A stretch of 64,000 nt of DNA, taken from contig CALHPK010000003.1 in NCBI GenBank assembly GCA_938036315.1, positions 54,334 to 118,333 of the forward strand. Reading direction: 5' to 3'. The position numbers were made by a program, and so were the translations under genes. Origin of the DNA: an uncultured bacterium. GTDB taxonomy: Bacteria; Calescibacteriota; Calescibacteriia; Calescibacteriales; Calescibacteriaceae. The stretch's first letter is position 1, and each line of letters begins with the position of its first letter. Positions 1 to 64,000 of the stretch are shown piece after piece. The notes under the pieces are model-generated. The model had not been told where the DNA came from and did not search any database. It worked only from the letters and a program-made list of their open reading frames with translations.

Positions 1-140
1 TTCTTAAAATATCAGAGAAAACTCTCTTGAAAAGGCCAGGAACCATCCAAGAAGTGCTGTCCGCTTTCTTATTTCTCTTGAATAATGATTATATCGTTGG
101 TCAGGTGATATATATTGCCGGCGGAGGGCAGCTAACATAA
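1..140 (+). CDS. C-terminal end of a short-chain dehydrogenase/reductase (partial)
   Basis: The window opens inside a plus-strand reading frame (first full codon at base 3) that ends with TAA at 138-140. The visible 45 residues match the C-terminus of FabG-type SDR enzymes: a 'KRPGTIQEVLSAFLFLL' helix, then 'DYIVGQVIYIAGGGQL', the usual strand and Gly-Gly turn after the substrate loop. The catalytic Tyr-Lys and the nucleotide-binding site lie upstream of the window, so substrate cannot be judged; 3-oxoacyl-ACP reductase or a pteridine/sugar reductase are all possible. It converges on the histidine kinase with a 6-bp gap. Confidence 0.8.
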   Translation, partial: LKISEKTLLKRPGTIQEVLSAFLFLLNNDYIVGQVIYIAGGGQLT

Positions 141-146
141 CAAAGT

Positions 147-974
147 CTAGCATGATGAGAATATCATCTTCACTTTAGTCCCCTTGTTCGGCTCCGAATC
201 TATTTCCAATTTCGCATTATGAAGATCAGCAACTTTCTTCACCACACTCATTCCCAATCCTATTCCACGCGTCTTTGTGGTCAAAAATGGTAGAAAAATC
301 TTTTTCATCATCTCAGGAAGAATTCCACATCCTGTATCCTCAATTTCACATACTATATTACTACCATCATCGTAAGTCCTCACAAATATTTCTTTTTTAG
401 GAGATTTTTCGACACTCTCTATGGCATTAAGTATAATGTTTGAAAAAGCTCGCTTCAGCAAAAATCTATCACACATAATGAAAATTTTGTCAGAAGAATA
501 TTCCTTATTGATTGAAAATTGATATGGGAACAAAAATTCCTTGATCTCCTCAATTTCAAAAATAGTATCTTCTAAGATGGACTCCAGATTCTCCTTTTTC
601 ATATTTATCTTCTGCCCTTTAACAAAGATCGTTATATTAGTGATAATTGTATCTATTCTATCAAGAATAGATTTTATCGACCTTTTACTTTCTTCATCAA
701 TATCTAAAGAAAGGATCTTGTTTTTGAGAGCAAAAAGCGGATTTTTTATCTCATGAGCAATAACAGAAGCCATATCAATCATAGCAGAATACTTTTCCTT
801 CAAGATAAACTCTTGTAGAACACTTCTGGCAAACTCTTGAAAACTCTCATATGAAATGTTAACGACAAAACTTTCGTGCAGTATTTTAATCATATTTCCG
901 TTAATCTCGAATCTAATCTCCGAGGGATCTGATATAACATAAACTTTTTCTTCCGGAACAGAAGAATTGGGCAT
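147..974 (-). CDS. Soluble two-component sensor histidine kinase
   Basis: A 275-residue kinase with no membrane segment. After about 65 N-terminal residues without a recognisable sensor fold comes the HisKA H-box 'AHEIKNPL' (phospho-acceptor His about residue 74). The ATPase domain follows, with an N-box near Asn184, G1 'DTGCGI' (about 214-219), F-box 'FLPFLTTK' and G2 'GIGLGM' (about 238-243). The catalytic core resembles NtrB/ZraS-type kinases, which usually pair with NtrC-class regulators; no response regulator lies beside it. It is the last gene of the dnaE-nadD run, separated from nadD by a triple 20-bp repeat. The signal is unknown. Confidence 0.9.
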   Translation of the reverse strand: MPNSSVPEEKVYVISDPSEIRFEINGNMIKILHESFVVNISYESFQEFARSVLQEFILKEKYSAMIDMASVIAHEIKNPLFALKNKILSLDIDEESKRSIKSILDRIDTIITNITIFVKGQKINMKKENLESILEDTIFEIEEIKEFLFPYQFSINKEYSSDKIFIMCDRFLLKRAFSNIILNAIESVEKSPKKEIFVRTYDDGSNIVCEIEDTGCGILPEMMKKIFLPFLTTKTRGIGLGMSVVKKVADLHNAKLEIDSEPNKGTKVKMIFSSC

Positions 975-1006
975 AATAATAATTTTAAAATTGGAGCATC
1001 TATGAA

Positions 1007-1068
1007 GTTTTTCTCTCAGTTCACCTATTTTTCTCTCAGTTCACTTGTTTTTCTCCCAGTTTACCTGT
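1007..1068. repeat. Three-copy 20-bp tandem repeat at the nadD 3' end
   Basis: Three consecutive near-identical 20-bp units share the core TTTTTCTCTCAGTTCAC; the third has two C/T changes and runs over the nadD stop codon. No reading frame uses it. It looks like a local slippage duplication in the nadD-kinase spacer. Confidence 0.85.
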
Positions 1069-1630
1069 AAAGTTTCTTCTTCTCTATGTAATCTATAACA
1101 GAATCTGGCACAAGCCACTTTATAGATAATCCTTTTTCTATCCTTCTTCTTATCTCAGTTGATGAGATCTGGATTATTTCGGAGTTAATCTTTATAAAGC
1201 CTGGAATCTCTTCGGATAGACGTATTCTTGGGACCCAACACAGTTTGACCTTCTCCATTATTCTCTTGTAATCTTTCCAAGTGTTGAAAGAAACTGCAGA
1301 GTCTTCTCCCATAATCAAAAATATCTCAGAGTCTTTGAATTCTGAAGTAAAAAATCCGACAGTATCGATAGTATATGAAATTCCCCCTTTTTTTATTTCA
1401 TAATCTGATACTAAAAAATTCTTATGTTGTAAAGTAGCAATATCCACCATAATCAATCTATCCTGTGCTGAGGCATGCGGAACTTTTCCATGAGGTGGGA
1501 TGTTGGCAACAACAAAAATTACAAGGTCAAGAGAAAGCTGTTCCATACTTCTCTGAGCGACAACTAAGTGTCCGATGTGAGGAGGATCGAAGACTCCCCC
1601 AAATAGCCCTATTTTCCTCATTGACGCCAC
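1061..1630 (-). CDS. nadD: Nicotinate-nucleotide adenylyltransferase
   Basis: NadD transfers AMP from ATP to nicotinate mononucleotide, giving deamido-NAD in NAD synthesis. The 189 residues show the nucleotidyltransferase signature 'GGVFDPPHIGH' near the N-terminus and the 'ISSTEIR' motif near the C-terminus, with normal family length. The start is ambiguous: the first ATG (1630) overlaps dnaE by 13 bp, while a second ATG at 1621 gives the common ATGA 4-bp overlap with the dnaE stop. The latter better suits translational coupling and removes three residues. Neither has a clear Shine-Dalgarno sequence. Confidence 0.95.
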   Translation of the reverse strand: MASMRKIGLFGGVFDPPHIGHLVVAQRSMEQLSLDLVIFVVANIPPHGKVPHASAQDRLIMVDIATLQHKNFLVSDYEIKKGGISYTIDTVGFFTSEFKDSEIFLIMGEDSAVSFNTWKDYKRIMEKVKLCWVPRIRLSEEIPGFIKINSEIIQISSTEIRRRIEKGLSIKWLVPDSVIDYIEKKKLYR

Positions 1631-4600
1631 TGAACAAAGTTTTGGACAAAATCTCTTGGCAAAAGCACGGCTAAAAATCCATTTCCTAACAACTCTTCCT
1701 TCAGAGAAGCGGATATATCTATACTCTTTCTATAGGCAAATATATTCCCATTAACCTCCACTACAACCTTCATATTCCCTGCTTCCTGCTTTCTTAGCAC
1801 CTCTTTTAATCTTTCAACTTTCTGCCCAGATGTAACTTTGATAACAAGGCATGAATCTTCAATCTTAAAGAATATATCAGATACAAGAATATTTCCGGAT
1901 CTTTTTCCAAGAAAAACATAACTATCACCTTTTCTTATCTTTCCTGCATCTGGGCTCAAGAGAATAACTTCCAATACCTTGCCGTTTGAGACCTGGAGGT
2001 TTACAAGATATCCACTCTTGAGAATCAAGATATCTTTGACAATACCTACAACTTCAGAAATATCTCTTCTGACATCCAAGGGTAGAAATCCTTTTGAAAT
2101 TTCAGCTATCTTACTCTCAGCATTTTGCGAGGAAAGGAGAACCCCTATAGTTTCTATTTCCCACTTCTGAATATCATCATCTGATATCTCACTATTATTA
2201 CTTTTAAATAGAGATAGAGAAAGTTCTCCTGATAATCTGGCGTAGAGTATGTGGAGCGCCTTTTTTCTATCTATCATCTCATCAAAAGCTCCCGCTTTGA
2301 CCAATGTCTCAATAACCTTTTTATTTACTCCAAAATTTCTTGCTATATTTAGGAATCCCTCAAAGCTTGTGATTTTTAACTTTTCTCGCAACTTCAGAAT
2401 GGATTCAATGGCAGACTCCCCCAGTCCTTTTATTCCCCCAAGACCGAATCTTATCGCGTCGCCTTCAACTGTAAAGTCAGCAGAGCTTCTGGAAATTGAT
2501 GGTGGAAGGATCTTATAACCAAGCTTCAACAAAGTTTCTATGTATGAGGTAAGTTTTTCAAAATTCCCCATCTCAGACGACAGGAGAACCGAAATATATT
2601 CGAGCGGATAATTAGCTTTTAGGTAAGCAGTAACATAGGACAAGAAAGCGTAGGCAGCTGAATGAGATTTGTTAAAGGCATAGCCAGCAAACTTTTCCAT
2701 AATATCAAATATCTCCTCAGCTTTGCCCTTTTCTATTCCATTTTTTACACAACCTGATATAAACTTCTCTCTTATTGACTCCATCAGCTCAGCCTTTTTC
2801 TTCCCCATAGCCTCGCGTAGGATATCAGCTTCTCCCATAGTGAAACCTGCAAGAATATTTGCACAAAGCATTATCTGCTCCTGATATAGAAAGCTCCCAT
2901 AAGTTTCTTTAAGGATTGGCTCAAGCTTAGGATGTGGATATTCTATTGGCTTCAATCCCTTTTTCTTTTCAATAAAATCTGAAACCATTCCAGATTGAAT
3001 AGGTCCCGGTCTGTAAAGAGCAACCGCAGCTATAAGCTCATAGATATTTTCGGGCTCCAGTTTCATAAGCATCTCCCTCATACCTGCGCTTTCGAACTGG
3101 AAGACACCGAAAACATCTCCCTTTTTGAGCATCTCATAAGTTTTCTTGTCATCAAGTGGGATGCTTTCAAAACTTAACTCAATACCGTACCTTTGCTTTA
3201 TAAGTTTGAAAGTTCTATCTACTACAGTCAGGGTTTCAAGTCCAAGAAAGTCGAACTTAACAAGCCCTATTTTTTCGAGAGATTCCATATCAAAGTGCGT
3301 CGTAAACTCATCTTTAGATCTTGAAATCGATGTATATTCGGTTATTGGTTTGTCTGATATAACAAAACCTGAAGCATGAGACCCTACATGCCTTATCAGT
3401 CCCTCTATTTTTTTCGCCTTCTCCAAAATTGTTTTGAATTTGTGATTTGAATCAACAAGATCTTTTAATTCTGGGATTTTCTGATAGGCTTCTTCCAGTG
3501 TCCATTTTTTCGATGGTTCTTGTGGTACAAGCTCGGCAAGAGTTGAAACATCTTCTATCGGCTCACCAAGAATTCTTCCTACATCTCTTATTGCTGCGCG
3601 AGCTCCAAATGTTCCAAATGTTACAATATGAGCAACATGATCTTCTCCATATTTTCCCTTTACATAATCAAGAATTGATTCTCGCTTCTCTTTGCAGAAA
3701 TCTATATCTATGTCTGGGGGTTTTTCCCTTTCTGGATTCAAGAACCTTTCAAATAGGAGCCCGTACTTTATTGGGTCAAGCTCGGTTATTCTGAGACTCC
3801 ATGAAGTTAGAGCTCCTGCTGCAGAACCTCTGCCCGGACCCACAGCTATTCCCGAATTTTTCGCAAATCTGATGAAATCTTCGACAACAAGGAAATATGA
3901 CGAAAAACCTTTCTGAGAGATTATATCAAGCTCGTATCTTAGCCTATCCCAGTACAGATTTTCGTCGAATTTCTCTCCTCTTTTTCTTTTTTCTTCTAAT
4001 CTAATTTTCAGACCTTCCTCTGCTTTTCTTCTTATGGTTTCATCAGGGTCTCCAAATTCAGGTGGCTTTGGAATTCTCAGACTCCTCGCTTTCTCGAACT
4101 CAAAATTACACTTTTTAATAATCTCCTGATGAGTTTCAATAGCCTGCGGGATATCTCCAAAAGCAGATTTCATCTCATCATATGATTTCAGATAAAGTCC
4201 TCTTATTTTATATCTGAACTTTCTGTCGGATGAATTAAGTTTCTCACCATAAGAGATAGCAACGAGCATATCCTGTACCTCAAAGTCAGCTGGATCAGCA
4301 TAGTGACTGTCTGCAGTAGCCACAACTGGTATTTTGAGCTTTTCCGAAAACTCAAGAAGATAATCATTAACTTTTCTTTGTCTTGCAATAGCTTGTATAT
4401 CTGTTTCTCTATGCGGATCAGCAGGCTCTCCCCTCATCAACTCAAGGTAGAAATCTTCACGAAAGTGATATTTAAATAGTTCTGCCATCTTGAAGGCTTC
4501 GTCGTATTTACCCTCTACAATAAGGCGCGGTAAAATACCATTAAGACAACCTGATAATACAACCAGTCCCTCTTTATACTCAAGAAGAGTCTGGACATCA

Positions 4601-4947
4601 ATTCTGGGCTTTCTGTAGAAACCCTCAATATTAGCTATCTTCAGAAGAAGACATAGATTCCTGTACCCGATCTCGTTTTTTACAAGAACGGTCAGATGAA
4701 AATTTCCTTCTTCTTGTAACTTTTCTGTAAGTCTTCTTGGAGCTACGTATACTTCACATCCTATGATAGGTTTCAATCCAGCTTCCTTAGCTTTGAAAAA
4801 AAACTCCACTGCTGAAAAAATGTTTCCGTGCTCAGTTAATGCTACCGCTGAGATTTTCCTCTGAAGTGCCCTTTCTACAAGCTGATCAACTGTCATTGCT
4901 CCATCCAGAATACTGTAGTGAGTATGAGAATGAAAATGACCTATCAT
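1618..4947 (-). CDS. dnaE: DNA polymerase III alpha subunit
   Basis: The replicative C-family polymerase, 1109 residues (E. coli 1160). The N-terminal PHP domain keeps metal-type residues: 'HFHSHTHYS', 'LTEHGN', 'GCEVYVAP' and 'TADSHYAD'. The polymerase core has 'GPGRGSAAGAL', the catalytic 'PDIDIDF', 'RHVGSHASGF', 'YQEQIM' and 'NKSHSAAYA'. The tail includes a helix-hairpin-helix region and a short OB-like end; a long C-terminal tau-binding tail is not evident. A strong Shine-Dalgarno AGGAGGTG precedes the ATG. It lies downstream of comM after a 195-bp gap and overlaps nadD. The apparently intact PHP site contrasts with the degenerate E. coli one. Confidence 0.97.
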   Translation of the reverse strand: MIGHFHSHTHYSILDGAMTVDQLVERALQRKISAVALTEHGNIFSAVEFFFKAKEAGLKPIIGCEVYVAPRRLTEKLQEEGNFHLTVLVKNEIGYRNLCLLLKIANIEGFYRKPRIDVQTLLEYKEGLVVLSGCLNGILPRLIVEGKYDEAFKMAELFKYHFREDFYLELMRGEPADPHRETDIQAIARQRKVNDYLLEFSEKLKIPVVATADSHYADPADFEVQDMLVAISYGEKLNSSDRKFRYKIRGLYLKSYDEMKSAFGDIPQAIETHQEIIKKCNFEFEKARSLRIPKPPEFGDPDETIRRKAEEGLKIRLEEKRKRGEKFDENLYWDRLRYELDIISQKGFSSYFLVVEDFIRFAKNSGIAVGPGRGSAAGALTSWSLRITELDPIKYGLLFERFLNPEREKPPDIDIDFCKEKRESILDYVKGKYGEDHVAHIVTFGTFGARAAIRDVGRILGEPIEDVSTLAELVPQEPSKKWTLEEAYQKIPELKDLVDSNHKFKTILEKAKKIEGLIRHVGSHASGFVISDKPITEYTSISRSKDEFTTHFDMESLEKIGLVKFDFLGLETLTVVDRTFKLIKQRYGIELSFESIPLDDKKTYEMLKKGDVFGVFQFESAGMREMLMKLEPENIYELIAAVALYRPGPIQSGMVSDFIEKKKGLKPIEYPHPKLEPILKETYGSFLYQEQIMLCANILAGFTMGEADILREAMGKKKAELMESIREKFISGCVKNGIEKGKAEEIFDIMEKFAGYAFNKSHSAAYAFLSYVTAYLKANYPLEYISVLLSSEMGNFEKLTSYIETLLKLGYKILPPSISRSSADFTVEGDAIRFGLGGIKGLGESAIESILKLREKLKITSFEGFLNIARNFGVNKKVIETLVKAGAFDEMIDRKKALHILYARLSGELSLSLFKSNNSEISDDDIQKWEIETIGVLLSSQNAESKIAEISKGFLPLDVRRDISEVVGIVKDILILKSGYLVNLQVSNGKVLEVILLSPDAGKIRKGDSYVFLGKRSGNILVSDIFFKIEDSCLVIKVTSGQKVERLKEVLRKQEAGNMKVVVEVNGNIFAYRKSIDISASLKEELLGNGFLAVLLPRDFVQNFVQWRQ

Positions 4948-5142
4948 CTAATTCAGCACCTCCTCTGTCAAAGGATGCTCTAAAAAATTAAAAATAATTG
5001 CCCATGTAATCCAAATGCAATAATTTTAAAAATTATAAACAGAAAATAAAATTATAAAAAGCTGATCGCAAAAATTAATTGATCGTGGATAACTTTATGA
5101 AAATGCATCTGAGTATTTGTCTTTTACATATTACTATCATCA

Positions 5143-6651
5143 TCAGAGAAGGTTAAAGAATGCCTCGGCTTTCCGTAATCCCAAAGCTTCAAGGATATGC
5201 TCCTTTTTTATATTGTTCTCACCTTCCAAATCCGCTATTGTTCTTGCCATCTTCAGAATTCTAAAAACTCCGCGTGTAGAGAGCGAAAATTTTGCTATCG
5301 CCATCTTTAAAATATTTTCACACTCAGTATCTACTGTGAGAAAATCCTTCTGATACTTAGGAGGAACTTCGGAGTTAAGCAGAAAACCAAATTCTTTATA
5401 TCTCCTCAGTTGTATCTCTCGAGCCTGTAACACCTTCTCACGCATAAATTTAGTCTCACCACGACTTTCGGATTTTGAGAAAATTTCTTCCGCCTTCAAT
5501 GCGGGGACTTCAAGATACATATCAAACCTATCGAGCAATGGACCCGATATCTTTGAAATATACCTTTTTATCTGGGATAAAGAGCAAACACATTCTTTTT
5601 CGGGATTTTTGTAATTCCCACATGGGCACGGATTCATTGCACAAATAATCTGGAAACTAGACGGGAAAGAAACTGTCCTCTGAGCGCGAGATACTACAAC
5701 TTTTCTATCTTCCAACGGTATTCTTAAAGCTTCCAAAGTTTGCCTTCTAAATTCAGGAAGTTCATCTAAGAATAGGATTCCCCTATGCGCTAAGCTAACC
5801 TCGCCTGGGCGGGGGATTGATCCACCCCCTATCATAGCGACATCAGAAATCGTATAATGAGGAGCTCTAAAAGGTCTCAACCCAGTTTTTCTCGATATCC
5901 CAGCTATAGAGTATATCCTCATAACTTCTAATTCCTCCTCTTCGGAAAGCGGGGGTAATATAGATAATATCGATTTAGCTAAAATGGTCTTACCAGCCCC
6001 AGGCGGTCCGACCATAAGGATATTATGTCCACCCGCAGCTCCTATAAGTAAAGCTCTCTTTATCGCTTTATGCCCAACTATATCGTCAAATGTGATCTCA
6101 AAGTCCTCCGAATCGAGCTTCAATTCCTCCTTTTTAATCTCGGGAAGAAAACGCTCCCCTTTGATCAAAGATATCACATCCCTGAGATTCTCAGCGAAAA
6201 ATCCCTCTGCTCCAACGAAACAAACTTCCCTATTTTCTGCCGGAACCACAATTTTAGCTTTCTTCTCTTTTGCATACATCGCAATAGATACTATACCCCT
6301 TACCGGCTTCAGCTTACCGTCAAGTGAAAGCTCTCCAACAAATATCAATGGAGCAACACTGAACCTTTCAGTGATAGAGATTATCCCAACAGCAATTGGA
6401 AGATCATAAAATGATCCCTCTTTCTTTATATCCGCTGGAGCAAGGTTTACAGTTATCCTCCTCAATGGGAATTGAAACCCGGAATTTTTTATTGCGCTTT
6501 TTACCCTATCCCTGCTTTCTCTCACAGCTGAGTCCGGGAGCCCAACTATATTGAACGATGGAATCCCACTGGATACATCAACTTCAACCTGCACATCGTA
6601 AGCATCTATCCCTAAAACTCCTGCTGAAAATACCTTTATAATCTCTGACAT
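5143..6651 (-). CDS. comM: ComM/YifB family AAA+ ATPase (Mg-chelatase-like)
   Basis: 502 residues of the YifB/ComM family. In naturally transformable bacteria ComM is a hexameric helicase that drives branch migration when incoming DNA is integrated. The N-terminal domain opens 'VFSAGVLGIDAYDVQVEVD' and is Lon-like (about 1-170). The AAA+ core has Walker A 'GPPGAGKT', Walker B-like 'ILFLDELPEF', and the family's Cys cluster 'CPCGNY...ECVCS'. The C-terminal Mg-chelatase domain carries 'FSLSTRGVFRILKMARTIA'. The start lies 1 bp beyond the SpoIID stop, so the two are almost certainly co-transcribed. Confidence 0.93.
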   Translation of the reverse strand: MSEIIKVFSAGVLGIDAYDVQVEVDVSSGIPSFNIVGLPDSAVRESRDRVKSAIKNSGFQFPLRRITVNLAPADIKKEGSFYDLPIAVGIISITERFSVAPLIFVGELSLDGKLKPVRGIVSIAMYAKEKKAKIVVPAENREVCFVGAEGFFAENLRDVISLIKGERFLPEIKKEELKLDSEDFEITFDDIVGHKAIKRALLIGAAGGHNILMVGPPGAGKTILAKSILSILPPLSEEEELEVMRIYSIAGISRKTGLRPFRAPHYTISDVAMIGGGSIPRPGEVSLAHRGILFLDELPEFRRQTLEALRIPLEDRKVVVSRAQRTVSFPSSFQIICAMNPCPCGNYKNPEKECVCSLSQIKRYISKISGPLLDRFDMYLEVPALKAEEIFSKSESRGETKFMREKVLQAREIQLRRYKEFGFLLNSEVPPKYQKDFLTVDTECENILKMAIAKFSLSTRGVFRILKMARTIADLEGENNIKKEHILEALGLRKAEAFFNLL

Positions 6652-6652
6652 C

Positions 6653-7525
6653 TCAGTATATTCTTTTGAATTTAAGTAATGGAAAATAAAACTTTAGTAT
6701 TTCCTTCCAAGAGGCACCCTCCTCCGCTAGCTTCTTTGCTCCCCATTGACACATCCCCACCCCATGACCAAAGCCTCTGCCGTAAAATATTATGTTCCCA
6801 TCACCAACGACCTCAACATCCAAGAAGTTACTCTTTAGAAACTTCCTTATATCATAATAATCAAGAAATATTCCATCCTCCGGAAAAATTATAGATATCA
6901 CCCTTCCATGCTCAGTTTTCTCAAGATACACATCTCTGGTAATCTTATTCCAATTATTGCGAGAAAAAATAAGCTTAGCAGTAGTATCAGTTAAAATCTT
7001 TCCAAAGTTCATAATATCGCGAATTCTCATTTTAACTTTCCAGAAAAAGTGAGGAGAATCATAGCATTTCCCACAATTTACAGAAACTATATACTTGAAA
7101 TCTGGATTTCTCCCCCACAGCTCCCACGCTGATTCTGTACTGCCTCCGCATGTCGAATGAAAAAATCCCGGAGCTATGGAACCATTTGGGAAGGTTAGAA
7201 CCCAACCACGTGTTTCATCAACAAGATTTGATATTCTACTTGTCCAGCGATATTTGAATACCTGATTCTCTGGACCTGCTACAACATACCTTCTTTCATT
7301 TTGCAATACATAAAGAACATATGAACGAGAAACGACAGCCTGGGCTTTTATGGCTTCATCTGGCCAACCATCAGGAAGCTCCCCAAACACAACCCCTTTC
7401 ACATACTCTTCAAGATCAACCTCCCTATACTTCCCATCAATGTAAACTTTCACCTTGGGCGGGAATGATCCATATGCTGGCGATGTAAACACCAGAATCA
7501 GAAAAAAAACAGAAATGTATCTCAC
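6653..7525 (-). CDS. SpoIID/LytB-domain exported protein (probable peptidoglycan lytic enzyme)
   Basis: A 290-residue secreted protein with a signal peptide ending near 'SPAYGSFP' (about residue 20). The SpoIID domain shows 'GELPDGWPDEAIKAQAV', containing the Glu that is catalytic in SpoIID lytic transglycosylases, and the C-terminal 'GRGFGHGVGMCQWGA' motif. SpoIID cleaves denuded glycan strands during sporulation; LytB homologues occur in many non-sporulating diderms. No sporulation gene is seen here, so a wall-remodelling role is inferred. It sits between the Cas4-like nuclease gene and comM, nearly touching comM. Confidence 0.9.
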   Translation of the reverse strand: MRYISVFFLILVFTSPAYGSFPPKVKVYIDGKYREVDLEEYVKGVVFGELPDGWPDEAIKAQAVVSRSYVLYVLQNERRYVVAGPENQVFKYRWTSRISNLVDETRGWVLTFPNGSIAPGFFHSTCGGSTESAWELWGRNPDFKYIVSVNCGKCYDSPHFFWKVKMRIRDIMNFGKILTDTTAKLIFSRNNWNKITRDVYLEKTEHGRVISIIFPEDGIFLDYYDIRKFLKSNFLDVEVVGDGNIIFYGRGFGHGVGMCQWGAKKLAEEGASWKEILKFYFPLLKFKRIY

Positions 7526-7549
7526 AGCTAATTTGAATTTTACTTATCT

Positions 7550-8251
7550 TCATATTAATTTTTTATCACAAAGTGTTCTAAAATAGCACAAGGAACATAG
7601 ATTTTTAGATGCTGAAACTTTTGGTTCTCTCTTGCCCAACCAAAAATCCATTATATCACTCACCGTATTTTCCACTGCTTGCTTTAAATCCCTGAAGAAA
7701 AAAATCTCAGATCTCATAGATTGATCCACAACATTCAGTACTTTTATCTCCAATTCAAGATCTTTGATTTCTACAATATCCGGAAGCATTCTCTCTATAC
7801 AAATAGCGTACAGGCCACACTGAATTATGTCAGAAACATATACATCTTGATTCTTCCTTGTTTTAAGCTCCGATATTCTCTTTAACCTTCCTGATTCAAA
7901 GAATATCCTATCTGGAATCCCAGAAATAAGGACTTTTTTGTTAATCTGAAAATCCTCCCAGATGAAACCCAACTTCAATGTGATCTCCAAATCTCCTTTT
8001 GCCTCAAGAACTTTATCAGCTTCCTCAGGTACAATCTTCTCATATGGGAATAGACTATTATGTATCCGTAAGCCTCTTTCCATCTCTGGTGTAGCCTCAA
8101 ACCCAAATTTACTCTCGAGTATTTTTCTCCACTCACAGTATATTGAGCTCGAGATATCAGAAACAAAAATTCTTGGAATTCTATTTTTTGCGGAAAAATC
8201 TACCAGCAGAGAAAATTTTTCAACAAGTGAAGATATCAAATTTTTGTACAT
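7550..8251 (-). CDS. Cas4/RecB-like PD-(D/E)XK nuclease with predicted Fe-S cluster
   Basis: A 233-residue protein with every landmark of the Cas4/AddB exonuclease fold: His64 ('GLRIH'), Asp114 ('SGIPDR'), Glu128-x-Lys130 ('SELKTRK'), Gln144 and Tyr148 (motif QxxxY). Four cysteines lie as in Cas4 iron-sulfur proteins: Cys39 near the N-terminus and C219-x2-C222-x5-C228 at the C-terminus. Cas4 proteins resect DNA ends, and in CRISPR systems trim prespacers. No cas1, cas2 or CRISPR array is present, so this is a solitary Cas4-like nuclease. It lies 7 bp after the unknown 8259-8807 gene and before SpoIID and comM, hinting at DNA repair or uptake. Confidence 0.8.
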   Translation of the reverse strand: MYKNLISSLVEKFSLLVDFSAKNRIPRIFVSDISSSIYCEWRKILESKFGFEATPEMERGLRIHNSLFPYEKIVPEEADKVLEAKGDLEITLKLGFIWEDFQINKKVLISGIPDRIFFESGRLKRISELKTRKNQDVYVSDIIQCGLYAICIERMLPDIVEIKDLELEIKVLNVVDQSMRSEIFFFRDLKQAVENTVSDIMDFWLGKREPKVSASKNLCSLCYFRTLCDKKLI

Positions 8252-8258
8252 AGTAAAT

Positions 8259-8807
8259 CTATAGCTTATTCAGAATTTCCTCAATCTTTACAGAAATTGC
8301 CTTCCTGACAGAGCTATTTGTGAACTCTCTTTTTTCTCTTTTTTCAATAGCATTCCATATTTTCAAGAAAAGTTCTTGCGGTATAAGAATCTGATTACTG
8401 TGAATTTCAGACTTTCGCATCTGTGAAAATCTTTGCTTAAAATCTTTTATAGAAAATTCTTCACAGAGTTTTTTAATCAAAAAGCTCCTAAAACTTATCT
8501 CATTCTTCTTTATTATCTCGCTTATCTTTTCGTGATTACTAAAATTAAAAATTATATTTACATAACGAGTTCTTGGAGATATACTACCGCCACATCTGAA
8601 GAGCTCAATAAAATCAAGAATAATTTTCCTTTTCCTGCCCCTGAAAAACTCAGCTGCTTTCTCAAGATCGCTAAGAGAAAAATCGGCAAACTTCTTCTTT
8701 CTCCTCACAACCCCCAACCTATGCTTACCCAGTGTGAATATTTCTAACTCTGCGGGAATATCTTTAAGACTATTTATTTTCTCCACAAGCTGAGCGACCT
8801 CATCCAT
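8259..8807 (-). CDS. Basic protein of unknown function upstream of the Cas4-like nuclease
   Basis: 182 residues that I do not recognise. It is Lys/Arg-rich with little aromatic content, no signal peptide and no membrane segment. A central 'RRKKKFADFSLSDLEKAAEFF' region is followed by 'FRGRKRKIILDFIELF', and the C-terminal half is largely helical with repeated KR pairs ('IEKREKREFT'). That composition would suit nucleic-acid binding, but this is inference. It ends 7 bp before the nuclease start, so it is probably co-transcribed and possibly a functional partner. It heads the run leading to comM and dnaE. Confidence 0.7.
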   Translation of the reverse strand: MDEVAQLVEKINSLKDIPAELEIFTLGKHRLGVVRRKKKFADFSLSDLEKAAEFFRGRKRKIILDFIELFRCGGSISPRTRYVNIIFNFSNHEKISEIIKKNEISFRSFLIKKLCEEFSIKDFKQRFSQMRKSEIHSNQILIPQELFLKIWNAIEKREKREFTNSSVRKAISVKIEEILNKL

Positions 8808-8843
8808 AAAAGTAAAATTTACAATTAATAATTAATTAAAGAA

Positions 8844-8887
8844 AATATTGACAATAAAAATCAATAATATTGACAATAAAAATCAAT
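8844..8887. repeat. Two-copy 22-bp tandem repeat
   Basis: A perfect duplication of a 22-bp unit (starts AATATTGACAAT) in the 215-bp spacer between the 8259-8807 gene and the polyprenyl synthase gene. It lies just upstream of the former and could sit in its promoter. No gene is seen in the spacer. Confidence 0.9.
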
Positions 8888-9022
8888 AAAAAAAAGAAAC
8901 AAAAATGGAGCACTTGGCAGGATGGTATTTGCTTATACTTTTTACAAAAATCAATTTGTCACATTTTTAACATATCTGATTTACATACGAGCTATCCTAT
9001 GCGTATTTGTATAAAGGTTATG

Positions 9023-10036
9023 TTAGAAATCCCTCGCTGAGATGAAGTCTATAATTTTATATATGTTATTTTTTCTTTCCTCGCTATATGGGATCAATCT
9101 CAGGAGTTTTTGTACTTCCGATCTGATTCGCATAAGCTCATTCTCTGCCATCTTTAAACCGCTACCTTCTCTTACAAGTCTAGAAATCTCCCAAAGTTTC
9201 TCAGATGTTAATACTCCATTACTACTTTTTACAATGTTAAATATAGTATCAAAATTTTCAGAAAGTAGAACCGGTAAGGTAAGCTTTCCTTCTTTTATAT
9301 CGTTGAGAATAGGTTTACCAGTCACCAAAGATGTAAAATCAAGAATATCATCTTTTATCTGGAATAAAATACCTATAAGACGACCGATTTCTGAGAACAT
9401 ACCAGAAAGTCTACAATTTGAATCTTTTGCATCTTCTGTATTATCTTTAATGACCATATCTTCATATATCACAAAAGGTAAAGATGAGCTCAACTTGAAA
9501 AGAGAGGCTGTTTTCTTTTCAATAACTTGAAAGTACAATTTAACGAGATTTTCTACGTCTGGTTCCACAATATTATGAATCATTATTTTGCTCTCGAGTA
9601 TTTGTCCCTCAGCCATAGCTTTCGCAACTGAAGAGAAAAAATTCACTAACCTTAGGCTTCCGAGTGTTGATATCATTTCTGAAATCACACCAAGGAGGTA
9701 AGCCGATGCGATAACAGAAACCTTGGTTCCAAAAACCTTATAACTTGCTGGCTTACCCCTCCTGATATCTGCCTCATCTATTATATCATCAAGTATCAAC
9801 GAAGCGGTATGTAGGAGTTCAATGCAAGCAGCAGATATATAAACTTTCTGCATATACCCACCAAGCTTATCAGATATCACATCTGCACAAAACAGAGCTA
9901 TTGCAGGCCTTATTCTCTTACCACCACTATCGACCGAATACTTCAAAACAGAATAAATAGCTTCATTTCTATCCCTGGCAATCTCTAAAACACTTTTTAT
10001 AATATTCTCAACTTCTTGAATATCGCTATGATACAC
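9023..10036 (-). CDS. Trans-polyprenyl diphosphate synthase (long-chain, IspB/HepT type)
   Basis: 337 residues of the trans-isoprenyl diphosphate synthase family, which extend allylic diphosphates with IPP. Seen in order: 'GGKRIRPAIALFCADV' (about 34-49), the first Asp-rich motif 'LILDDIIDEADIRRG', then the second Asp-rich motif 'FQIKDDILDF'. Chain length cannot be read with certainty; small residues before the first motif and the overall length suit a quinone side-chain synthase, which fits a cell that makes heme A and respires. Large upstream and downstream gaps (over 200 bp each) suggest its own transcription unit. Confidence 0.9.
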   Translation of the reverse strand: MYHSDIQEVENIIKSVLEIARDRNEAIYSVLKYSVDSGGKRIRPAIALFCADVISDKLGGYMQKVYISAACIELLHTASLILDDIIDEADIRRGKPASYKVFGTKVSVIASAYLLGVISEMISTLGSLRLVNFFSSVAKAMAEGQILESKIMIHNIVEPDVENLVKLYFQVIEKKTASLFKLSSSLPFVIYEDMVIKDNTEDAKDSNCRLSGMFSEIGRLIGILFQIKDDILDFTSLVTGKPILNDIKEGKLTLPVLLSENFDTIFNIVKSSNGVLTSEKLWEISRLVREGSGLKMAENELMRIRSEVQKLLRLIPYSEERKNNIYKIIDFISARDF

Positions 10037-10260
10037 ACCTAAAATTTTATTAAAATCTTGATCGGAGATTGTTTATCCAAATTTTCAGAACTCTCTTATA
10101 AATCCCTGCATTTGATAAAATATAAAAAATTTCTTAAATGTGTTATAAAAAATCTCTAACCTTCTTATGTGTAAACCTATTTATTTGGACATATTCTGCA
10201 ATACATTTCAATTTTTCGCAGTATTTTTCTATTATTTTATTTCTTTTTTATTGCACTTTA

Positions 10261-11403
10261 CTAAGTTGCAATCTCAATTGAATTTTTACCTTTACTCTTT
10301 GCTTTGTACAATGATTTATCTGCTGATTTTATTAAATCATCTAGACCTTTGATATGCTGGGACGGGAACACAGCCGCCCCAGCAGAGAATGATAGCTTAA
10401 GTTTCCCTCCCCCACAATCTATAAATTTCCCATCTAGTAACTTTATTAGCCTCTCCCAGAAAGATACTATCCCATCTTGTCTCGATTCTGGGAGAAGGAC
10501 TAAAAACTCATCTCCACCGTATCTGAATACGTAGTCGTACTCTCTTTTTGTCTGAACAAGAAGTAAAGCGAATTCTTTGAGTATCTGATCCCCCACCAAA
10601 TGCCCATAGCTATCATTTATAGATTTAAAATTATCTAAATCAAAGATTATAACAGCAATTGGAGAAGATTTTCTGGTAGCCCGGGAAAACTCCTGACCCA
10701 ATACAGAATTCATATATCTCCTATTGAAAACGCCAGTCAGTGGATCTACTATTGAGACTTTGTATAAGTATTCGCTCATCTCAAGCAATTTCTCCTGAGT
10801 TCTCTTGAGTATAAGATGAATTTTTGCCCTGGCTATTATCTCCTTCTCAAACATATCAGCCGATATTTCTCTTGATGGCTTAAAGACAAAATCTTTAGCC
10901 CCTATCTCCAGAAATTCTACCTTAGAATATGGAGCAGTACCAGTTATGATTATGATAGGTATTATATCAGCCAGAATGGAGGTCTTAACATCTCCTTCTT
11001 TCTTTATGCTCTCCACCAAGCTCCTCACAGATCTGACAAATTTCTCACCATCAAAATTTTTCATCTGAACATCACATATAACGATATCTAAACTTTGTAG
11101 ATTATCCCTGAATTTCCTTATACCCTCGAGTCCATCATGAGCTTCTAGAATATCAGATGGTTCGAAAAGACCTGCTTTGACTAAAGCCTGTATTATTCCC
11201 ATTCGTGTGAATTGGGAATCGTCTATTATAAGACACTTTCTCCCGGGTATCTTCAAATTCCACCCTATCTCCAAAACAACACTGTATATATCCCCACAAG
11301 AAGTCTCGGATAATACTCCTACATTATAAGCTCCATCCGATTTTACTACATCAGTAGTAACACAAACTTTTTCACTAACCCCCATACTTTTTTCATCCTT
11401 CAT
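10261..11403 (-). CDS. Response-regulator diguanylate cyclase (REC-GGDEF)
   Basis: 380 residues. After about 50 N-terminal residues comes a receiver domain with the acidic pair in 'LIIDDSQF', the phospho-acceptor Asp in 'VICDVQMKNFDG', Thr in 'IIITGTAP' and Lys in 'DFVFKPSR'. A short coiled linker leads to a GGDEF domain ('DPLTGVFNRRYM', 'RYGGDEFLVLLPE'). An intact RxxD inhibitory site ('REYD') sits five residues before GGDEF, so cyclic-di-GMP feedback is expected. The order matches half of a PleD-like protein. No partner kinase adjoins it. Its 5' leader is unusual (see 11404-11580). Confidence 0.93.
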   Translation of the reverse strand: MKDEKSMGVSEKVCVTTDVVKSDGAYNVGVLSETSCGDIYSVVLEIGWNLKIPGRKCLIIDDSQFTRMGIIQALVKAGLFEPSDILEAHDGLEGIRKFRDNLQSLDIVICDVQMKNFDGEKFVRSVRSLVESIKKEGDVKTSILADIIPIIIITGTAPYSKVEFLEIGAKDFVFKPSREISADMFEKEIIARAKIHLILKRTQEKLLEMSEYLYKVSIVDPLTGVFNRRYMNSVLGQEFSRATRKSSPIAVIIFDLDNFKSINDSYGHLVGDQILKEFALLLVQTKREYDYVFRYGGDEFLVLLPESRQDGIVSFWERLIKLLDGKFIDCGGGKLKLSFSAGAAVFPSQHIKGLDDLIKSADKSLYKAKSKGKNSIEIAT

Positions 11404-11580
11404 TTTTTATTTTCATCTTTTTTTTATTTATCCTTTATTCCGTCCCCGTTTAAGTTTGATTTAACCCCGACTCTGCCGTCCTTAAACTGTGCCCCGTCTT
11501 ACTCCCTCTTTTTATCCTTACTACTTTTCTTGCCCCGTATGATATCCCCCCGACCTTCTAAATAAAATGTAATTAATTAT
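11404..11580 (-). promoter_or_regulatory. G-tract-rich leader of the diguanylate cyclase gene
   Basis: Part of a 361-bp gap without a gene. Read on the minus strand it holds five runs of four or more G (plus-strand CCCC at about 11444, 11465, 11491, 11534 and 11549), against an otherwise AT-rich background. A 7-bp inverted repeat GTTTAAG/CTTAAAC (11448-11454 with 11481-11487) can form a hairpin. The remaining 11581-11764 is AT-rich promoter-like sequence. I do not recognise a known cyclic-di-GMP or other riboswitch. Candidate regulatory RNA or G-quadruplex leader only. Confidence 0.35.
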
Positions 11581-11753
11581 AAAAAAAATTTCCTTGATAT
11601 GAAAAAATTTATCTTAGGGTAATTAGGATGCAGGTAATAACTCCTGATACTCTTATCTGCTAAACACCGATATCCTAAATCTCACTGCTAAGATCGATAA
11701 GAAATTCTTGAATTTCGGTTTATTCAAAAAATTTTTCGTAATTATTTAAAAAT

Positions 11754-11759
11754 TATAAT
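11754..11759 (+). promoter_or_regulatory. Probable -10 box of the ABC ATPase gene (near-leaderless)
   Basis: A consensus TATAAT ends 5 bp before the ATG at 11765, so transcription would begin at or next to the start codon. No Shine-Dalgarno sequence is present. A convincing -35 box is not visible. Confidence 0.5.
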
Positions 11760-11764
11760 CGTAT

Positions 11765-12751
11765 ATGGAAAGTAGCAGTTTGAAAACAAGGGGAGAACCA
11801 TTAGTTATCCTCGAAAATATCCAGAAGTACTATGGTGATAGATTAGCTGTAGATAATATAAACTTCGAAGTAGGTAGAGGAGAAATACTAGGATTTTTAG
11901 GTCCTAACGGAGCGGGTAAGACCACAACTATGAGAATAATTGCCGGGTATATGCCACCAACCAACGGGCAAGTTCTTGTAGCTGGTATTAATGTCCTTGA
12001 AAAACCAGTAGAAGCTAAAAAGTACATAGGTTATCTCCCCGAAAATCCACCACTGTACACAGATATGACAGTTGTTTCATATCTCAAATTTGTTGCCAAA
12101 CTTAAAAAGCTCCCAAGAAAAAAAATAGGTGAAAGAATTGAATTTGTCCTTGAAAAATGTGGACTTCGAGATGTAAAAGGCAGACTGATTGGGAATTTAT
12201 CACGTGGGTACAAACAGAGAGTTGGGATAGCTCAGGCAATTATCCATGATCCGGATATAATCATACTTGATGAACCAACAGTTGGGCTTGATCCAAAGCA
12301 GGTTATCGAAATAAGAAATCTCATAAAGGAGATATCAAAGGATAAAACTGTAATTTTGTCAACACACATCTTGAGCGAGGTGACTCGCATAGCAAACAGA
12401 GTTATCATAATAGCCAATGGTAAATTAGTCTTTGCAAAATATTTAGATGAAATAGGAAATGAAACGGAAAGGAAATTCATAGTGAAATTTGGAAACGCCA
12501 CTGACTGCCAAAAGGCAAAAGACATCTTCAGGAGTATACCTGGCACAAGTATAGAGTCTGAGAATACAAAAATAAGAATCACAAGCCAAACCGATGTGAA
12601 AAAGGAAATATTAGTTAAGTTGATCCAGAACAATATTACGCCTGAAGAAATATATGAAGAAAAACCTTCCCTTGAGGATATATACATAAAAGTTGTTGCA
12701 GGATCTGAAGGAGTCGAACAAACCGAGCAAGAAAAGCGGAATCAGGGCTAA
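11765..12751 (+). CDS. ABC transporter ATP-binding protein (GldA/CcmA-type, no permease adjacent)
   Basis: 328 residues: Walker A 'GPNGAGKTTT', signature 'LSRGYKQRVG', Walker B 'IIILDEPTVGLDP', and a switch His in 'ILSTHILSEV'. About 90 C-terminal residues follow the ATPase core, the DUF4162-like extension of the exporter branch that includes GldA and Nod-factor exporters. These ATPases normally pair with an ABC-2 permease encoded next to them; here the next genes encode a macrodomain protein and KdsA, so the permease is elsewhere. The macrodomain gene starts 5 bp beyond its stop. Possible cargo is an envelope lipid or glycan, but that is only a guess. Confidence 0.88.
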   Translation: MESSSLKTRGEPLVILENIQKYYGDRLAVDNINFEVGRGEILGFLGPNGAGKTTTMRIIAGYMPPTNGQVLVAGINVLEKPVEAKKYIGYLPENPPLYTDMTVVSYLKFVAKLKKLPRKKIGERIEFVLEKCGLRDVKGRLIGNLSRGYKQRVGIAQAIIHDPDIIILDEPTVGLDPKQVIEIRNLIKEISKDKTVILSTHILSEVTRIANRVIIIANGKLVFAKYLDEIGNETERKFIVKFGNATDCQKAKDIFRSIPGTSIESENTKIRITSQTDVKKEILVKLIQNNITPEEIYEEKPSLEDIYIKVVAGSEGVEQTEQEKRNQG

Positions 12752-12756
12752 ACAAT

Positions 12757-13272
12757 ATGCCAGCAATTGAAATTGAAGTAATTAACGGTAGCATAACTGA
12801 AGTTTCAGCAGACGCTATAGTAAATGCTGCCAACTCTATTGGTTACATGGGAGGCGGAGTCGCCGGATACCTCAAAAGAGTCTGCGGAGATATAGTTGAA
12901 CAAGAGGCCATAAGTAAAGCACCTATTCCTGTCGGGAAAGCTATCTGCACAACTGCAGGGAAACTCCGAGATAAGTTTAAAGGAATAATACATGCACCAA
13001 CTATGGAAAAGCCCGGAATGAAAATTCCTCCAGAAAATGTTGGCAAAGCAACCTACGCAGCACTTGAAGAGGCTGATTCCCTCGGCTTCAAAACCATAGC
13101 TATGCCAGGAATGGGAACTGGAGTCGGTGGAGTTAGTAAAAAAGAAGCAGCAGAAATAATGGTAAAAACTATAATGAGTTTCACCCCTAAAAATCTGCGA
13201 AAGGTTATCTTAGTGGATGTTGATAAAGAAATGGTGGAAGAATTCACAAAAGCAATATCAAAAGAGCGCTGA
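12757..13272 (+). CDS. Macrodomain protein (ADP-ribose binding or hydrolase)
   Basis: A 171-residue stand-alone macrodomain. The N-terminal 'ADAIVNAANSIGYMGGGVAG' contains the Asn and Gly-rich loop of ADP-ribose-binding macrodomains, and 'MPGMGTGVGGVS' forms the second phosphate-binding loop. Relatives bind ADP-ribose and some remove it from proteins or deacetylate O-acetyl-ADP-ribose. It is tightly placed 5 bp after the ABC ATPase and 22 bp before kdsA, implying one transcript, though no shared function is obvious. The Asn-Ala-Ala-Asn motif is intact, so catalysis is plausible. Confidence 0.9.
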   Translation: MPAIEIEVINGSITEVSADAIVNAANSIGYMGGGVAGYLKRVCGDIVEQEAISKAPIPVGKAICTTAGKLRDKFKGIIHAPTMEKPGMKIPPENVGKATYAALEEADSLGFKTIAMPGMGTGVGGVSKKEAAEIMVKTIMSFTPKNLRKVILVDVDKEMVEEFTKAISKER

Positions 13273-13294
13273 AAATCATATAGTACAGGGAAAG

Positions 13295-14122
13295 ATGCCA
13301 TATCAATTTGAGATCGGAGAAAAAGGAACAAGAAAATGCATAGTTGGAGGAGATGAAATCATATTCATTTCTGGACCGTGTGTTATCGAGGGAGAGGAAT
13401 TTACTCTAAGATGCGCTGAAACGCTGCTACACATAGCAGAAAAGCACAAAATACAGCTCGTATTTAAAGCCTCATACGATAAAGCCAACAGAACATCCAT
13501 AAATTCATTTAGGGGACCAGGACTACATGAGGGATTAAGAATCCTGGAAAGAGTAAAAAGAGAAATTGGCATTCCAGTTTTATCAGATGTTCATTGCAAA
13601 GAGGAAATAAAACCTGCCTCGGAGGTGCTTGATGTTATCCAGATCCCAGCTTTTCTCGCACGCCAAACAGATCTTGTCATAGAAGCTGCAAAAACTCAAA
13701 AACCAATAAATATAAAAAAACCCCAATTTGTATCTCCGTACGATACTAAATACATCGTTGAAAAGTCCATAAAGGTACAAAATGAAAAAGTAATGCTTTC
13801 AGAAAGAGGAACCATATTCGGGTATAGGGAACTTGTAGTAGATTTCAGAGGAATCCCCATTATGAGGAATTGGGCTTTTGTTATATTTGATGCAACCCAT
13901 AGTGTACAGCTTCCATCAGCTGGTAGCGGTATCTCGGAAGGTGTAAGATGGGCTGTCCCTTATTTGGCCAGGGCAGCTTCTGCCGTTGGAGTAGATGGCT
14001 TCTTTTTCGAAACACACCCAGACCCAGACAGAGCTCTATCCGATCCTAAAACCTCAATCAACTACGACACATTTGAAAAAATTATAGTTGACATAAAAAA
14101 AATTATTGAAGCACTTAAATAA
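13295..14122 (+). CDS. kdsA: 3-deoxy-D-manno-octulosonate 8-phosphate synthase (metal-dependent type)
   Basis: KdsA condenses phosphoenolpyruvate with arabinose 5-phosphate to make KDO-8-phosphate for lipopolysaccharide. The 275 residues include 'ISGPCVIEG', 'FKASYDKANRTS', 'VLSDVHCKEE', 'DVIQIPAFLARQTDL', 'KKPQFVSP' and 'DATHSVQLP'. The Cys in 'GPCVIE' marks the metal-dependent class known from Aquifex, whereas E. coli has Asn there. I start at ATG 13295, preceded by AGGGAAAG; a longer frame beginning at 13217 would overlap the macrodomain gene by 56 bp and adds residues unlike the family. Its presence is strong evidence for an outer membrane with KDO. Confidence 0.95.
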   Translation: MPYQFEIGEKGTRKCIVGGDEIIFISGPCVIEGEEFTLRCAETLLHIAEKHKIQLVFKASYDKANRTSINSFRGPGLHEGLRILERVKREIGIPVLSDVHCKEEIKPASEVLDVIQIPAFLARQTDLVIEAAKTQKPINIKKPQFVSPYDTKYIVEKSIKVQNEKVMLSERGTIFGYRELVVDFRGIPIMRNWAFVIFDATHSVQLPSAGSGISEGVRWAVPYLARAASAVGVDGFFFETHPDPDRALSDPKTSINYDTFEKIIVDIKKIIEALK

Positions 14123-14163
14123 AAACCTAGTAAAAACCGAAACAACTGAAGGGAAACGCATCT

Positions 14164-14805
14164 ATGGATAAAACAACCAAGGATAATCTAAAAATCATAA
14201 ATATCTCGAAATCTTTCAACTCACTGAAAGTTCTACAGAACATAAGCTTCGATGCCTCTGGAGGGGAAATCGTCGGAATTTTCGGCGAAAATGGCTCGGG
14301 GAAAACAACCCTTCTCAAAATAATATCTGGAATAATAAAACCTGACTCCGGAGATGTAAAACTCAATGATGAGAACATCTCTAAAGCTAGATCACAATTT
14401 TTATTTGTAGGCCACGAACATTCCTTATACAAATATATGAGTATCTCTGAAAATCTTATGTTCTGGGGGAAAATATGGGGACGCAGAACTTCTCAGGATG
14501 ACATAAAATCAGCTCTGAGTTTTTTCGGAATTGAAGATTTATCCACCAGATTAGTGGGCGAGCTGTCGCAAGGAACTAGAAAGAAGATCGCCCTCGCAAA
14601 ATTCTTCATCGTAGATCCCAAAGTACTTGTCTTAGATGAACCATTGTCTAACTTAGATGACGATGGTAAAAGAAAAGTTATTGAACTTATTAGTTTTGCA
14701 GAGAAAATCGGGAAAATAGTTATATTTTCATCCCCTGAAGAATACGATATTCTCAGACCTACAAAGAAGCTAATACTCAGAAAATCAAATTCAACTCTTC
14801 TATAA
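14164..14805 (+). CDS. Short ABC ATPase, CcmA-like
   Basis: 213 residues, essentially only an ATPase domain: Walker A 'GENGSGKTTLL', signature 'LSQGTRKKIAL', Walker B 'VLVLDEPLSNLD'. Length and the 'GHEHSLYKYMSISENLMFW' segment resemble CcmA, the ATPase of the heme/cytochrome-c maturation exporter, and similar short exporters. No ccmB, ccmC or other maturation gene is in the window, so the assignment is tentative. A potential SD (GAAGGG) lies upstream. Its last codons overlap the 3' end of the opposing MlaF-like gene by 6 bp. Confidence 0.75.
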   Translation: MDKTTKDNLKIINISKSFNSLKVLQNISFDASGGEIVGIFGENGSGKTTLLKIISGIIKPDSGDVKLNDENISKARSQFLFVGHEHSLYKYMSISENLMFWGKIWGRRTSQDDIKSALSFFGIEDLSTRLVGELSQGTRKKIALAKFFIVDPKVLVLDEPLSNLDDDGKRKVIELISFAEKIGKIVIFSSPEEYDILRPTKKLILRKSNSTLL

Positions 14806-15555
14806 TCTTCTCAAGAAAAGTTGAACTTCCTCATCAGATACATCGAAAATGTCCGATGGATTTCCATCCCATATTACTTCCCCATCTTTCATAAAGATTA
14901 TATAATCAGCAAGCTTCAGAGCACTTTTTATATCATGAGTTATAGCAATAAAAGTTGAACTGATTTCTTTCTTCACACTAAGTATGAGATCTTCTATTGA
15001 AGATGAAGTCACCGGATCTATTCCTGATGTTGGCTCATCTAAGATCACTACCTCCGGGTTATGAATAATTGCTCTCCCTAGAGCAACTCTTTTTTTCATT
15101 CCACCGGAAAGCTCTCCAGGATACTTCTTCTCATGCCCTTTCATCCCAATAATTTCAAGTATAGGCTCAAGTTTCTGTCTCAAAACAGCTTTATCTTTTA
15201 TTCTCATACATTCGTAAAGAGGGAAAAGGATATTCTCCTCAACTGTAAGCCAGTCGAACAGAGCAGAATTCTGGAAAAGGAATCCGAATTTTTTCAGATA
15301 ATCAAGTCTCTCCTCAGCAGATATATCTGTTACGTCACGTCCCTTGAAAAAGATTTTACCTTCTGTAGGCTTCAGAAGTCCAACAATGTGCTTGACAAGA
15401 ACAGTTTTACCACATCCTGATCTCCCCATAATAATCGTTATCTTTCCGGTAGGGATTTCTACGCTTATGTTTTTGAGAACGGGCTTGCCATCAAAATATT
15501 TCCAAAGCCCCTGTATTTTGATAACAACATCAGAATCTGTATCTATCTTCCTCAC
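14800..15555 (-). CDS. mlaF: MlaF-like ABC ATPase (Mkl/Ttg2A family)
   Basis: About 252 residues: Walker A 'GRSGCGKTVLVKHI', signature 'LSGGMKKRVALGRA', Walker B 'VVILDEPTSGIDP', switch 'ITHDIKSALKLAD'. This family powers MCE-type phospholipid transport between the membranes of diderms (with MlaE permease and MlaD). I place the start at GTG 15555, which follows the fliD stop (15557-15559) after 1 bp; the upstream ATG at 15711 would add 52 residues read out of frame through the fliD end and unlike the family. The permease and MCE genes are not in the window. Linkage to fliD is probably incidental. Confidence 0.85.
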   Translation of the reverse strand: MRKIDTDSDVVIKIQGLWKYFDGKPVLKNISVEIPTGKITIIMGRSGCGKTVLVKHIVGLLKPTEGKIFFKGRDVTDISAEERLDYLKKFGFLFQNSALFDWLTVEENILFPLYECMRIKDKAVLRQKLEPILEIIGMKGHEKKYPGELSGGMKKRVALGRAIIHNPEVVILDEPTSGIDPVTSSSIEDLILSVKKEISSTFIAITHDIKSALKLADYIIFMKDGEVIWDGNPSDIFDVSDEEVQLFLRRL

Positions 15556-15556
15556 C

Positions 15557-18013
15557 TTATGTAAGCCTAACCGGTGAGTTTGCAGCTTGCACAAGCGAAC
15601 TAAATATGCTCTGGAAGAAAAAAAGAAGTCTCCTTGTTCTCTGCATAAGCTGGTTCGCTCTTGCCCATCTTGTATAAAGAGAGACTCTGTAATTTTCAAG
15701 CTCTTCCTCAATTCTAGAAAGACGTGTATCTACTCCCGTTAACTCTCTGTTAAATCTATCCTCCGATGATGTGACCTCACCCTTTATGCCAATAAGACCT
15801 GATAGATTAATCCTCAAACTCTCAGCAAATCCTTTGTGAACGGAAACTTTATTCTCGTCTCTTTTAACAAGTCCCAAAAACTGAAGAAGATTTGGACTCC
15901 CGCCCCACTTCGTAGGATCAGTGTCTACACCTGAAATCTCAATGTAGTACTTTGTACCCTCAGATGTTGTGACACTCCTTACCGATGCTATATTGCCCCC
16001 AGCTGCTGAGTTTATATTATTCGCTATATCCTGCAAAGAATTAGAAGAAATATCAATAGAAACAGAGATTGTACCGCCTCCATAAAGCGGTATAACAATA
16101 TTTCCCGAGATACCGTTGACAGTATCGGGAGAACTTGTATCAGAATCAAGAGAATTCCTTACAGGGGAAGAATCGGAAAAGAATAGATCAGTTTTAACGG
16201 CTGTAAAATTAACCTGATTCTTGATCTTGAAAGAATTTGATGCAAGTTGAAGGTCTAAAAGGAGATTTCCAGAAACCTCCACAAGTGATGGTAAACCTCC
16301 ACCTACTTTCTCAACTACAAGTTGATATTTTCCAGAAACTTCCCTAACATAGGCCCTGACAGAATCTGTAGCATTGTTTATTTTCAAAGCAATATCTCGA
16401 AGCGTATCCGAAGTATTTACTACAATACTTTTCCCCTCAATAAGCATCTCGCCCGAAAAATTCAAAGGACTAGTATCAGATGAAAATAACCCCGATTGGA
16501 TTTTCTGATTTACTACCGAGGTCAAGGCATATATAGCTCCGTCAAAATCTGTCATTAGAGCTTCCCTGAGTTTGGATTCGCTGAGTGAGAGCTTTCCTTC
16601 CCTATCTATAGAGAAGCCCAAACTTGAGAGGGTGTATCTTTTAAATGAACCATCAGCTTGCGGGAACTCGATAATCCCCGAGAATGCTCTCAGCATTGCT
16701 GAATTTGTTGCGATAAGAGAAAAATCACCCGATAATGGTCCGGCAGATTTTTTATTCTCATCGAATCTTGCCTGCTCCCTCATAAAGTCTACTACTTTAT
16801 TCCAATTTTCAACAAGATTTTTGGCATAACCTACAATCCTATCAATATCCCTTTCAACTGTTACTCTGATTACATCTGAAGAAGCTCTCAAAACGTTAAA
16901 GGTTATCCCTGTTATTCCGGTTTCAGATGGAGAGAAGACATTATCTGGAGAGGAAAATTGAGATCCATCTATTACTATTTGAGCATTTTTTCCTTGCAGC
17001 ACAACATTTTGAAAATCTTCGGCCATAATTCCCAGGGTTTCAAGGACGAGTAACCCTCCTGCATCACTCCATCCTACATTTGTGGAGTTTATCTTCAAGC
17101 GGAACCCCCCTCCATCAGAAATCACATCTGCCGAGCCAGCCCCTGCAGCTGATTCTATAGCAGATTTTATATCCTGAAGACTCATTGTATTAAGATCTAT
17201 GGATACAGAATTTCCGTTTACTGTAATTGTTCCAGATGGAGCCTGTCCAGCAGAGAATCCTACAAGTTGACCCACCGCTACATCATTTTTTGTGAAAAAA
17301 TCAGAAGTTACATAAGTTGTGAAATTGTGTTTTAAAGACACTCCCCCTGTTGTAAAGCCGAGAGTTTGCAAAGGTGTTCCTGAAGCATTTGCAAGAGAGA
17401 TAAACTCCCTACCTTCACCCGTCTTAGAAGCAGAGATTACAAGCTGAACTCCACCTCCAGAGTTAACAATGTAAGCGGTGAGCCCAACATTCATCTCGTT
17501 TATTTTATCTCTCAGCTGTTTTAGCGTCCAGTTCGGATCAAGATTTAAAACTTTTGCGTTAGCTGTATCAACCCCTTTAATTACTATTTTATCCCCAGAT
17601 GATATCCCAAGGCTACTCAAAGTTACATCTGCTGACGAAAAAATGTTTGACCCAACTTTCCAAGCCTGAGCAATCTGATTTACTTGTACATCAAAGACTC
17701 CCTGCACTGCATCAGATGAAGCGGAAGCTGATAAAATGTTTTTTGGATCCTCTGAACCTGTGAGGTTAGACAAACTTGCTCTAAAGACTTTATATGAAGT
17801 AGATGAAGCAAGAATTTGAGCAGAGGATAGCATAGAAATAACCAATGACTTAAGCCGTGATACAGCCCCTACTCTCTCCTGAAGTAGATTCTTCCTCTGC
17901 GTCAAAGGATCTGTAATAATCTTTCTCCTCAACTCAACCAGACTTTCGACTATCTGAGAGACATCAAAGGGAGAGAGCAAATTTGGAGTAAATACCGGTC
18001 CAAGGTCTGCCAT
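15557..18013 (-). CDS. fliD: Flagellar filament cap / hook-associated protein 2
   Basis: 818 residues, much longer than typical FliD (about 450-680). The N-terminal FliD domain starts 'LLSPFDVSQIVESLVELRR' and is followed by long Ser/Gly/Asp-rich beta regions that look like repeated flagellin-hook IN-type modules ('DTLRDIALKINNATDS', 'NSLQDIANNINSAAG'). The C-terminus is helical with a Leu-heptad pattern, as in the coiled D0/D1 region. FliD caps the growing filament and guides flagellin folding. The start has an excellent AGGAGGTGG ribosome site. The extra hypervariable modules are surface-exposed in the cap and may bind glycans or surfaces. Confidence 0.92.
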   Translation of the reverse strand: MADLGPVFTPNLLSPFDVSQIVESLVELRRKIITDPLTQRKNLLQERVGAVSRLKSLVISMLSSAQILASSTSYKVFRASLSNLTGSEDPKNILSASASSDAVQGVFDVQVNQIAQAWKVGSNIFSSADVTLSSLGISSGDKIVIKGVDTANAKVLNLDPNWTLKQLRDKINEMNVGLTAYIVNSGGGVQLVISASKTGEGREFISLANASGTPLQTLGFTTGGVSLKHNFTTYVTSDFFTKNDVAVGQLVGFSAGQAPSGTITVNGNSVSIDLNTMSLQDIKSAIESAAGAGSADVISDGGGFRLKINSTNVGWSDAGGLLVLETLGIMAEDFQNVVLQGKNAQIVIDGSQFSSPDNVFSPSETGITGITFNVLRASSDVIRVTVERDIDRIVGYAKNLVENWNKVVDFMREQARFDENKKSAGPLSGDFSLIATNSAMLRAFSGIIEFPQADGSFKRYTLSSLGFSIDREGKLSLSESKLREALMTDFDGAIYALTSVVNQKIQSGLFSSDTSPLNFSGEMLIEGKSIVVNTSDTLRDIALKINNATDSVRAYVREVSGKYQLVVEKVGGGLPSLVEVSGNLLLDLQLASNSFKIKNQVNFTAVKTDLFFSDSSPVRNSLDSDTSSPDTVNGISGNIVIPLYGGGTISVSIDISSNSLQDIANNINSAAGGNIASVRSVTTSEGTKYYIEISGVDTDPTKWGGSPNLLQFLGLVKRDENKVSVHKGFAESLRINLSGLIGIKGEVTSSEDRFNRELTGVDTRLSRIEEELENYRVSLYTRWARANQLMQRTRRLLFFFQSIFSSLVQAANSPVRLT

Positions 18014-18125
18014 TTTATATCCACCTCCTTGCTAATTTTTGGATTTATATTATATAAAAAATTTAATACATATATAACTTAGTAATCGGAAAATTTTAAA
18101 TGGATTTTAGTCATAATTGTACCAG

Positions 18126-18151
18126 TTCAGATATTCTTTTCAGATATTCTT
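18126..18151. repeat. Two-copy 13-bp tandem repeat
   Basis: Perfect duplication of TTCAGATATTCTT in the spacer between the thiL stop and the fliD start. No gene or terminator is apparent there. Confidence 0.9.
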
Positions 18152-18157
18152 TGGACT

Positions 18158-19225
18158 TTACCTGAAATGCTCAAACTGGTACTTCCAGTTTATCTTGTGA
18201 GTAAAGAATATAAAAAGGGTTCTGTGCAGACCTTTTAGCTTTTTGTATGGGTACTTTTTGGCGAAAGCTCTTTTCTCATCTTGTTTTGCAAGAAATATAC
18301 CTACTACTTCGCCGTATTTTCTTACCGTTTCGTAAAAGTTTCTCTTCCTGAAGTGTTTCTCGGGAACCCCGAACATTATTTCGTAATCATCTCCCCACGT
18401 CGCAGCAACACTCTGAGGTTCACTGAAAAAGTCCTTTGCAAACCTCAAAAATTCTTCAGAAAACGGCAACCTTTCTGGGAAAAATTCAAGTGATAATCCG
18501 TTAAGGATTGAAAGCCATTCGACAGTTCTTAATGTCCCATCGGATACATCAGCGGAAAAACTGGCAAGCTTTTGAATCTTTACCATAAGCTTAACTGTTC
18601 TCTCAATTGGGGGCATAAGAAATTTCTCAAGAGAATATGGAATATACTTTTCAGCAAATTTTCTCCCTCGGGTTTTGAGAACCTGAAAAGCTAATGCCGC
18701 ATCACCTATTGTTCCGGTGATAATAATACGATCTCCAGGTTTTGCCCCAAACCTGGACAGAGGTTTTCTATAAGAAAAGCCCGCAACAAATGATGATATG
18801 GAGGTTTTCTCTGAGTAAGATATATCTCCTCCTACTACATTCACTCTAATTTTTTCTGACAGATTAGATATTCCGTCGCCTATCTTGTCCACTATAGTCG
18901 AAGATGGAGCAGATACATTAACAAATGCCCACAAGGGTTTTCCTCCAGCAGCAATAATATCACTAAAGGCACACCTTAATGCTCTCTCTCCAACTTCATC
19001 TGGCTCCATAAAGTCAAAGCTAAAATGCGTACCTTCGACATGTTGATCTGAAGATAATATCAAGTAATTTCTCTTTATCTTTACTGAGAAAGAATCACTT
19101 CCCCAAGGTGTCTCAGCTTTAAATGGAAAAATGCATGGGACAACGAATTTATCTTTTTGTATCAAGCCGAGTTTTTTTCCTATTCGCAATACTCTTTTGA
19201 TCTCCTCGATTTCTGAAGTTCTCAT
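18158..19225 (-). CDS. thiL: Thiamine-monophosphate kinase
   Basis: ThiL phosphorylates thiamine monophosphate to the active pyrophosphate. The 355-residue protein shows the AIR-synthase-like fold: 'SSDQHVEGTHFSFDFM', 'GERALRCAFSDIIAAGGKP', 'NVVGGDIS', 'GDRIIITGTIGDAALAF', 'SADVSDGTLR' and the ATP-site 'WGDDYEIMFG'. A basic tail of about 35 residues beyond the usual end ('KKYPYKKLKGLHRTLF') is unusual. It stands alone with no other thiamine genes nearby, separated from fliD by 144 bp. Confidence 0.9.
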   Translation of the reverse strand: MRTSEIEEIKRVLRIGKKLGLIQKDKFVVPCIFPFKAETPWGSDSFSVKIKRNYLILSSDQHVEGTHFSFDFMEPDEVGERALRCAFSDIIAAGGKPLWAFVNVSAPSSTIVDKIGDGISNLSEKIRVNVVGGDISYSEKTSISSFVAGFSYRKPLSRFGAKPGDRIIITGTIGDAALAFQVLKTRGRKFAEKYIPYSLEKFLMPPIERTVKLMVKIQKLASFSADVSDGTLRTVEWLSILNGLSLEFFPERLPFSEEFLRFAKDFFSEPQSVAATWGDDYEIMFGVPEKHFRKRNFYETVRKYGEVVGIFLAKQDEKRAFAKKYPYKKLKGLHRTLFIFFTHKINWKYQFEHFR

Positions 19226-19343
19226 CTTCTTTATAATTTGACTTTACATACCATCGTATTTATACAGATGTTTTTAAAATAATTGAATTTTAAAAAGATA
19301 AAGTGTGAAAGAAAAAGATATATTGATAAAGGGAGGAGATCAG

Positions 19344-20309
19344 ATGAAGAGGGCATTAGTTTGTGGAGCTGGAGGTTTTATAGCTCACCATCTTGTCAGG
19401 AAGTTAAAAAAGGAAGGATATTGGGTAAGGGGGGTTGATATAAAGTATCCAGAATTTTCTCCAACTCAAGCCGATGAGTTCCTGATTCTGGATTTGCGCG
19501 AATATGAAAACTGTAGGAAGGCTTTATCACTTCCTAATGGAAGGTTTGATGAAGTATATCAGCTCGCAGCTGATATGGGCGGGATGGGGTTTATCTCTTG
19601 GGCAGATTGTGAGGTTCTCACAAATAACGTCCTTATCAATATCTATATGGTAAAATCAGCTGTAGAGGCTGGGGTCCCAAAATACTTTTATTCATCTTCT
19701 GTATGTGTTTACCGGAACATGAAACCTGGGGAACCAAAGCTAAAAGAAGAAGACGCGTATCCTGCTCTCCCTGATAATGAATACGGCTGGGAAAAACTTT
19801 ACTCAGAAAGAGTTGCCCTCGCATTCGCAAGAAGATATAACATAGATGTTAAGATAGGAAGGTTTGAAAATTGCTTTGGACCTGAAGGAACTTGGCGTGG
19901 TGGAAGAGAAAAAGCACCTGCTGCAATCTGCAGAAAGGTAGCAGAAGCAAAGCTCAAAAATCTCGACGAGATAGAAGTTTGGGGTGATGGAACTGCAGTC
20001 AGAAATTACACCTATGTCGAGGACCTCGTTGACGCAATCTTTATCTTGATGAACTCCGATGTAAAAGAGCCTATAAATATCGGAACAGATGAATACATAA
20101 CGGTAAAAGAACTTGTTGATATGGTATGTGAAATTGCAGGGAAAAAACCAAAAATAAAATGGATACCAGGTCCAGTTGGTGTTCTAGCAAGAAATTTCAG
20201 TCACGAAAAAATCAAAAATTTAGGATGGACTCCCAAACACACAATAAAGGATGGACTTGCAATAACCTACAGATGGATCGAAGAACAAGTAAGAAAAACT
20301 ATTTCCTAA
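19344..20309 (+). CDS. GDP-mannose 3,5-epimerase-like NAD-dependent sugar epimerase
   Basis: About 321 residues of the extended SDR family. The Rossmann motif 'GAGGFIAHHL' is at the N-terminus, 'QLAADMGGMGFI' is characteristic of the GDP-mannose 3,5-epimerase branch, and the catalytic pair is in 'YGWEKLYSE'. Later come 'GRFENCFGPEGTW' and 'RNYTYVEDLVDAI'. The enzyme would produce GDP-L-galactose- or gulose-type sugars for surface glycans. I choose ATG 19344 because GGGAGGAG sits just upstream; an earlier in-frame start at 19305 lacks a site. The 3' end overlaps the opposing DCC gene by 11 bp. Confidence 0.85.
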   Translation: MKRALVCGAGGFIAHHLVRKLKKEGYWVRGVDIKYPEFSPTQADEFLILDLREYENCRKALSLPNGRFDEVYQLAADMGGMGFISWADCEVLTNNVLINIYMVKSAVEAGVPKYFYSSSVCVYRNMKPGEPKLKEEDAYPALPDNEYGWEKLYSERVALAFARRYNIDVKIGRFENCFGPEGTWRGGREKAPAAICRKVAEAKLKNLDEIEVWGDGTAVRNYTYVEDLVDAIFILMNSDVKEPINIGTDEYITVKELVDMVCEIAGKKPKIKWIPGPVGVLARNFSHEKIKNLGWTPKHTIKDGLAITYRWIEEQVRKTIS

Positions 20310-20673
20310 CAAATTTTCTTCCGGAAAGCATACATCCGCAGATCCCTCTTTCCCTATTTATTCTATCTGACTTTGTGTTAACTTTTTTGAGCACTGGATA
20401 AATTACGTATCCCAAGTAAGACATAGGACCAAACCGTAAGATTTTGAGCATACTAACAATTGCTTCCTTTCCCCATGCGACTTCTACTACATCATCATGC
20501 TCTACAATAAGATAGAGCGCAAATGGGAAGTTCTGCCCAAGCATACTTTTGAGAAACTCCTGACTTTCTTGAATAGATCTGACCTCAAATCCAAACCATC
20601 GAGCCAACTGAGAAAACATCCTGCAGAACGGACAATCACCATCAAAAATAACCGTACCTTTGGGCATATACAA
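20299..20673 (-). CDS. DCC-family thiol-disulfide oxidoreductase-like protein (DUF393)
   Basis: A 124-residue protein beginning 'MPKGTVIFDGDCPFC'; the Asp-Gly-Asp-Cys-x-x-Cys motif defines the DCC (YuxK) family, presumed thioredoxin-like redox proteins of unknown substrate. The C-terminal part has the hydrophobic run 'FGPMSYLGYVIYPVL' and a Cys pair (CGC). Two starts are possible: ATG 20673 or ATG 20667. It overlaps the 3' end of the opposing epimerase gene. Confidence 0.85.
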   Translation of the reverse strand: MYMPKGTVIFDGDCPFCRMFSQLARWFGFEVRSIQESQEFLKSMLGQNFPFALYLIVEHDDVVEVAWGKEAIVSMLKILRFGPMSYLGYVIYPVLKKVNTKSDRINRERGICGCMLSGRKFVRK

Positions 20674-20852
20674 AATTATTGTATCTTATGTAAATAAATA
20701 AATAGAAGAAATAACATAAATAATATGTAATATTATTTTATTACAATTTTTATTACAATAATCCAAATTGCAATGAACGGTAGCATAGGTAAAAAGCAAA
20801 ACAGCAGTGAGAAATATAAAATAATAATGATTGATTCAAGTGAGATTAGCTG

Positions 20853-21620
20853 ATGATTATATCTTTTGCTAATCAAAAAGGGGGAGTTGGGAAAACTACT
20901 ATTGCAATAAATTTAGCAAGCGCACTAGCTTCAAGTGAGTTCAAGGTTTTATTAGTTGATTTTGATCCTCAATCGCATATCACCGTTGGACTTGACATAG
21001 ATCCTCAAGGCAAGACAATATATAGCGTGCTAAGTGGAGAAATACCAATTGATTCAGCTATTTTTGAAACGAAAGTTGAAAATCTTTTTGTTATTCCATC
21101 AGATGAAAATCTATCTGGGTTTGAAGCAGAAGTTTTTGAAGATGAAAGGAAACAATTTTATCTTAAAGATAAGCTGACCTCGCTACAGAGTAAATATGAT
21201 TTCATATTTATAGACTGTCCCCCATCAATAGGGATATATACAGTTAATGCTCTATGTGCCTCTGATTTTATAATAATTCCTGTTCTTGCTGATTTTTTTT
21301 CGCTTGAAGGTTTTTCAAAGTTTTTCAAAGCAGTAGAACTCATAAAGGTAAGTCTAAACCCAAAACTCGAAATACTAGGGATTGTCATCAATATGTATGA
21401 TAAAAGGGTCAGGCTCGGAAAAGAGGTCGAAGAGGAGTTTATGAAGTATTTCCCTGGAAAAGTTTTTAGAACGCGCATTCCCAAAAGTATAAAGATTGCA
21501 GAAGCTCCAAGTTTTGGTCTGCCAGTAATTCTGTACAAACCTTCCTCGCCTGGTGCAGATGCATTTTCATCACTTGCAGAAGAATTCCTCGAGAGAATAA
21601 ATCAATTCAAAAATGCATAA
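20853..21620 (+). CDS. parA: ParA/Soj family ATPase
   Basis: 255 residues with deviant Walker A 'NQKGGVGKTT' at the extreme N-terminus, 'LLVDFDPQSH' (switch I region) and 'FIFIDCPPSIG' (Walker B). ParA ATPases form dynamic gradients that position chromosomes, plasmids or protein arrays. No parB follows, whereas chromosomal soj normally sits with spo0J. The next gene, across a GC-rich spacer and on the opposite strand, is a chemoreceptor, so positioning of chemoreceptor or flagellar complexes is an alternative role. It lacks an obvious Shine-Dalgarno. Confidence 0.9.
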   Translation: MIISFANQKGGVGKTTIAINLASALASSEFKVLLVDFDPQSHITVGLDIDPQGKTIYSVLSGEIPIDSAIFETKVENLFVIPSDENLSGFEAEVFEDERKQFYLKDKLTSLQSKYDFIFIDCPPSIGIYTVNALCASDFIIIPVLADFFSLEGFSKFFKAVELIKVSLNPKLEILGIVINMYDKRVRLGKEVEEEFMKYFPGKVFRTRIPKSIKIAEAPSFGLPVILYKPSSPGADAFSSLAEEFLERINQFKNA

Positions 21621-21625
21621 GATAG

Positions 21626-21713
21626 TTACCTCCTGGCTCCTGCCCGCAAGCTACCTGATGCGATAGATTTACTCCCTCCCTCCGTAGATACGCCCGGATA
21701 CTCCCGGAGGTAA
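21626..21713. other. GC-rich island with terminal inverted repeat; candidate structured RNA
   Basis: These 88 bp are about 57% G+C (50 of 88 counted) between AT-rich genes. They begin TTACCTCC and end GGAGGTAA, an 8-bp inverted repeat that could close a stem. Internal C-runs and CTAC/GTAG pairs allow inner helices. No reading frame fits and no tRNA, SRP or 6S signature is seen. Strand is undetermined. Such islands in AT-rich thermophiles are often non-coding RNAs. Confidence 0.35.
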
Positions 21714-21758
21714 GGCAATTCAAAATTACTCTAAGCATTCAAAATAACCGAATTATGT

Positions 21759-21784
21759 GATAATCCATAAAGATAATCCATAAA
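21759..21784. repeat. Two-copy 13-bp tandem repeat
   Basis: Perfect duplication of GATAATCCATAAA between the GC-rich island and the 3' end of the chemoreceptor gene. Function unknown. Confidence 0.9.
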
Positions 21785-21800
21785 AGAGAATCTTTAATAT

Positions 21801-23336
21801 TTATACCTTAAAGTTTTCAACGATTCTGATGAGATTTTCTACTTTCTCATTTACCTCTTCCGATTTTTTCTTGACATCTCTGATCATCTTTTCAGGTTCT
21901 TCTGCCATCTGAACTATGGCTGAAACAGATCTTGATATTTCCATAGCAGTTCTTTCTTGTTCTTCGAATGTTGTAGCTATTGCAGCAATCTCATCTTTCA
22001 CTTTCAAAAATTTTTCCTGAATTTCTTGTAAAGCTACCACCCCATGCTCTGCACTCTTTATCTTTTCTCCGACATCTAAAATTACCCAGTTTATTAAATC
22101 AAGAACCTTATTCATTTCTGTTCCGAAGCTTGACAATGTTGAAGATATTTCCTTTGCCAGCTGAGCTGTTCTTTGAGAGAGCTTTCTTATTTCTTCTGCT
22201 ACCACCGCAAACCCTTTTCCATGCTCTCCTGCTCTTGATGCCTCAATAGATGCATTAAGCGAAAGAAGATTTGTCTGATCGGTTATATCCATAATAGCTG
22301 ATACAAAACCAATAATCTTCCTCTGTATGAATTCTACATTCTTTATAACTTCAACAACTCTTTTCATCTCCTCAATAATTTTTATTATGCTGTTGAGAGA
22401 GTTTCCCACCGTTTGACTACTAGCTACAACCCTATCTGAAGCTTTCTCCACAAAAGATGATATCTCACTTAAGTTCTTTGTAGCCTCAGCAATAGTAGAT
22501 GAAAACTCCTCCGCAGCAGTGGACATCTTAGAAATTTCTGATAGCAAATTAGACATAAGAGAATGTATTCTACTTATCATCTGGCTGTTAGCCCCCACAA
22601 ATTCACCAATACTATTTGCCGTATCTTTAATACCTAAAATTATCTGCCTCAATTTGCCTAAAAATATATTGAAATTCAAGGCTATCTTTCCAATCTCATC
22701 CGATGTACGAACTTCAAGCTCCCGAGTAAGATCACTGACCCCTTCGCCTATTTCCTTCAGTGATGCAGATACTCTCCCTGCAACCCTCTGTATCTGAGTA
22801 GATACTACAAATCCTATAATTATTATGAATAAAATAGAAAGTAACACAGAAAGCGGGATAGATATCTTTATAATATTTGCATATTTCCCTAAAAGAATAC
22901 TATGCTCCCGCAGGGAATCATCAAGATCTGTTTTCACTTTGATCAAGTTATCCGAAAGTTCTGATAATTTTTCTGGAGAAAGATCCCGAGTTTCATATAT
23001 ATTCTCAGCAGATCTCTTTAGCTTATCCACGCTATCTTCTATAGAAGCTGTCTTATGGCCGATTTTTTTGAGCTCCCCTATTTTCAAATTCATCTCTTCA
23101 AATAATGGTAAAGCATTTGCAATGCTATCAACCGAAGAATACCTGATGGCACTATCAATAATTTTAGAAACATCCTCCAAATCCGCCTTGAGAAAATTTA
23201 TTAATTTGTATGATATTGAGGCTTTTGTAAGGTCCTGAGAAATTTTAAACGCAATACCCCCCGCAACAAGAAAAGCCACAGATCCTATCAAGAAACCCAA
23301 GATTATCCTTTCTCTTATCCCTATCTTCATATACAA
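21801..23336 (-). CDS. Methyl-accepting chemotaxis protein
   Basis: 511 residues: an N-terminal membrane helix ('[20 protein letters not shown]'), a helical periplasmic sensor of about 130 residues, a second helix ('[17 protein letters not shown]'), a HAMP domain and a long coiled-coil signalling domain. The hairpin tip '[19 protein letters not shown]' is well preserved and binds CheA and CheW. No C-terminal CheR-binding pentapeptide is seen. The start could be the second Met, 6 bp in. It would signal through the CheA encoded at 40291-42363. Confidence 0.94.
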
Positions 23337-23591
23337 TATTTTAACAACTCAAAATAATTGAGAGATAAAATAATCTACCTTGCTTTTTGAAAGCAATTTT
23401 AGGATGGATTTTTTCAAAAAAATCGCACAAATACAGAAAATAGGTAGTATAGCTTAGCAAAACCTCTGAGAGTAGACCTTATATGACATCGCTTTGCTCC
23501 AAAGAATATTTCTGAAGAAACAGAAAATAAAGCTCCTTTAAATAAAATAAAATATAAATAATAAATAAATAAAATAGAAAAGTAGCTTCCT

Positions 23592-24011
23592 ATGAAAGGG
23601 AGAGTACTAGTTGCAAAACTTGGACTTGATGGACACGATAGAGGCGCAAAAGTTGTAGCAAGAGCACTAAAAGAAAGCGGATTTGAAGTAATATATACTG
23701 GACTACATAAAACACCTAAGGAAGTTGCAGAAATTGCCCTTGAAGAAGATGTGGACCTTATAGGAATATCAATTCTATCTGGAGCACATAACACACTGAT
23801 CCCCAAACTTGTTGAAGAAATGAAAGAAAAAAAGATCGATTCAAAACCTATTGTGGTAGGAGGAATAATTCCAGAAGAAGATTTTGAATTCCTTGAAAGA
23901 ATTGGAGTAAAAGCAATATACCCCCCAGGCACACCACTAAAAAAAATAATAGAAACCGTGGAAAAGTTGGTAACAGAGTACAGACAATCAATTGAATCAA
24001 GGCTAAGTTGA
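23592..24011 (+). CDS. Cobalamin-binding protein, methylmalonyl-CoA mutase small-domain type
   Basis: A 139-residue stand-alone B12-binding domain. It contains the family signature 'KLGLDGHDRGAKVVARAL' with the Asp-x-His-x-x-Gly motif whose His coordinates cobalt, plus 'ISILSGAH' and 'VVGGIIP'. This is the McmA C-terminal/McmB unit that works with a separate catalytic subunit. No catalytic subunit or MeaB chaperone is adjacent. Its stop overlaps the hisA start as TGATG, so the two are translationally coupled. It is preceded by an AT-rich low-complexity stretch and has no Shine-Dalgarno. Confidence 0.92.
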   Translation: MKGRVLVAKLGLDGHDRGAKVVARALKESGFEVIYTGLHKTPKEVAEIALEEDVDLIGISILSGAHNTLIPKLVEEMKEKKIDSKPIVVGGIIPEEDFEFLERIGVKAIYPPGTPLKKIIETVEKLVTEYRQSIESRLS

Positions 24012-24709
24012 TGTTCGTCATTCCCTCCATCGATATAAAGGAAGGAAAAGTTGTAAGAATTTACAAGGGTGATCCTGACAAGGAGATAATTGCCATAGAC
24101 AATCCTCAAAGTATCGCTGAAATCTGGAAGGGGAAAGGCGCAAGGTTTTTACACATAGTTGACCTTGATGCTGTATTCGGTAAACAGAATCAGATAGAAT
24201 TGATAAAGAAGATCTTAGCAGTTGGAGTACCATCCACTGTTGGCGGAGGAATAAGAAATTTTGAAATTGCAAAAAGATATATAGATCTTGGAGCTTATGC
24301 AGTAGTGGTTTCGACAATGGTAATCGAAGCCCCAGCAGAATTCCAAAGACTTATTGAAACCTTCCCTAATAAAGTTGTACTAGCACTTGACTTTGATGAG
24401 GACTTCAGACTAGCAACAAAAGGTTGGAAAGAAAAAAGTAAAAGTATTTTCGATTTTTTATCAGCTCAGTATCTAAGCATCAGAGGTTTTCTCTTTACAG
24501 CTATATTCAAGGATGGTACAGGAGAGGGAATTCCTAAATTCCACTTCAAGAAAATTTCCCAGGAGTTTTCGTTCAAAGGTAAGATAAATATAGCCGCAGG
24601 CGGAATAAATTCTGTAGAGGAGCTGTACTTTCTGAAGGAATTAGGATTTTGGGGAGCAGTAGTAGGAAGAGCTTTTTACGAGGGGAAAATAAACCTTTTT
24701 GAATGCTAA
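24011..24709 (+). CDS. hisA: Phosphoribosylformimino-AICAR-phosphate isomerase (HisA type)
   Basis: HisA is the TIM-barrel isomerase of histidine synthesis. The 232 residues keep the two-fold phosphate-binding and catalytic pattern: 'VIPSIDIKEGKVVRIYKG' with the first catalytic Asp, 'STVGGGIRN', 'VLALDFDED' with the second Asp, and 'NIAAGGINSVEEL'. I start at ATG 24011, within the TGATG overlap with the cobalamin protein; an upstream TTG at 24008 is less likely. Other his genes are not adjacent, though hisG is in the window, so the pathway is dispersed. Confidence 0.92.
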   Translation: MFVIPSIDIKEGKVVRIYKGDPDKEIIAIDNPQSIAEIWKGKGARFLHIVDLDAVFGKQNQIELIKKILAVGVPSTVGGGIRNFEIAKRYIDLGAYAVVVSTMVIEAPAEFQRLIETFPNKVVLALDFDEDFRLATKGWKEKSKSIFDFLSAQYLSIRGFLFTAIFKDGTGEGIPKFHFKKISQEFSFKGKINIAAGGINSVEELYFLKELGFWGAVVGRAFYEGKINLFEC

Positions 24710-24749
24710 CCTTGTAAAAAACTATATCAGGACTACATTCTTATAAATT

Positions 24750-25853
24750 TCAGACTACATCTTCTCCTCTTGGCACAACTATTTCACCCTGCTGTTCAAG
24801 TCTTCTTATAACTTTCAGTATCTCTTGTTGTGCCTTTTCAACATCTAATTTCCTGACAGGTGGCATCGTTTCAAGCTCCTCCCGCAGAACCTTAGCAGCT
24901 CTTTCGCTCATAGCCCCAAGTATTTTCCTTTTCACAGGTTCAGAAGCTCCTTTCAATGCTTTGAGTAGAACTTCTCTGTCTATCTCCCTCAGTATCACTC
25001 CTATATATCTGTTGTGAATTTTGACTATGTCATCAAATGTAAACATCCTTTGCCTCAATTCTTCCGCAAGTTCTGGCTTTATCTTCTCTATCTGTTCAAG
25101 AATTTCTTTTTCAAGTCCCGGGGGAGCATTCAGGACAACTTCTAAAAGAGAATTTATACCACCGACTCTCTTTGTACCTCCAACCGCTCTGTATTCCTCA
25201 TCAAGTACAAGCCCTATTTCATCAACAACCCCTGGTGCAAGCCTATCGAGAATAGCTACTCTACTCAGGATCTCCCCAATCATATCCTTCGGAAGAAATT
25301 GTAGGACCTCTATGGCTTTCCTTGGGTCAAGATATGCAAGAACTACAGCCATAGTTTGAGGATGTTCTTTCTTTATGAAATTCGCTATAGACTGTGCATC
25401 AAGATCGTGTAGTACATTCATACTTGCGGTATCCCCAACTTTCAGGAATATTTTTAATCTTTCCATTATGGCGGCAGCCTTGGCGGGACCAAACACGTTC
25501 GACAGAACCTTCTGAATATACTCAAGTCCGGAACCAACAATGACATCTTGTCTTGTGAGTCTTACGAACTCATTCAGTACATCCACAGCCACCTTCTTTG
25601 GTATGACATCAAGATGAATCATCTCCTCTGTTACCTTTTGAACCTCTTCCTCCGAGAGTCTTTTTAAAATCTCCGAGGCTTTATCCTCCCCCAGAGTCCT
25701 CAAAAGTATCGCGACTTTTCTCGGTCCAGATAAGCCTCTCTTTATAGGTACTGCTCCCTCTTTCTCCCGATTTTCTCTATCTACTCGACTTCCAACTTCT
25801 ACTTTTTCTGATTTTACCTCACCTTCCATCTCTATCTTTTTCCCTTCTACCAT
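24750..25853 (-). CDS. fliG: Flagellar motor switch protein
   Basis: FliG is the rotor protein that couples stator force to rotation and switching. The 367 residues start with a charged extension of about 40 residues, then the N-domain 'GPRKVAILLRTLGEDKASEI', the middle domain with the conserved 'EHPQTMAVVLAYLDP', and the C-domain 'FDDIVKIHNRYIGVILREID' carrying the charged torque helix ('SERAAKVLREELETM'). Slightly longer than the usual 330-340 because of the N-extension. It is not beside other basal-body genes. No Shine-Dalgarno is seen. Confidence 0.95.
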   Translation of the reverse strand: MVEGKKIEMEGEVKSEKVEVGSRVDRENREKEGAVPIKRGLSGPRKVAILLRTLGEDKASEILKRLSEEEVQKVTEEMIHLDVIPKKVAVDVLNEFVRLTRQDVIVGSGLEYIQKVLSNVFGPAKAAAIMERLKIFLKVGDTASMNVLHDLDAQSIANFIKKEHPQTMAVVLAYLDPRKAIEVLQFLPKDMIGEILSRVAILDRLAPGVVDEIGLVLDEEYRAVGGTKRVGGINSLLEVVLNAPPGLEKEILEQIEKIKPELAEELRQRMFTFDDIVKIHNRYIGVILREIDREVLLKALKGASEPVKRKILGAMSERAAKVLREELETMPPVRKLDVEKAQQEILKVIRRLEQQGEIVVPRGEDVV

Positions 25854-25883
25854 ATATAACCATCAACACCAACCAACCACTAG

Positions 25884-25925
25884 TAAATAGATTTTAATCT
25901 TTCAATAAATAGATTTTAATCTTTC
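25884..25925. repeat. Two-copy tandem repeat, 20-bp unit at 22-bp period
   Basis: Two identical TAAATAGATTTTAATCTTTC units separated by 2 bp, upstream of fliG. Function unknown; it may fall in the fliG promoter. Confidence 0.9.
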
Positions 25926-26021
25926 CACCTTATATTTTCAACTATCTGATAAAGGTTCCCCCTTCTTTAATTAATATCTTCAAAGAGGGGAACTTTAAAA
26001 AGGGAAGCTCTTTTTAATTTG

Positions 26022-26396
26022 TTAATCTCCTTCAAACTTGTAAGAGTTTTGTGAGCATCTTTTGAGCGTAAAAATTTTCTTGATTTTTTCTACTGATTTT
26101 GGTCCGATTCCTTTTATCTCTTCAAACTCACTGAAGCTATATATCTTTCTATTCCGTAAGACCTCCGCTATTTTTTCTGCCCTACTCCTGCCGACAACCA
26201 AAGTAAGTAAAGCTTTTATCTCCTCTTCGTCCTCAAAACAGTTTAGAGAAACTTTTCCATAGCACAAAAGTGAAAAAAGATGTTCAGAATTAACATCTGG
26301 ACATCTAAGATAACTTACCCTCAAAATAAACATAACTAAAGAAATCAAAAAGATCAAAACCATACCCTGCAGATATCTTCTATATATCTGTGACAT
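26022..26396 (-). CDS. Membrane-anchored helix-hairpin-helix protein (ComEA-like)
   Basis: 124 residues: one N-terminal membrane helix ('MVLIFLISLVMFILRVSY' region), a short linker with Cys residues, and a helix-hairpin-helix module, 'LLTLVVGRSRAEKIAEVL' followed by 'EEIKGIGPKSVEKIKKI'. ComEA proteins with this plan bind incoming DNA in the periplasm during transformation. The N-terminal anchor and C-terminal DNA-binding module fit, but the protein lacks other markers, and HhH proteins vary widely. With ComM in the window it supports natural DNA uptake. Confidence 0.75.
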   Translation of the reverse strand: MSQIYRRYLQGMVLIFLISLVMFILRVSYLRCPDVNSEHLFSLLCYGKVSLNCFEDEEEIKALLTLVVGRSRAEKIAEVLRNRKIYSFSEFEEIKGIGPKSVEKIKKIFTLKRCSQNSYKFEGD

Positions 26397-26530
26397 TCTT
26401 TATTACTGCATATACTTTTTGAACTATGTCTTCATAGCTTTTCTATTTATTTCCTCGTATTACTATTTTAGTCTAAAAATTTAGGAAAACATGAAAAGGT
26501 TATTTTGTAGTTAAATTAATAATGTGATTT

Positions 26531-27685
26531 GTGGGAAGGGAAGATAATCTACGCAGGCGAGCATGGCAAGGAGTAGTTATTGAATACTACGACTTCATAT
26601 CTGTCAACAATGAAAAACTCAAATTACCGCCTGTCTCATTACAGGAGGGGAACACTCCGCTGATTGAATCGGTTTCTCTTGTCAAAGAGCTCAAAGAATT
26701 TGGATTTTCCGGGAAAATATATTTCAAGCATGAAGGATTAAACCCTACAAGCTCTTTCAAAGATAGAGGCATGGCAGTAGCTGTAACACGTGCTAGAGAT
26801 TCCAATGCTCAGGCAATAATTTGTGCGTCAACTGGAAATACATCCGCATCAGCTTCGGCATACGGAGCCAGAGCCAAAATTCCGGTCATTATCGTAGTTC
26901 CAGAAAAGGGAGTTACAATAGGTAAGCTTGTCCAAGCTATAGCACACGGAGCAGTGATGATAAGAGTTAAGGGAAATTTCGATTCAGCACTACAGCTGGC
27001 AAGAAAAGTTGCCGAGGATTTTAGCTTGTTCATAGTTAATTCTATAAATCCCTGGAGAATAGAAGGACAAAAAACAGCCTCATTAGAAATATGCGATGCC
27101 CTTGGATTTGCTCCTGATTATCACTTCATACCAGTAGGAAATGCGGGAAACATTTACTCATATTGGATCGGTTACAAACAATACAAAGAAATTGGCAGAA
27201 TAGATATGCTTCCAAAAATGTATGGATTCCAAGCAGAAGGAGCTGCCCCCATAGTTAAGGGACACCCCATAAGCGACCCACAAACTATCGCATCAGCTAT
27301 CAGAATCGGTAATCCAGCTAACTGGGAAAGAGCTATCTTGGCAAAAGAAGAATCAGAAGGAATCATAGATACAGTTTCAGATGATGAAATACTGAAAGCT
27401 TACAAATTTATGGGAGAAAAAGAAGGGATATTCTGTGAATTATCATCAGCAGCATCAGTTGCAGGACTTATAAAAATGGTTAAGAAAAAATCAACACAAA
27501 AGGATGCAGTAGTGGTCTGCACATTAACAGGTCACGGATTGAAAGATCCCCAAGCAGTTATAGATTTCATTCCGCCAAAAGAAGCTATAATAGAACCTTC
27601 TTTCAAAGCAATAAAAAATCTCATACAAGAAATAATACCCCAAAAAATAGAAAAAAGCCAAAGTTCTGCACTTCAGGAAACATAA
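26531..27685 (+). CDS. thrC: Threonine synthase
   Basis: ThrC converts O-phosphohomoserine to threonine with PLP. The 384 residues contain 'LQEGNTPLIE', the PLP-lysine motif 'NPTSSFKDRG' (Lys about 77), 'ASTGNTSASASAYGAR', and 'VPVGNAGN'-like 'IPVGNAGNIYSYW' for the phosphate loop. The frame starts with GTG 26531; no ATG lies in a better position. An AT-rich TTAATAAT ends about 7 bp before it, so the mRNA may be leaderless. It appears to be a single gene, with a putative barrel gene 25 bp downstream. Confidence 0.94.
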   Translation: MGREDNLRRRAWQGVVIEYYDFISVNNEKLKLPPVSLQEGNTPLIESVSLVKELKEFGFSGKIYFKHEGLNPTSSFKDRGMAVAVTRARDSNAQAIICASTGNTSASASAYGARAKIPVIIVVPEKGVTIGKLVQAIAHGAVMIRVKGNFDSALQLARKVAEDFSLFIVNSINPWRIEGQKTASLEICDALGFAPDYHFIPVGNAGNIYSYWIGYKQYKEIGRIDMLPKMYGFQAEGAAPIVKGHPISDPQTIASAIRIGNPANWERAILAKEESEGIIDTVSDDEILKAYKFMGEKEGIFCELSSAASVAGLIKMVKKKSTQKDAVVVCTLTGHGLKDPQAVIDFIPPKEAIIEPSFKAIKNLIQEIIPQKIEKSQSSALQET

Positions 27686-27710
27686 AAAAAAAGAATAAAT
27701 ACACTCACTA

Positions 27711-28445
27711 ATGGGAGTGACAATAATTGGTACTATATCTATTTTCCTTATTTGCTTTTCCTATTTTGATTCTTTTGTGTATCAACTCCCCAGCAATAAC
27801 ATAGGCATCATCACTCAATTTTCATCCTACAAGAACTTCCATAACAGTGGAACAATTCTCCTGAGCGTCTTTGCGGAAAAAAGCTTAGTAGATAGACTTT
27901 TTTCTGCAAAAATCGATATACCCACAGGGATTATAAAACAAGAGAAAACCTCCTTTGTTCTGCACGATATAGCCTTGACAATAAAGTTCAATCCATCAGA
28001 TCTTTACCCTTCTCCAATCTTCTCCCTAACATTCATACTACCATCTGGCAACCCACCTTTTACATATAGACACATTGTTATGTCTCCGAGATTCTCTTTG
28101 CTACAGAATATTGGTAAATCTAATTTTCACTTATCCTTGGGAGGTTACTTCTCACCCCAAAAGATTGCAAATAATCCAGCCATGCCGATCAGAAACAACG
28201 ATATCTTCGCGCTTGTTGGGCTGAATCACGCTTTTTTAGATTATTTAATTATTGATATTAAAGTAAAAGGTATATACGAAGAATTCAGACTCTTAGTTTT
28301 TCAACCCCAGATATACCTTTCATTTGTGGTAAAAAGGAAGTATGATTTCCTATCATCAGTATTTGCATTCCATAGCTTCGGGCAGACAGAAAGCGTAAGA
28401 AGTGGCTACGGAATCGGCCTTTCTTTCCTACTTATATGGCACTAA
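27711..28445 (+). CDS. Putative exported beta-barrel protein of unknown function
   Basis: 244 residues I cannot assign. The N-terminal hydrophobic stretch 'VTIIGTISIFLICFSYF' looks like a signal peptide. The rest alternates short hydrophobic and polar residues in strand-length segments, with aromatic girdle-like residues, and ends in 'GIGLSFLLIWH', a strand-like terminus as in outer-membrane barrels. It follows thrC by 25 bp and converges on fliS with a 3-bp gap. The barrel call is inferred from pattern only. Confidence 0.5.
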   Translation: MGVTIIGTISIFLICFSYFDSFVYQLPSNNIGIITQFSSYKNFHNSGTILLSVFAEKSLVDRLFSAKIDIPTGIIKQEKTSFVLHDIALTIKFNPSDLYPSPIFSLTFILPSGNPPFTYRHIVMSPRFSLLQNIGKSNFHLSLGGYFSPQKIANNPAMPIRNNDIFALVGLNHAFLDYLIIDIKVKGIYEEFRLLVFQPQIYLSFVVKRKYDFLSSVFAFHSFGQTESVRSGYGIGLSFLLIWH

Positions 28446-28448
28446 ACA

Positions 28449-28949
28449 CTATGGAGTATTATGGCCGGATTTAAAAGCCTTACTCCATGCCTCCTCAAGT
28501 TCACTTATATATCCTATAACTTTTTCAAGTAGCTGACAATCCTTATTTATATCTGCTTCTGTTATTTTTTGGGTTATAAAAAGATATGACCTTATAAGAT
28601 TTTTACCAACTTCATTTGGCTCAGTAACTGCTATAAGAAGATCAAAAATTTTCAGCGCTTTTGATATGCCTTCATATTTAGATTCATAATCCTTTGAACG
28701 TATTCCCTCTATTGCTTTCTTTAGCGAATCTTTAGCAAGCTCATAACACATAATAAGAAGTGAAACAGGATCAGCAGTCATTAAAGAATCAAGTAGAAAT
28801 CTTTTTTGCAGATCTTCAGGTACCACCCCTTGATGGTCTGTGAAATTAGAATCCCCACCTTTCTCCCGATCTTCCGATGTCTCTTGAGATGCATCGTCTA
28901 CTATCTCGATTTTTCTTAAAGCTAAATCTCCTATCAAGTCCTTTTTCAT
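28449..28949 (-). CDS. fliS: Flagellin export chaperone FliS
   Basis: 166 residues. The C-terminal 110 match FliS: 'TADPVSLLIMCYELAKDSL', 'GISKALKIFDLLIA', 'LIRSYLFITQKI'. FliS binds the flagellin C-terminus in the cytoplasm and prevents early polymerisation. About 45 charged N-terminal residues precede the domain, not usual in FliS (typically 120-130 residues). It lies 11 bp after flaG in the order fliW-GT-flgL-flaG-fliS, a filament-assembly operon. The N-extension may contact a partner, but this is not shown. Confidence 0.88.
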   Translation of the reverse strand: MKKDLIGDLALRKIEIVDDASQETSEDREKGGDSNFTDHQGVVPEDLQKRFLLDSLMTADPVSLLIMCYELAKDSLKKAIEGIRSKDYESKYEGISKALKIFDLLIAVTEPNEVGKNLIRSYLFITQKITEADINKDCQLLEKVIGYISELEEAWSKAFKSGHNTP

Positions 28950-28960
28950 GCGAATAAATC

Positions 28961-29308
28961 TTATGCATATTTTGAAAGAATAATTTCAACTAAAGTTTCA
29001 AAAAATAGCTTAATTCTCGCCATAAGCTTGACAACTTCTTCTGGTGGGAAGACCTTTATAACTTCTCCTGATGCAGTTTTAACTCTAACAAAAGGAATAG
29101 ATGCCACATTATCAAAGGAAAGGTAAATACCTACAGACCCGAGCTTTTCATTTATAGAATCAATTAATTTCTTAAACTCCTCAAAATCAATATTTTCTTT
29201 TTTAATAGATACAGCTATAGATTTTATATCTTCGACAGCCCTATCTATCTCAGCTCTACTGACCTGAATCGGGAAACCTTCTGTCTTCATATCTGACCTG
29301 ACCTCCAT
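28961..29308 (-). CDS. flaG: FlaG family flagellar protein
   Basis: 115 residues. The C-terminal half shows the FlaG core: 'VGIYLSFDNVASIPFVRV', then 'SGEVIKVFPPEEVVKLM', resembling the TGEVIRQIPPE motif of the family. FlaG proteins influence filament length in several bacteria; the mechanism is uncertain. The start has a clear GGAGGT site 7 bp upstream, and the gene sits between flgL and fliS. Confidence 0.88.
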   Translation of the reverse strand: MEVRSDMKTEGFPIQVSRAEIDRAVEDIKSIAVSIKKENIDFEEFKKLIDSINEKLGSVGIYLSFDNVASIPFVRVKTASGEVIKVFPPEEVVKLMARIKLFFETLVEIILSKYA

Positions 29309-29372
29309 GTCAAAAACCTCCTATCTTAATTTTATATCGGAAAAACACAAAATTGGTTTAGCTTAACAAGGA

Positions 29373-30482
29373 CTATCGTCTCATCAGTATACTCATACCT
29401 TGCGTTAGGTTAGCTATAGCTCTTTGCAGGGTGGCTGTATCGGTCTGCATTATAGTCTGCTTCAGGTTCAAAATCACTGACTCTGATGGAATATCAGAAT
29501 CTTCAAGATCTCCTATAAATATTCTATATCGCTGTTTTACCGAGAAGTTCAAATCTTCTCTACGCTTTAGTTTCTCTATTCTCTCCCCTATCTTGGCTCT
29601 GGACTCAGATAGTCTTGAGATCGCAACCTCGAGCTTATGGACTACAGATTCAACACTTTCTGAGAAGTCCTGAGGAACACCAAGATCCTCAGGTTCCAAA
29701 GAAGGGAGGAAGAATCTGCTCTCACCATATTTATCATCACCCAAGATAGATAGGATAGGATCTGCCCTAACGAAGAATCTAGCTGAAAAATTCTGATCTG
29801 ATTTTATCTTAAGGTTTATGCCAAGTTCTTCAAAATTCACCACCGATGGCAAGCTGGGCGGTTTTCCTGTAAGGTCTGATGTCTCTGAAAAAACAGGAAC
29901 TCCTCCGATCTCAAGCTGGGCAGTTACACTATTACCAATTCTTTCTATAAGTATTGAGAACGTATCAAATTCTTCAATTCCGAACCTTTTGAAATTGAGG
30001 CCTGAAACATTTATTTCTGTAGGTATAAATTTTTCTCCACTGATATTTTCCACCTTCACGACAGAGTTTGAAAATCCACCTCTGCCTATTGCACGCCCAA
30101 AAAAAGTTTCTTTTCTCACTAAATTAACTTTTAACTGAACATACATAGATTTGTAGGTGTTCTCAAGTTCTCTAAACTCATCTGGGGAGTTAGCCTGTGA
30201 GGCTCTTTCGGCTATGCTTTTGAGCTTCTCAAGTATCCCCAAAACTGCCGACTGACTTTCCTCGTACTTTTGAAGTATGTTTGTAATGCCTGTGATGTGC
30301 TGAGAGATAAAATTAAGCTCTTCAAATTTCGAGGTTAATCTTCTCGCAAGATATAGTGCTGAAGGAGAATCTTCTTTAAGAATCTTACCAGATGATATTC
30401 TTTCTGATGATTTCTGGAGCAACTTTGTATTTTTCTCTAACTCTCCCAGAATTATTGATGAGCTTATTTTTAGCGCCTTCAT
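29373..30482 (-). CDS. flgL: Flagellin-family hook-filament junction protein
   Basis: 369 residues of the flagellin superfamily. The N-terminal D0/D1 helices ('SSERISSGKILKEDSPSAL', 'ILQKYEESQSAVLGILEKL') and C-terminal helix ('IMQTDTATLQRAIANLTQG') pair in the filament. The central region is a beta domain. Length and position after the glycosyltransferase fit FlgL, which joins hook to filament, but an atypical flagellin cannot be excluded; no other flagellin is in the window. It is transcribed with fliW, the glycosyltransferase, flaG and fliS. Confidence 0.85.
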   Translation of the reverse strand: MKALKISSSIILGELEKNTKLLQKSSERISSGKILKEDSPSALYLARRLTSKFEELNFISQHITGITNILQKYEESQSAVLGILEKLKSIAERASQANSPDEFRELENTYKSMYVQLKVNLVRKETFFGRAIGRGGFSNSVVKVENISGEKFIPTEINVSGLNFKRFGIEEFDTFSILIERIGNSVTAQLEIGGVPVFSETSDLTGKPPSLPSVVNFEELGINLKIKSDQNFSARFFVRADPILSILGDDKYGESRFFLPSLEPEDLGVPQDFSESVESVVHKLEVAISRLSESRAKIGERIEKLKRREDLNFSVKQRYRIFIGDLEDSDIPSESVILNLKQTIMQTDTATLQRAIANLTQGMSILMRR

Positions 30483-30502
30483 ACTTCCATATTACATAAC
30501 TT

Positions 30503-32206
30503 TCATATGTTCCCATTTTGCAAATTTATACTTTTTGATTTTATATCGTTTATCTTCGATGTTACCCATTCATATACTCTTTCTGTTTTTTGATTATTCT
30601 CAGCAAATTTTAGGGTCATTATTGCGTTCTCTAATGTTATGAGTCTCATATAGTCGCTTTTGAATTTGTCTGATATTTGTCCCCAACTGTATGCTAAGTC
30701 TTGTACATCTTCAGCAAATGACACATTCCCGGAAAGCTCATAAGCTGTAGAAAGTACATCAACAGATGACTTAAGGTCTCCAGATCTGAGAAGGATATTT
30801 CCCACGCACACCAAAGCAGATAATATATCTGTCAGGAGTCCATCAGAGTATTCCACAAGCTTGAGGTACTCTAAAAATAGATTTAATGCTTCTTTGAAGT
30901 TACCCTGCATAAACTGGAAATGTGCAAAATTGAAAATGACATCTGGATTATTTTGAGTTTTTTCATATGCTCTGCGGTAATATTTCTCCGCATCTTCTAT
31001 GTTTCCGCATCTTTCCGCTGATATAGCCAGATTTGAAAATTGATGAGGTGGAATCTTATCTTCTAACTCTTTCAATACATCGTATACAATCTTATACTCT
31101 TTCAAGCTGAACATACAATCTATAAATTCTTCCAGAGTTGGATTCCAAGTAAAGAGATCTTTAGAGATATTTTTCAGTTCTATGAAAGCATCCTTTGCCT
31201 CTGAGTATCTTTCAAGCTTAAAAAGCACACGAGCTCTACTTAGCCAATACATTCTCTTGAGTTGCTCAGGCGAAATTGGTATTATCCCTACCAAGAACCC
31301 TTTTCCTTTAGCTTTGTCGATTTCTTCAAGGGATTTCTCGTATTCACCCTTCACATAATAGTATTCTGCTTTTTTGAGGTTTATCATTCCTTCGTCGGGT
31401 CTTATCTTTTCGGATTCGATCATAGCTTCAAAGAATCCTTCCCAATTTCCTCTCGCTTTTTCAATATCTGCTTTTGTTATAAGGATATCAAACATCCAGT
31501 GAATAGATGTCCTGGGAACAAGCTCATATGCTTCTTGTATTTTTTTTGCGGCTTCCTCAAGTCTTTGTAATCGAAACAGAGAAACAGCAATATACCTTTT
31601 CACCCAGAAAGATGGATTCTCCTCTTCCTCCTTGAGAAGAAGTTTCAAATTTCTGGTCAATTTTTCCCCAAGCTTAGACCTATCTTCATAACCTCTATGA
31701 ATTATCTTCAAAGTTGTATAAACTTCCCTAATTTTAAGCCTTGAGAGAGAGAATATAACTTGTTCATGGATTCTCCCTTCAAATTTTAAATCTTGATGGT
31801 TCGGGAAAAGGCGAATTTGGAACCAATACCATGAAGTTTCATCTCCTTCAGATATTTTGCTCTCTATAATGAAATAATAGGCCTCATCGCGAGATTTGGG
31901 AAGATTTTTCTTAAGCTCTATTATCCTTTTGATATTCTCTTCATCAATGTAATCGTCTGCATCGAGCCACATAATCCAGTCGCCAGTTGCATACTTTAAG
32001 GATTCATTCCTTGCTGCTGAGAAATCATCACACCACTGGAAATGGTAAACTTTCGCTCCGAACTCCTTGGCTATCTCTGGAGTTCTATCAGAACTTCCGG
32101 TATCCACAACTATTATTTCATCAGCAAATTTTTTTGCACACTCAAGAACCGTCCCTATATTTTTTTCCTCATCTTTAGCTATCATGCAAAGAGAGATTGT
32201 GGGCAT
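30503..32206 (-). CDS. GT2 glycosyltransferase with C-terminal TPR repeats
   Basis: 567 residues. An inverting GT-A domain (about 1-230) opens 'ISLCMIAKDEEKNIG', has the UDP-sugar motif 'VVDTGSSDRT' and the metal motif 'MWLDADDYI'. The rest, about 330 residues, is alpha-helical with TPR-like units ('NPDVIFNFAHFQFMQGNFKEAL'). TPR domains often present protein substrates, so glycosylation of flagellar proteins is likely given its place between fliW and flgL. The acceptor is not known. No ribosome site stands out. It starts 13 bp after fliW. Confidence 0.85.
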   Translation of the reverse strand: MPTISLCMIAKDEEKNIGTVLECAKKFADEIIVVDTGSSDRTPEIAKEFGAKVYHFQWCDDFSAARNESLKYATGDWIMWLDADDYIDEENIKRIIELKKNLPKSRDEAYYFIIESKISEGDETSWYWFQIRLFPNHQDLKFEGRIHEQVIFSLSRLKIREVYTTLKIIHRGYEDRSKLGEKLTRNLKLLLKEEEENPSFWVKRYIAVSLFRLQRLEEAAKKIQEAYELVPRTSIHWMFDILITKADIEKARGNWEGFFEAMIESEKIRPDEGMINLKKAEYYYVKGEYEKSLEEIDKAKGKGFLVGIIPISPEQLKRMYWLSRARVLFKLERYSEAKDAFIELKNISKDLFTWNPTLEEFIDCMFSLKEYKIVYDVLKELEDKIPPHQFSNLAISAERCGNIEDAEKYYRRAYEKTQNNPDVIFNFAHFQFMQGNFKEALNLFLEYLKLVEYSDGLLTDILSALVCVGNILLRSGDLKSSVDVLSTAYELSGNVSFAEDVQDLAYSWGQISDKFKSDYMRLITLENAIMTLKFAENNQKTERVYEWVTSKINDIKSKSINLQNGNI

Positions 32207-32219
32207 AGTTTTATCCTCC

Positions 32220-32723
32220 CTATTTTTGAGAAGCTAATTTTATTGGATTCTCTGATACAGATTCTGCACTCGTTTCTTTTTTAATTTCAGTTCCCTTTTC
32301 TATTGAAATTTCAACATCTAAAAGATCCTCGGGGGCATTAAGGATCAATTGCTTCCCCTTTTTCGTTTTGGCATTCAAAACTATGGGGGTTACCAAATTG
32401 CAGAAAACCTTGCCTTTTTCAAACCTCAGAATAACTCTCAATACAAGATCAGATATATCTTGAAAATCTATATCCTTTATATCATCAGGAGAGACTAAAA
32501 TCGAATACTCTGGGACTATATAGGAAGGATCAGCAACAAAAAAAGCCAAATTATTAGAATCATAAGAATGCATAATTTCAAGCGGGAAAGGGAATCCAGA
32601 ATCCAGAACTTTCATAAAAAAGAATCTTTTCTTATCCTCAAACCCTAAAAGCCCACCTGGGAACTCAAATATCTCTGCCTCATCGATTGTAATGTTTCCG
32701 ATTAATTTAGATTCAAAAACCAT
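32220..32723 (-). CDS. fliW: Flagellar assembly factor FliW
   Basis: 167 residues with the family markers 'FPGGLLGFEDKKRFFFM' and 'SILVSPDDIKDIDF'. FliW binds CsrA and flagellin, so flagellin translation follows filament demand. No csrA, its usual neighbour, is seen beside it. A charged C-terminal tail of about 35 residues follows the domain. It is the first gene of the filament operon and diverges from the GH1 gene over a gap of only 19 bp. Confidence 0.9.
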   Translation of the reverse strand: MVFESKLIGNITIDEAEIFEFPGGLLGFEDKKRFFFMKVLDSGFPFPLEIMHSYDSNNLAFFVADPSYIVPEYSILVSPDDIKDIDFQDISDLVLRVILRFEKGKVFCNLVTPIVLNAKTKKGKQLILNAPEDLLDVEISIEKGTEIKKETSAESVSENPIKLASQK

Positions 32724-32742
32724 ACTACTTATACTTTTCGGA

Positions 32743-34302
32743 ATGAATCAAAATAAGTTTAGCATAGGGTTAACTTTTGGCTTTTCAATTTTCTTTCTCG
32801 CTTTACTTTTGCAAAGCTGCGGTAAAGAAGAAGAAAAATCTGAATTTCTTTGGGGGACTGCTATATCTGGTTTTCAATCAGATATGGGACCGGAGGTTCC
32901 TCCGGATGTCAATTCTGATTGGTGGGTTTGGATGCATGATGAGAAAAATAGAAAAGAGAAACTTGCTGGTAAAGATATGCCGGAAGATGGGCCAGCCTTC
33001 TGGAAACACTATAAAGAAGATCTGAAGATGGCAAAGGAAATAGGAACAAACGTTTTCAGGTACAGTATTGAGTGGTCTCGTATATTCCCGACATCAACAA
33101 GAGATATTGAGGTAAAAGTCAAACTTTCAGATAAAGGATATCCGATCGACATAGTTGTAGACCAAGATGCAGTGATGAAACTTTTCCAAAGAGCAAACAG
33201 GGAATCTTTGGAGAAATACAGAGAAATTCTATCTTATGCAAAATCAATAGGTCTGAAGATTTTCCTTACTCTTAATCACTTCACACTTCCGATTTGGATT
33301 CATGACCCGCTAAGCTGTAGAGATTGGTTTGAAGAAAATAGTTCAAGGGGCAGAATAAATATAAATTCTGCTGATATATGCTACGGTAAACCAGCTGGAT
33401 GGCTTTCAAATGAAAGTATAATTGAGTTTGCGAAGTTTTCTGCTTTTTCAGCTTGGTATTTTCAAGATCTTGTGGATTGGTGGGGAGCAATAAATGAACC
33501 CGTGGTGGTAGCACAGCTTGGCTATCTTTTGGGGAGAGCTCCATCCCTGGTAGGGTTTGGCTCCTTTCCGCCAGCATGGATTTCTCCAGATGCTTTCATT
33601 AAAGTCCTTGATAACCTAATCCTCGCTTCCGCAATATCTTACAATGTAATTCATACCTTTGATCAGAAGGACTCAGACGGAGACGGTATCCCCGCCAAAG
33701 TTTCACTCATATATAATATCACGTACTATGAGCCGTACAGTGACTCTGATAATAAAGCCTCTGAAAGCGCTTGGAATCTCCTTGTTTTTAAGTTCCTCGA
33801 CGGAGTACTTTTGGGACAAATCTCGGGAAAGAGATATAATGAAATAAAATCAAAAGCAGATATTATTGGTATAAATTATTATAACAGAGTTAAATTAAGA
33901 TATCTTGAGATATTCCCAGAAATAGATTTGAGCTTTTTTCCTGCAAGTTCTCTGGAGATCTTTCCAGCTGGCATATATTATGTAGTAAAGAGGATTTGGG
34001 AAAGATACAAAGGTCTTGGGCTTCCCATACTCATCACAGAAAACGGTGTAGCTGACTCATCCGACGAAATAAGGGCTTGGTTCATTGAGGAACATGCAAA
34101 TTATGTAAAAAAACTTATCTCAGAAGGCATACCAGTCATAGGGTATTTCTATTGGTCGCTAATTGATAATCTTGAGTGGAATGCAGGATACTCTCAAAAA
34201 TTTGGATTGATAGAAGTAGATTTCAATTCCCCAAACCGTACAAGAAAGTTACGCCAAAGTGCACAGAAATTTTCGGAAATAATTAAAAAAGGTAAGTTGT
34301 AA
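32743..34302 (+). CDS. Family 1 glycoside hydrolase carried on a lipoprotein
   Basis: 519 residues. A signal peptide ends in lipobox 'LLLQSC' (Cys26), so the enzyme should be lipid-anchored outside the cytoplasm. GH1 landmarks follow: 'NVFRYSIEWSRIFP', 'FLTLNHFTLPIWIHDP', acid/base 'AINEP' (Glu252), nucleophile 'ITENGVADSSDE' (Glu433), and 'GYFYWSLIDNLEWNAGY' in the aglycone site. The segment near the nucleophile resembles the Sulfolobus/Pyrococcus beta-glycosidases. A 'DSDGDG' loop (about 311-316) looks like a calcium site. ATG 32743 is chosen because it gives a proper lipobox signal; an upstream start at 32692 would overlap fliW. Confidence 0.9.
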   Translation: MNQNKFSIGLTFGFSIFFLALLLQSCGKEEEKSEFLWGTAISGFQSDMGPEVPPDVNSDWWVWMHDEKNRKEKLAGKDMPEDGPAFWKHYKEDLKMAKEIGTNVFRYSIEWSRIFPTSTRDIEVKVKLSDKGYPIDIVVDQDAVMKLFQRANRESLEKYREILSYAKSIGLKIFLTLNHFTLPIWIHDPLSCRDWFEENSSRGRININSADICYGKPAGWLSNESIIEFAKFSAFSAWYFQDLVDWWGAINEPVVVAQLGYLLGRAPSLVGFGSFPPAWISPDAFIKVLDNLILASAISYNVIHTFDQKDSDGDGIPAKVSLIYNITYYEPYSDSDNKASESAWNLLVFKFLDGVLLGQISGKRYNEIKSKADIIGINYYNRVKLRYLEIFPEIDLSFFPASSLEIFPAGIYYVVKRIWERYKGLGLPILITENGVADSSDEIRAWFIEEHANYVKKLISEGIPVIGYFYWSLIDNLEWNAGYSQKFGLIEVDFNSPNRTRKLRQSAQKFSEIIKKGKL

Positions 34303-34324
34303 AGTTAAAAACGACCATCATAGT

Positions 34325-34750
34325 TTATTCACCAAAGCCAACATTAACTTCAGAAGATAGCATTCCCAAAATTTCAATATCTGATCTATATGTAGCCAAT
34401 TTCTGAGCTTCCTTTATATCAACCCATCTTACTTCAATTACTTCATCTGGGGTTTTTATTTTTCCCTCTTCTATAGGTTTCATAAGATACCAAAACACAG
34501 TTTTTTTCACACTTTCCCCTACTTTATCTCTGAAAAAGTAAGTACAAGATTTAAGCTCCTTTATTAAGCAAGGTTTTATACCTGTTTCCTCTTCAACCTC
34601 CCGCAATGCTGCCTCTTCTTTGCTCTCTCCTTTTTCTATGTGTCCTTTTGGAAATGTCCAGACTTCCTTTCCGGCTAAGGATCTAACCTTTATCATAAGT
34701 ACTTTCCCATCCTTGACCAAAATTCCCCCAGCTGAAAATTCTCTCTTCAT
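34325..34750 (-). CDS. Nudix hydrolase (Ap4A/MutT type)
   Basis: 141 residues with a complete Nudix box: 'GHIEKGESKEEAALREVEEE' followed by TGI, giving G-x5-E-x7-REUxEExGU. The N-terminal 'SAGGILVKDGKVLMIKV' and 'WTFPKGH' resemble bacterial Ap4A pyrophosphohydrolases of the asymmetrical class. It would clean up dinucleoside polyphosphates or damaged nucleotides; the substrate cannot be read from the sequence. It converges on the GH1 gene with a 22-bp gap. Confidence 0.9.
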   Translation of the reverse strand: MKREFSAGGILVKDGKVLMIKVRSLAGKEVWTFPKGHIEKGESKEEAALREVEEETGIKPCLIKELKSCTYFFRDKVGESVKKTVFWYLMKPIEEGKIKTPDEVIEVRWVDIKEAQKLATYRSDIEILGMLSSEVNVGFGE

Positions 34751-34803
34751 ACTAAAACTATAATGCTTCTCCTATTCCATCACGTTTTTTATCAAACATT
34801 CAT

Positions 34804-34855
34804 ATACCTGAAAAACAGAAATTTTGTAGATACCTAAAAGACAGAAGTCTTATAA
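34804..34855. repeat. Imperfect 26-bp direct duplication
   Basis: Two adjacent 26-bp stretches, each starting ATACCT and containing a -ACAGAA- core, differ at about seven sites. An older example of the tandem duplications elsewhere in the window. Lies between the Nudix gene and the metE-like gene. Confidence 0.6.
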
Positions 34856-34922
34856 ACTTTTGTTAAAATCGCAAAATACTCATCAAAATTATAAAAAATA
34901 AGAAGAAGGAGGGTTCAGGATA

Positions 34923-35966
34923 ATGAGCAGTAATCAGGTCAGGAAAACACTAAAAGAATTAGGATTACCTCTTCTTCCTACTACATCTGTGGGAAGTTTA
35001 CCTAAGCCCGAATATATAAAGGAGGCAAGGAGAAACAAGCTGTCAAGTAGGGAGTTAAGGAAACTTGAAGATAAAGCAACAGCTGAATGGATTGCTTTTC
35101 AAGAAGAAGCAGGAATAGATGTCATAGTTGATGGAGAAATATACAGAGGGGATATGGTTACCTTTTTTGCAGAGAATCTGGATGGATTCAAAATGAGCGG
35201 ACTTGTTCGCTCCTATGGGAACAGATACTACATAAAGCCAAGAATAGTTGGGAAGATCAAATGGAAAAAACCTATAACGGTAGATAGATGGGAATTTGCC
35301 CAAAGCCTAACTAAAAAACCAGTCAAAGGTATGCTTACAGGTCCATATACTATGATGGACTGGTCATTTGATGAGCATTATAGGAGTAGAGAAAAGACAT
35401 GCATAGCATTTGCGAAGGAGCTGAGAAAAGAAGTTATTGCTTTAGCGGAAGCTGGAGCCAAGATAATTCAGATAGATGAACCTGCAATATCAACTCGGCC
35501 GGCTGAATTTGGAATAGCCAAAGAGGCCTTAGAAATTATGACAGATGGACTCAAAGGAGTATACTTCATAACTCACATATGCTACGGCGCATTCGAATTT
35601 GTATACCCACAAATTCTGAAGCTACCAATTCACAACATAGATCTTGAAATGTCAAACTCCGAGCTAGACCTTGTCGAACTATTCAAAAAATACCCGTTCA
35701 CAAAAGATATATCATTCGGAGTTGTTGATTCCCACTCGCATATAATCGAAGATGTTGAAAAAATAAAAGCAAGAATAAAAAAAGCGTTGGAGGTTCTGAA
35801 ACCTGAACAAATATGGGTCGACCCCGATTGCGGACTTAAAACAAGAACAGAAGAAGAAGCAAAAGGGAAACTTATAAATATGGTAAAAGCTACAAAAGAG
35901 ATAAGAGAAGAACTGCTCAAGAGCTCTTCGCCCTCAGAAATGATGAGAATAGAAAAAAGAACATAA
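34923..35966 (+). CDS. Core-MetE type methionine synthase (C-terminal-barrel-only)
   Basis: 347 residues matching only the catalytic barrel of cobalamin-independent methionine synthase. The zinc ligands are in place: His218-x-Cys220 ('ITHICYG'), Glu242 ('DLEMSNSELD') and Cys303 ('DPDCGLKTR'). 'TTSVGSLPKP' and 'IDEPAIS' bind the substrate. The N-terminal barrel that recognises folate polyglutamate is absent. Such core enzymes in archaea and some bacteria are thought to take the methyl group from a corrinoid protein instead of methyl-folate. A GGAGG site precedes the ATG. The end overlaps ctaA by 50 bp on the other strand. Confidence 0.9.
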   Translation: MSSNQVRKTLKELGLPLLPTTSVGSLPKPEYIKEARRNKLSSRELRKLEDKATAEWIAFQEEAGIDVIVDGEIYRGDMVTFFAENLDGFKMSGLVRSYGNRYYIKPRIVGKIKWKKPITVDRWEFAQSLTKKPVKGMLTGPYTMMDWSFDEHYRSREKTCIAFAKELRKEVIALAEAGAKIIQIDEPAISTRPAEFGIAKEALEIMTDGLKGVYFITHICYGAFEFVYPQILKLPIHNIDLEMSNSELDLVELFKKYPFTKDISFGVVDSHSHIIEDVEKIKARIKKALEVLKPEQIWVDPDCGLKTRTEEEAKGKLINMVKATKEIREELLKSSSPSEMMRIEKRT

Positions 35967-36939
35967 TCCAAGCTACCCCCTGATGCAAAACTCCTAAGAT
36001 CAGGGGAATATCACCTCGCGAATTTATAAGAGTGAAGACACCCAATGTAAACTGTAAAACCCAAATAGAAATAAGAATAGCTCCCCACCGTTTATCAAAT
36101 TTCAAAACTATAACAAAAATAATCAATAAAACAAACGGTAAATATCTGTGAAAGAAGTTCGAAAAAACAGGATTATCTAATGGATTGATAAAAAGTCCCT
36201 CAGGTATAATTTTTCCATTGAAATCTGGCCATGTTGGAGCTATGAGGGCTGCTTTTTGTCCAGCCACCAGCGTCCCCAAAAATACTTGAAGCAGAAAAAC
36301 AAAAAGTCCGATAGCTAAAACTGTTCTTAATCTTGCACCAGTTGTATTAGAACTTAAATTATTTATAATCTTACGTAATTTTCTATTATCTGTAATTGTT
36401 TTATATAAATCATTATCAGTTTTATGTATACCCCATAAAGTATAAGCAAAGATAAACAAGGCAAATAGGTTATGAAAAGCAAGGAAAATTGGTGACACAA
36501 AAGGTCTGGGTTCCACTACACCAGTTCTGACCATAAGCCACCCTACAGTTCCCTGAGCGAAAATAAGTAAAGTCAGCACTCCCCAATATAATTTCCAGAA
36601 TCTTCTACCTTTCGAAACTAGTAAGTACAAAAACACCCCAATAATGTATATCCCCAGAAATCTTCCCAGTAGCCTGTGAAAATATTCTATAAGGTATATC
36701 TTTTTGAAATTTTCCAGTGTAATTCCTTTATGTATAAGCTCATATTGAGCTATTTTCTTGTAACTTTCAAATTCTTTCTCCCACTGACTTTGAGAAAGTG
36801 GAGGTAAAATTCCAGTTATCAGTTTCCACTCTGTAATGGCAAGTCCAGCCTTTGAAAGACGAACTACTCCTCCAACTAGAACCATAGTAAATATCGAAAT
36901 AGCTGCCACAGAGATAAGTATCTTTATAACACGCTCCAT
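35917..36939 (-). CDS. ctaA: Heme A synthase
   Basis: CtaA/Cox15 oxidises the C8 methyl of heme O to a formyl group, giving heme A for aa3-type oxidases. The 340 residues carry about eight membrane helices. Heme-ligand histidines sit in 'IEYFHRLLGRFLG', 'FLAFHNLFALF', 'FFHRYLPFVLL' and 'LGVLHQGVAW'. 'VGGVVRLSKAGLAITEWK' and 'LPPLSQSQW' match the Cox15 (type 2) branch. Two cysteines of the Bacillus type are not seen. The gene overlaps core-metE by 50 bp at the 3' end. Cytochrome oxidase genes are outside the window. Confidence 0.93.
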   Translation of the reverse strand: MERVIKILISVAAISIFTMVLVGGVVRLSKAGLAITEWKLITGILPPLSQSQWEKEFESYKKIAQYELIHKGITLENFKKIYLIEYFHRLLGRFLGIYIIGVFLYLLVSKGRRFWKLYWGVLTLLIFAQGTVGWLMVRTGVVEPRPFVSPIFLAFHNLFALFIFAYTLWGIHKTDNDLYKTITDNRKLRKIINNLSSNTTGARLRTVLAIGLFVFLLQVFLGTLVAGQKAALIAPTWPDFNGKIIPEGLFINPLDNPVFSNFFHRYLPFVLLIIFVIVLKFDKRWGAILISIWVLQFTLGVFTLINSRGDIPLILGVLHQGVAWIMFFFLFSSFLRAKSS

Positions 36940-37030
36940 ATGACAGAGAAAAGCAGAGCTTCTGAATAAGTTAGTGTTAAGAGTTTATGAGGAAGCAAAA
37001 TTCCGACTTACTTTTCTATATTTCTATATT

Positions 37031-38116
37031 TCAGATCACCTTTCTTTTCCTTCTTATAAACGATGGTATATCATAAAAATCTTTACTACTTTCCCCGATT
37101 TCAGAGATAGAATCAGCTCTGCGAGCGGTTCCCTCTTGCTGGAGAATGGATATCTTCTCACTTAACCCTGTAGCTATAACAGTAACCTTAACTTTATCTC
37201 CGAGATTCTCATCTATTGACACGCCAAAAATTATATTTGCTTCCTCTGCAACCTTTTCTCTTATAGCCTCTGCTGCCTCTTTCGCTTCAAACAGTGATAA
37301 TTCTTCATTACCAGCAATGCACAAAAGAACGTTAGAAGCTCCGTCTATTTTTATGTCCCCATCAAGTAATGGATTTTCTATTGCCATTCGAGCTGCTTTG
37401 ACTGCTCTACCCTCCTTTGTTGATTCATCACTTTCTCCCATACCAATTAGAGCATATCCCTTATTCTGCATTACAGCTTTAACATCGGCAAAATCTATGT
37501 TTATGAGTGCAGGAACTGTGATAAGTTCGGTTATTGACTTGACAGCTCTAACCAGAACATTATCTATAAGCTTAAAACTTTCTCTTACCGATGCATTTTT
37601 GCCGCAGATTTCAAACAATTTATCGTTAGATATGATTATAAGGGTATCAACATAATTTTTCAGTAATTCGAGTCCGTGTATGGCATTTTCCATCCTACGC
37701 CTTCCTTCAAAAAAGAATGGTTTTGTAACCACGGCAACAGTTAGTGCGCCAATTTCTTCCTTTGCAATCTGCGCAACCACTGGGATAGCACCTGTACCAG
37801 TGCCTCCACCCATACCTGCTGCTAAAAAGACCATATCTGAACCAGCAAGGATCTCCTTTATTTTGTCAGCATCTTCCTCTGCAGATTTCCTTCCTATCTC
37901 TGGATTTCCACCAGCCCCAAGTCCCCTGGTGAGTTTACTTCCTATCTGAAGTCTGATATGAGCTTTGTTCAATGAAAGAACCTGTGCATCTGTGTTTATG
38001 GACACAAGTTCTGCACCTTCTATTCCGACCTCACTTAGTGAATTTACAATATTTCCCCCTGCGCCACCTACTCCCACAACCTTTATCACCGGTCTGAATT
38101 CATTAAAACTATCCAT
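37031..38116 (-). CDS. ftsZ: Cell division GTPase FtsZ
   Basis: 361 residues. The tubulin signature 'GGGTGTGA' is at about 103-110, 'VGVGGAGGNIVNSL' is N-terminal, 'RGLGAGGNP' forms a GTP loop, and the T7 loop is 'NIDFADVKAVM'. A very short linker leads to 'DIPSFIRRKRKVI', the C-terminal peptide that binds FtsA. GGAGGT is 7 bp before the ATG. It directly follows ftsA (12 bp) in the order ftsQ-ftsA-ftsZ; there are no mur genes beside the cluster. Confidence 0.97.
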   Translation of the reverse strand: MDSFNEFRPVIKVVGVGGAGGNIVNSLSEVGIEGAELVSINTDAQVLSLNKAHIRLQIGSKLTRGLGAGGNPEIGRKSAEEDADKIKEILAGSDMVFLAAGMGGGTGTGAIPVVAQIAKEEIGALTVAVVTKPFFFEGRRRMENAIHGLELLKNYVDTLIIISNDKLFEICGKNASVRESFKLIDNVLVRAVKSITELITVPALINIDFADVKAVMQNKGYALIGMGESDESTKEGRAVKAARMAIENPLLDGDIKIDGASNVLLCIAGNEELSLFEAKEAAEAIREKVAEEANIIFGVSIDENLGDKVKVTVIATGLSEKISILQQEGTARRADSISEIGESSKDFYDIPSFIRRKRKVI

Positions 38117-38128
38117 ATCAGATACCTC

Positions 38129-39367
38129 CTATGAAAACAAAAATGCGAACCATTGCTTTACCTTTTCACGAAAACGAGAGAAAAATCCCTTCCCAGATGA
38201 ATATGGAGTTGATTCGTAAACAGGAGCATTCTTATTTGCGTAGATAACTAGACCAACAGCAGTTGAAAAGATTGGGTTTTCGACTTCTGTCATACCAGAA
38301 ATATCATGCGGGTAACCAATCCTTACTGGAATTCCCAATATCTTTTCTGCTATATCTTCAATAAATGGTAAGGAAGAAGTTCCACCTGTCAGTACCGCGT
38401 TTCTTATGAATTTTGGGAACGGACTTGAATCCAGCCCAACCTTAACTCTGTCGAAAATTTCTTCAAGCCTCAATTGAATAACCTCTGCTAGCTCCTTTCT
38501 TGATATATCAACAAGCTGACTTGGGCCAGCCCTCTTTATTCCCTGAATTATCTCTCTTTCTGTAACTCTATTTGCATTCGCTACGCCGTATTTTTTCTTC
38601 ACATCCTCAGCGGTAGCTCGAGATATTCCAAATCTCAAAGCTATATCACTGGTAATATGGTTTCCCCCCAGATCGACCTCAACTGTATGAACAAGACTGT
38701 TGTTATAGAAAACTGCTACATCTGTTGTTCCTCCGCCTATGTCAATAAGTACTGTTCCTATTTCCATTTCTTCTGGATATAATACTGCTTCTGCGGATGC
38801 AATAGACTGCAGTACTATATTTCTAACATTCAATCCTACCCTTTCACAAGCTCTTATCAGATTTTTTATGGCATGGAGATTTCCTGTTATGATATATATA
38901 TTTGCTTTGAGTCTTCTTCCATACATGCCCACGGGTTTGAGGATATGTCTCTGATCATCTACTACAAATTCCTGAGGAATTATATGGATTATCTGTTTAT
39001 CTGGTGAGATGTTATTTATTTTGGCGCTATCTATAACTCTTTTTACATCGCGCTCTGTTATAACACCTGTTGGTGTAGTAACTATTCCTTCAGAGCTAAA
39101 TCCACTTATATGTTCACCAGCGATACCAATTATCACATCTTCAAGTTTAGTATCTATCATCTGCTCAGCCTCAGAAATAGATTTTTCTATAGTTTGAGAT
39201 AGCCGTTCTATATCATATACCATCCCTTTTTTCATACCTTGTGATGGAGCTAACCCCATTCCAACTATTGAAAGCCCTGAATCTGTTCTCTCTGCGACGA
39301 CTGTGCAAACTTTTGTCGTACCTATATCAAGCCCTACGATGTACCCTTTCTCACTTCCGCCTTTCAT
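38129..39367 (-). CDS. ftsA: Cell division protein FtsA
   Basis: 412 residues of the actin-like family: 'YIVGLDIGTTKVCTVVAE' (phosphate 1), 'VLIDIGGGTTDVAVFYN' (phosphate 2) and 'VLTGGTSSLPFI' (adenosine site). It tethers FtsZ to the membrane; the C-terminus 'FFSRFREKVKQWFAFLFS' is a good amphipathic membrane helix. AAGGAGGT precedes the start. It lies between ftsQ and ftsZ. Confidence 0.97.
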   Translation of the reverse strand: MKGGSEKGYIVGLDIGTTKVCTVVAERTDSGLSIVGMGLAPSQGMKKGMVYDIERLSQTIEKSISEAEQMIDTKLEDVIIGIAGEHISGFSSEGIVTTPTGVITERDVKRVIDSAKINNISPDKQIIHIIPQEFVVDDQRHILKPVGMYGRRLKANIYIITGNLHAIKNLIRACERVGLNVRNIVLQSIASAEAVLYPEEMEIGTVLIDIGGGTTDVAVFYNNSLVHTVEVDLGGNHITSDIALRFGISRATAEDVKKKYGVANANRVTEREIIQGIKRAGPSQLVDISRKELAEVIQLRLEEIFDRVKVGLDSSPFPKFIRNAVLTGGTSSLPFIEDIAEKILGIPVRIGYPHDISGMTEVENPIFSTAVGLVIYANKNAPVYESTPYSSGKGFFSRFREKVKQWFAFLFS

Positions 39368-39404
39368 AAAATTTTACCTCCTTCCAAAAGATGTATACAT
39401 AGAA

Positions 39405-40142
39405 TTATTTTACAAAAATTTTTCCATCTCCGCGCATATCAATTTCGCTGATCGATCTGTCAGAAAGTTCATCTAGGAATTTTACAAATCTATGAAAAGC
39501 GTTCTCAAAATTATCCCTTGGGAAAACCGCTTTATATCCATCCCTCAGATAAACTTCTAAGGAGAAATCAAGACACACAATCTGATCGGGATTGATCTTC
39601 TCAGCTAAAGTTTTAATCTGACTGATAATATCCTTAATATTACAACGCGATGATTCAATCTTTATAAAAGGCAAGTAATTGAGCTTGAGCTCATAAATTT
39701 TTGAAATCGATATTGGTTCTGAAAGTTTATCTCCATTGTCTGAAACCAGAAAAACATAACCATTTTCAGCTAAAAAACCAATTGGTTTAACCGCTTCAAA
39801 TTCTATAAGTACAAGATCTGGGAAGCGAAAATCGACATGGCATAGGACTGTCCATATACTTTTCTGACATGCGGAATGTAAAAGAGAAAAAAATCCGAGC
39901 ATATCAACAAAACTAAATCTACCGGTCAAATTAATTCCGGTATCCTCAAGCTGAATTCTTGAAAAAATATCCTTTTTTACAATTTCTGAGATTCGCAAAG
40001 ATGCTCCTTCAATTCGTATTCTAAATATATCAAATTTTACAAAAAGCGGAACAGATGCAAATAACAAAAAAAACAAGAGAGAAAAAAAAGGTACAAAGAG
40101 CATTTCTTTATACGTACAAGAAAAGAAACGAGGGAAATTCAT
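39405..40142 (-). CDS. ftsQ: FtsQ/DivIB-like cell division protein
   Basis: 245 residues with one N-terminal membrane helix ('MLFVPFFSLLFFLLFASV') and an extracytoplasmic region. 'VKFDIFRIRIEGASLRISEI' resembles the POTRA beginning, and the end 'ISEIDMRGDGKIFVK' resembles the conserved final strand ('IDLR...V'). Sequence identity in this family is low, so its place directly upstream of ftsA is important. It would bridge the cytoplasmic ring and the septal synthase complex. Confidence 0.8.
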   Translation of the reverse strand: MNFPRFFSCTYKEMLFVPFFSLLFFLLFASVPLFVKFDIFRIRIEGASLRISEIVKKDIFSRIQLEDTGINLTGRFSFVDMLGFFSLLHSACQKSIWTVLCHVDFRFPDLVLIEFEAVKPIGFLAENGYVFLVSDNGDKLSEPISISKIYELKLNYLPFIKIESSRCNIKDIISQIKTLAEKINPDQIVCLDFSLEVYLRDGYKAVFPRDNFENAFHRFVKFLDELSDRSISEIDMRGDGKIFVK

Positions 40143-40290
40143 ATCATAATTTTACAAATCAGAAAGTAATTGTGCAATGCTTTTATAGATGAGATTTAGC
40201 ATGTAATAGTCAGCATCTCAGATCTGCTCTTAATTGTAGCAGGCTAAATTTTCTCGGTCTTTAATCTTTATAAGATTTGAATTTTCAGGC

Positions 40291-42363
40291 TCACTGTATA
40301 AATGTTGGAACCTTTAGAGCGTCGATAACTGGAATTATTGTCTTTTGTCCATCCGCACCTATTTCTTCAACAATAGCAAACATACCTCGCATACTTACTA
40401 CTTCCTCATCAAAACTCTTCATAACCACATCTTTTATTTCCAAGACATCAGTAGCTACAAGACCGACTTCAGCATATTTCCCTTCACCCTCCAGAATCAA
40501 TATGAAAAATTTTTGATTCATAAGCTCATCTATAGATGTACTGCCTTTGCCAAGAATCTCATCAATGGTAACAAGCGGGAACTCTCTTCCACCCATCACT
40601 GCAACTGGTCTACCCTGCATTGTCTTCAGTACTATTCTGTCATCTTCAGGATAATAAACTTCTGTTCTTTGCACAGAAGATAACAAAATTGCATACCTTT
40701 TCCCTCTCCAATCAAGTATAACCGCTTCGACAACTATCTTAGCAACTGGAATTTTCACAACAAAAGAAGTTCCTTCCCCAACTTCAGAGTGAATCTCTAT
40801 TTTTCCTTTTATGCTGTGAATTTCTTTCTGAACCTCATCAAGTCCTGCTCCTCTTCCAGCACTCTTATCTGTTGAGTCCTTAGTTGAAAATCCAGGCAAG
40901 AATAGTAATTTGAAGACTTTCTCTTTTATCCAATTTCCATCTGCCCCTTTAAAGCTGGCCTCAGAAGTACCTAATCCATATGAGAAAGCTAATTCCGGAA
41001 ATCTTTTACTCCATTCCAGATACTTCTCCACAACAACTTTAGGATCAATCCCTTTTCCATCATCTCGTATCTCTATAGTTATATATCCGCTTTTTTTTTC
41101 AGCACTTATTGTAATTTGTCCTTTTGGTGGTTTCCCCTTTTTAACTCTTTCTTCTGGATACTCTATACCGTGTGCTACGGCGTTTCTGGCTATGTGCAAA
41201 AGCACATTTCTTATTTTTCTCGCTATTTCCGAATCTATTTCTATATTTCCCCAACTTTGTTTAACTTCTACAAGTTTTCCAAGCTGTGCAGCTGTGACTT
41301 CAACATCTCTGACAACACCCCTGAGTATATCTGAAATTGGGAGCATCCGCATCTCTAAGACGATATCCTGAAGCTCTCTCATTCTTCTTTCAAGATCAGC
41401 AACACTATCGCGTAGCCTCTGTTCGACTTCCAGATTCTTTGATTCCTCAACAATGCTAGAAAGCGATGAGCGTATAATATTCTTTGAAATCACCATATCA
41501 CTGATTATACTCATTATCTTCTCCACATCTTCTATATCGACTCTCAAAGATGTCTTCTGCTGTGAAATTGTTGATCGAACTTTTCTAGGCATCCATAGCA
41601 CATAAGATTTTGCTATTTTCTCAAGCTTAGATATATCTACTCCATCTTTTGACGGGACAACAATAAAGTTGAAGATCATCTGATCTCCTTCTACTTTGGT
41701 GACAACAGAAATTATCTCAAAATTTTCAGCTCTTATTTTTTCCATAATTTTTCTTGCCTCTTCATCAAAATCCGCTTCCATAGATAATTTTATAAAAGAG
41801 CAAAAAACAGCTTTGCCCTGGTCTATGCTTTTTTTCAGAGCGCTAAGCTCTGAGTCCGATAATTCTTCTATAAGAGCGATACCATTCTCATCTGTAATAA
41901 GGTTCTTCAACTGAGATCTAATATCTTCCTTTTCTTTCTTTTTATCTTGTGGACGCGTCTCCTCTTTTTGCGCGCGTAAGACTTTAACTTTGGAAGCTTG
42001 AAACTGATCAACTTTTATCTCAATAAAGGTATCTGATTCTGCATCCATAGCCTCAAGCTGTCCCAGAGCATCCTCCACTACAGAAATGATCGCTATAACT
42101 TCAGCTATGACGTCCTCAGTAATTGCACTCTCTCCATCTCTTATTTTGACAAACCTGTCTTCAAGGCTGTGAAACACATCTCCAATCTTCATGTAGCCAA
42201 CACTGTAAGAATTACCTTTTAGAGTATGAAACTTTCTCACTATATCGTTTATTATCTCTGGGGGGACATCATCTACGTTATTCTTTATTGCCTCAAATTG
42301 TTCTATCAGAGACCTTAAGATTTCTTCTGCTTCATCAAAGTATGCCTTCAATAGCTCATTCAT
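40291..42363 (-). CDS. cheA: Chemotaxis histidine kinase CheA
   Basis: 690 residues with the class order: Hpt domain (His46 in 'FHTLKGNSYSVGY'), a linker with a possible P2 region ('ADFDEEARKIMEKIRAENFE'), dimerisation domain ('KTSLRVDIEDVEKIMSIISDM'), ATPase ('NAVAHGIEYPEERV', 'DDGKGID', 'GRGAGLDEV') and a C-terminal CheW-like domain ('ILDWRGKRYAILLSSVQRTE'). It receives signals from the MCP array and phosphorylates CheY. No cheW, cheY or cheB is adjacent. It is a solitary gene upstream of ftsQ. Confidence 0.95.
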   Translation of the reverse strand: MNELLKAYFDEAEEILRSLIEQFEAIKNNVDDVPPEIINDIVRKFHTLKGNSYSVGYMKIGDVFHSLEDRFVKIRDGESAITEDVIAEVIAIISVVEDALGQLEAMDAESDTFIEIKVDQFQASKVKVLRAQKEETRPQDKKKEKEDIRSQLKNLITDENGIALIEELSDSELSALKKSIDQGKAVFCSFIKLSMEADFDEEARKIMEKIRAENFEIISVVTKVEGDQMIFNFIVVPSKDGVDISKLEKIAKSYVLWMPRKVRSTISQQKTSLRVDIEDVEKIMSIISDMVISKNIIRSSLSSIVEESKNLEVEQRLRDSVADLERRMRELQDIVLEMRMLPISDILRGVVRDVEVTAAQLGKLVEVKQSWGNIEIDSEIARKIRNVLLHIARNAVAHGIEYPEERVKKGKPPKGQITISAEKKSGYITIEIRDDGKGIDPKVVVEKYLEWSKRFPELAFSYGLGTSEASFKGADGNWIKEKVFKLLFLPGFSTKDSTDKSAGRGAGLDEVQKEIHSIKGKIEIHSEVGEGTSFVVKIPVAKIVVEAVILDWRGKRYAILLSSVQRTEVYYPEDDRIVLKTMQGRPVAVMGGREFPLVTIDEILGKGSTSIDELMNQKFFILILEGEGKYAEVGLVATDVLEIKDVVMKSFDEEVVSMRGMFAIVEEIGADGQKTIIPVIDALKVPTFIQ

Positions 42364-42490
42364 ACATCCGCCTTGCTGGGAAACTATTTATTATAAAGCT
42401 CTTATCTAAAATTTAATCTCGGAAAAGCCTCAGGAATAAATTATCTCAAAATAAGAATCTTTATGAATAATACATAAGATAAACAATAGA

Positions 42491-44056
42491 ATGGGTAATA
42501 CCGCTGAAACTAAAAATGGCAGAATACTCGCTTGTGACGGCATAGACAAAACAGGAATAGAAATCCTCAGAGAACATTTTGATGTAGATGAGAAAAATAA
42601 ATTGTCTGAAAGTGAACTTATCCAAATGCTATCATCTGGAGAATATGTGGCTCTCCTGGTAAGATCCGCAACAAAGGTAAACAGAAACGTGATAGAAAAA
42701 AGTGTAGGGCTCAAAGCTATAGGAAGAGCAGGTATAGGAGTCGATAATATTGACGTGAAATCAGCAACTGAAAGGGGAATAGTCGTGATGAACACCTTAG
42801 GAGCTGCTAATACCACAGCTGAACACACAGTAGCCCTAATCTTCTCAGTCGCAAGAAGAATAGCCCAATCCCACCTGTCGGTGAAACAGGGAAAATGGGA
42901 AAAAAGTAAATTTATTGGCAAAGAGCTCGCGGGGAAAACCATAGGAATAATAGGTCTTGGAAATATAGGCAAAAAGGTGGCAGAAATAACAAAATCAATA
43001 GGAATGAATGTAATATTCTTTGATCCCTATGTAGAAGACCAGAGATTCAAAAGAGTATCATTTGAAGAGCTATTGCAAAACTCTGACATAATAACAATTC
43101 ATGTCCCCCTCAACGAAAAAACCAAAAACATGATAGGGGATGAAGAATTCAAAAAAATGAAAGATGGGGTAATAATTATAAATTGCGCAAGAGGTGGGAT
43201 AATAGACGAAAATGCACTTGCAAAGTACATCGAACAAGGTAAAGTCTGGGGAGCTGGAATAGATACTTTCGCAGAAGAACCACCACCACAATCAAACCCA
43301 CTTCTTCAACTTGAGAATGTAACCCTAACTCCCCACATTGGTGCTTCAACAGTTGAGGGGCAAAAAAACGCGTCAATCGAGATAGCAAAAAAAATTCTAA
43401 AATTCCTAAAGTACGGAGTGATAGAAGATGCTGTAAACTTTGTCCCAGTCCCAGAAGATAAAAAAGCTGTGTTAGACCTTGCGGATAAGCTGGGATCCTT
43501 TCTAGTACAGGCATATCAGTATCCTATCAGGCAAGTAAAAATTGCCGCTTCTATGGAAAACATACCGTACGCTAAATACGGCGGATTATTTGGAATATCA
43601 AAATTCATAGTCGGCGAAGATTTTGTCTCACCGCTTAATGCGGAAAGCACCCTGAAATCAAGGGGAGTAGACATAAGTGAAAAAGTTCTCGGAAGTGATG
43701 AGCTCCCTAACAAAATTTCTGTTGAAATCAAAACTTCAGACGGGATATTCTCAATAAGCGGAATGGTTATAGGGAAAACATCAAGAATAATAGAAATAAA
43801 TGGACTCCCCCTTGAAGCCCCAACAGAAGGGAACTTTATCTTCTCCCAAAATGAAGATAAACCTGGAGTAGTCGGGAAAATAGGGACATTTCTGGGAGAA
43901 AATGGAATAAACATAGCTTCCATACACCTTGGAAGAGACAAACCAGGTGGAAAAGCAATCTCTCTGATAAATGTAGATGAAATACCGCCTCAAAGGGTAT
44001 TGGAAGGGTTAAGAAAAATCCCCCATGTTTTGAGAGTCGTCTTTGTGAAACTGTAA
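42491..44056 (+). CDS. serA: D-3-phosphoglycerate dehydrogenase
   Basis: SerA oxidises 3-phosphoglycerate, the entry to serine synthesis. The 521-residue long form has substrate- and NAD-binding domains ('GRAGIGVDNIDV', 'GIIGLGNIGKKVA', 'NCARGGIIDE', 'TPHIGASTVEGQ' with the catalytic His), then an intervening allosteric substrate-binding domain and a C-terminal ACT domain ('DKPGVVGKIGTFLGENGINI') that senses serine. TAAGAT ends about 10 bp before the ATG and no ribosome site is seen, so the leader is very short. It is followed by hisG and gmhB on the same strand. Confidence 0.95.
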   Translation: MGNTAETKNGRILACDGIDKTGIEILREHFDVDEKNKLSESELIQMLSSGEYVALLVRSATKVNRNVIEKSVGLKAIGRAGIGVDNIDVKSATERGIVVMNTLGAANTTAEHTVALIFSVARRIAQSHLSVKQGKWEKSKFIGKELAGKTIGIIGLGNIGKKVAEITKSIGMNVIFFDPYVEDQRFKRVSFEELLQNSDIITIHVPLNEKTKNMIGDEEFKKMKDGVIIINCARGGIIDENALAKYIEQGKVWGAGIDTFAEEPPPQSNPLLQLENVTLTPHIGASTVEGQKNASIEIAKKILKFLKYGVIEDAVNFVPVPEDKKAVLDLADKLGSFLVQAYQYPIRQVKIAASMENIPYAKYGGLFGISKFIVGEDFVSPLNAESTLKSRGVDISEKVLGSDELPNKISVEIKTSDGIFSISGMVIGKTSRIIEINGLPLEAPTEGNFIFSQNEDKPGVVGKIGTFLGENGINIASIHLGRDKPGGKAISLINVDEIPPQRVLEGLRKIPHVLRVVFVKL

Positions 44057-44097
44057 AGCGTGAGAGTAAAATTGTAGCCAAATATTCGAAAGCTGAA

Positions 44098-44748
44098 ATG
44101 AATGAAGAAAGTAAACTGAAAATAGCACTTTCAAAGGGAAAAATCCTTGAAGAAGAACTCCAACTTCTCCTCAAATGCAAAATAAACGTTAAATTCTCCG
44201 AAAGAGAACTTAAGTCAGATTACGGAAATCTTTCATTCTGGCTCTTGAAACCGCAAGACGTGCCGATATGGGTTGAAAGTGGCGTAGTTGATCTTGGAAT
44301 AGTCGGACTAGATATTCTAAGAGAAAACGCCTACGATGTGTTAGAACTTATGGATCTGGGGATTGGGAAGTGCAGACTATCTTTAGCCTGCAAAAAAGAA
44401 TTGAAAGATAAAATAGAAAAATTGAAGGAACAGAAAGTTATAATAGCTACTAAATTCCCCAATCTGACCAGCAGATTTGTCAAAGACATTTTTCCAGAAT
44501 TTGAAATAATTCATCTTCATGGATCCGTTGAACTTGCACCAATAGCTGGATTATCATTTATCATCTCAGATCTTGTTTCAACTGGTAAGACCCTCAAAGA
44601 AAACGGACTTGTGGAATTTAAGGTCTTAGAAAAGTTCTCGGCTTATCTGATATGTAACAGGAATTCATTCATAACAAAGTATACCAGTATAGAAAACCTA
44701 ATTTTGACTTTTTCAAAAGCAATTGGTATATCAATAAACTTTCTCTGA
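44098..44748 (+). CDS. hisG: ATP phosphoribosyltransferase, short form
   Basis: HisG starts histidine synthesis by joining ATP and PRPP. The 216 residues match the short form ('IALSKGKILEEEL', 'VDLGIVGLDIL', and the PRPP-loop region 'VELAPIAGLSFIISDLVSTG'), which lacks the regulatory C-terminal domain and needs the HisRS-like partner HisZ. HisZ is not in the window. The stop overlaps the start of gmhB as TGATG. Its position after serA does not reflect a shared pathway. Confidence 0.93.
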   Translation: MNEESKLKIALSKGKILEEELQLLLKCKINVKFSERELKSDYGNLSFWLLKPQDVPIWVESGVVDLGIVGLDILRENAYDVLELMDLGIGKCRLSLACKKELKDKIEKLKEQKVIIATKFPNLTSRFVKDIFPEFEIIHLHGSVELAPIAGLSFIISDLVSTGKTLKENGLVEFKVLEKFSAYLICNRNSFITKYTSIENLILTFSKAIGISINFL

Positions 44749-45449
44749 TGCGGTGCATATTCTTAGACAGAGATGGGACAATAAACGTTGACAGGGGCTA
44801 CTCAAATAAAATTGAAGACCTTGAAATATTAGGTTATCCTGAAATTATACATAAGCTGTACGATGTCAAAAAACTCGGCTTTTACATTATAGTAATAACA
44901 AATCAAGCAGGGGCAGAACTTGGATACTTCAGCGAAGAAGATATAATAAAATTCAATGAAGAACTTAACAGAAATCTAAACTATCTTATAGATAAAATAT
45001 ATTACTGCCCACACTACTCAGGTTGCGAATGTAGAAAACCAAATACAGGGCTCATAAAGAAGGCTCAAGAAGATTTTGACATAGATCTTGAACTCTCCTG
45101 GGTTATAGGAGATAAAGCAGCAGACATAAATTTGGGGAAAAAAATAGGAGCTAAAACCATCTTGGTTCTAACAGGCCACGGGCTAAAAGAAGCTGCATCA
45201 GCGGACCCAGATTTTGTAGCCAAAGATATAAACCAAGCATTAAGCTTGATATACCAGATAGCTCGCAAAGAAATCTACCCTATACAGGGATATGCAGAGA
45301 ATAGAAAACTACTCGGACTGACAGATAGCAAAATTTCCAGAAGCTTCTCCCGGCAGTACAATCAAATATGGATTATGGGTAAAAAGGAAGATTTCAAAAT
45401 TACTACAGAACTACCGGTTGACTTCATAGCAAAAGCCCAAAACTTATAA
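44748..45449 (+). CDS. gmhB: HAD phosphatase, GmhB-like heptose bisphosphatase
   Basis: 233 residues. HAD motif I is 'LDRDGTINVDRGY' (Asp7, Asp9), motif II 'VITNQAG', and the zinc loop is 'CPHYSGCECRKP' (Cys87, His89, Cys93, Cys95), as in heptose-1,7-bisphosphate phosphatase of ADP-heptose synthesis. Motif IV 'VIGDKAADINLGKKIGAKT' completes it. About 60 C-terminal residues with no family match follow ('RKLLGLTDSKISRSF'). It is translationally coupled to hisG; histidinol phosphatases of this superfamily are an alternative, which the hisG context makes worth noting. Confidence 0.82.
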   Translation: MRCIFLDRDGTINVDRGYSNKIEDLEILGYPEIIHKLYDVKKLGFYIIVITNQAGAELGYFSEEDIIKFNEELNRNLNYLIDKIYYCPHYSGCECRKPNTGLIKKAQEDFDIDLELSWVIGDKAADINLGKKIGAKTILVLTGHGLKEAASADPDFVAKDINQALSLIYQIARKEIYPIQGYAENRKLLGLTDSKISRSFSRQYNQIWIMGKKEDFKITTELPVDFIAKAQNL

Positions 45450-45478
45450 AATAGGACAAACAGAAAAACTTCACCTTC

Positions 45479-47539
45479 TCAATCAGGATCGCAAATTCCA
45501 TTAGAACAAGTTTGATATATTCTACCTTCTTCGTAAAATCTCTTTTGCATCTCAAGAATTTGCGGAACAAGCCGAGGTACCTCATGTGGAGCTGTGTAAG
45601 CACCTTCATCCTTCAGCAATGGCCACCCCTTTCTAACAACTAAAGATAAGGGATCTGGCTCTCCAAGAAACTGCAAAGATACATTCATATACTGGTACTT
45701 TGGAACAGTGGGAATCTTCGGATCAACTTGAAGATAACCTGACTCCATTTTCTCAACATCGGGATCAATTTCAGGAATTCCTACTTCAGATTGCACAAGC
45801 TTCTTGATCCCAGCAATTCCGGCAGTTCTCACATATGCACGAGTTGCAAAGTTCGCCACCTGCTCATCATATAAAGCTTCCCTATACAGAATCTGCTTAG
45901 GAGATATCTCGTATATATTGCTACCTCTGATAATATACGGAGCTAATGTTATCGGATCGACAATATCAAAAACAGATTGCCCAACTGCAATAACCTTTTT
46001 TATCTCAATCTCCCATTCATCACCTTGGGGAAGCAAAAACCCCCGAAGGAAATCCCAACTTCTGTTTCTCTCAAGCAAAGATGTCCAAATTCCAGCGCCA
46101 ACATCAAGTACACCCCTTTTTATCTCATCTGTCAAAGCCATAAATATTCCACCCTGAATCGCTCCATTAGATATTCCGTAGTAAACTACATCTTCTGTAT
46201 CGACCTGCGGAAGTTCACTTATGTATTGTCTTATCAAATCCCAAAAATTATTCTGTTTCACAAGTAATGCAAGGGTGAGGAAATTTGCGTGTCCTTGCTT
46301 CAAGTTAAAAGCCAAATATTGAATAATACCCAGGGGATAATCACTCTTTGAAGATGCCTTTCCAAAAACCTCCCCCCGAGCAATCTCATCTATACCAACC
46401 CAGTTTGTTGCTATTATTGGTCTGCATAGATAATCAGCTAAATACAAAAGATGATGTGAATCAAGCTCTTTGTAACTTCCAAACAAACCATGCCCGAAAA
46501 TCAGAATACCAACCTTTTTGTTTTCATTCTTTTTTGATTCAACACACTTTGGTATGTTAAGGAAAAATTCATACGGTTTCTCTTCCGAAGTTCTGTAATC
46601 TCTCACATAAAAGGTACCTTCTACAGAGTATTTGATGAAATTTCGATACTCGTCCAGAAGATAAGATTTATCTTTATAAGGATATGGTTCGCTTACTTTC
46701 TTTATTTCGAATTTTACAAGTCCTTTGTATTGATATACCATCTTTTTTATCTGTATAAGGTGTTCTTTTAAAATCTTATCCTCTGATGCGGTTGGGAAAT
46801 CCCACGCTACAACTACTTCGCTTTTGCGTATTCCTTGCTTCTCAAGAAAATCCAATATTTCTAAAAGGTGTTTTTTCCATAGCATCGGGGATTCTGAAGT
46901 TCCCTGGAATTTCACATCTTTCCCATCAAGGATAGCTTTGAAAAGCAGCGGAGAGTCCAAATCGGATTCATCAGCGGTCCTGACTCCCTTTTTAATAACT
47001 ACAACATACCTTGATGAAGTTTTCATCCTCTTTACGGGCCTGATATAGAGAATTTGGAATGGTGGGTTCGCTCTAGCGTCTGGCTCGACAAAAATAGGAA
47101 CTCTCTCCCCACTTTCCCATTCAATAAGCTGAACAGGAGAATCAACTTTTACTGAGTCCGAGATTGAGGGAAGCCCCTTTCTGGAAAACCCCTTTGGATT
47201 CCAGAACATAATCTGGTTCGCAGGAGAAAATCCGTCAAATGAATTGACAAAATCGAGATTAACTTCTGGATAATCCGGTGATTTTTTGAAAAGTTCTCGG
47301 GAGATCTTCAACTTTTTCTCACTCTGTGAATAAAACTGAGTAAACGGATACGGGAAAAAACATTCATCTTTAACAGCATCTGGCTCAGATTCAAAACGAG
47401 AAAGCAAATTACAATCCTCATGTGGATATCGTATAATTACTTCTTTTTCTGTTTTCCCACATGCTACAAGAATAAGTACAAGCGCAATCCTCTCAATAAG
47501 ATTCAAAACTCTAATTCCATTTAATTTCCAATTTTCCAT
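45479..47539 (-). CDS. Lipoprotein with alpha/beta hydrolase domain, unknown substrate
   Basis: 686 residues. The signal peptide ends 'LILVACGK' (lipobox LVAC, Cys27). The N-terminal part with 'CFFPYPFTQFY' and 'NSFDGFSPANQIMFW' recalls a family of large secreted hydrolases common in myxobacteria and actinobacteria. The C-terminal part has 'ILIFGHGLFGS' (oxyanion region) and the nucleophile elbow 'GISNG' (Ser457). The Asp and His of the triad cannot be assigned by eye. It would act on an extracellular ester. It converges with gmhB (29-bp gap). The start overlaps nothing. Confidence 0.75.
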   Translation of the reverse strand: MENWKLNGIRVLNLIERIALVLILVACGKTEKEVIIRYPHEDCNLLSRFESEPDAVKDECFFPYPFTQFYSQSEKKLKISRELFKKSPDYPEVNLDFVNSFDGFSPANQIMFWNPKGFSRKGLPSISDSVKVDSPVQLIEWESGERVPIFVEPDARANPPFQILYIRPVKRMKTSSRYVVVIKKGVRTADESDLDSPLLFKAILDGKDVKFQGTSESPMLWKKHLLEILDFLEKQGIRKSEVVVAWDFPTASEDKILKEHLIQIKKMVYQYKGLVKFEIKKVSEPYPYKDKSYLLDEYRNFIKYSVEGTFYVRDYRTSEEKPYEFFLNIPKCVESKKNENKKVGILIFGHGLFGSYKELDSHHLLYLADYLCRPIIATNWVGIDEIARGEVFGKASSKSDYPLGIIQYLAFNLKQGHANFLTLALLVKQNNFWDLIRQYISELPQVDTEDVVYYGISNGAIQGGIFMALTDEIKRGVLDVGAGIWTSLLERNRSWDFLRGFLLPQGDEWEIEIKKVIAVGQSVFDIVDPITLAPYIIRGSNIYEISPKQILYREALYDEQVANFATRAYVRTAGIAGIKKLVQSEVGIPEIDPDVEKMESGYLQVDPKIPTVPKYQYMNVSLQFLGEPDPLSLVVRKGWPLLKDEGAYTAPHEVPRLVPQILEMQKRFYEEGRIYQTCSNGICDPD

Positions 47540-47664
47540 AGCTAATATTTTTACTGATATTTACATTCGCACCAAATAATCCAATTTTCTCTATATTCAT
47601 CATGTTTATCATACATATTTATCATCTATTATAGAGCAAAATTTTCTATAATATTTTTTTGAGA

Positions 47665-47694
47665 TTGAATCTTCTCCAAGATCTATTTTATAAT
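47665..47694 (+). promoter_or_regulatory. Probable valS promoter
   Basis: TTGAAT (47665-47670), an 18-bp spacer and TATAAT (47689-47694) lie upstream of the valS ATG at 47709. Initiation about 7 bp downstream of the -10 box would leave a leader of roughly 8 bases, without a ribosome-binding site. Confidence 0.6.
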
Positions 47695-47708
47695 TTTTAC
47701 ATTACATT

Positions 47709-50378
47709 ATGGATAAGGAAGCATCAATAGAACAACGTAAGATAGAGGGTCAATATAATCACAGGCTCATTGAGGAGGTAGAGGCAAAAAAATTCGCTGA
47801 GTGCTTCCGAGCAGATGAAAAATCAGAAAAAAGAAAGTTCTGCATTGCAATACCGCCCCCTAATATAACGGGATCACTCCATATAGGACATGCTTTGAAC
47901 ATGACAATACAAGATATAATAGCAAGATACAAAAGAATGAGAGGATTTGAGGTATTATGGGTTCCGGGGACTGACCATGCTGGAATTGCAACTCAAGTTG
48001 TGGTATCACGAGAACTTGAAAAAGAGGGAATAAAAAGAGAACAACTTTCAAAGGAAGAATTTCTAAAATTTGTCGATCGCTGGCGTGAGAAAAGTCAAAA
48101 CACAATAAGGAAGCAAATGGAAAAACTTATGCTATCTGTTGATTGGTCAGCAGCAAGATTCACTCTCGATGACGGATACAGAAAAACAGTTGCAAAAGCC
48201 TTCTGCGAACTCTACAGGAACGGACTAATATATAAAGGGAACTATGTTGTTAACTGGTGTGTTTCCTGCAAAACCGCTCTGTCGGATCTGGAAGTCGAGT
48301 TTTCTGAGGAGCTAGGCAAGCTTTACTACATACTGTATCCGTTATCTCCAGACCTATCAAACCCTGAAGGAATAACAGTAGCTACGACACGTCCAGAAAC
48401 CCTTCTTGGAGATACTGCAGTAGCAGTCCATCCAGATGACCCAAGATACAAAGAATTCACCTATGTATATGTTCCTCTGGCCTGGAGAAAAGTTCCAGTT
48501 ATACGTGATATAAAGATAGATATGAACTTTGGCACAGGTGCAGTCAAAATCACCCCATTCCATGATTTTGCTGACTTTGAAATAGGCAGAGAGCATAAAC
48601 TGGATGGGATACAAATAATGGATAAAGATGGTAAGATAACATATGGAGAATACTCCGAATTTGATAGATTCTCTGCAAGAGAAAAGATCATCAGAGATCT
48701 TGAAAATCTAAATCTCCTCAAAAAAGTTGAGGATTACAAAATAAGAATAGGAAGATGCTATAGATGTAAAACTATTGTTGAACCATTAGTTTCAACCCAG
48801 TGGTTTGTGAAAATAAAGGAATTAGCTGGTCCAGCTGTAGAAGCTGTAAAAAGCAGTAAGGTTCTATTTCTCTCCGAAAGATGGAAAAATTTATATATTT
48901 CGTGGATGGAGAACATAAGGGATTGGTGCATATCCCGGCAGATATGGTGGGGACATCAAATCCCAGTTGCAACTTGTCTGGGATGCGGAAAAGAGTTTAT
49001 AACTTGGGATGGTGAAATAGAAACAAGAAAATGCCCGTATTGTGGTTCTCAGGAATACAGAGAGGAAACAGATGTTCTTGACACGTGGTTTTCATCAGCT
49101 CTGTGGCCATTTGCTATTCTTGGGTGGCCAGAAAAAACAGAAAAACTCAAAGCATTTTATCCAACCGACATCTTGGTAACAGGCTTTGACATCATATTCT
49201 TCTGGGTTGCACGAATGATAATGATGGGACTGTACTTTATGAATGAAGTCCCCTTCAGAAAAGTTTTTGTACACGGTCTTATAAGGGATGAGAGAGGACA
49301 AAAAATGTCAAAAACAAAAGGTAATGTTCTTGATCCTCTTGAACTTATTGAAAAATATGGTGCAGATACTGTCAGATTTACTCTTTCGATGCTAACTTCT
49401 CAGATAAAAGATATAAGGCTTTCGGAGAAGACCTTTGAAAGTTTCTACCACTTTATGAATAAAATCTGGAACGCTTCAAAGTTCGTTATATCACATGTAT
49501 CATGCTACAGAGAAAACTTTCAACCCAAAACCATACCTCAACAATGGATAATAGTGAAAATGCACAATTGCATAAATAAGGTAATCGACTTTTTAGAAGA
49601 AGAGAAACTCAGTCAAGCAGCTACAGTAATATACGAATTCTTCTGGAACGATTTTTGTGACTGGTATATCGAAATCTCCAAAACAGAGCTAAAAGATGAA
49701 ACATTATCCTTATCTGCACAATACACCCTTGGAATGGTTCTGGTAAATTTACTTAAGGTATTACATATATTCTGCCCAGGTATAACCGACTACATATGGG
49801 ATCTAATAAGAGAAAGGTGGGGACTCTCACCAGAGATAATATCATTTGCCAAATTTCCAGAGAAAGAAGAGCTAAAAGATGAGGAGATTGAAATTTTGAC
49901 TCTTGGAGAAAAGCTGATATCTATAGTGAAAGAAATAAGAGCTCTGAAAAGTGAACTTGGATTCAGGAACTCTGATATTGTTAAAGCTGAGGTAAGATGC
50001 TTTGATGATTATCGATTCCTTTCAGCTATCAGAGACAATATAAGGTGGATGGAAAAACTCGCTGGCGCACATATACACCCTGAGCTTGGAGAAGAAATCT
50101 CACCAGAATTTATTCCTTCTTCGACAAAAGGGATAGCAGTTGGCATATCAAAGGAAGGAGCAAAGATAAAAGAAACAACAGAAAAAATCGCAAAGGAACT
50201 ATCTAAAGCTGAAAAAGAGTTTGAGAGGGTAACCAAGAGATTATCGGATTACAGATTTCTTGAGGAAGCAGATGAGGAGACGATAGATGATCATAAAAGG
50301 AGAATAGAAGAGCTTTCGCTAAGGATAGAGTATCTGAAAAAGAGATTGGAAGTGCTTAGAAAGATTGGGGGGTTGTAG
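47709..50378 (+). CDS. valS: Valyl-tRNA synthetase
   Basis: 889 residues, class I. The ATP-binding HIGH motif sits in 'PPNITGSLHIGHALN' (about 50-64), the KMSKS loop in 'GQKMSKTKGNVLDP' (about 532), with an editing domain ('ATTRPETLLGDTAVAVHPDD') between. A zinc motif 'CLGCGKEF...CPYCGSQ' is present. The C-terminus is the coiled-coil arm typical of ValRS ('EEADEETIDDHKRRIEELSL'). The last 10 bases, with the stop codon, overlap the 3' end of the RNase P RNA gene on the other strand. Confidence 0.97.
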   Translation: MDKEASIEQRKIEGQYNHRLIEEVEAKKFAECFRADEKSEKRKFCIAIPPPNITGSLHIGHALNMTIQDIIARYKRMRGFEVLWVPGTDHAGIATQVVVSRELEKEGIKREQLSKEEFLKFVDRWREKSQNTIRKQMEKLMLSVDWSAARFTLDDGYRKTVAKAFCELYRNGLIYKGNYVVNWCVSCKTALSDLEVEFSEELGKLYYILYPLSPDLSNPEGITVATTRPETLLGDTAVAVHPDDPRYKEFTYVYVPLAWRKVPVIRDIKIDMNFGTGAVKITPFHDFADFEIGREHKLDGIQIMDKDGKITYGEYSEFDRFSAREKIIRDLENLNLLKKVEDYKIRIGRCYRCKTIVEPLVSTQWFVKIKELAGPAVEAVKSSKVLFLSERWKNLYISWMENIRDWCISRQIWWGHQIPVATCLGCGKEFITWDGEIETRKCPYCGSQEYREETDVLDTWFSSALWPFAILGWPEKTEKLKAFYPTDILVTGFDIIFFWVARMIMMGLYFMNEVPFRKVFVHGLIRDERGQKMSKTKGNVLDPLELIEKYGADTVRFTLSMLTSQIKDIRLSEKTFESFYHFMNKIWNASKFVISHVSCYRENFQPKTIPQQWIIVKMHNCINKVIDFLEEEKLSQAATVIYEFFWNDFCDWYIEISKTELKDETLSLSAQYTLGMVLVNLLKVLHIFCPGITDYIWDLIRERWGLSPEIISFAKFPEKEELKDEEIEILTLGEKLISIVKEIRALKSELGFRNSDIVKAEVRCFDDYRFLSAIRDNIRWMEKLAGAHIHPELGEEISPEFIPSSTKGIAVGISKEGAKIKETTEKIAKELSKAEKEFERVTKRLSDYRFLEEADEETIDDHKRRIEELSLRIEYLKKRLEVLRKIGGL

Positions 50379-50751
50379 GATAAGCCGGCTTCTGTGTTTA
50401 AGGGAGCATTACTCTAAGCGACCAACCCGGGGGCCAGAAGGCTTTTGAAACCTTCCCGCTGACAGTCTGCACCCCCTACTTGGTCTTGCTCGGGGCAGGG
50501 TTTACCACCTATGGAGTCTCCTCCATAGGGGGAAGGTCTTACCCGTTCCCTTTTCACCCTTACCATGTGCGTGAAAACACACATGGCGGTCTCTTTTCTG
50601 TGGCACTCTCCGAGGCTCTCACCCCCCGGCTCCTCCCTCAATAACTTCAGGATTAACCGGTGCCCCACTGCCACAGGAGGCCGGACTTTCCTCACAGACG
50701 GGGTTGACATAACTACTTCCCCCCCTCTGCGCGCTCCCTTCCTACAACCCC
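50369..50751 (-). ncRNA. rnpB: RNase P RNA, bacterial type A
   Basis: The catalytic RNA that trims tRNA 5' leaders. Read on the minus strand, the conserved core GAGGAAAGTCCGGCCTCC (about 50678-50695) and the 3' element AGAAGCCGGCTTAT mark both halves of P4. The P1 helix is perfect over 11 bp: GGGGTTGTAGG at the 5' end (50741-50751) with CCTACAACCCC at the 3' end (50369-50379). The internal GGTAAGGGTGAAAAGG segment and the GC-rich hairpins between the halves fit type A. Length is about 383 nt. The 3' P1 strand overlaps the valS stop. Confidence 0.95.
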
Positions 50752-50818
50752 ACCTCCTTAAATTTAATAACAACTTAGTAACATAAATAAAAATACCTCT
50801 AAATTTCAGATAATCAAT

Positions 50819-52711
50819 ATGTCCCCCTTCCAAAAAAGCACAATCTACATACTTATATCACTGATATGCTTCCAAGTTTCAAGAATTCTCCTTTTCATCC
50901 TTTATTTCAAAGGAAAAAATGCAGATCTTTCAGCTTTCTTAAATGGAATAAGATTCGATCTTTCTGTTATATCCGCACTCTGGATAGCTCCACTTTTGAT
51001 TATAAACTTCCCAGTGGGAAACCCACAGGGAAAATATCTCAAAATATATAAATCAATCTTTTGGATATGCTCACTACTTATGTATCTATCCCTGATACTA
51101 ATGCTTATACTCCTTGCGGCCGATCTGATATTCTTCGGATATTCCGCAAAACATATCTCAGTTGAAATTCTCTCAATATGGAACGACATAGGTTTTATAC
51201 TCAACCTCACCGTAACACAGTATATCACCCATCTTATCTTGTTTATAATCATATGCACATTACTTTCTGTGTTATGGATCAGAATCGCAAAGGCTGATCT
51301 TAGATTCCCCAAACTTCCATCGCAGATCATAACCTTCTCAATTCTTGCAACAGCCCTAATCTTTGGAATAAGAGGAACTCTCTCAAGCAAACCAATACAT
51401 ATAATTGATGCTTTCACAAAAGGCCAAGATTATGGGAATCTATCTCTAAACGGAGCTTTCACAATCTACAGAACTATATACTCAGCTCGTTCGAGAAAGA
51501 ATATAAATCTGAAAGCGGATTTCTTTCCAGAGGAAAAAGCAAAAGAGATCTTAGGAATAAAAAACAATAGCAATCCTTTTGAAAAAACAAATCTATGCAG
51601 TAGAAAACAAGAAAAATTCAACCTTATCCTCTTTATACTTGAAAGCTGGACTCCAGAATTTATAGACAGCTTATCTGGAAACTCATACGGGGTCACTCTG
51701 AACTTTGATAAAATTGCAAATAAAGGAGTTGTCTTTGAAAAATTCTACTCAGCTGGGACCAGAAGTATATTCGGAATTCAAGCAATAACCACTGGGATTC
51801 CAGTTCTACCACTTTTACCCCCTATCGGCTTTGGTCTTGAAGGACTGAAATTTAAAGGTATAGGAGAAATTCTCAGAGAACACGGATACAAAACAATCTT
51901 TATCCAGAGCTCAAAAAGGAGATCATACAGAATAGATTCGCTAGCAATGGCAAGCGGATTTGAATACTTCTGGGGAATGGAAGATATTAGAAGGGAGGTC
52001 GGATTAATCCTCAACTATCCAGAACCGGATGCCCCATTTTTTGGCTGGGACTATGAAACTTTGCTATTTCTTAGGAAAAAAATAAATGAGTTGGGAGAAC
52101 CATTTGCTTCATTTGTATTCACCGGAACCACCCACCCTGACTTTCCACCCCTTCCCTCCCAATTTGTAAAGTATCCACACCATCCGAAGGAGAAGGAAGG
52201 GTATCTCAATACTATATTTTACTCTGATTGGAGTATAGGAGAATTTATGAAATATGCAGAAGGTTCAGATTGGTTTCCCAGAACTTTTTTCATTTTCACA
52301 TCAGATCATCCTATATATACAGCAGAAAAGGATTTTGAAGCTAAATTCAGAATTCCATTTGTAATATACGCACCAGAAATTTTTCCCCCAAAGAGAATAA
52401 AAAATATAGTTGGTTCACACTACGACATCATACCTTTCATACTTGATATCCTCTGCATTAGCACAAAGTACTCATCAATAGGTAAATCTTTATTCGAGAA
52501 GTCAGCAGAAGATTTCGTTTTAGTGACAGATGGCGAGATTGCAGGAGCAATTTCTCAATATGGATATATAATACATAACACAGAAAAAAGGTTAACTGTT
52601 CGTAAATTTTCAGAAACTGAAGATGAATATTGGGACACACTCGAGAAGAAACTTTTAGCATTAATTCAATTGAGCCTTTCATCGATCTTAAAAAATAGAT
52701 GGCATAAATAA
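50819..52711 (+). CDS. LTA-synthase/MdoB-like membrane sulfatase-fold transferase
   Basis: 630 residues: about five membrane helices (residues 8-185), then a soluble sulfatase-fold domain. It has 'LFILESWTPEFID' (metal-binding Glu275), the presumed nucleophile Thr314 ('SAGTRSIFG'), 'GTTHPDFPPLP' and 'FTSDHPIYT' for the second metal site. The family includes lipoteichoic acid synthase and the phosphoglycerol transferase MdoB/OpgB of diderms. In this diderm setting transfer of phosphoglycerol or phosphoethanolamine to a periplasmic glycan is likeliest. It diverges from rnpB over 67 bp that must hold both promoters. Confidence 0.88.
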   Translation: MSPFQKSTIYILISLICFQVSRILLFILYFKGKNADLSAFLNGIRFDLSVISALWIAPLLIINFPVGNPQGKYLKIYKSIFWICSLLMYLSLILMLILLAADLIFFGYSAKHISVEILSIWNDIGFILNLTVTQYITHLILFIIICTLLSVLWIRIAKADLRFPKLPSQIITFSILATALIFGIRGTLSSKPIHIIDAFTKGQDYGNLSLNGAFTIYRTIYSARSRKNINLKADFFPEEKAKEILGIKNNSNPFEKTNLCSRKQEKFNLILFILESWTPEFIDSLSGNSYGVTLNFDKIANKGVVFEKFYSAGTRSIFGIQAITTGIPVLPLLPPIGFGLEGLKFKGIGEILREHGYKTIFIQSSKRRSYRIDSLAMASGFEYFWGMEDIRREVGLILNYPEPDAPFFGWDYETLLFLRKKINELGEPFASFVFTGTTHPDFPPLPSQFVKYPHHPKEKEGYLNTIFYSDWSIGEFMKYAEGSDWFPRTFFIFTSDHPIYTAEKDFEAKFRIPFVIYAPEIFPPKRIKNIVGSHYDIIPFILDILCISTKYSSIGKSLFEKSAEDFVLVTDGEIAGAISQYGYIIHNTEKRLTVRKFSETEDEYWDTLEKKLLALIQLSLSSILKNRWHK

Positions 52712-52758
52712 CAAATTAAAATTCCTTAGAAAATACAGTTTTACTATCATTTTTTCTT

Positions 52759-53514
52759 TCATTTTTTTCTTTCAAAAAATTTCTGAAGTCGCAACTGTGT
52801 ATCTGGATTTGACCTAGTTAGTGCCAAAAATTCTGCTGCTATGGATTTATGAATATCCAAATCTCTTCCATAAAGAAATCTCATAAGTTCTTTAGCTCTT
52901 TTTATAGCATAAGGTGAGCAACCGTGGATCTCCTGAAGTAAATCGCTCACAACTTCGTCAAGTTTTTCTCTGGGGACAACTATATCGACAAGAGAAATCT
53001 CCTTTGCAAATTTTGCGTCAAACTCCATTCCTGTCAGAGCCAGGATCTTAACCTTTGGTCCTATTCTCATTTTGAGAAATACTGAAATTACTGCTGGAAC
53101 GAGTCCTATCTTCACTTCTGGTAATCTAAATCTTGCATTTTCCTCGGCTACAACTATATCAGATGCTGCTAAAAATCCGACTCCACCCCCATACGCCCCT
53201 CCTTTAACTTTAGTTATAACTGGGATGTCTGAGTTCCATATAGCTTCGTACATCTTCACAAGATTTAGAGCATCCTGTAAGTTTTCCTCAAAAGGAAGCT
53301 TACCTTTTTCGATCATCCATCTTAGGTCTCCACCAGCACAAAAAAATTCTCCCTCACCCTCAATAACAGCAACCCTAAGATCCTTAGAATTTACATTCAA
53401 AAATATTTTCGTTACTTCTTCGATAACCTCTTCATCTATCACGTTCCTCTTTGCTGGATTTGAAAGTATAACCCTAAGAACACCAGACTCTTCATATACT
53501 CTAACCTTACCCAT
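52759..53514 (-). CDS. Enoyl-CoA hydratase/isomerase family protein
   Basis: 251 residues of the crotonase fold. The oxyanion-hole segments are 'FFCAGGDLRWM' and 'KVKGGAYGGGVGFLAASDIV', and 'ARFRLPEVKIGLVPA' carries the second loop. In enoyl-CoA hydratase two catalytic Glu occur; here Glu is seen in 'FRLPEVKIG' but the first is not certain, so the reaction (hydratase, isomerase or methylglutaconyl-CoA hydratase) remains open. No other beta-oxidation or leucine-degradation genes adjoin it. Confidence 0.88.
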   Translation of the reverse strand: MGKVRVYEESGVLRVILSNPAKRNVIDEEVIEEVTKIFLNVNSKDLRVAVIEGEGEFFCAGGDLRWMIEKGKLPFEENLQDALNLVKMYEAIWNSDIPVITKVKGGAYGGGVGFLAASDIVVAEENARFRLPEVKIGLVPAVISVFLKMRIGPKVKILALTGMEFDAKFAKEISLVDIVVPREKLDEVVSDLLQEIHGCSPYAIKRAKELMRFLYGRDLDIHKSIAAEFLALTRSNPDTQLRLQKFFERKK

Positions 53515-53739
53515 ATGTTTACTTTGATTTTACACCTGATTATTTATTTTTTGCCAAATACGACAATATCTACTTTATCCATCTATATCTATATTTTTAA
53601 CTTTTTCACATCTCTACGGTTCATTTCTATTTCGAGCTCTCCTGGTATATTTCGCTTGGCATATTTCGTATAATCTCCCTCTCTATCTCTATATTTTTCA
53701 AATCGTACAAAAAATCTATCCTGTGAATATGTTTTAATA

Positions 53740-53765
53740 ACTTAAACTCACTACTTAAACTCACT
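53740..53765. repeat. Two-copy 13-bp tandem repeat
   Basis: Perfect duplication of ACTTAAACTCACT within the gene-poor region. Confidence 0.9.
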
Positions 53766-53890
53766 TCCCTCAAGTCCCGGTTTTTCGACTTTTTATCACA
53801 ACTTAATAACCCAAATCCTATTTTCAGTTCTGTTGAAAACTGATAGAATGAAAACATGCTGTATTTTCTATAAAGAGCGATGCATAATGA

Positions 53891-53926
53891 AGCATCATAA
53901 TTAGCATCATAATTAGCATCATAATT
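53891..53926. repeat. Three-copy 12-bp tandem repeat
   Basis: Three perfect copies of AGCATCATAATT within the gene-poor region. Because the unit is a multiple of three it would encode a repeated tetrapeptide on the minus strand, but that frame is not otherwise gene-like. Confidence 0.92.
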
Positions 53927-54099
53927 AAGCATTTTATCAACAAAGCCTACTACAAGTTTTTCTTGAATTTTGTCTCTTTACACCTTTGTGGCTCATAAAT
54001 GTTTATACGATCTTCTAAAATAGTGGAAAACTTTCAAGCCAGAAAAATTTTCTAAGATCTACTTAAATCCTACGCTATGCGCAAAATAGATTATTATTT

Positions 54100-55050
54100 A
54101 TGATGTACAAAAGCAGATTCAATAACAACTTTAAATTTAATGATATCAGTAATGACGATTGTAGCTGGGAGATTGTAGATAAGATACCATTTAAGGGGGA
54201 TAATAGAAATTCTCATAGTGCAGAATCATTTTCATTTATATTTATTGATGGCACTCTCTCAGAACCCTATACTGTAAAGTCGGAAAATTTTGTCTTTTCT
54301 TTGACAAGGTGCGGAATAGGGGCAGGCTTCGAAAGAGGTAAATCTCGCAGAAAGATCATAAACTTTGTGAATATTCAGGTGAAAGATAACTCAGAAACTA
54401 ACCTTATCAAATTTATCCTTGACTCCATCTCGAAGGAATTCTCATCAGAAAATCTTGGAGAGGTAATTTACGTAACTGGAGAAGATGAAATACTCATAAA
54501 GTTAAGGCAAGAAGAGTTAAAACTAGCTGTTGAATTGGCAACAGAAAAAAATGAAAATAGAGAAACATCTGACGAAAACAAAATCCCAGCTATTGTGCTG
54601 GATGGCTCTATTCCAGCGGACAAAAAACTCTATGAATCGTTGATCATGATCTGTGGATTAGTAAAAAATGTTCGATGTTGGTACGGCTACTCAGATGAAT
54701 ACCTAAAAAGGTTCTGCAAAGGGGAGACATCGGATATCCTGAAACTTGAAAAAAATGGAATCACAAAGTTTGCCTTCTTCATAAAAATGTCTAACAACAA
54801 TCTCACTACAGGAGGGGATATACCAGTAATCAGGGCTGAATTTTCTTTGTGCGAAGATCCGGAAAATTTTGCAAACATCTTTAAACACAAAATACTTAGA
54901 TGGAGTTCATCAATAGGTGATAGAGCACCGAAGAACTTAACACCTATTAGAGTTCTTGAGAGAATAATAAGAAGTCATGGAGGTAGCGAAGAATTTATAC
55001 TAAGAAAAATTCAGGTAATTCTCAAAAAATTTGGTATACAACATATATAA
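54100..55050 (+). CDS. Putative NurA-domain protein
   Basis: 316 residues. The order of motifs suits NurA, the 5'-3' nuclease that works with the HerA ATPase in DNA end resection: an early 'FIDGT' (Asp50), a helical 'LRQEELKLAVELATE', a second strand 'IVLDGSI' (Asp168), 'FFIKMSNN', 'VIRAEF', and 'SHGG' near the C-terminus. I infer the match from pattern; identity is low. No herA, mre11 or rad50 is adjacent. The start ATGATG gives two choices 3 bp apart. The SDR gene starts 56 bp downstream. Confidence 0.5.
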   Translation: MMYKSRFNNNFKFNDISNDDCSWEIVDKIPFKGDNRNSHSAESFSFIFIDGTLSEPYTVKSENFVFSLTRCGIGAGFERGKSRRKIINFVNIQVKDNSETNLIKFILDSISKEFSSENLGEVIYVTGEDEILIKLRQEELKLAVELATEKNENRETSDENKIPAIVLDGSIPADKKLYESLIMICGLVKNVRCWYGYSDEYLKRFCKGETSDILKLEKNGITKFAFFIKMSNNNLTTGGDIPVIRAEFSLCEDPENFANIFKHKILRWSSSIGDRAPKNLTPIRVLERIIRSHGGSEEFILRKIQVILKKFGIQHI

Positions 55051-55106
55051 AAATTCGTATACACAACCTGAAACACAAAATGTATGCAAATAAGGAGGAT
55101 AAAAAG

Positions 55107-56234
55107 ATGGAGGGAGGGAAAAAGAAAGGAAAGACTCAGGTCAGGAAAAGAGAGGCAGAAATAGAGAAGAAATCAGAATCAAATTCATCGAATACAGATT
55201 CCAAGAAAAAATTGAGATTTCTCGTTACTGGAGCATGTGGGTTCTCTGGCTCACATATGGTTGACTTGCTCCTGAAGGAAGGCTACAATGTCATAGCAAC
55301 AGATGTTGCAAATATGCCGCGAAGATGGCTAAATCCAGAGGTTGAATTTATACCTTCGGATCTTTCGGATGTGAAGTCTCTTGAGAAGGTAGTCAACTCT
55401 GTTGATATTATATTTCATCCTGCCGCAATATTTAACTACTCGGCTCCACTTGATGCGCTTGTAAAAGTTAACGTTGAAGGGACTCGTAATCTTCTCAATG
55501 TTGCGGTAAACAATGGAGTCAGGAGGATTGTTTTATGGAGCACTGCTGGTGTTTACTCAAAAATATCTGATGCTATAATAGATGAATCCGGCCCACTTGG
55601 TCCCTCAAATAATTATGAATATTCTAAACTAAAGCAAGAAGAACTTGTGCTGGATTACTGTAATGCAAAGAAAATTGAGGCGGTAATCATAAGGCCTGCT
55701 CCCATATATGGTCCACGTAGCCTTTATGGTTTTGCAAATATAGTATTTGGAGTCTCAAAGCTCCCATTAGCTATATTACCACGGCTCAGCAACAAAGCGG
55801 TTTCTGTCCATGTTGAGGATGTTGTAGGATCTGCTCTATTCCTTGGATTAAGAGAGGATACAAACGGAGAGATATTCAATATAGTTGATGATTCTGACTA
55901 TTCATTTTCAGAACTTGTTCTTCTTATCAGTAGACTTTTGGGTAAGCCATCAATTGAAATCCCCATTGAAGTTAACGCAAAGTGTATCTCTTTCATTATG
56001 GTATATATTGCAAGAGCTGTAAGATTGTTGAAGGATCTTTTTCCATTAATTTTCCAAATTCCCCTGGTTGAATCTCTAAAATATCTTGAAGAAGATACAG
56101 CAAGATATATAGCTCACTCTTTTCGTTTTTCCAATAAAAAGCTAAAAAGCTTTGGTTACATTCTGAAATACCCTGATCTGAAAGATGGTCTTCCAGAAAC
56201 GATAAAATGGTATAAGGAGTATGGCTATTTATAA
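55107..56234 (+). CDS. Extended-SDR NAD-dependent epimerase/dehydratase family protein
   Basis: About 375 residues with a Lys/Glu-rich N-terminal tail of about 35, then Rossmann motif 'VTGACGFSGSHMVDLL', 'DIIFHPAAIFNYSAP', catalytic 'NYEYSKLKQEE' and 'IRPAPIYGPRSLYGF'. Such enzymes act on nucleotide sugars or sterol/flavonoid-like substrates; the substrate is unknown. AAGGAGGA stands before ATG 55107, which I prefer over the ATG at 55080. The C-terminal region (about 300-375) is longer and more hydrophobic than in sugar epimerases ('FIMVYIARAVRLLKDL'), suggesting membrane contact. Confidence 0.8.
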   Translation: MEGGKKKGKTQVRKREAEIEKKSESNSSNTDSKKKLRFLVTGACGFSGSHMVDLLLKEGYNVIATDVANMPRRWLNPEVEFIPSDLSDVKSLEKVVNSVDIIFHPAAIFNYSAPLDALVKVNVEGTRNLLNVAVNNGVRRIVLWSTAGVYSKISDAIIDESGPLGPSNNYEYSKLKQEELVLDYCNAKKIEAVIIRPAPIYGPRSLYGFANIVFGVSKLPLAILPRLSNKAVSVHVEDVVGSALFLGLREDTNGEIFNIVDDSDYSFSELVLLISRLLGKPSIEIPIEVNAKCISFIMVYIARAVRLLKDLFPLIFQIPLVESLKYLEEDTARYIAHSFRFSNKKLKSFGYILKYPDLKDGLPETIKWYKEYGYL

Positions 56235-56255
56235 TTAATTTCTACTTATCTTACT

Positions 56256-57293
56256 ATGGAAATAGATGAAGCTAAGAAGTTCAAAGAGATTTTCAGGAAT
56301 CTTGTAGAGAGCAGGAAGAATTTAGGATATGAAGAAGCCAAATTTTGTCTTGAACTTATAGTAAGCGGTAAAGTTTCAACAGAGCTGATCTCAGCTTTTC
56401 TTACTGCCCTACATCTTAAGGGAGAAACAGAGGAGGAAATTGCTGGATTTGCAATGACTATGAGGGAAAAAGCTGTAAAGCCGGACCTCAAGATAAACAA
56501 AAATTTGCTTGCTGATACCTGCGGGACAGGAGGAGATGGACTCCATACTTTTAATGCTTCGACCGCTTCCGCAATACTTCTTTCAGCTATGGGCATTCTA
56601 GTAGCAAAGCATGGCAACAGGGCTGTTTCATCAAAATCTGGATCCGCAGATATACTTGAGAAGGTGGGAGTAAAGATAGAAATTCCCCCAGACAAAGTTG
56701 GTGAAGAACTATCAAGAAAAAATTTTGTATTCCTCTTTGCTCCGCTATATCACCCGGTGATGAAATCAGTAGCACCAATAAGAAAAGAACTTGGTATAAG
56801 AACAATTTTTAACCTACTAGGTCCACTTACGAATCCGGCCGAAGTTGGGAATCAGTTAATAGGTACGATATCTCCTGACTTTGCAAGAAAGATAGCTAAT
56901 GCAGTGAGAATTTTGAGAAATCCTCAAAGAGCTCTGATTGTAGTCGGAGAAGTAAACGGAAAATTTACAGATGAAATATCTCCGTGTGGTAGAACCTTAG
57001 CAATTGAGATAAAAGAAGGGAAACTGGACGAATTTTTTATAGATCCAGATGACGTTGGGATCAAAAGGGTTAGCCTTGATGAGATATTGTACAGAGGGGA
57101 AGAGGAATTTCTTCTGACTTTGCAGGGGAAATCTCATGAGGCTCTGATTAACTTTGTGTGTCTAAACTCTGCCGGAGTGTTATATCTTATGGGGAAGGCA
57201 CGTGATATAAAAGAAGGTTTTGAAAAGGCAAAAAGCTTCATCTTAACAGGAAAAGCTTACGATCATCTTAAATCCATCATCACTTTGCATTGA
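56256..57293 (+). CDS. trpD: Anthranilate phosphoribosyltransferase
   Basis: TrpD transfers phosphoribose to anthranilate in tryptophan synthesis. The 345-residue protein has the PRPP-loop 'DTCGTGGDGLHTFNAST', 'AKHGNRAVSSKSGSADI', 'VFLFAPLYHPVMKSVAPIR' and 'FNLLGPLTNPA'. It follows the SDR gene by 21 bp but has no other trp gene beside it. It starts without a clear ribosome site. Confidence 0.95.
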   Translation: MEIDEAKKFKEIFRNLVESRKNLGYEEAKFCLELIVSGKVSTELISAFLTALHLKGETEEEIAGFAMTMREKAVKPDLKINKNLLADTCGTGGDGLHTFNASTASAILLSAMGILVAKHGNRAVSSKSGSADILEKVGVKIEIPPDKVGEELSRKNFVFLFAPLYHPVMKSVAPIRKELGIRTIFNLLGPLTNPAEVGNQLIGTISPDFARKIANAVRILRNPQRALIVVGEVNGKFTDEISPCGRTLAIEIKEGKLDEFFIDPDDVGIKRVSLDEILYRGEEEFLLTLQGKSHEALINFVCLNSAGVLYLMGKARDIKEGFEKAKSFILTGKAYDHLKSIITLH

Positions 57294-57396
57294 ATGACAA
57301 ACAAGGTAAATTTATCGCAAATTGACTTCAAAGCTATAGCAAAAATACTACTTAGTTCATCTTTATAAATAAATCTATAATTAAATTTGTGGCAAA

Positions 57397-59028
57397 ATGA
57401 TACACAAGAAATCTGATAAAGCTCTACTCACTTTATGTTTTGTATATTTTTTTATAAATTTTATACTTAATGTCTCCGTTGTTGGACCAACTGACGATGC
57501 TGAATATTTTTTAAACAAGAAAAAAGTTGTAGGATTCAATGCATATGGTGGGAAACTTTTCCCACTTTTCAATCATTATGGAGATGAATCAACCGGTGCA
57601 ATTATAAAAAATTTGTCAGGTATAAAATTGGTTCTACAACCCCTCCCGCCAACTCATATTGTACAAATAGGGAATCTTTCAGTTCCGATAGCAACTTGGC
57701 CACATACAAGCTATTTGCCCAATCTTCTCCAGGTACCTTTCTTGTATGTCAGTTATTCGATCTATTCCTTAATTGTGTACAATTTATCAATAAGTATTAT
57801 TTTTTTATTAATATATTTTTCCCTTTCATCAAAACTCAATTCAAATGGTGGTAGAGTATTTTCATTCTTGCTTTTCTCAACTTCAACAGCTTTTAACTTT
57901 ATATCCTGCAGCATCCAAGCAGCAGCTCATTATTACTATATATGTTCAATATTTCTATTATTTTCGCTATACTTTGCTTTACTATACATTGAACGTAGAA
58001 AATTTAAATATATTTTGCTATCCGCAATCTTTATATCCTTCACTGTACTATCCCACATAAAAACGGGAATGATTTCTCTCATCGCTCTAACATTATCATT
58101 AATTTTCACAATTAGAAACTTCAAAATTGCACTTCTGTACTTTATCTTCGCTCTGCTTTCTCTCTTACCATTTTTCGCTTTTTGGTTTTTTTTCTACAAA
58201 GTTCACCCTCCATATTTTTCATTGATACACTTCCCCCAAACCTCCTATGATTTCTTCAACATATTGAAAGGTTTCAATTTCAATAGGGTGGTATATGGTT
58301 TACATGACCTTGCTGGAGTTTTCGATTTTCTGGGAATTGGTAGAAATCTCTGGTTTGAATACTCTCACAATCCGTCTTACATCTGGTTATTCCCTCTCAT
58401 TACATTACCTATGTTTATTTTCATAAGAAAATGGAGAAGCATAGCTCTATTTTCTTTAATCTATATATCAATAGAATCTTTGTCTTCAAATCTCTTTGGC
58501 TTCCCACGCAGATTCTTCGCATTATTCCCTGTAATTCTTCTTATCTACGGAGAAATTGCATTTTACATCTGGAGAAAAAAATGGCTTTTATCTGCCATTT
58601 TAGTATTACTATTTATCTCGCTCCAGATATACAGAACTCACAAAATTTTTAATCATATAAGATCAGGTAACACTGTTGAGATATACCATCCCCATAAATA
58701 TCAGAAGGAGTTAGCCGAATATCTACAGAACAAAGGCATAAAAAAACCTGTCATTATTTCTGGATTCTTAAATATAGAACTACTAAGCCAAGGTAGAACA
58801 AAACCAATAGACTGGAGCTACGCATGGCACTTCTCAAAAGACAGCAAAAATATTTTAGCTTTAATTTTAAAGATGAATAGAGGGAGATATATAATAATTG
58901 ATTGGAGTCAGAATCTTGCCGATATCAAAAATATTGCGCTTGAACATTCCATCAAAATCAAAGAGGAGAAGTTTTTCCCCGAAGGGAAACCAGTTTTTAT
59001 CTTAGCTTTTGTAGAAGATACTAATTAG
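57397..59028 (+). CDS. Multi-spanning membrane protein, probable GT-C glycosyltransferase
   Basis: 543 residues with a first membrane helix, a loop with 'VVGPTDDAEYF' (an acidic pair as in the catalytic loop of GT-C enzymes), about ten further helices and a C-terminal soluble domain of about 120 residues ('NKGIKKPVIISGFLNIELL', 'RGRYIIIDWSQN'). GT-C enzymes use polyprenyl-phosphate sugars outside the membrane. It shows a -10-like TATAAT 15 bp before the ATG. Its stop codon overlaps that of the next, opposing gene. The activity is inferred from topology and context. Confidence 0.6.
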   Translation: MIHKKSDKALLTLCFVYFFINFILNVSVVGPTDDAEYFLNKKKVVGFNAYGGKLFPLFNHYGDESTGAIIKNLSGIKLVLQPLPPTHIVQIGNLSVPIATWPHTSYLPNLLQVPFLYVSYSIYSLIVYNLSISIIFLLIYFSLSSKLNSNGGRVFSFLLFSTSTAFNFISCSIQAAAHYYYICSIFLLFSLYFALLYIERRKFKYILLSAIFISFTVLSHIKTGMISLIALTLSLIFTIRNFKIALLYFIFALLSLLPFFAFWFFFYKVHPPYFSLIHFPQTSYDFFNILKGFNFNRVVYGLHDLAGVFDFLGIGRNLWFEYSHNPSYIWLFPLITLPMFIFIRKWRSIALFSLIYISIESLSSNLFGFPRRFFALFPVILLIYGEIAFYIWRKKWLLSAILVLLFISLQIYRTHKIFNHIRSGNTVEIYHPHKYQKELAEYLQNKGIKKPVIISGFLNIELLSQGRTKPIDWSYAWHFSKDSKNILALILKMNRGRYIIIDWSQNLADIKNIALEHSIKIKEEKFFPEGKPVFILAFVEDTN

Positions 59029-60509
59029 TTAAGTAAATATACTTCGAAGATAAATTTAGGAATTATATTTTTAATGATAGGGAACATAATTTTCTCCAAT
59101 GTATCCAATTCGTTAAAAAATATTGTTAGACCATCTATTCTTTTTTCTTTTCTCAGCTGAGATGTAGATATCTCAAACTCTTCATAAGTAATGTCAATTA
59201 TTAATACTTTTATATCCCACCCCTCCAGGATCTTTATGAGATCATATTCTCTATTATTACTATGCTTATAATTGTCTAGAAGTCCAATATAGAATCTCTG
59301 GAATCTAAAGTCATCTGACTTAGAAAGCACATATTTCAGAAAGAAATGCTGTTTTGGAACAAGAATGAGAAATCTCTGATCTCTTGGAAACTCCGCAATA
59401 GCTCTTTCTAAAGTTCCAGTGTAGTAATTTTTTGTCTTAAATAAGGTTATAGCAAAAACTAAAATGAAATATATTACTGCCTTTTTATTCCTCTTTACTA
59501 ATCCGTCTACCAAGAACAACAACGGTACTCCACAAGGGAAGTAATAGTGTGCGAAAAGATGCTCCGAGAGCACATAAATCGCAACAAAATTTACAAGAAA
59601 GAAGATAAAAAAAATCAAAATCTCCTTTCTTGCTTCTACGTCCTTCATCACCACCATTGCCCAAACAATCAAAGGTAGCATAAATATGGAATACACGGAT
59701 ATGGAAGAGATTGAAAACAAGACAACAAGTAGAGCGGAAGGGATACTCTTTCCAGAAAGTATTTCGAATTTGTAGTGGAGCTCATACTGATTTTTGATAC
59801 CCTGAATAAAATAATCCAAATTTATCCATGCTGGCAGAAAAGTTATAAATAAAGTAACTGCAGATATTAGAAAGAATAATGATAACTTTCTTCTGTTGCA
59901 CAATCCAACGAGCACAAGAGCAGAAATAAATGATGGTATCCAGTATTTGAAAGAAATACACAGAGAAGATAGAATAGCAACCAAAATTACATCTTTTGCT
60001 CTTTTCCCTTTCAAATGAATAAGAATAAGTAATGTAAATATAAAAATGAATATATCTGCTTTAGCCAGAGATGATATATATATATGCATAGGTAGAAAAG
60101 CAATGATAAAAGATATCGTGGGGTAGCGGTATAAATACGGTATAAATATCGAAAGTGCTCCTACTACACACATAAAGACTCTAGTTTCGTACAAGGAAAA
60201 ACCTAAAATTTTCAATGGAACAAGAAAAAAGGGGAAGATTGAATATTTAAAATTCGGAATTCCACTTGTTATACCTTCTACAATCCCTTGAATTTCTACT
60301 TCTTCATCTAATAAAATAGTTCTATAAGCTAAATGAATTCCCAAAATTACTCTTACACAAAAGAGTAATACTAATAATAATAGTATCAGGTGATTCTTTA
60401 AATTCCAATATCTAATTATGTTCATTCTGTATAAAGAATTTCTAAAATCCATTTTCAAAATATTCATTTTAACAAAGTATATAACTTTAAAGAAAATAAT
60501 AAATCTCAC
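59025..60509 (-). CDS. Multi-spanning membrane protein, probable GT39/PMT_2-like glycosyltransferase
   Basis: 494 residues, about eleven membrane helices. After the first helix comes 'YRTILLDEEVEIQG', an acidic pair placed as in dolichyl/undecaprenyl-phosphate mannosyl- or arabinosyltransferases, and a soluble C-terminal domain ends the protein. The start is uncertain: Met codons at 60509, 60467, 60452 and 60425 are all in frame, none with a ribosome site. Any of them overlaps the start of the divergent radical SAM gene (60418). The last (60425) gives the smallest overlap, 8 bp. Confidence 0.65.
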   Translation of the reverse strand: MRFIIFFKVIYFVKMNILKMDFRNSLYRMNIIRYWNLKNHLILLLLVLLFCVRVILGIHLAYRTILLDEEVEIQGIVEGITSGIPNFKYSIFPFFLVPLKILGFSLYETRVFMCVVGALSIFIPYLYRYPTISFIIAFLPMHIYISSLAKADIFIFIFTLLILIHLKGKRAKDVILVAILSSLCISFKYWIPSFISALVLVGLCNRRKLSLFFLISAVTLFITFLPAWINLDYFIQGIKNQYELHYKFEILSGKSIPSALLVVLFSISSISVYSIFMLPLIVWAMVVMKDVEARKEILIFFIFFLVNFVAIYVLSEHLFAHYYFPCGVPLLFLVDGLVKRNKKAVIYFILVFAITLFKTKNYYTGTLERAIAEFPRDQRFLILVPKQHFFLKYVLSKSDDFRFQRFYIGLLDNYKHSNNREYDLIKILEGWDIKVLIIDITYEEFEISTSQLRKEKRIDGLTIFFNELDTLEKIMFPIIKNIIPKFIFEVYLLN

Positions 60510-61461
60510 TAAAGCCTTGATCTCTCACTTTTTCATTAAACCTCAAAAGACCAATTACTATCCAGTAAGGATCTATGTAGATGCATCAAACACGTGCAAC
60601 CTAAGGTGTCCAATGTGCCCAACGGGAAGGGGGGAAACTCAAATAGAGAGAGGTAAATATTTTATGACGTTTGATATATTTAAGAAAATTATAGATGAAG
60701 TAGGTGAATATCTTTTTGAAGTTGACTTTTACTTTTGGGGCGAACCTCTGTTAAATAGAGATATATTTAATATGATAGAATATGCTCACAAAAGAAATAT
60801 AAGAACAAGGATAAGTACAAATTTCTCTTTTACCGTTGATTTTGATAGATTAATACAAAGTGGATTAGACGAAATAATCATCTCGTGCGATGGAGCATCT
60901 GAGGAAACGTACAAAATCTATAGAGTCGGAGGAAATTTTCAAAAAGTCCTACGGAATATGAAACTTCTGGCTGATAGGAAAAGAGAACTACGAAGCAAAA
61001 ATCCAGAAATAATATGGCAATTTCTGGTGATGAAACATAACGAACATGAAATAAGTAAGGCTAAAAAAATGGCAAGCGAAATTGGAGTAAAACTCCGACT
61101 CCTCCCAATAAGAGCTGGACTCGGGCCAGATATCATAAATGACCATAAAGAAAATAAGTATATTTCGTGGCTTCCAAAGAAAATTACAAGATACAACAAA
61201 GACGGATCTAGAAAATTCAGGATAAAAAGCTGTCTGTTCCTATGGCTCCAAACATTCGTAAACGCTGATGGTTCCGTATCACCATGCTGTGGAGCATTTT
61301 ATAAAAAAGATGATATGGGGAATGTACTAGAAAATGGATTACAGAATGTGTGGAATGGCAGGAAATACCAACTTGCAAGAGCCGTCGTCAAAAATAAATT
61401 AATAAATGAAAATATTATATGTTCGGAATGCGTCAGAAGAGGATATTTTATAGATCCATAG
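60418..61461 (+). CDS. Radical SAM/SPASM domain protein
   Basis: 347 residues. The radical SAM cluster motif 'CNLRCPMC' is at Cys60, Cys64 and Cys67; 'FYFWGEPLLNRDI' is the GGE-type SAM site; 'DEIIISCDGASEETYKIYR' continues the barrel. The C-terminal Cys-rich SPASM region ('VSPCCGAFY', 'IICSECVRRG') would hold auxiliary Fe-S clusters. SPASM enzymes often modify peptides, but here it lies among glycan genes. It is a paralogue of the truncated gene at 63283 (shared 'PEIIWQFLVMKHNEHEI'-like stretch). The substrate is unknown. Confidence 0.88.
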   Translation: MFILYKEFLKSIFKIFILTKYITLKKIINLTKALISHFFIKPQKTNYYPVRIYVDASNTCNLRCPMCPTGRGETQIERGKYFMTFDIFKKIIDEVGEYLFEVDFYFWGEPLLNRDIFNMIEYAHKRNIRTRISTNFSFTVDFDRLIQSGLDEIIISCDGASEETYKIYRVGGNFQKVLRNMKLLADRKRELRSKNPEIIWQFLVMKHNEHEISKAKKMASEIGVKLRLLPIRAGLGPDIINDHKENKYISWLPKKITRYNKDGSRKFRIKSCLFLWLQTFVNADGSVSPCCGAFYKKDDMGNVLENGLQNVWNGRKYQLARAVVKNKLINENIICSECVRRGYFIDP

Positions 61462-61524
61462 GCGTAGCTCACAATCTTATAAGCTCTATTTTTTCAAAAC
61501 CAAATTGCTCGAACCTTAGTTCCC

Positions 61525-62526
61525 TTAATTATCCTTGACCACCTGATCCCGAACCAAACGTTCATAGATAAAATCTGCCAAATAGAGATTTCCACGCTTA
61601 TTGAAATGCCTATCATTCTTGAAACGATATTCATCCGGAGGTTTAGGTACTATACATCTTAATTTTTCTGTACAAAGTTCTTCAATATAATGTATTGATG
61701 AAATAAGAATAAGATAAAATTCTGCACCAACTTTTTGCGCTTCCTTAAAACTATCATTAATATATCTTATCTGCAATTCCTTCATATCAATACTCGCTTT
61801 TTTAAATAATTCGGAAGAAGATTTTGAACTAATTACAAAATCTTTAATTGAGAGAAAAACAGAAGTAACAAAAAAGTCATAAAGAATATTTTTGCTCTCC
61901 TTGAAAATATTCAGTGGGTGAGGAATAAAGGGCAACGGTTCAGAAGATTCATACAAAAAATCATCCACTACATCAAATGGGTCATATTGCCAGAAAATAA
62001 TTTTTGGCCTAAGTCTGATTCCAAATTTCTGAAGCATTTTAAACTTTTGAACTGTTCCGTAACCGAATACTCCTAAGTTAACTATATTTTTCCTCAATCT
62101 CTTTTGCAGAAGCTCTACCCAGCAATCATCTCTTTTTACTCCCGTGCAAAATGTAAAGGAATCTCCGACTGCAATGGCGAAAACATTTTCAAAATCTTTT
62201 TCATCATTCAAACCTATCTTCGTCTTCACTCCATCTATTTCGAGTTCATTGAAAAAATATATTTCATCATACTCTGGACTTTTCATATTCAGCATAAAGT
62301 TTGGTTTTAAAACATAACCAAGATCCTCGTCACGTACAAGTGCTCCACGATCAGAATAATATTTTTTAAGAAAATTAGTGTTGTAAGATATAAAAATATT
62401 AAAAGGATATGGAAGGAGAAGAACTGATGAAGGGAATATTCTAACAAAAAACTCAATAAACAGTAAAAAAAACAATACCCCTGATAAAAAAATTAACATT
62501 AATCGCACGGTCAACATCAGTAACAA
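61525..62526 (-). CDS. Membrane-anchored SGNH-hydrolase-like protein
   Basis: 333 residues with one N-terminal membrane helix ('LMLIFLSGVLFFLLFIEFF'). The SGNH nucleophile motif is 'AVGDSFTFC', the Gly block is 'NLGVFGYGTVQ', and the Asp-His of the triad is in 'DRHFNKRGNLYLAD'. Such proteins deacetylate or acetylate surface polysaccharides. It precedes by position the GT2 gene on the same strand (11-bp gap after GT2), so both probably share a transcript with the radical SAM gene at 63283. Confidence 0.8.
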   Translation of the reverse strand: MLLMLTVRLMLIFLSGVLFFLLFIEFFVRIFPSSVLLLPYPFNIFISYNTNFLKKYYSDRGALVRDEDLGYVLKPNFMLNMKSPEYDEIYFFNELEIDGVKTKIGLNDEKDFENVFAIAVGDSFTFCTGVKRDDCWVELLQKRLRKNIVNLGVFGYGTVQKFKMLQKFGIRLRPKIIFWQYDPFDVVDDFLYESSEPLPFIPHPLNIFKESKNILYDFFVTSVFLSIKDFVISSKSSSELFKKASIDMKELQIRYINDSFKEAQKVGAEFYLILISSIHYIEELCTEKLRCIVPKPPDEYRFKNDRHFNKRGNLYLADFIYERLVRDQVVKDN

Positions 62527-62537
62527 TTTTATATTTA

Positions 62538-63305
62538 CTAAAAGCCTGGCTTAATAACAGCTCTCAAATCTTTTACAAACTTTAATCTCCATAATAAAAA
62601 CTTGATGGAAATTATCAAAGAATCAGAAATATATTTTAGACCTTTCCTGAAATCCATATGGGTCGAAAGATCATTATATATCGTATCCACTGGAATTTCA
62701 CAAATCTTGAAACCTAGGCCAGCTGAAAGGAATATAAGCTGTTGATCATAGAGATAATCATCGGACATATCATCTGAAAACTTTACGATACTTTCAATTA
62801 ATCTTCTTGAGAAACCTCTGAATCCTGAATGAAATTCAGAAATTCTCACTCCAGATAGAAAGCTTTCCAGCTTAGATGTTATCATATTGGCAAAGAATTT
62901 AAGGAGTGGCATCCCCCCCAATAGTGCATCTGATTTATAGAACATCCTTGAACCAAGAACAAGATCGCATCCACAATTCAATTTATTTATAATTTGAGGT
63001 ATAAAGAACGGATTATGCTGTCCATCACCATGGACCATTACTGCAAAGTCAAATCCATTCTCAGTAAAGAATTTAAAGGCAGTTTTCTGACTAGCGCCAT
63101 ATCCTCTGTTACTCCCATGAGATATAATATGTACACCATAACTTTTAGCCAAAGAGGAAGTATCATCAGAACTCCCATCATCTATAACAAGAATAAAAGT
63201 CTTGGGCAAAACCCTTCTGATGTTAAATATAACACTTTGTATTGTTTTTCCTGAATTGTAAGAAGGTATAAACACAAGCACATTAGTTTGGTTCCACAAA
63301 CCCAT
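62538..63305 (-). CDS. GT2 glycosyltransferase, polyprenyl-phosphate-sugar synthase-like
   Basis: 255 residues: 'VLVFIPSYNSGKTIQ', the donor motif 'VIDDGSSDDTS', 'NRGYGASQKTAF' and the metal motif 'VHGDGQHNP'. The pattern matches DPM1-type enzymes that charge polyprenyl phosphate with a sugar, which would supply the GT-C-like proteins encoded nearby. There is no C-terminal membrane helix. ATG 63305 overlaps the end of the upstream radical SAM gene by 23 bp; a GTG just past that stop (about 63284) is an alternative start. Confidence 0.88.
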   Translation of the reverse strand: MGLWNQTNVLVFIPSYNSGKTIQSVIFNIRRVLPKTFILVIDDGSSDDTSSLAKSYGVHIISHGSNRGYGASQKTAFKFFTENGFDFAVMVHGDGQHNPFFIPQIINKLNCGCDLVLGSRMFYKSDALLGGMPLLKFFANMITSKLESFLSGVRISEFHSGFRGFSRRLIESIVKFSDDMSDDYLYDQQLIFLSAGLGFKICEIPVDTIYNDLSTHMDFRKGLKYISDSLIISIKFLLWRLKFVKDLRAVIKPGF

Positions 63306-64000
63306 TTTTAAGACAGCTTGAGCAGATTATATTCTCATCAAATATCTTATGTTTAATTATAAACCTTGCAAACCTAAATTTTTCGTTATTCCACGATTTT
63401 AGAAGTCCTCCCTCTTTGAAGATATTACCAAAATCATGCTCCTCCGGATACATTGCGCAACAGCCGAGTAGATTACCGTCCCAATTTATAACACATTGGG
63501 TCCAAAGGAAAAGGCAACGTTTAAGCTTAACCACCTTCTTTCCATCAATGTATCTTGAATATTCTTCAGAAGGAAACCAGTCTTCGTATTTTTTTATCTC
63601 ATCTGTAAGCTCTTTTCCCATATCCACTCTTGTTGGAGTGAGTTTCAACTTAACACCCATATTCCTCGCCATTTTTACCACCTTATCTATCTCATGCTCA
63701 TTGTGTTTCATTATAACAAATTGCCATATTATCTTTGGATTTCTTCTATTAAGTTTCTTTTTGACTTCTATCAATGTTTTCAAATTATTAATAACCTTTT
63801 CAAAATCCGCCCCCACCCTATACTTAGAGTATGTATCAGCTGATGCTCCATCTATTGATGCAATGAGGATATCTAAGCCACTTTCGACTATCTTTCTTGC
63901 AATTTCTTCATTAAATATCGTCAAATTTGTGCTAACTTTTGTTTGTATCCGCTTCCCGTTAGCATATCTTATCATATCAAAAATTTCTTTATTTATAAAT
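63283..64000 (-). CDS. Radical SAM/SPASM domain protein (N-terminus outside the window)
   Basis: The minus-strand frame is open to the right edge, so the CxxxCxxC motif lies beyond it; the visible 238 residues begin 'FINKEIFDMIRYANGK'. They include 'LIASIDGASADTYSKYR', 'NPKIIWQFVIMKHNEHEI', and SPASM cysteines in 'LLGCCAMYPEE' and 'NIICSSCLKNG'. It is a clear paralogue of the gene at 60418, with the same layout. It overlaps the GT2 gene by 23 bp, which supports co-translation. Substrate unknown. Confidence 0.85.
   Translation of the reverse strand, partial: FINKEIFDMIRYANGKRIQTKVSTNLTIFNEEIARKIVESGLDILIASIDGASADTYSKYRVGADFEKVINNLKTLIEVKKKLNRRNPKIIWQFVIMKHNEHEIDKVVKMARNMGVKLKLTPTRVDMGKELTDEIKKYEDWFPSEEYSRYIDGKKVVKLKRCLFLWTQCVINWDGNLLGCCAMYPEEHDFGNIFKEGGLLKSWNNEKFRFARFIIKHKIFDENIICSSCLKNGFVEPN

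Follow-up and report, generated by a model that had tools for sequence, protein, structure and literature searches.

Genes for DNA-cutting enzymes are often interpreted from their neighbours, and the locus considered here raises the question of whether a solitary nuclease and the small basic protein encoded next to it form one DNA-processing module or are two separate proteins that happen to be adjacent. The locus lies in a stretch of 64,000 nucleotides, referred to as the window throughout this paper, from an uncultured member of the Calescibacterota (Calescamantes, EM19), a lineage of uncultured hot-spring bacteria (PMC4791363). The five ORFs of the locus are encoded on the minus strand, and the order and coordinates given for them in an earlier note made from the sequence were confirmed. 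A 182-aa basic protein (8259-8807) is followed by a 233-aa nuclease (7550-8251), a SpoIID/LytB-domain protein (6653-7525; TIGR02669, 172 bits with a cut-off of 83.3, and PF08486), a YifB/ComM-family Mg-chelatase-like AAA ATPase (5143-6651; TIGR00368, 574 bits with a cut-off of 362.4), which is the final gene of the tight run, and a DnaE-like ORF (1618-4947). The gaps between them, from the 182-aa gene onward, are 7 bp, the spacing that had been noted for the first pair, then 24, 1 and 195 bp. Given the short gaps and the common strand, the genes from the 182-aa protein to the YifB/ComM-family ATPase could be one transcription unit. The 182-aa and nuclease ORFs are real genes, since both are under purifying selection, with NG86 dN/dS values of about 0.26 and 0.09, respectively, between the two closest relatives.

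The earlier note had proposed that the run is a DNA-processing module linked to uptake or repair. The reading preferred here, with a probability of roughly 70%, is that the two genes encode separate lineage-core DNA proteins, a solitary Exo5/Cas4-type nuclease and a single-chain tandem ribbon-helix-helix (RHH) DNA-binding protein, which are neighbours, and probably co-transcribed, only in this genus. Four relatives were compared with the window's own genome, namely HRbin19, BF2.bins.44 (BF2), Candidatus Calescibacterium sp. SKYB43 and Candidatus Calescibacterium nevadense; the Calescibacterota genomes are drafts of 82-86% completeness. Orthologues of both proteins were found in all five genomes, each in single copy.

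The nuclease is 38-47% identical to its four relatives. The landmarks of the Cas4/AddB class listed for it earlier (H64, D114, E128-x-K130, Q144 and Y148) were correctly identified and are invariant in all four, as are C39, C219 and C222; the fourth cysteine, C228, is kept except in C. nevadense, where there is an ambiguous base and the copy is cut by the contig end. The RecB-type motifs H, D, ExK and QxxxY together with the four cysteines, which form a predicted 4Fe-4S site, fit the Exo5/Cas4/AddB nuclease superfamily (PD-(D/E)XK fold, four-Cys site). In profile searches the protein passed the cut-offs of Exo5 (PF09810, 33.3 bits against 25) and PDDEXK_1 (PF12705, 25.8 against 22) and stayed below those of Cas_Cas4 (PF01930, 18.9 against 22.7) and of cas4 (TIGR00372, 40 against 65). 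The same was seen in the family: the four full-length members, the window copy included, scored 33.3, 37.0, 36.7 and 31.7 bits with PF09810, and none of them reached a Cas4 cut-off. The original description as Cas4-like thus stands for the Cas4/AddB class, but Cas4 itself is too specific a name. Exo5 shares with the protein the order of the catalytic motifs, the C-terminal cysteine cluster and a score over the curated cut-off, although the window protein is bacterial and shorter (233 aa against a profile of 367 positions). The nuclease domain of AddB has the same RecB-type motifs and four-Cys staple, but no helicase partner was found for the nuclease in these five genomes.

The nuclease had also been described as lacking CRISPR partners, with the reservation that a cas1/cas2 locus elsewhere might explain it. 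No cas1 was found in the window's own genome or in HRbin19. BF2, SKYB43 and C. nevadense have a cas1 locus elsewhere, and it carries its own Cas4 of 168-174 aa, located between the cas3-side genes and cas1 and scoring far above the Cas4 cut-offs. The solitary nuclease is therefore independent of CRISPR, being kept with and without cas1 and being distinct from the true Cas4 wherever cas1 exists. Solo-Cas4 and Cas4-like nucleases with suspected roles in repair or defence are a known kind (PMC5704561). Those described as solo-Cas4 or pfam12705 Cas4-like share with the present protein a stand-alone PD-(D/E)XK domain, four cysteines, the lack of cas linkage, mostly vertical inheritance and occurrence in environmental lineages (PMC5704561); unlike them, it falls under the Cas4 cut-offs and over that of Exo5. 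In three relatives it coexists with a CAS-Cas4, a combination termed extremely rare in bacteria (PMC5704561).

The gene neighbourhoods of the four relatives bear directly on the question of a module. In all four, the nuclease gene and the 182-aa gene are located on separate contigs, with unrelated surroundings. The nuclease gene has coaD-side genes on one side and znuA/pth on the other in HRbin19 and BF2, and adjoins tatD/malQ-like genes in SKYB43. The 182-aa gene adjoins LigD_N and tetrapyrrole methylase genes in BF2 and HRbin19, directly follows mfd in C. nevadense, and is found among Thi4/siroheme-type genes in SKYB43. SpoIID orthologues are placed elsewhere with different neighbours, and at the relatives' loci neither SpoIID nor ComM was found travelling with the nuclease or the 182-aa gene. 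When 57 ORFs of the window were searched against these loci, with the three anchors (nuclease, 182-aa protein and SpoIID) set aside, recurrence was limited to a FliD-like protein, two further orthologues and a single weak paralogue. Separately, three genomes of one family (L046, L047 and L048) were seen to encode a Cas4/AddB-like ORF of 265-284 aa directly after another ORF, and in two of the three a LexA-like gene lies next to it.

Two alternatives to the reading as separate proteins concern the pair and its nuclease. That the pair is a functional module, in which the tandem RHH protein, like TraY at oriT, would recognise a site and bring the nuclease to it for uptake, transfer or repair together with ComM, draws on the 7-bp spacing and the tight packing with a ComM-family gene, on the partnership of TraY and DndE with machines that cut or modify DNA, and on the presence of ComEC in all five genomes. 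The survey of related genomes, which had been named beforehand as the comparison that could count against such a module, showed the pair not kept as neighbours in any of the four and neither gene accompanied by ComM or SpoIID; the module as originally proposed is thus unsupported, and we consider this alternative improbable. The separation still leaves room for some functional link, because gene order is generally scrambled between this genus and its relatives. Since none of the four relatives has the two genes together, we prefer to read them as separate, individually informative genes and not as one machine. An origin of the nuclease as a true Cas4, left over or orphaned when a CRISPR adaptation module was lost, is more improbable again: its best NCBIfam match is indeed TIGR00372 cas4, PADLOC Cas4 models match it and three relatives have CRISPR-cas, but it scores under every Cas4 cut-off, persists in genomes with and without cas1, and stands beside a separate CAS-Cas4 in the relatives that bear cas1. 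As an observation on the lineage itself, the ComEC-type DNA uptake channel (PF03772) is encoded in each of the five genomes (L051-L055), which makes natural transformation plausible in Calescibacterota.

With CRISPR set aside, the nuclease can be considered as an enzyme in its own right. In Sulfolobus, Cas4 acts on ssDNA as a 5'-3' exonuclease and, like AddB, binds its Fe-S cluster through four cysteines (PMC3466216). The solitary Exo5/Cas4-type nuclease would trim DNA ends; its PD-(D/E)XK site probably acts on single-stranded ends, the Fe-S staple would hold the fold, and the enzyme may replace the end processing done elsewhere by AddB or RecB nucleases. Its nuclease activity, polarity and role in repair are inferred. 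UvrD-family helicases (PF00580 and PF13361; UvrD/PcrA/Rep/AddA/RecB type) were not found in the five Calescibacterota genomes, while 13 of 14 control genomes were positive, and, with no UvrD/AddA/RecB-type helicase found, end resection is a plausible job for the nuclease. These absences are only as reliable as the genome search, because the genomes are drafts and the same search missed the nuclease itself with PF12705. An initial scan of the genome contigs with the nuclease gave no match. If true, a lineage-wide lack of UvrD-type helicases is unusual, and a solitary Exo5-type nuclease set apart from CRISPR, where AddAB, RecBCD and UvrD were not found, makes broken-end processing directly testable.

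PF00580 matches of 1577-1584 aa in two genomes (G001 and G004) were considered as RecB/AddA and rejected as AAA_11/12-type proteins. The match in C. nevadense (G004; L058:2487-7238) is an AAA_11/AAA_12 helicase that bears a restriction-type nuclease domain (MTES_1575) and resembles a defence protein; that in G001 appears alike by eye. The large AAA_11/AAA_12 helicase-type proteins located in C. nevadense and BF2 (L059:1-4734) measure 1577-1583 aa.

The 182-aa protein was first noted as basic and unassigned, and both points were borne out. Its pI is 9.9, and in all five family members the pI is 9.7-10.0 and the net charge +13 to +22. The relatives are about 28-38% identical to the window copy. 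Searches of Pfam, NCBIfam, PADLOC, PHROGs and PDB sequences yielded no more than chance-level matches (e.g., ArsA, SH2 and a histone doublet), and none in Pfam, NCBIfam or the PDB sequences was to an RHH family; RHH domains are short and diverge fast. A degenerate DNA pattern derived from the five gene copies recovered exactly the records of the four relatives in the named genome collection, and no credible match was detected in 331 other genomes or in plasmids, phages and viral contigs. Partial matches in G045, G021, G016, G331 and G049 had E values of 1e-4 to 1e-2, some with internal stops, and were dismissed as chance. The protein is thus a new family, found only in Calescibacterota.

Although the sequence libraries name no family, structure prediction, the check proposed earlier for this protein, has made a fold assignable. 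An AlphaFold model was built on the five family sequences. It consists of an N-terminal domain (residues 1-78) and a C-terminal domain (residues ~79-182; 8259-8573 on the minus strand), and the C-terminal half alone was modelled by AF2 with a mean pLDDT of 86.4 and a pTM of 0.77. The secondary structure assigned by DSSP (E82-86, H92-102, H106-117, E139-143, H144-158 and H164-181) contains two strand-turn-helix-helix units, which are also visible by eye in the family alignment. When the domain was compared with solved structures by VIA-align, the five leading rows were TraY (Z 5.6), DndE 7x4e (5.5), AvtR (5.0), DndE 4lrv (4.9) and DndE 5wtu (4.3), all of them tandem RHH proteins aligned over 77-86 of 104 residues, and the next row had a Z of 3.1; TraY and DndE were again the leaders with the full-length model. 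Z values of 5-6 are too low to prove a relationship by themselves, and Foldseek searches with the full model and the domain returned nothing significant (best E 0.48 and 0.98 in the PDB). The call therefore depends on the unanimity of the leading VIA rows and on the modelled secondary structure, and by prediction the C-terminal half is a single-chain tandem RHH, a known DNA-binding fold.

The three reference proteins are described as single-chain tandem RHH proteins; TraY and AvtR are reported, and DndE is proposed, to bind DNA as monomers (PMC10853773, PMC12117103, PMC5569661). The F-plasmid TraY (9f0x/9f0y) has strand-helix-helix twice in one chain and aligns over 84 residues, but the 182-aa protein is chromosomal, lacks conjugation linkage, has an extra 78-residue N-terminal domain and shows no detectable sequence similarity to TraY. 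Neither conjugation genes nor oriT linkage was seen in the five loci, where the neighbours are housekeeping genes, and there is no plasmid relative. DndE (7x4e, 4lrv) likewise has the tandem RHH in one chain (86 residues aligned), whereas the putative reading face is invariant, not variable, in the 182-aa family; DndD or a CxC-clade ABC ATPase was not seen as a neighbour in the five loci. AvtR of Acidianus filamentous virus 6 (4hv0) is a tandem RHH monomer aligned over 82 residues and, unlike the bacterial 182-aa protein, a transcription regulator of an archaeal virus.

Alternate residues of the RHH sheet face the DNA, and in Arc they are Gln9-x-Asn11-x-Arg13. The register Y82-x-N84-x-[IKRRR]86 of the first strand resembles this, and the second strand has Q139-x-L141. 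Of these putative DNA-facing residues, assigned as outward-facing from the alternation, Y82, N84, Q139 and L141 are invariant; position 86 is Ile in the window protein and Lys or Arg in the four relatives, and the inner hydrophobic positions 83, 85, 87, 140 and 142 vary. The invariance of the putative outer positions suggests one conserved type of DNA target for the family. The sheet inserted into the major groove would be formed by pairing of just two strands, 82-86 and 139-143, and a single monomer would thereby do the job of an Arc or CopG dimer, as in TraY, DndE and AvtR. Most likely the protein would be a site-specific regulator or a chromosome-site binder with one conserved target type; its DNA binding, target and regulation are inferred. 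The family, present in every sampled member of a candidate phylum, thus acquires a testable fold and a likely role as a one-chain RHH DNA binder. A picture that joins both proteins, in which Calescibacterota lack all UvrD/AddA/RecB-type helicase-nucleases and resect ends with a stand-alone Exo5-type nuclease, and in which the RHH protein, a single chain peculiar to the lineage, recognises a conserved site in the chromosome and cooperates with the nuclease, in this genus at least, is put forward as a long shot.

Two further proposals concern what the 182-aa protein binds. The high net charge in all five members and a single-copy, lineage-wide gene in housekeeping contexts would suit a nucleoid-associated, chromatin-like protein of the lineage instead of a site-specific factor, but the invariance seen within the putative base-reading strands points to readout of sequence, and we regard the chromatin-like role as unlikely. 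The other proposal starts from a perfect 22-bp tandem duplication (AATATTGACAATAAAAATCAAT) at 8844-8889, 37-82 bp ahead of the ATG of the 182-aa gene, where the promoter presumably lies. It comes with ATTGTCAAT inverted repeats, whose starts are 48 and 70 bp upstream of that ATG, and when the 215-bp region was shuffled 1000 times (first-order), a repeat of this length never arose. The duplication could be a candidate operator at which an RHH protein regulates its own gene, or it may simply reflect slippage. Repression of the own gene is common among RHH regulators, including AvtR (PMC5569661), and by binding this repeat the protein would control its own transcription unit. Against this, the element has its sole copy in the genome here and is absent upstream of the gene in the four relatives, though the putative reading face is conserved, and no operator common to the five genomes was found in front of the RHH gene. 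Autoregulation through this repeat is accordingly judged unlikely, and site-specific binding with one conserved target type remains the preferred reading of the protein. A second perfect duplication of 22-bp period and different sequence lies at 25884-25925, about 30 bp ahead of where a FliG-like gene (24750-25853, minus strand) starts, and it also speaks against an operator, since such duplications may be slippage. Elsewhere in the window, a 12-bp tandem array (AGCATCATAATT) of about 3.4 copies occupies positions 53891-53932.
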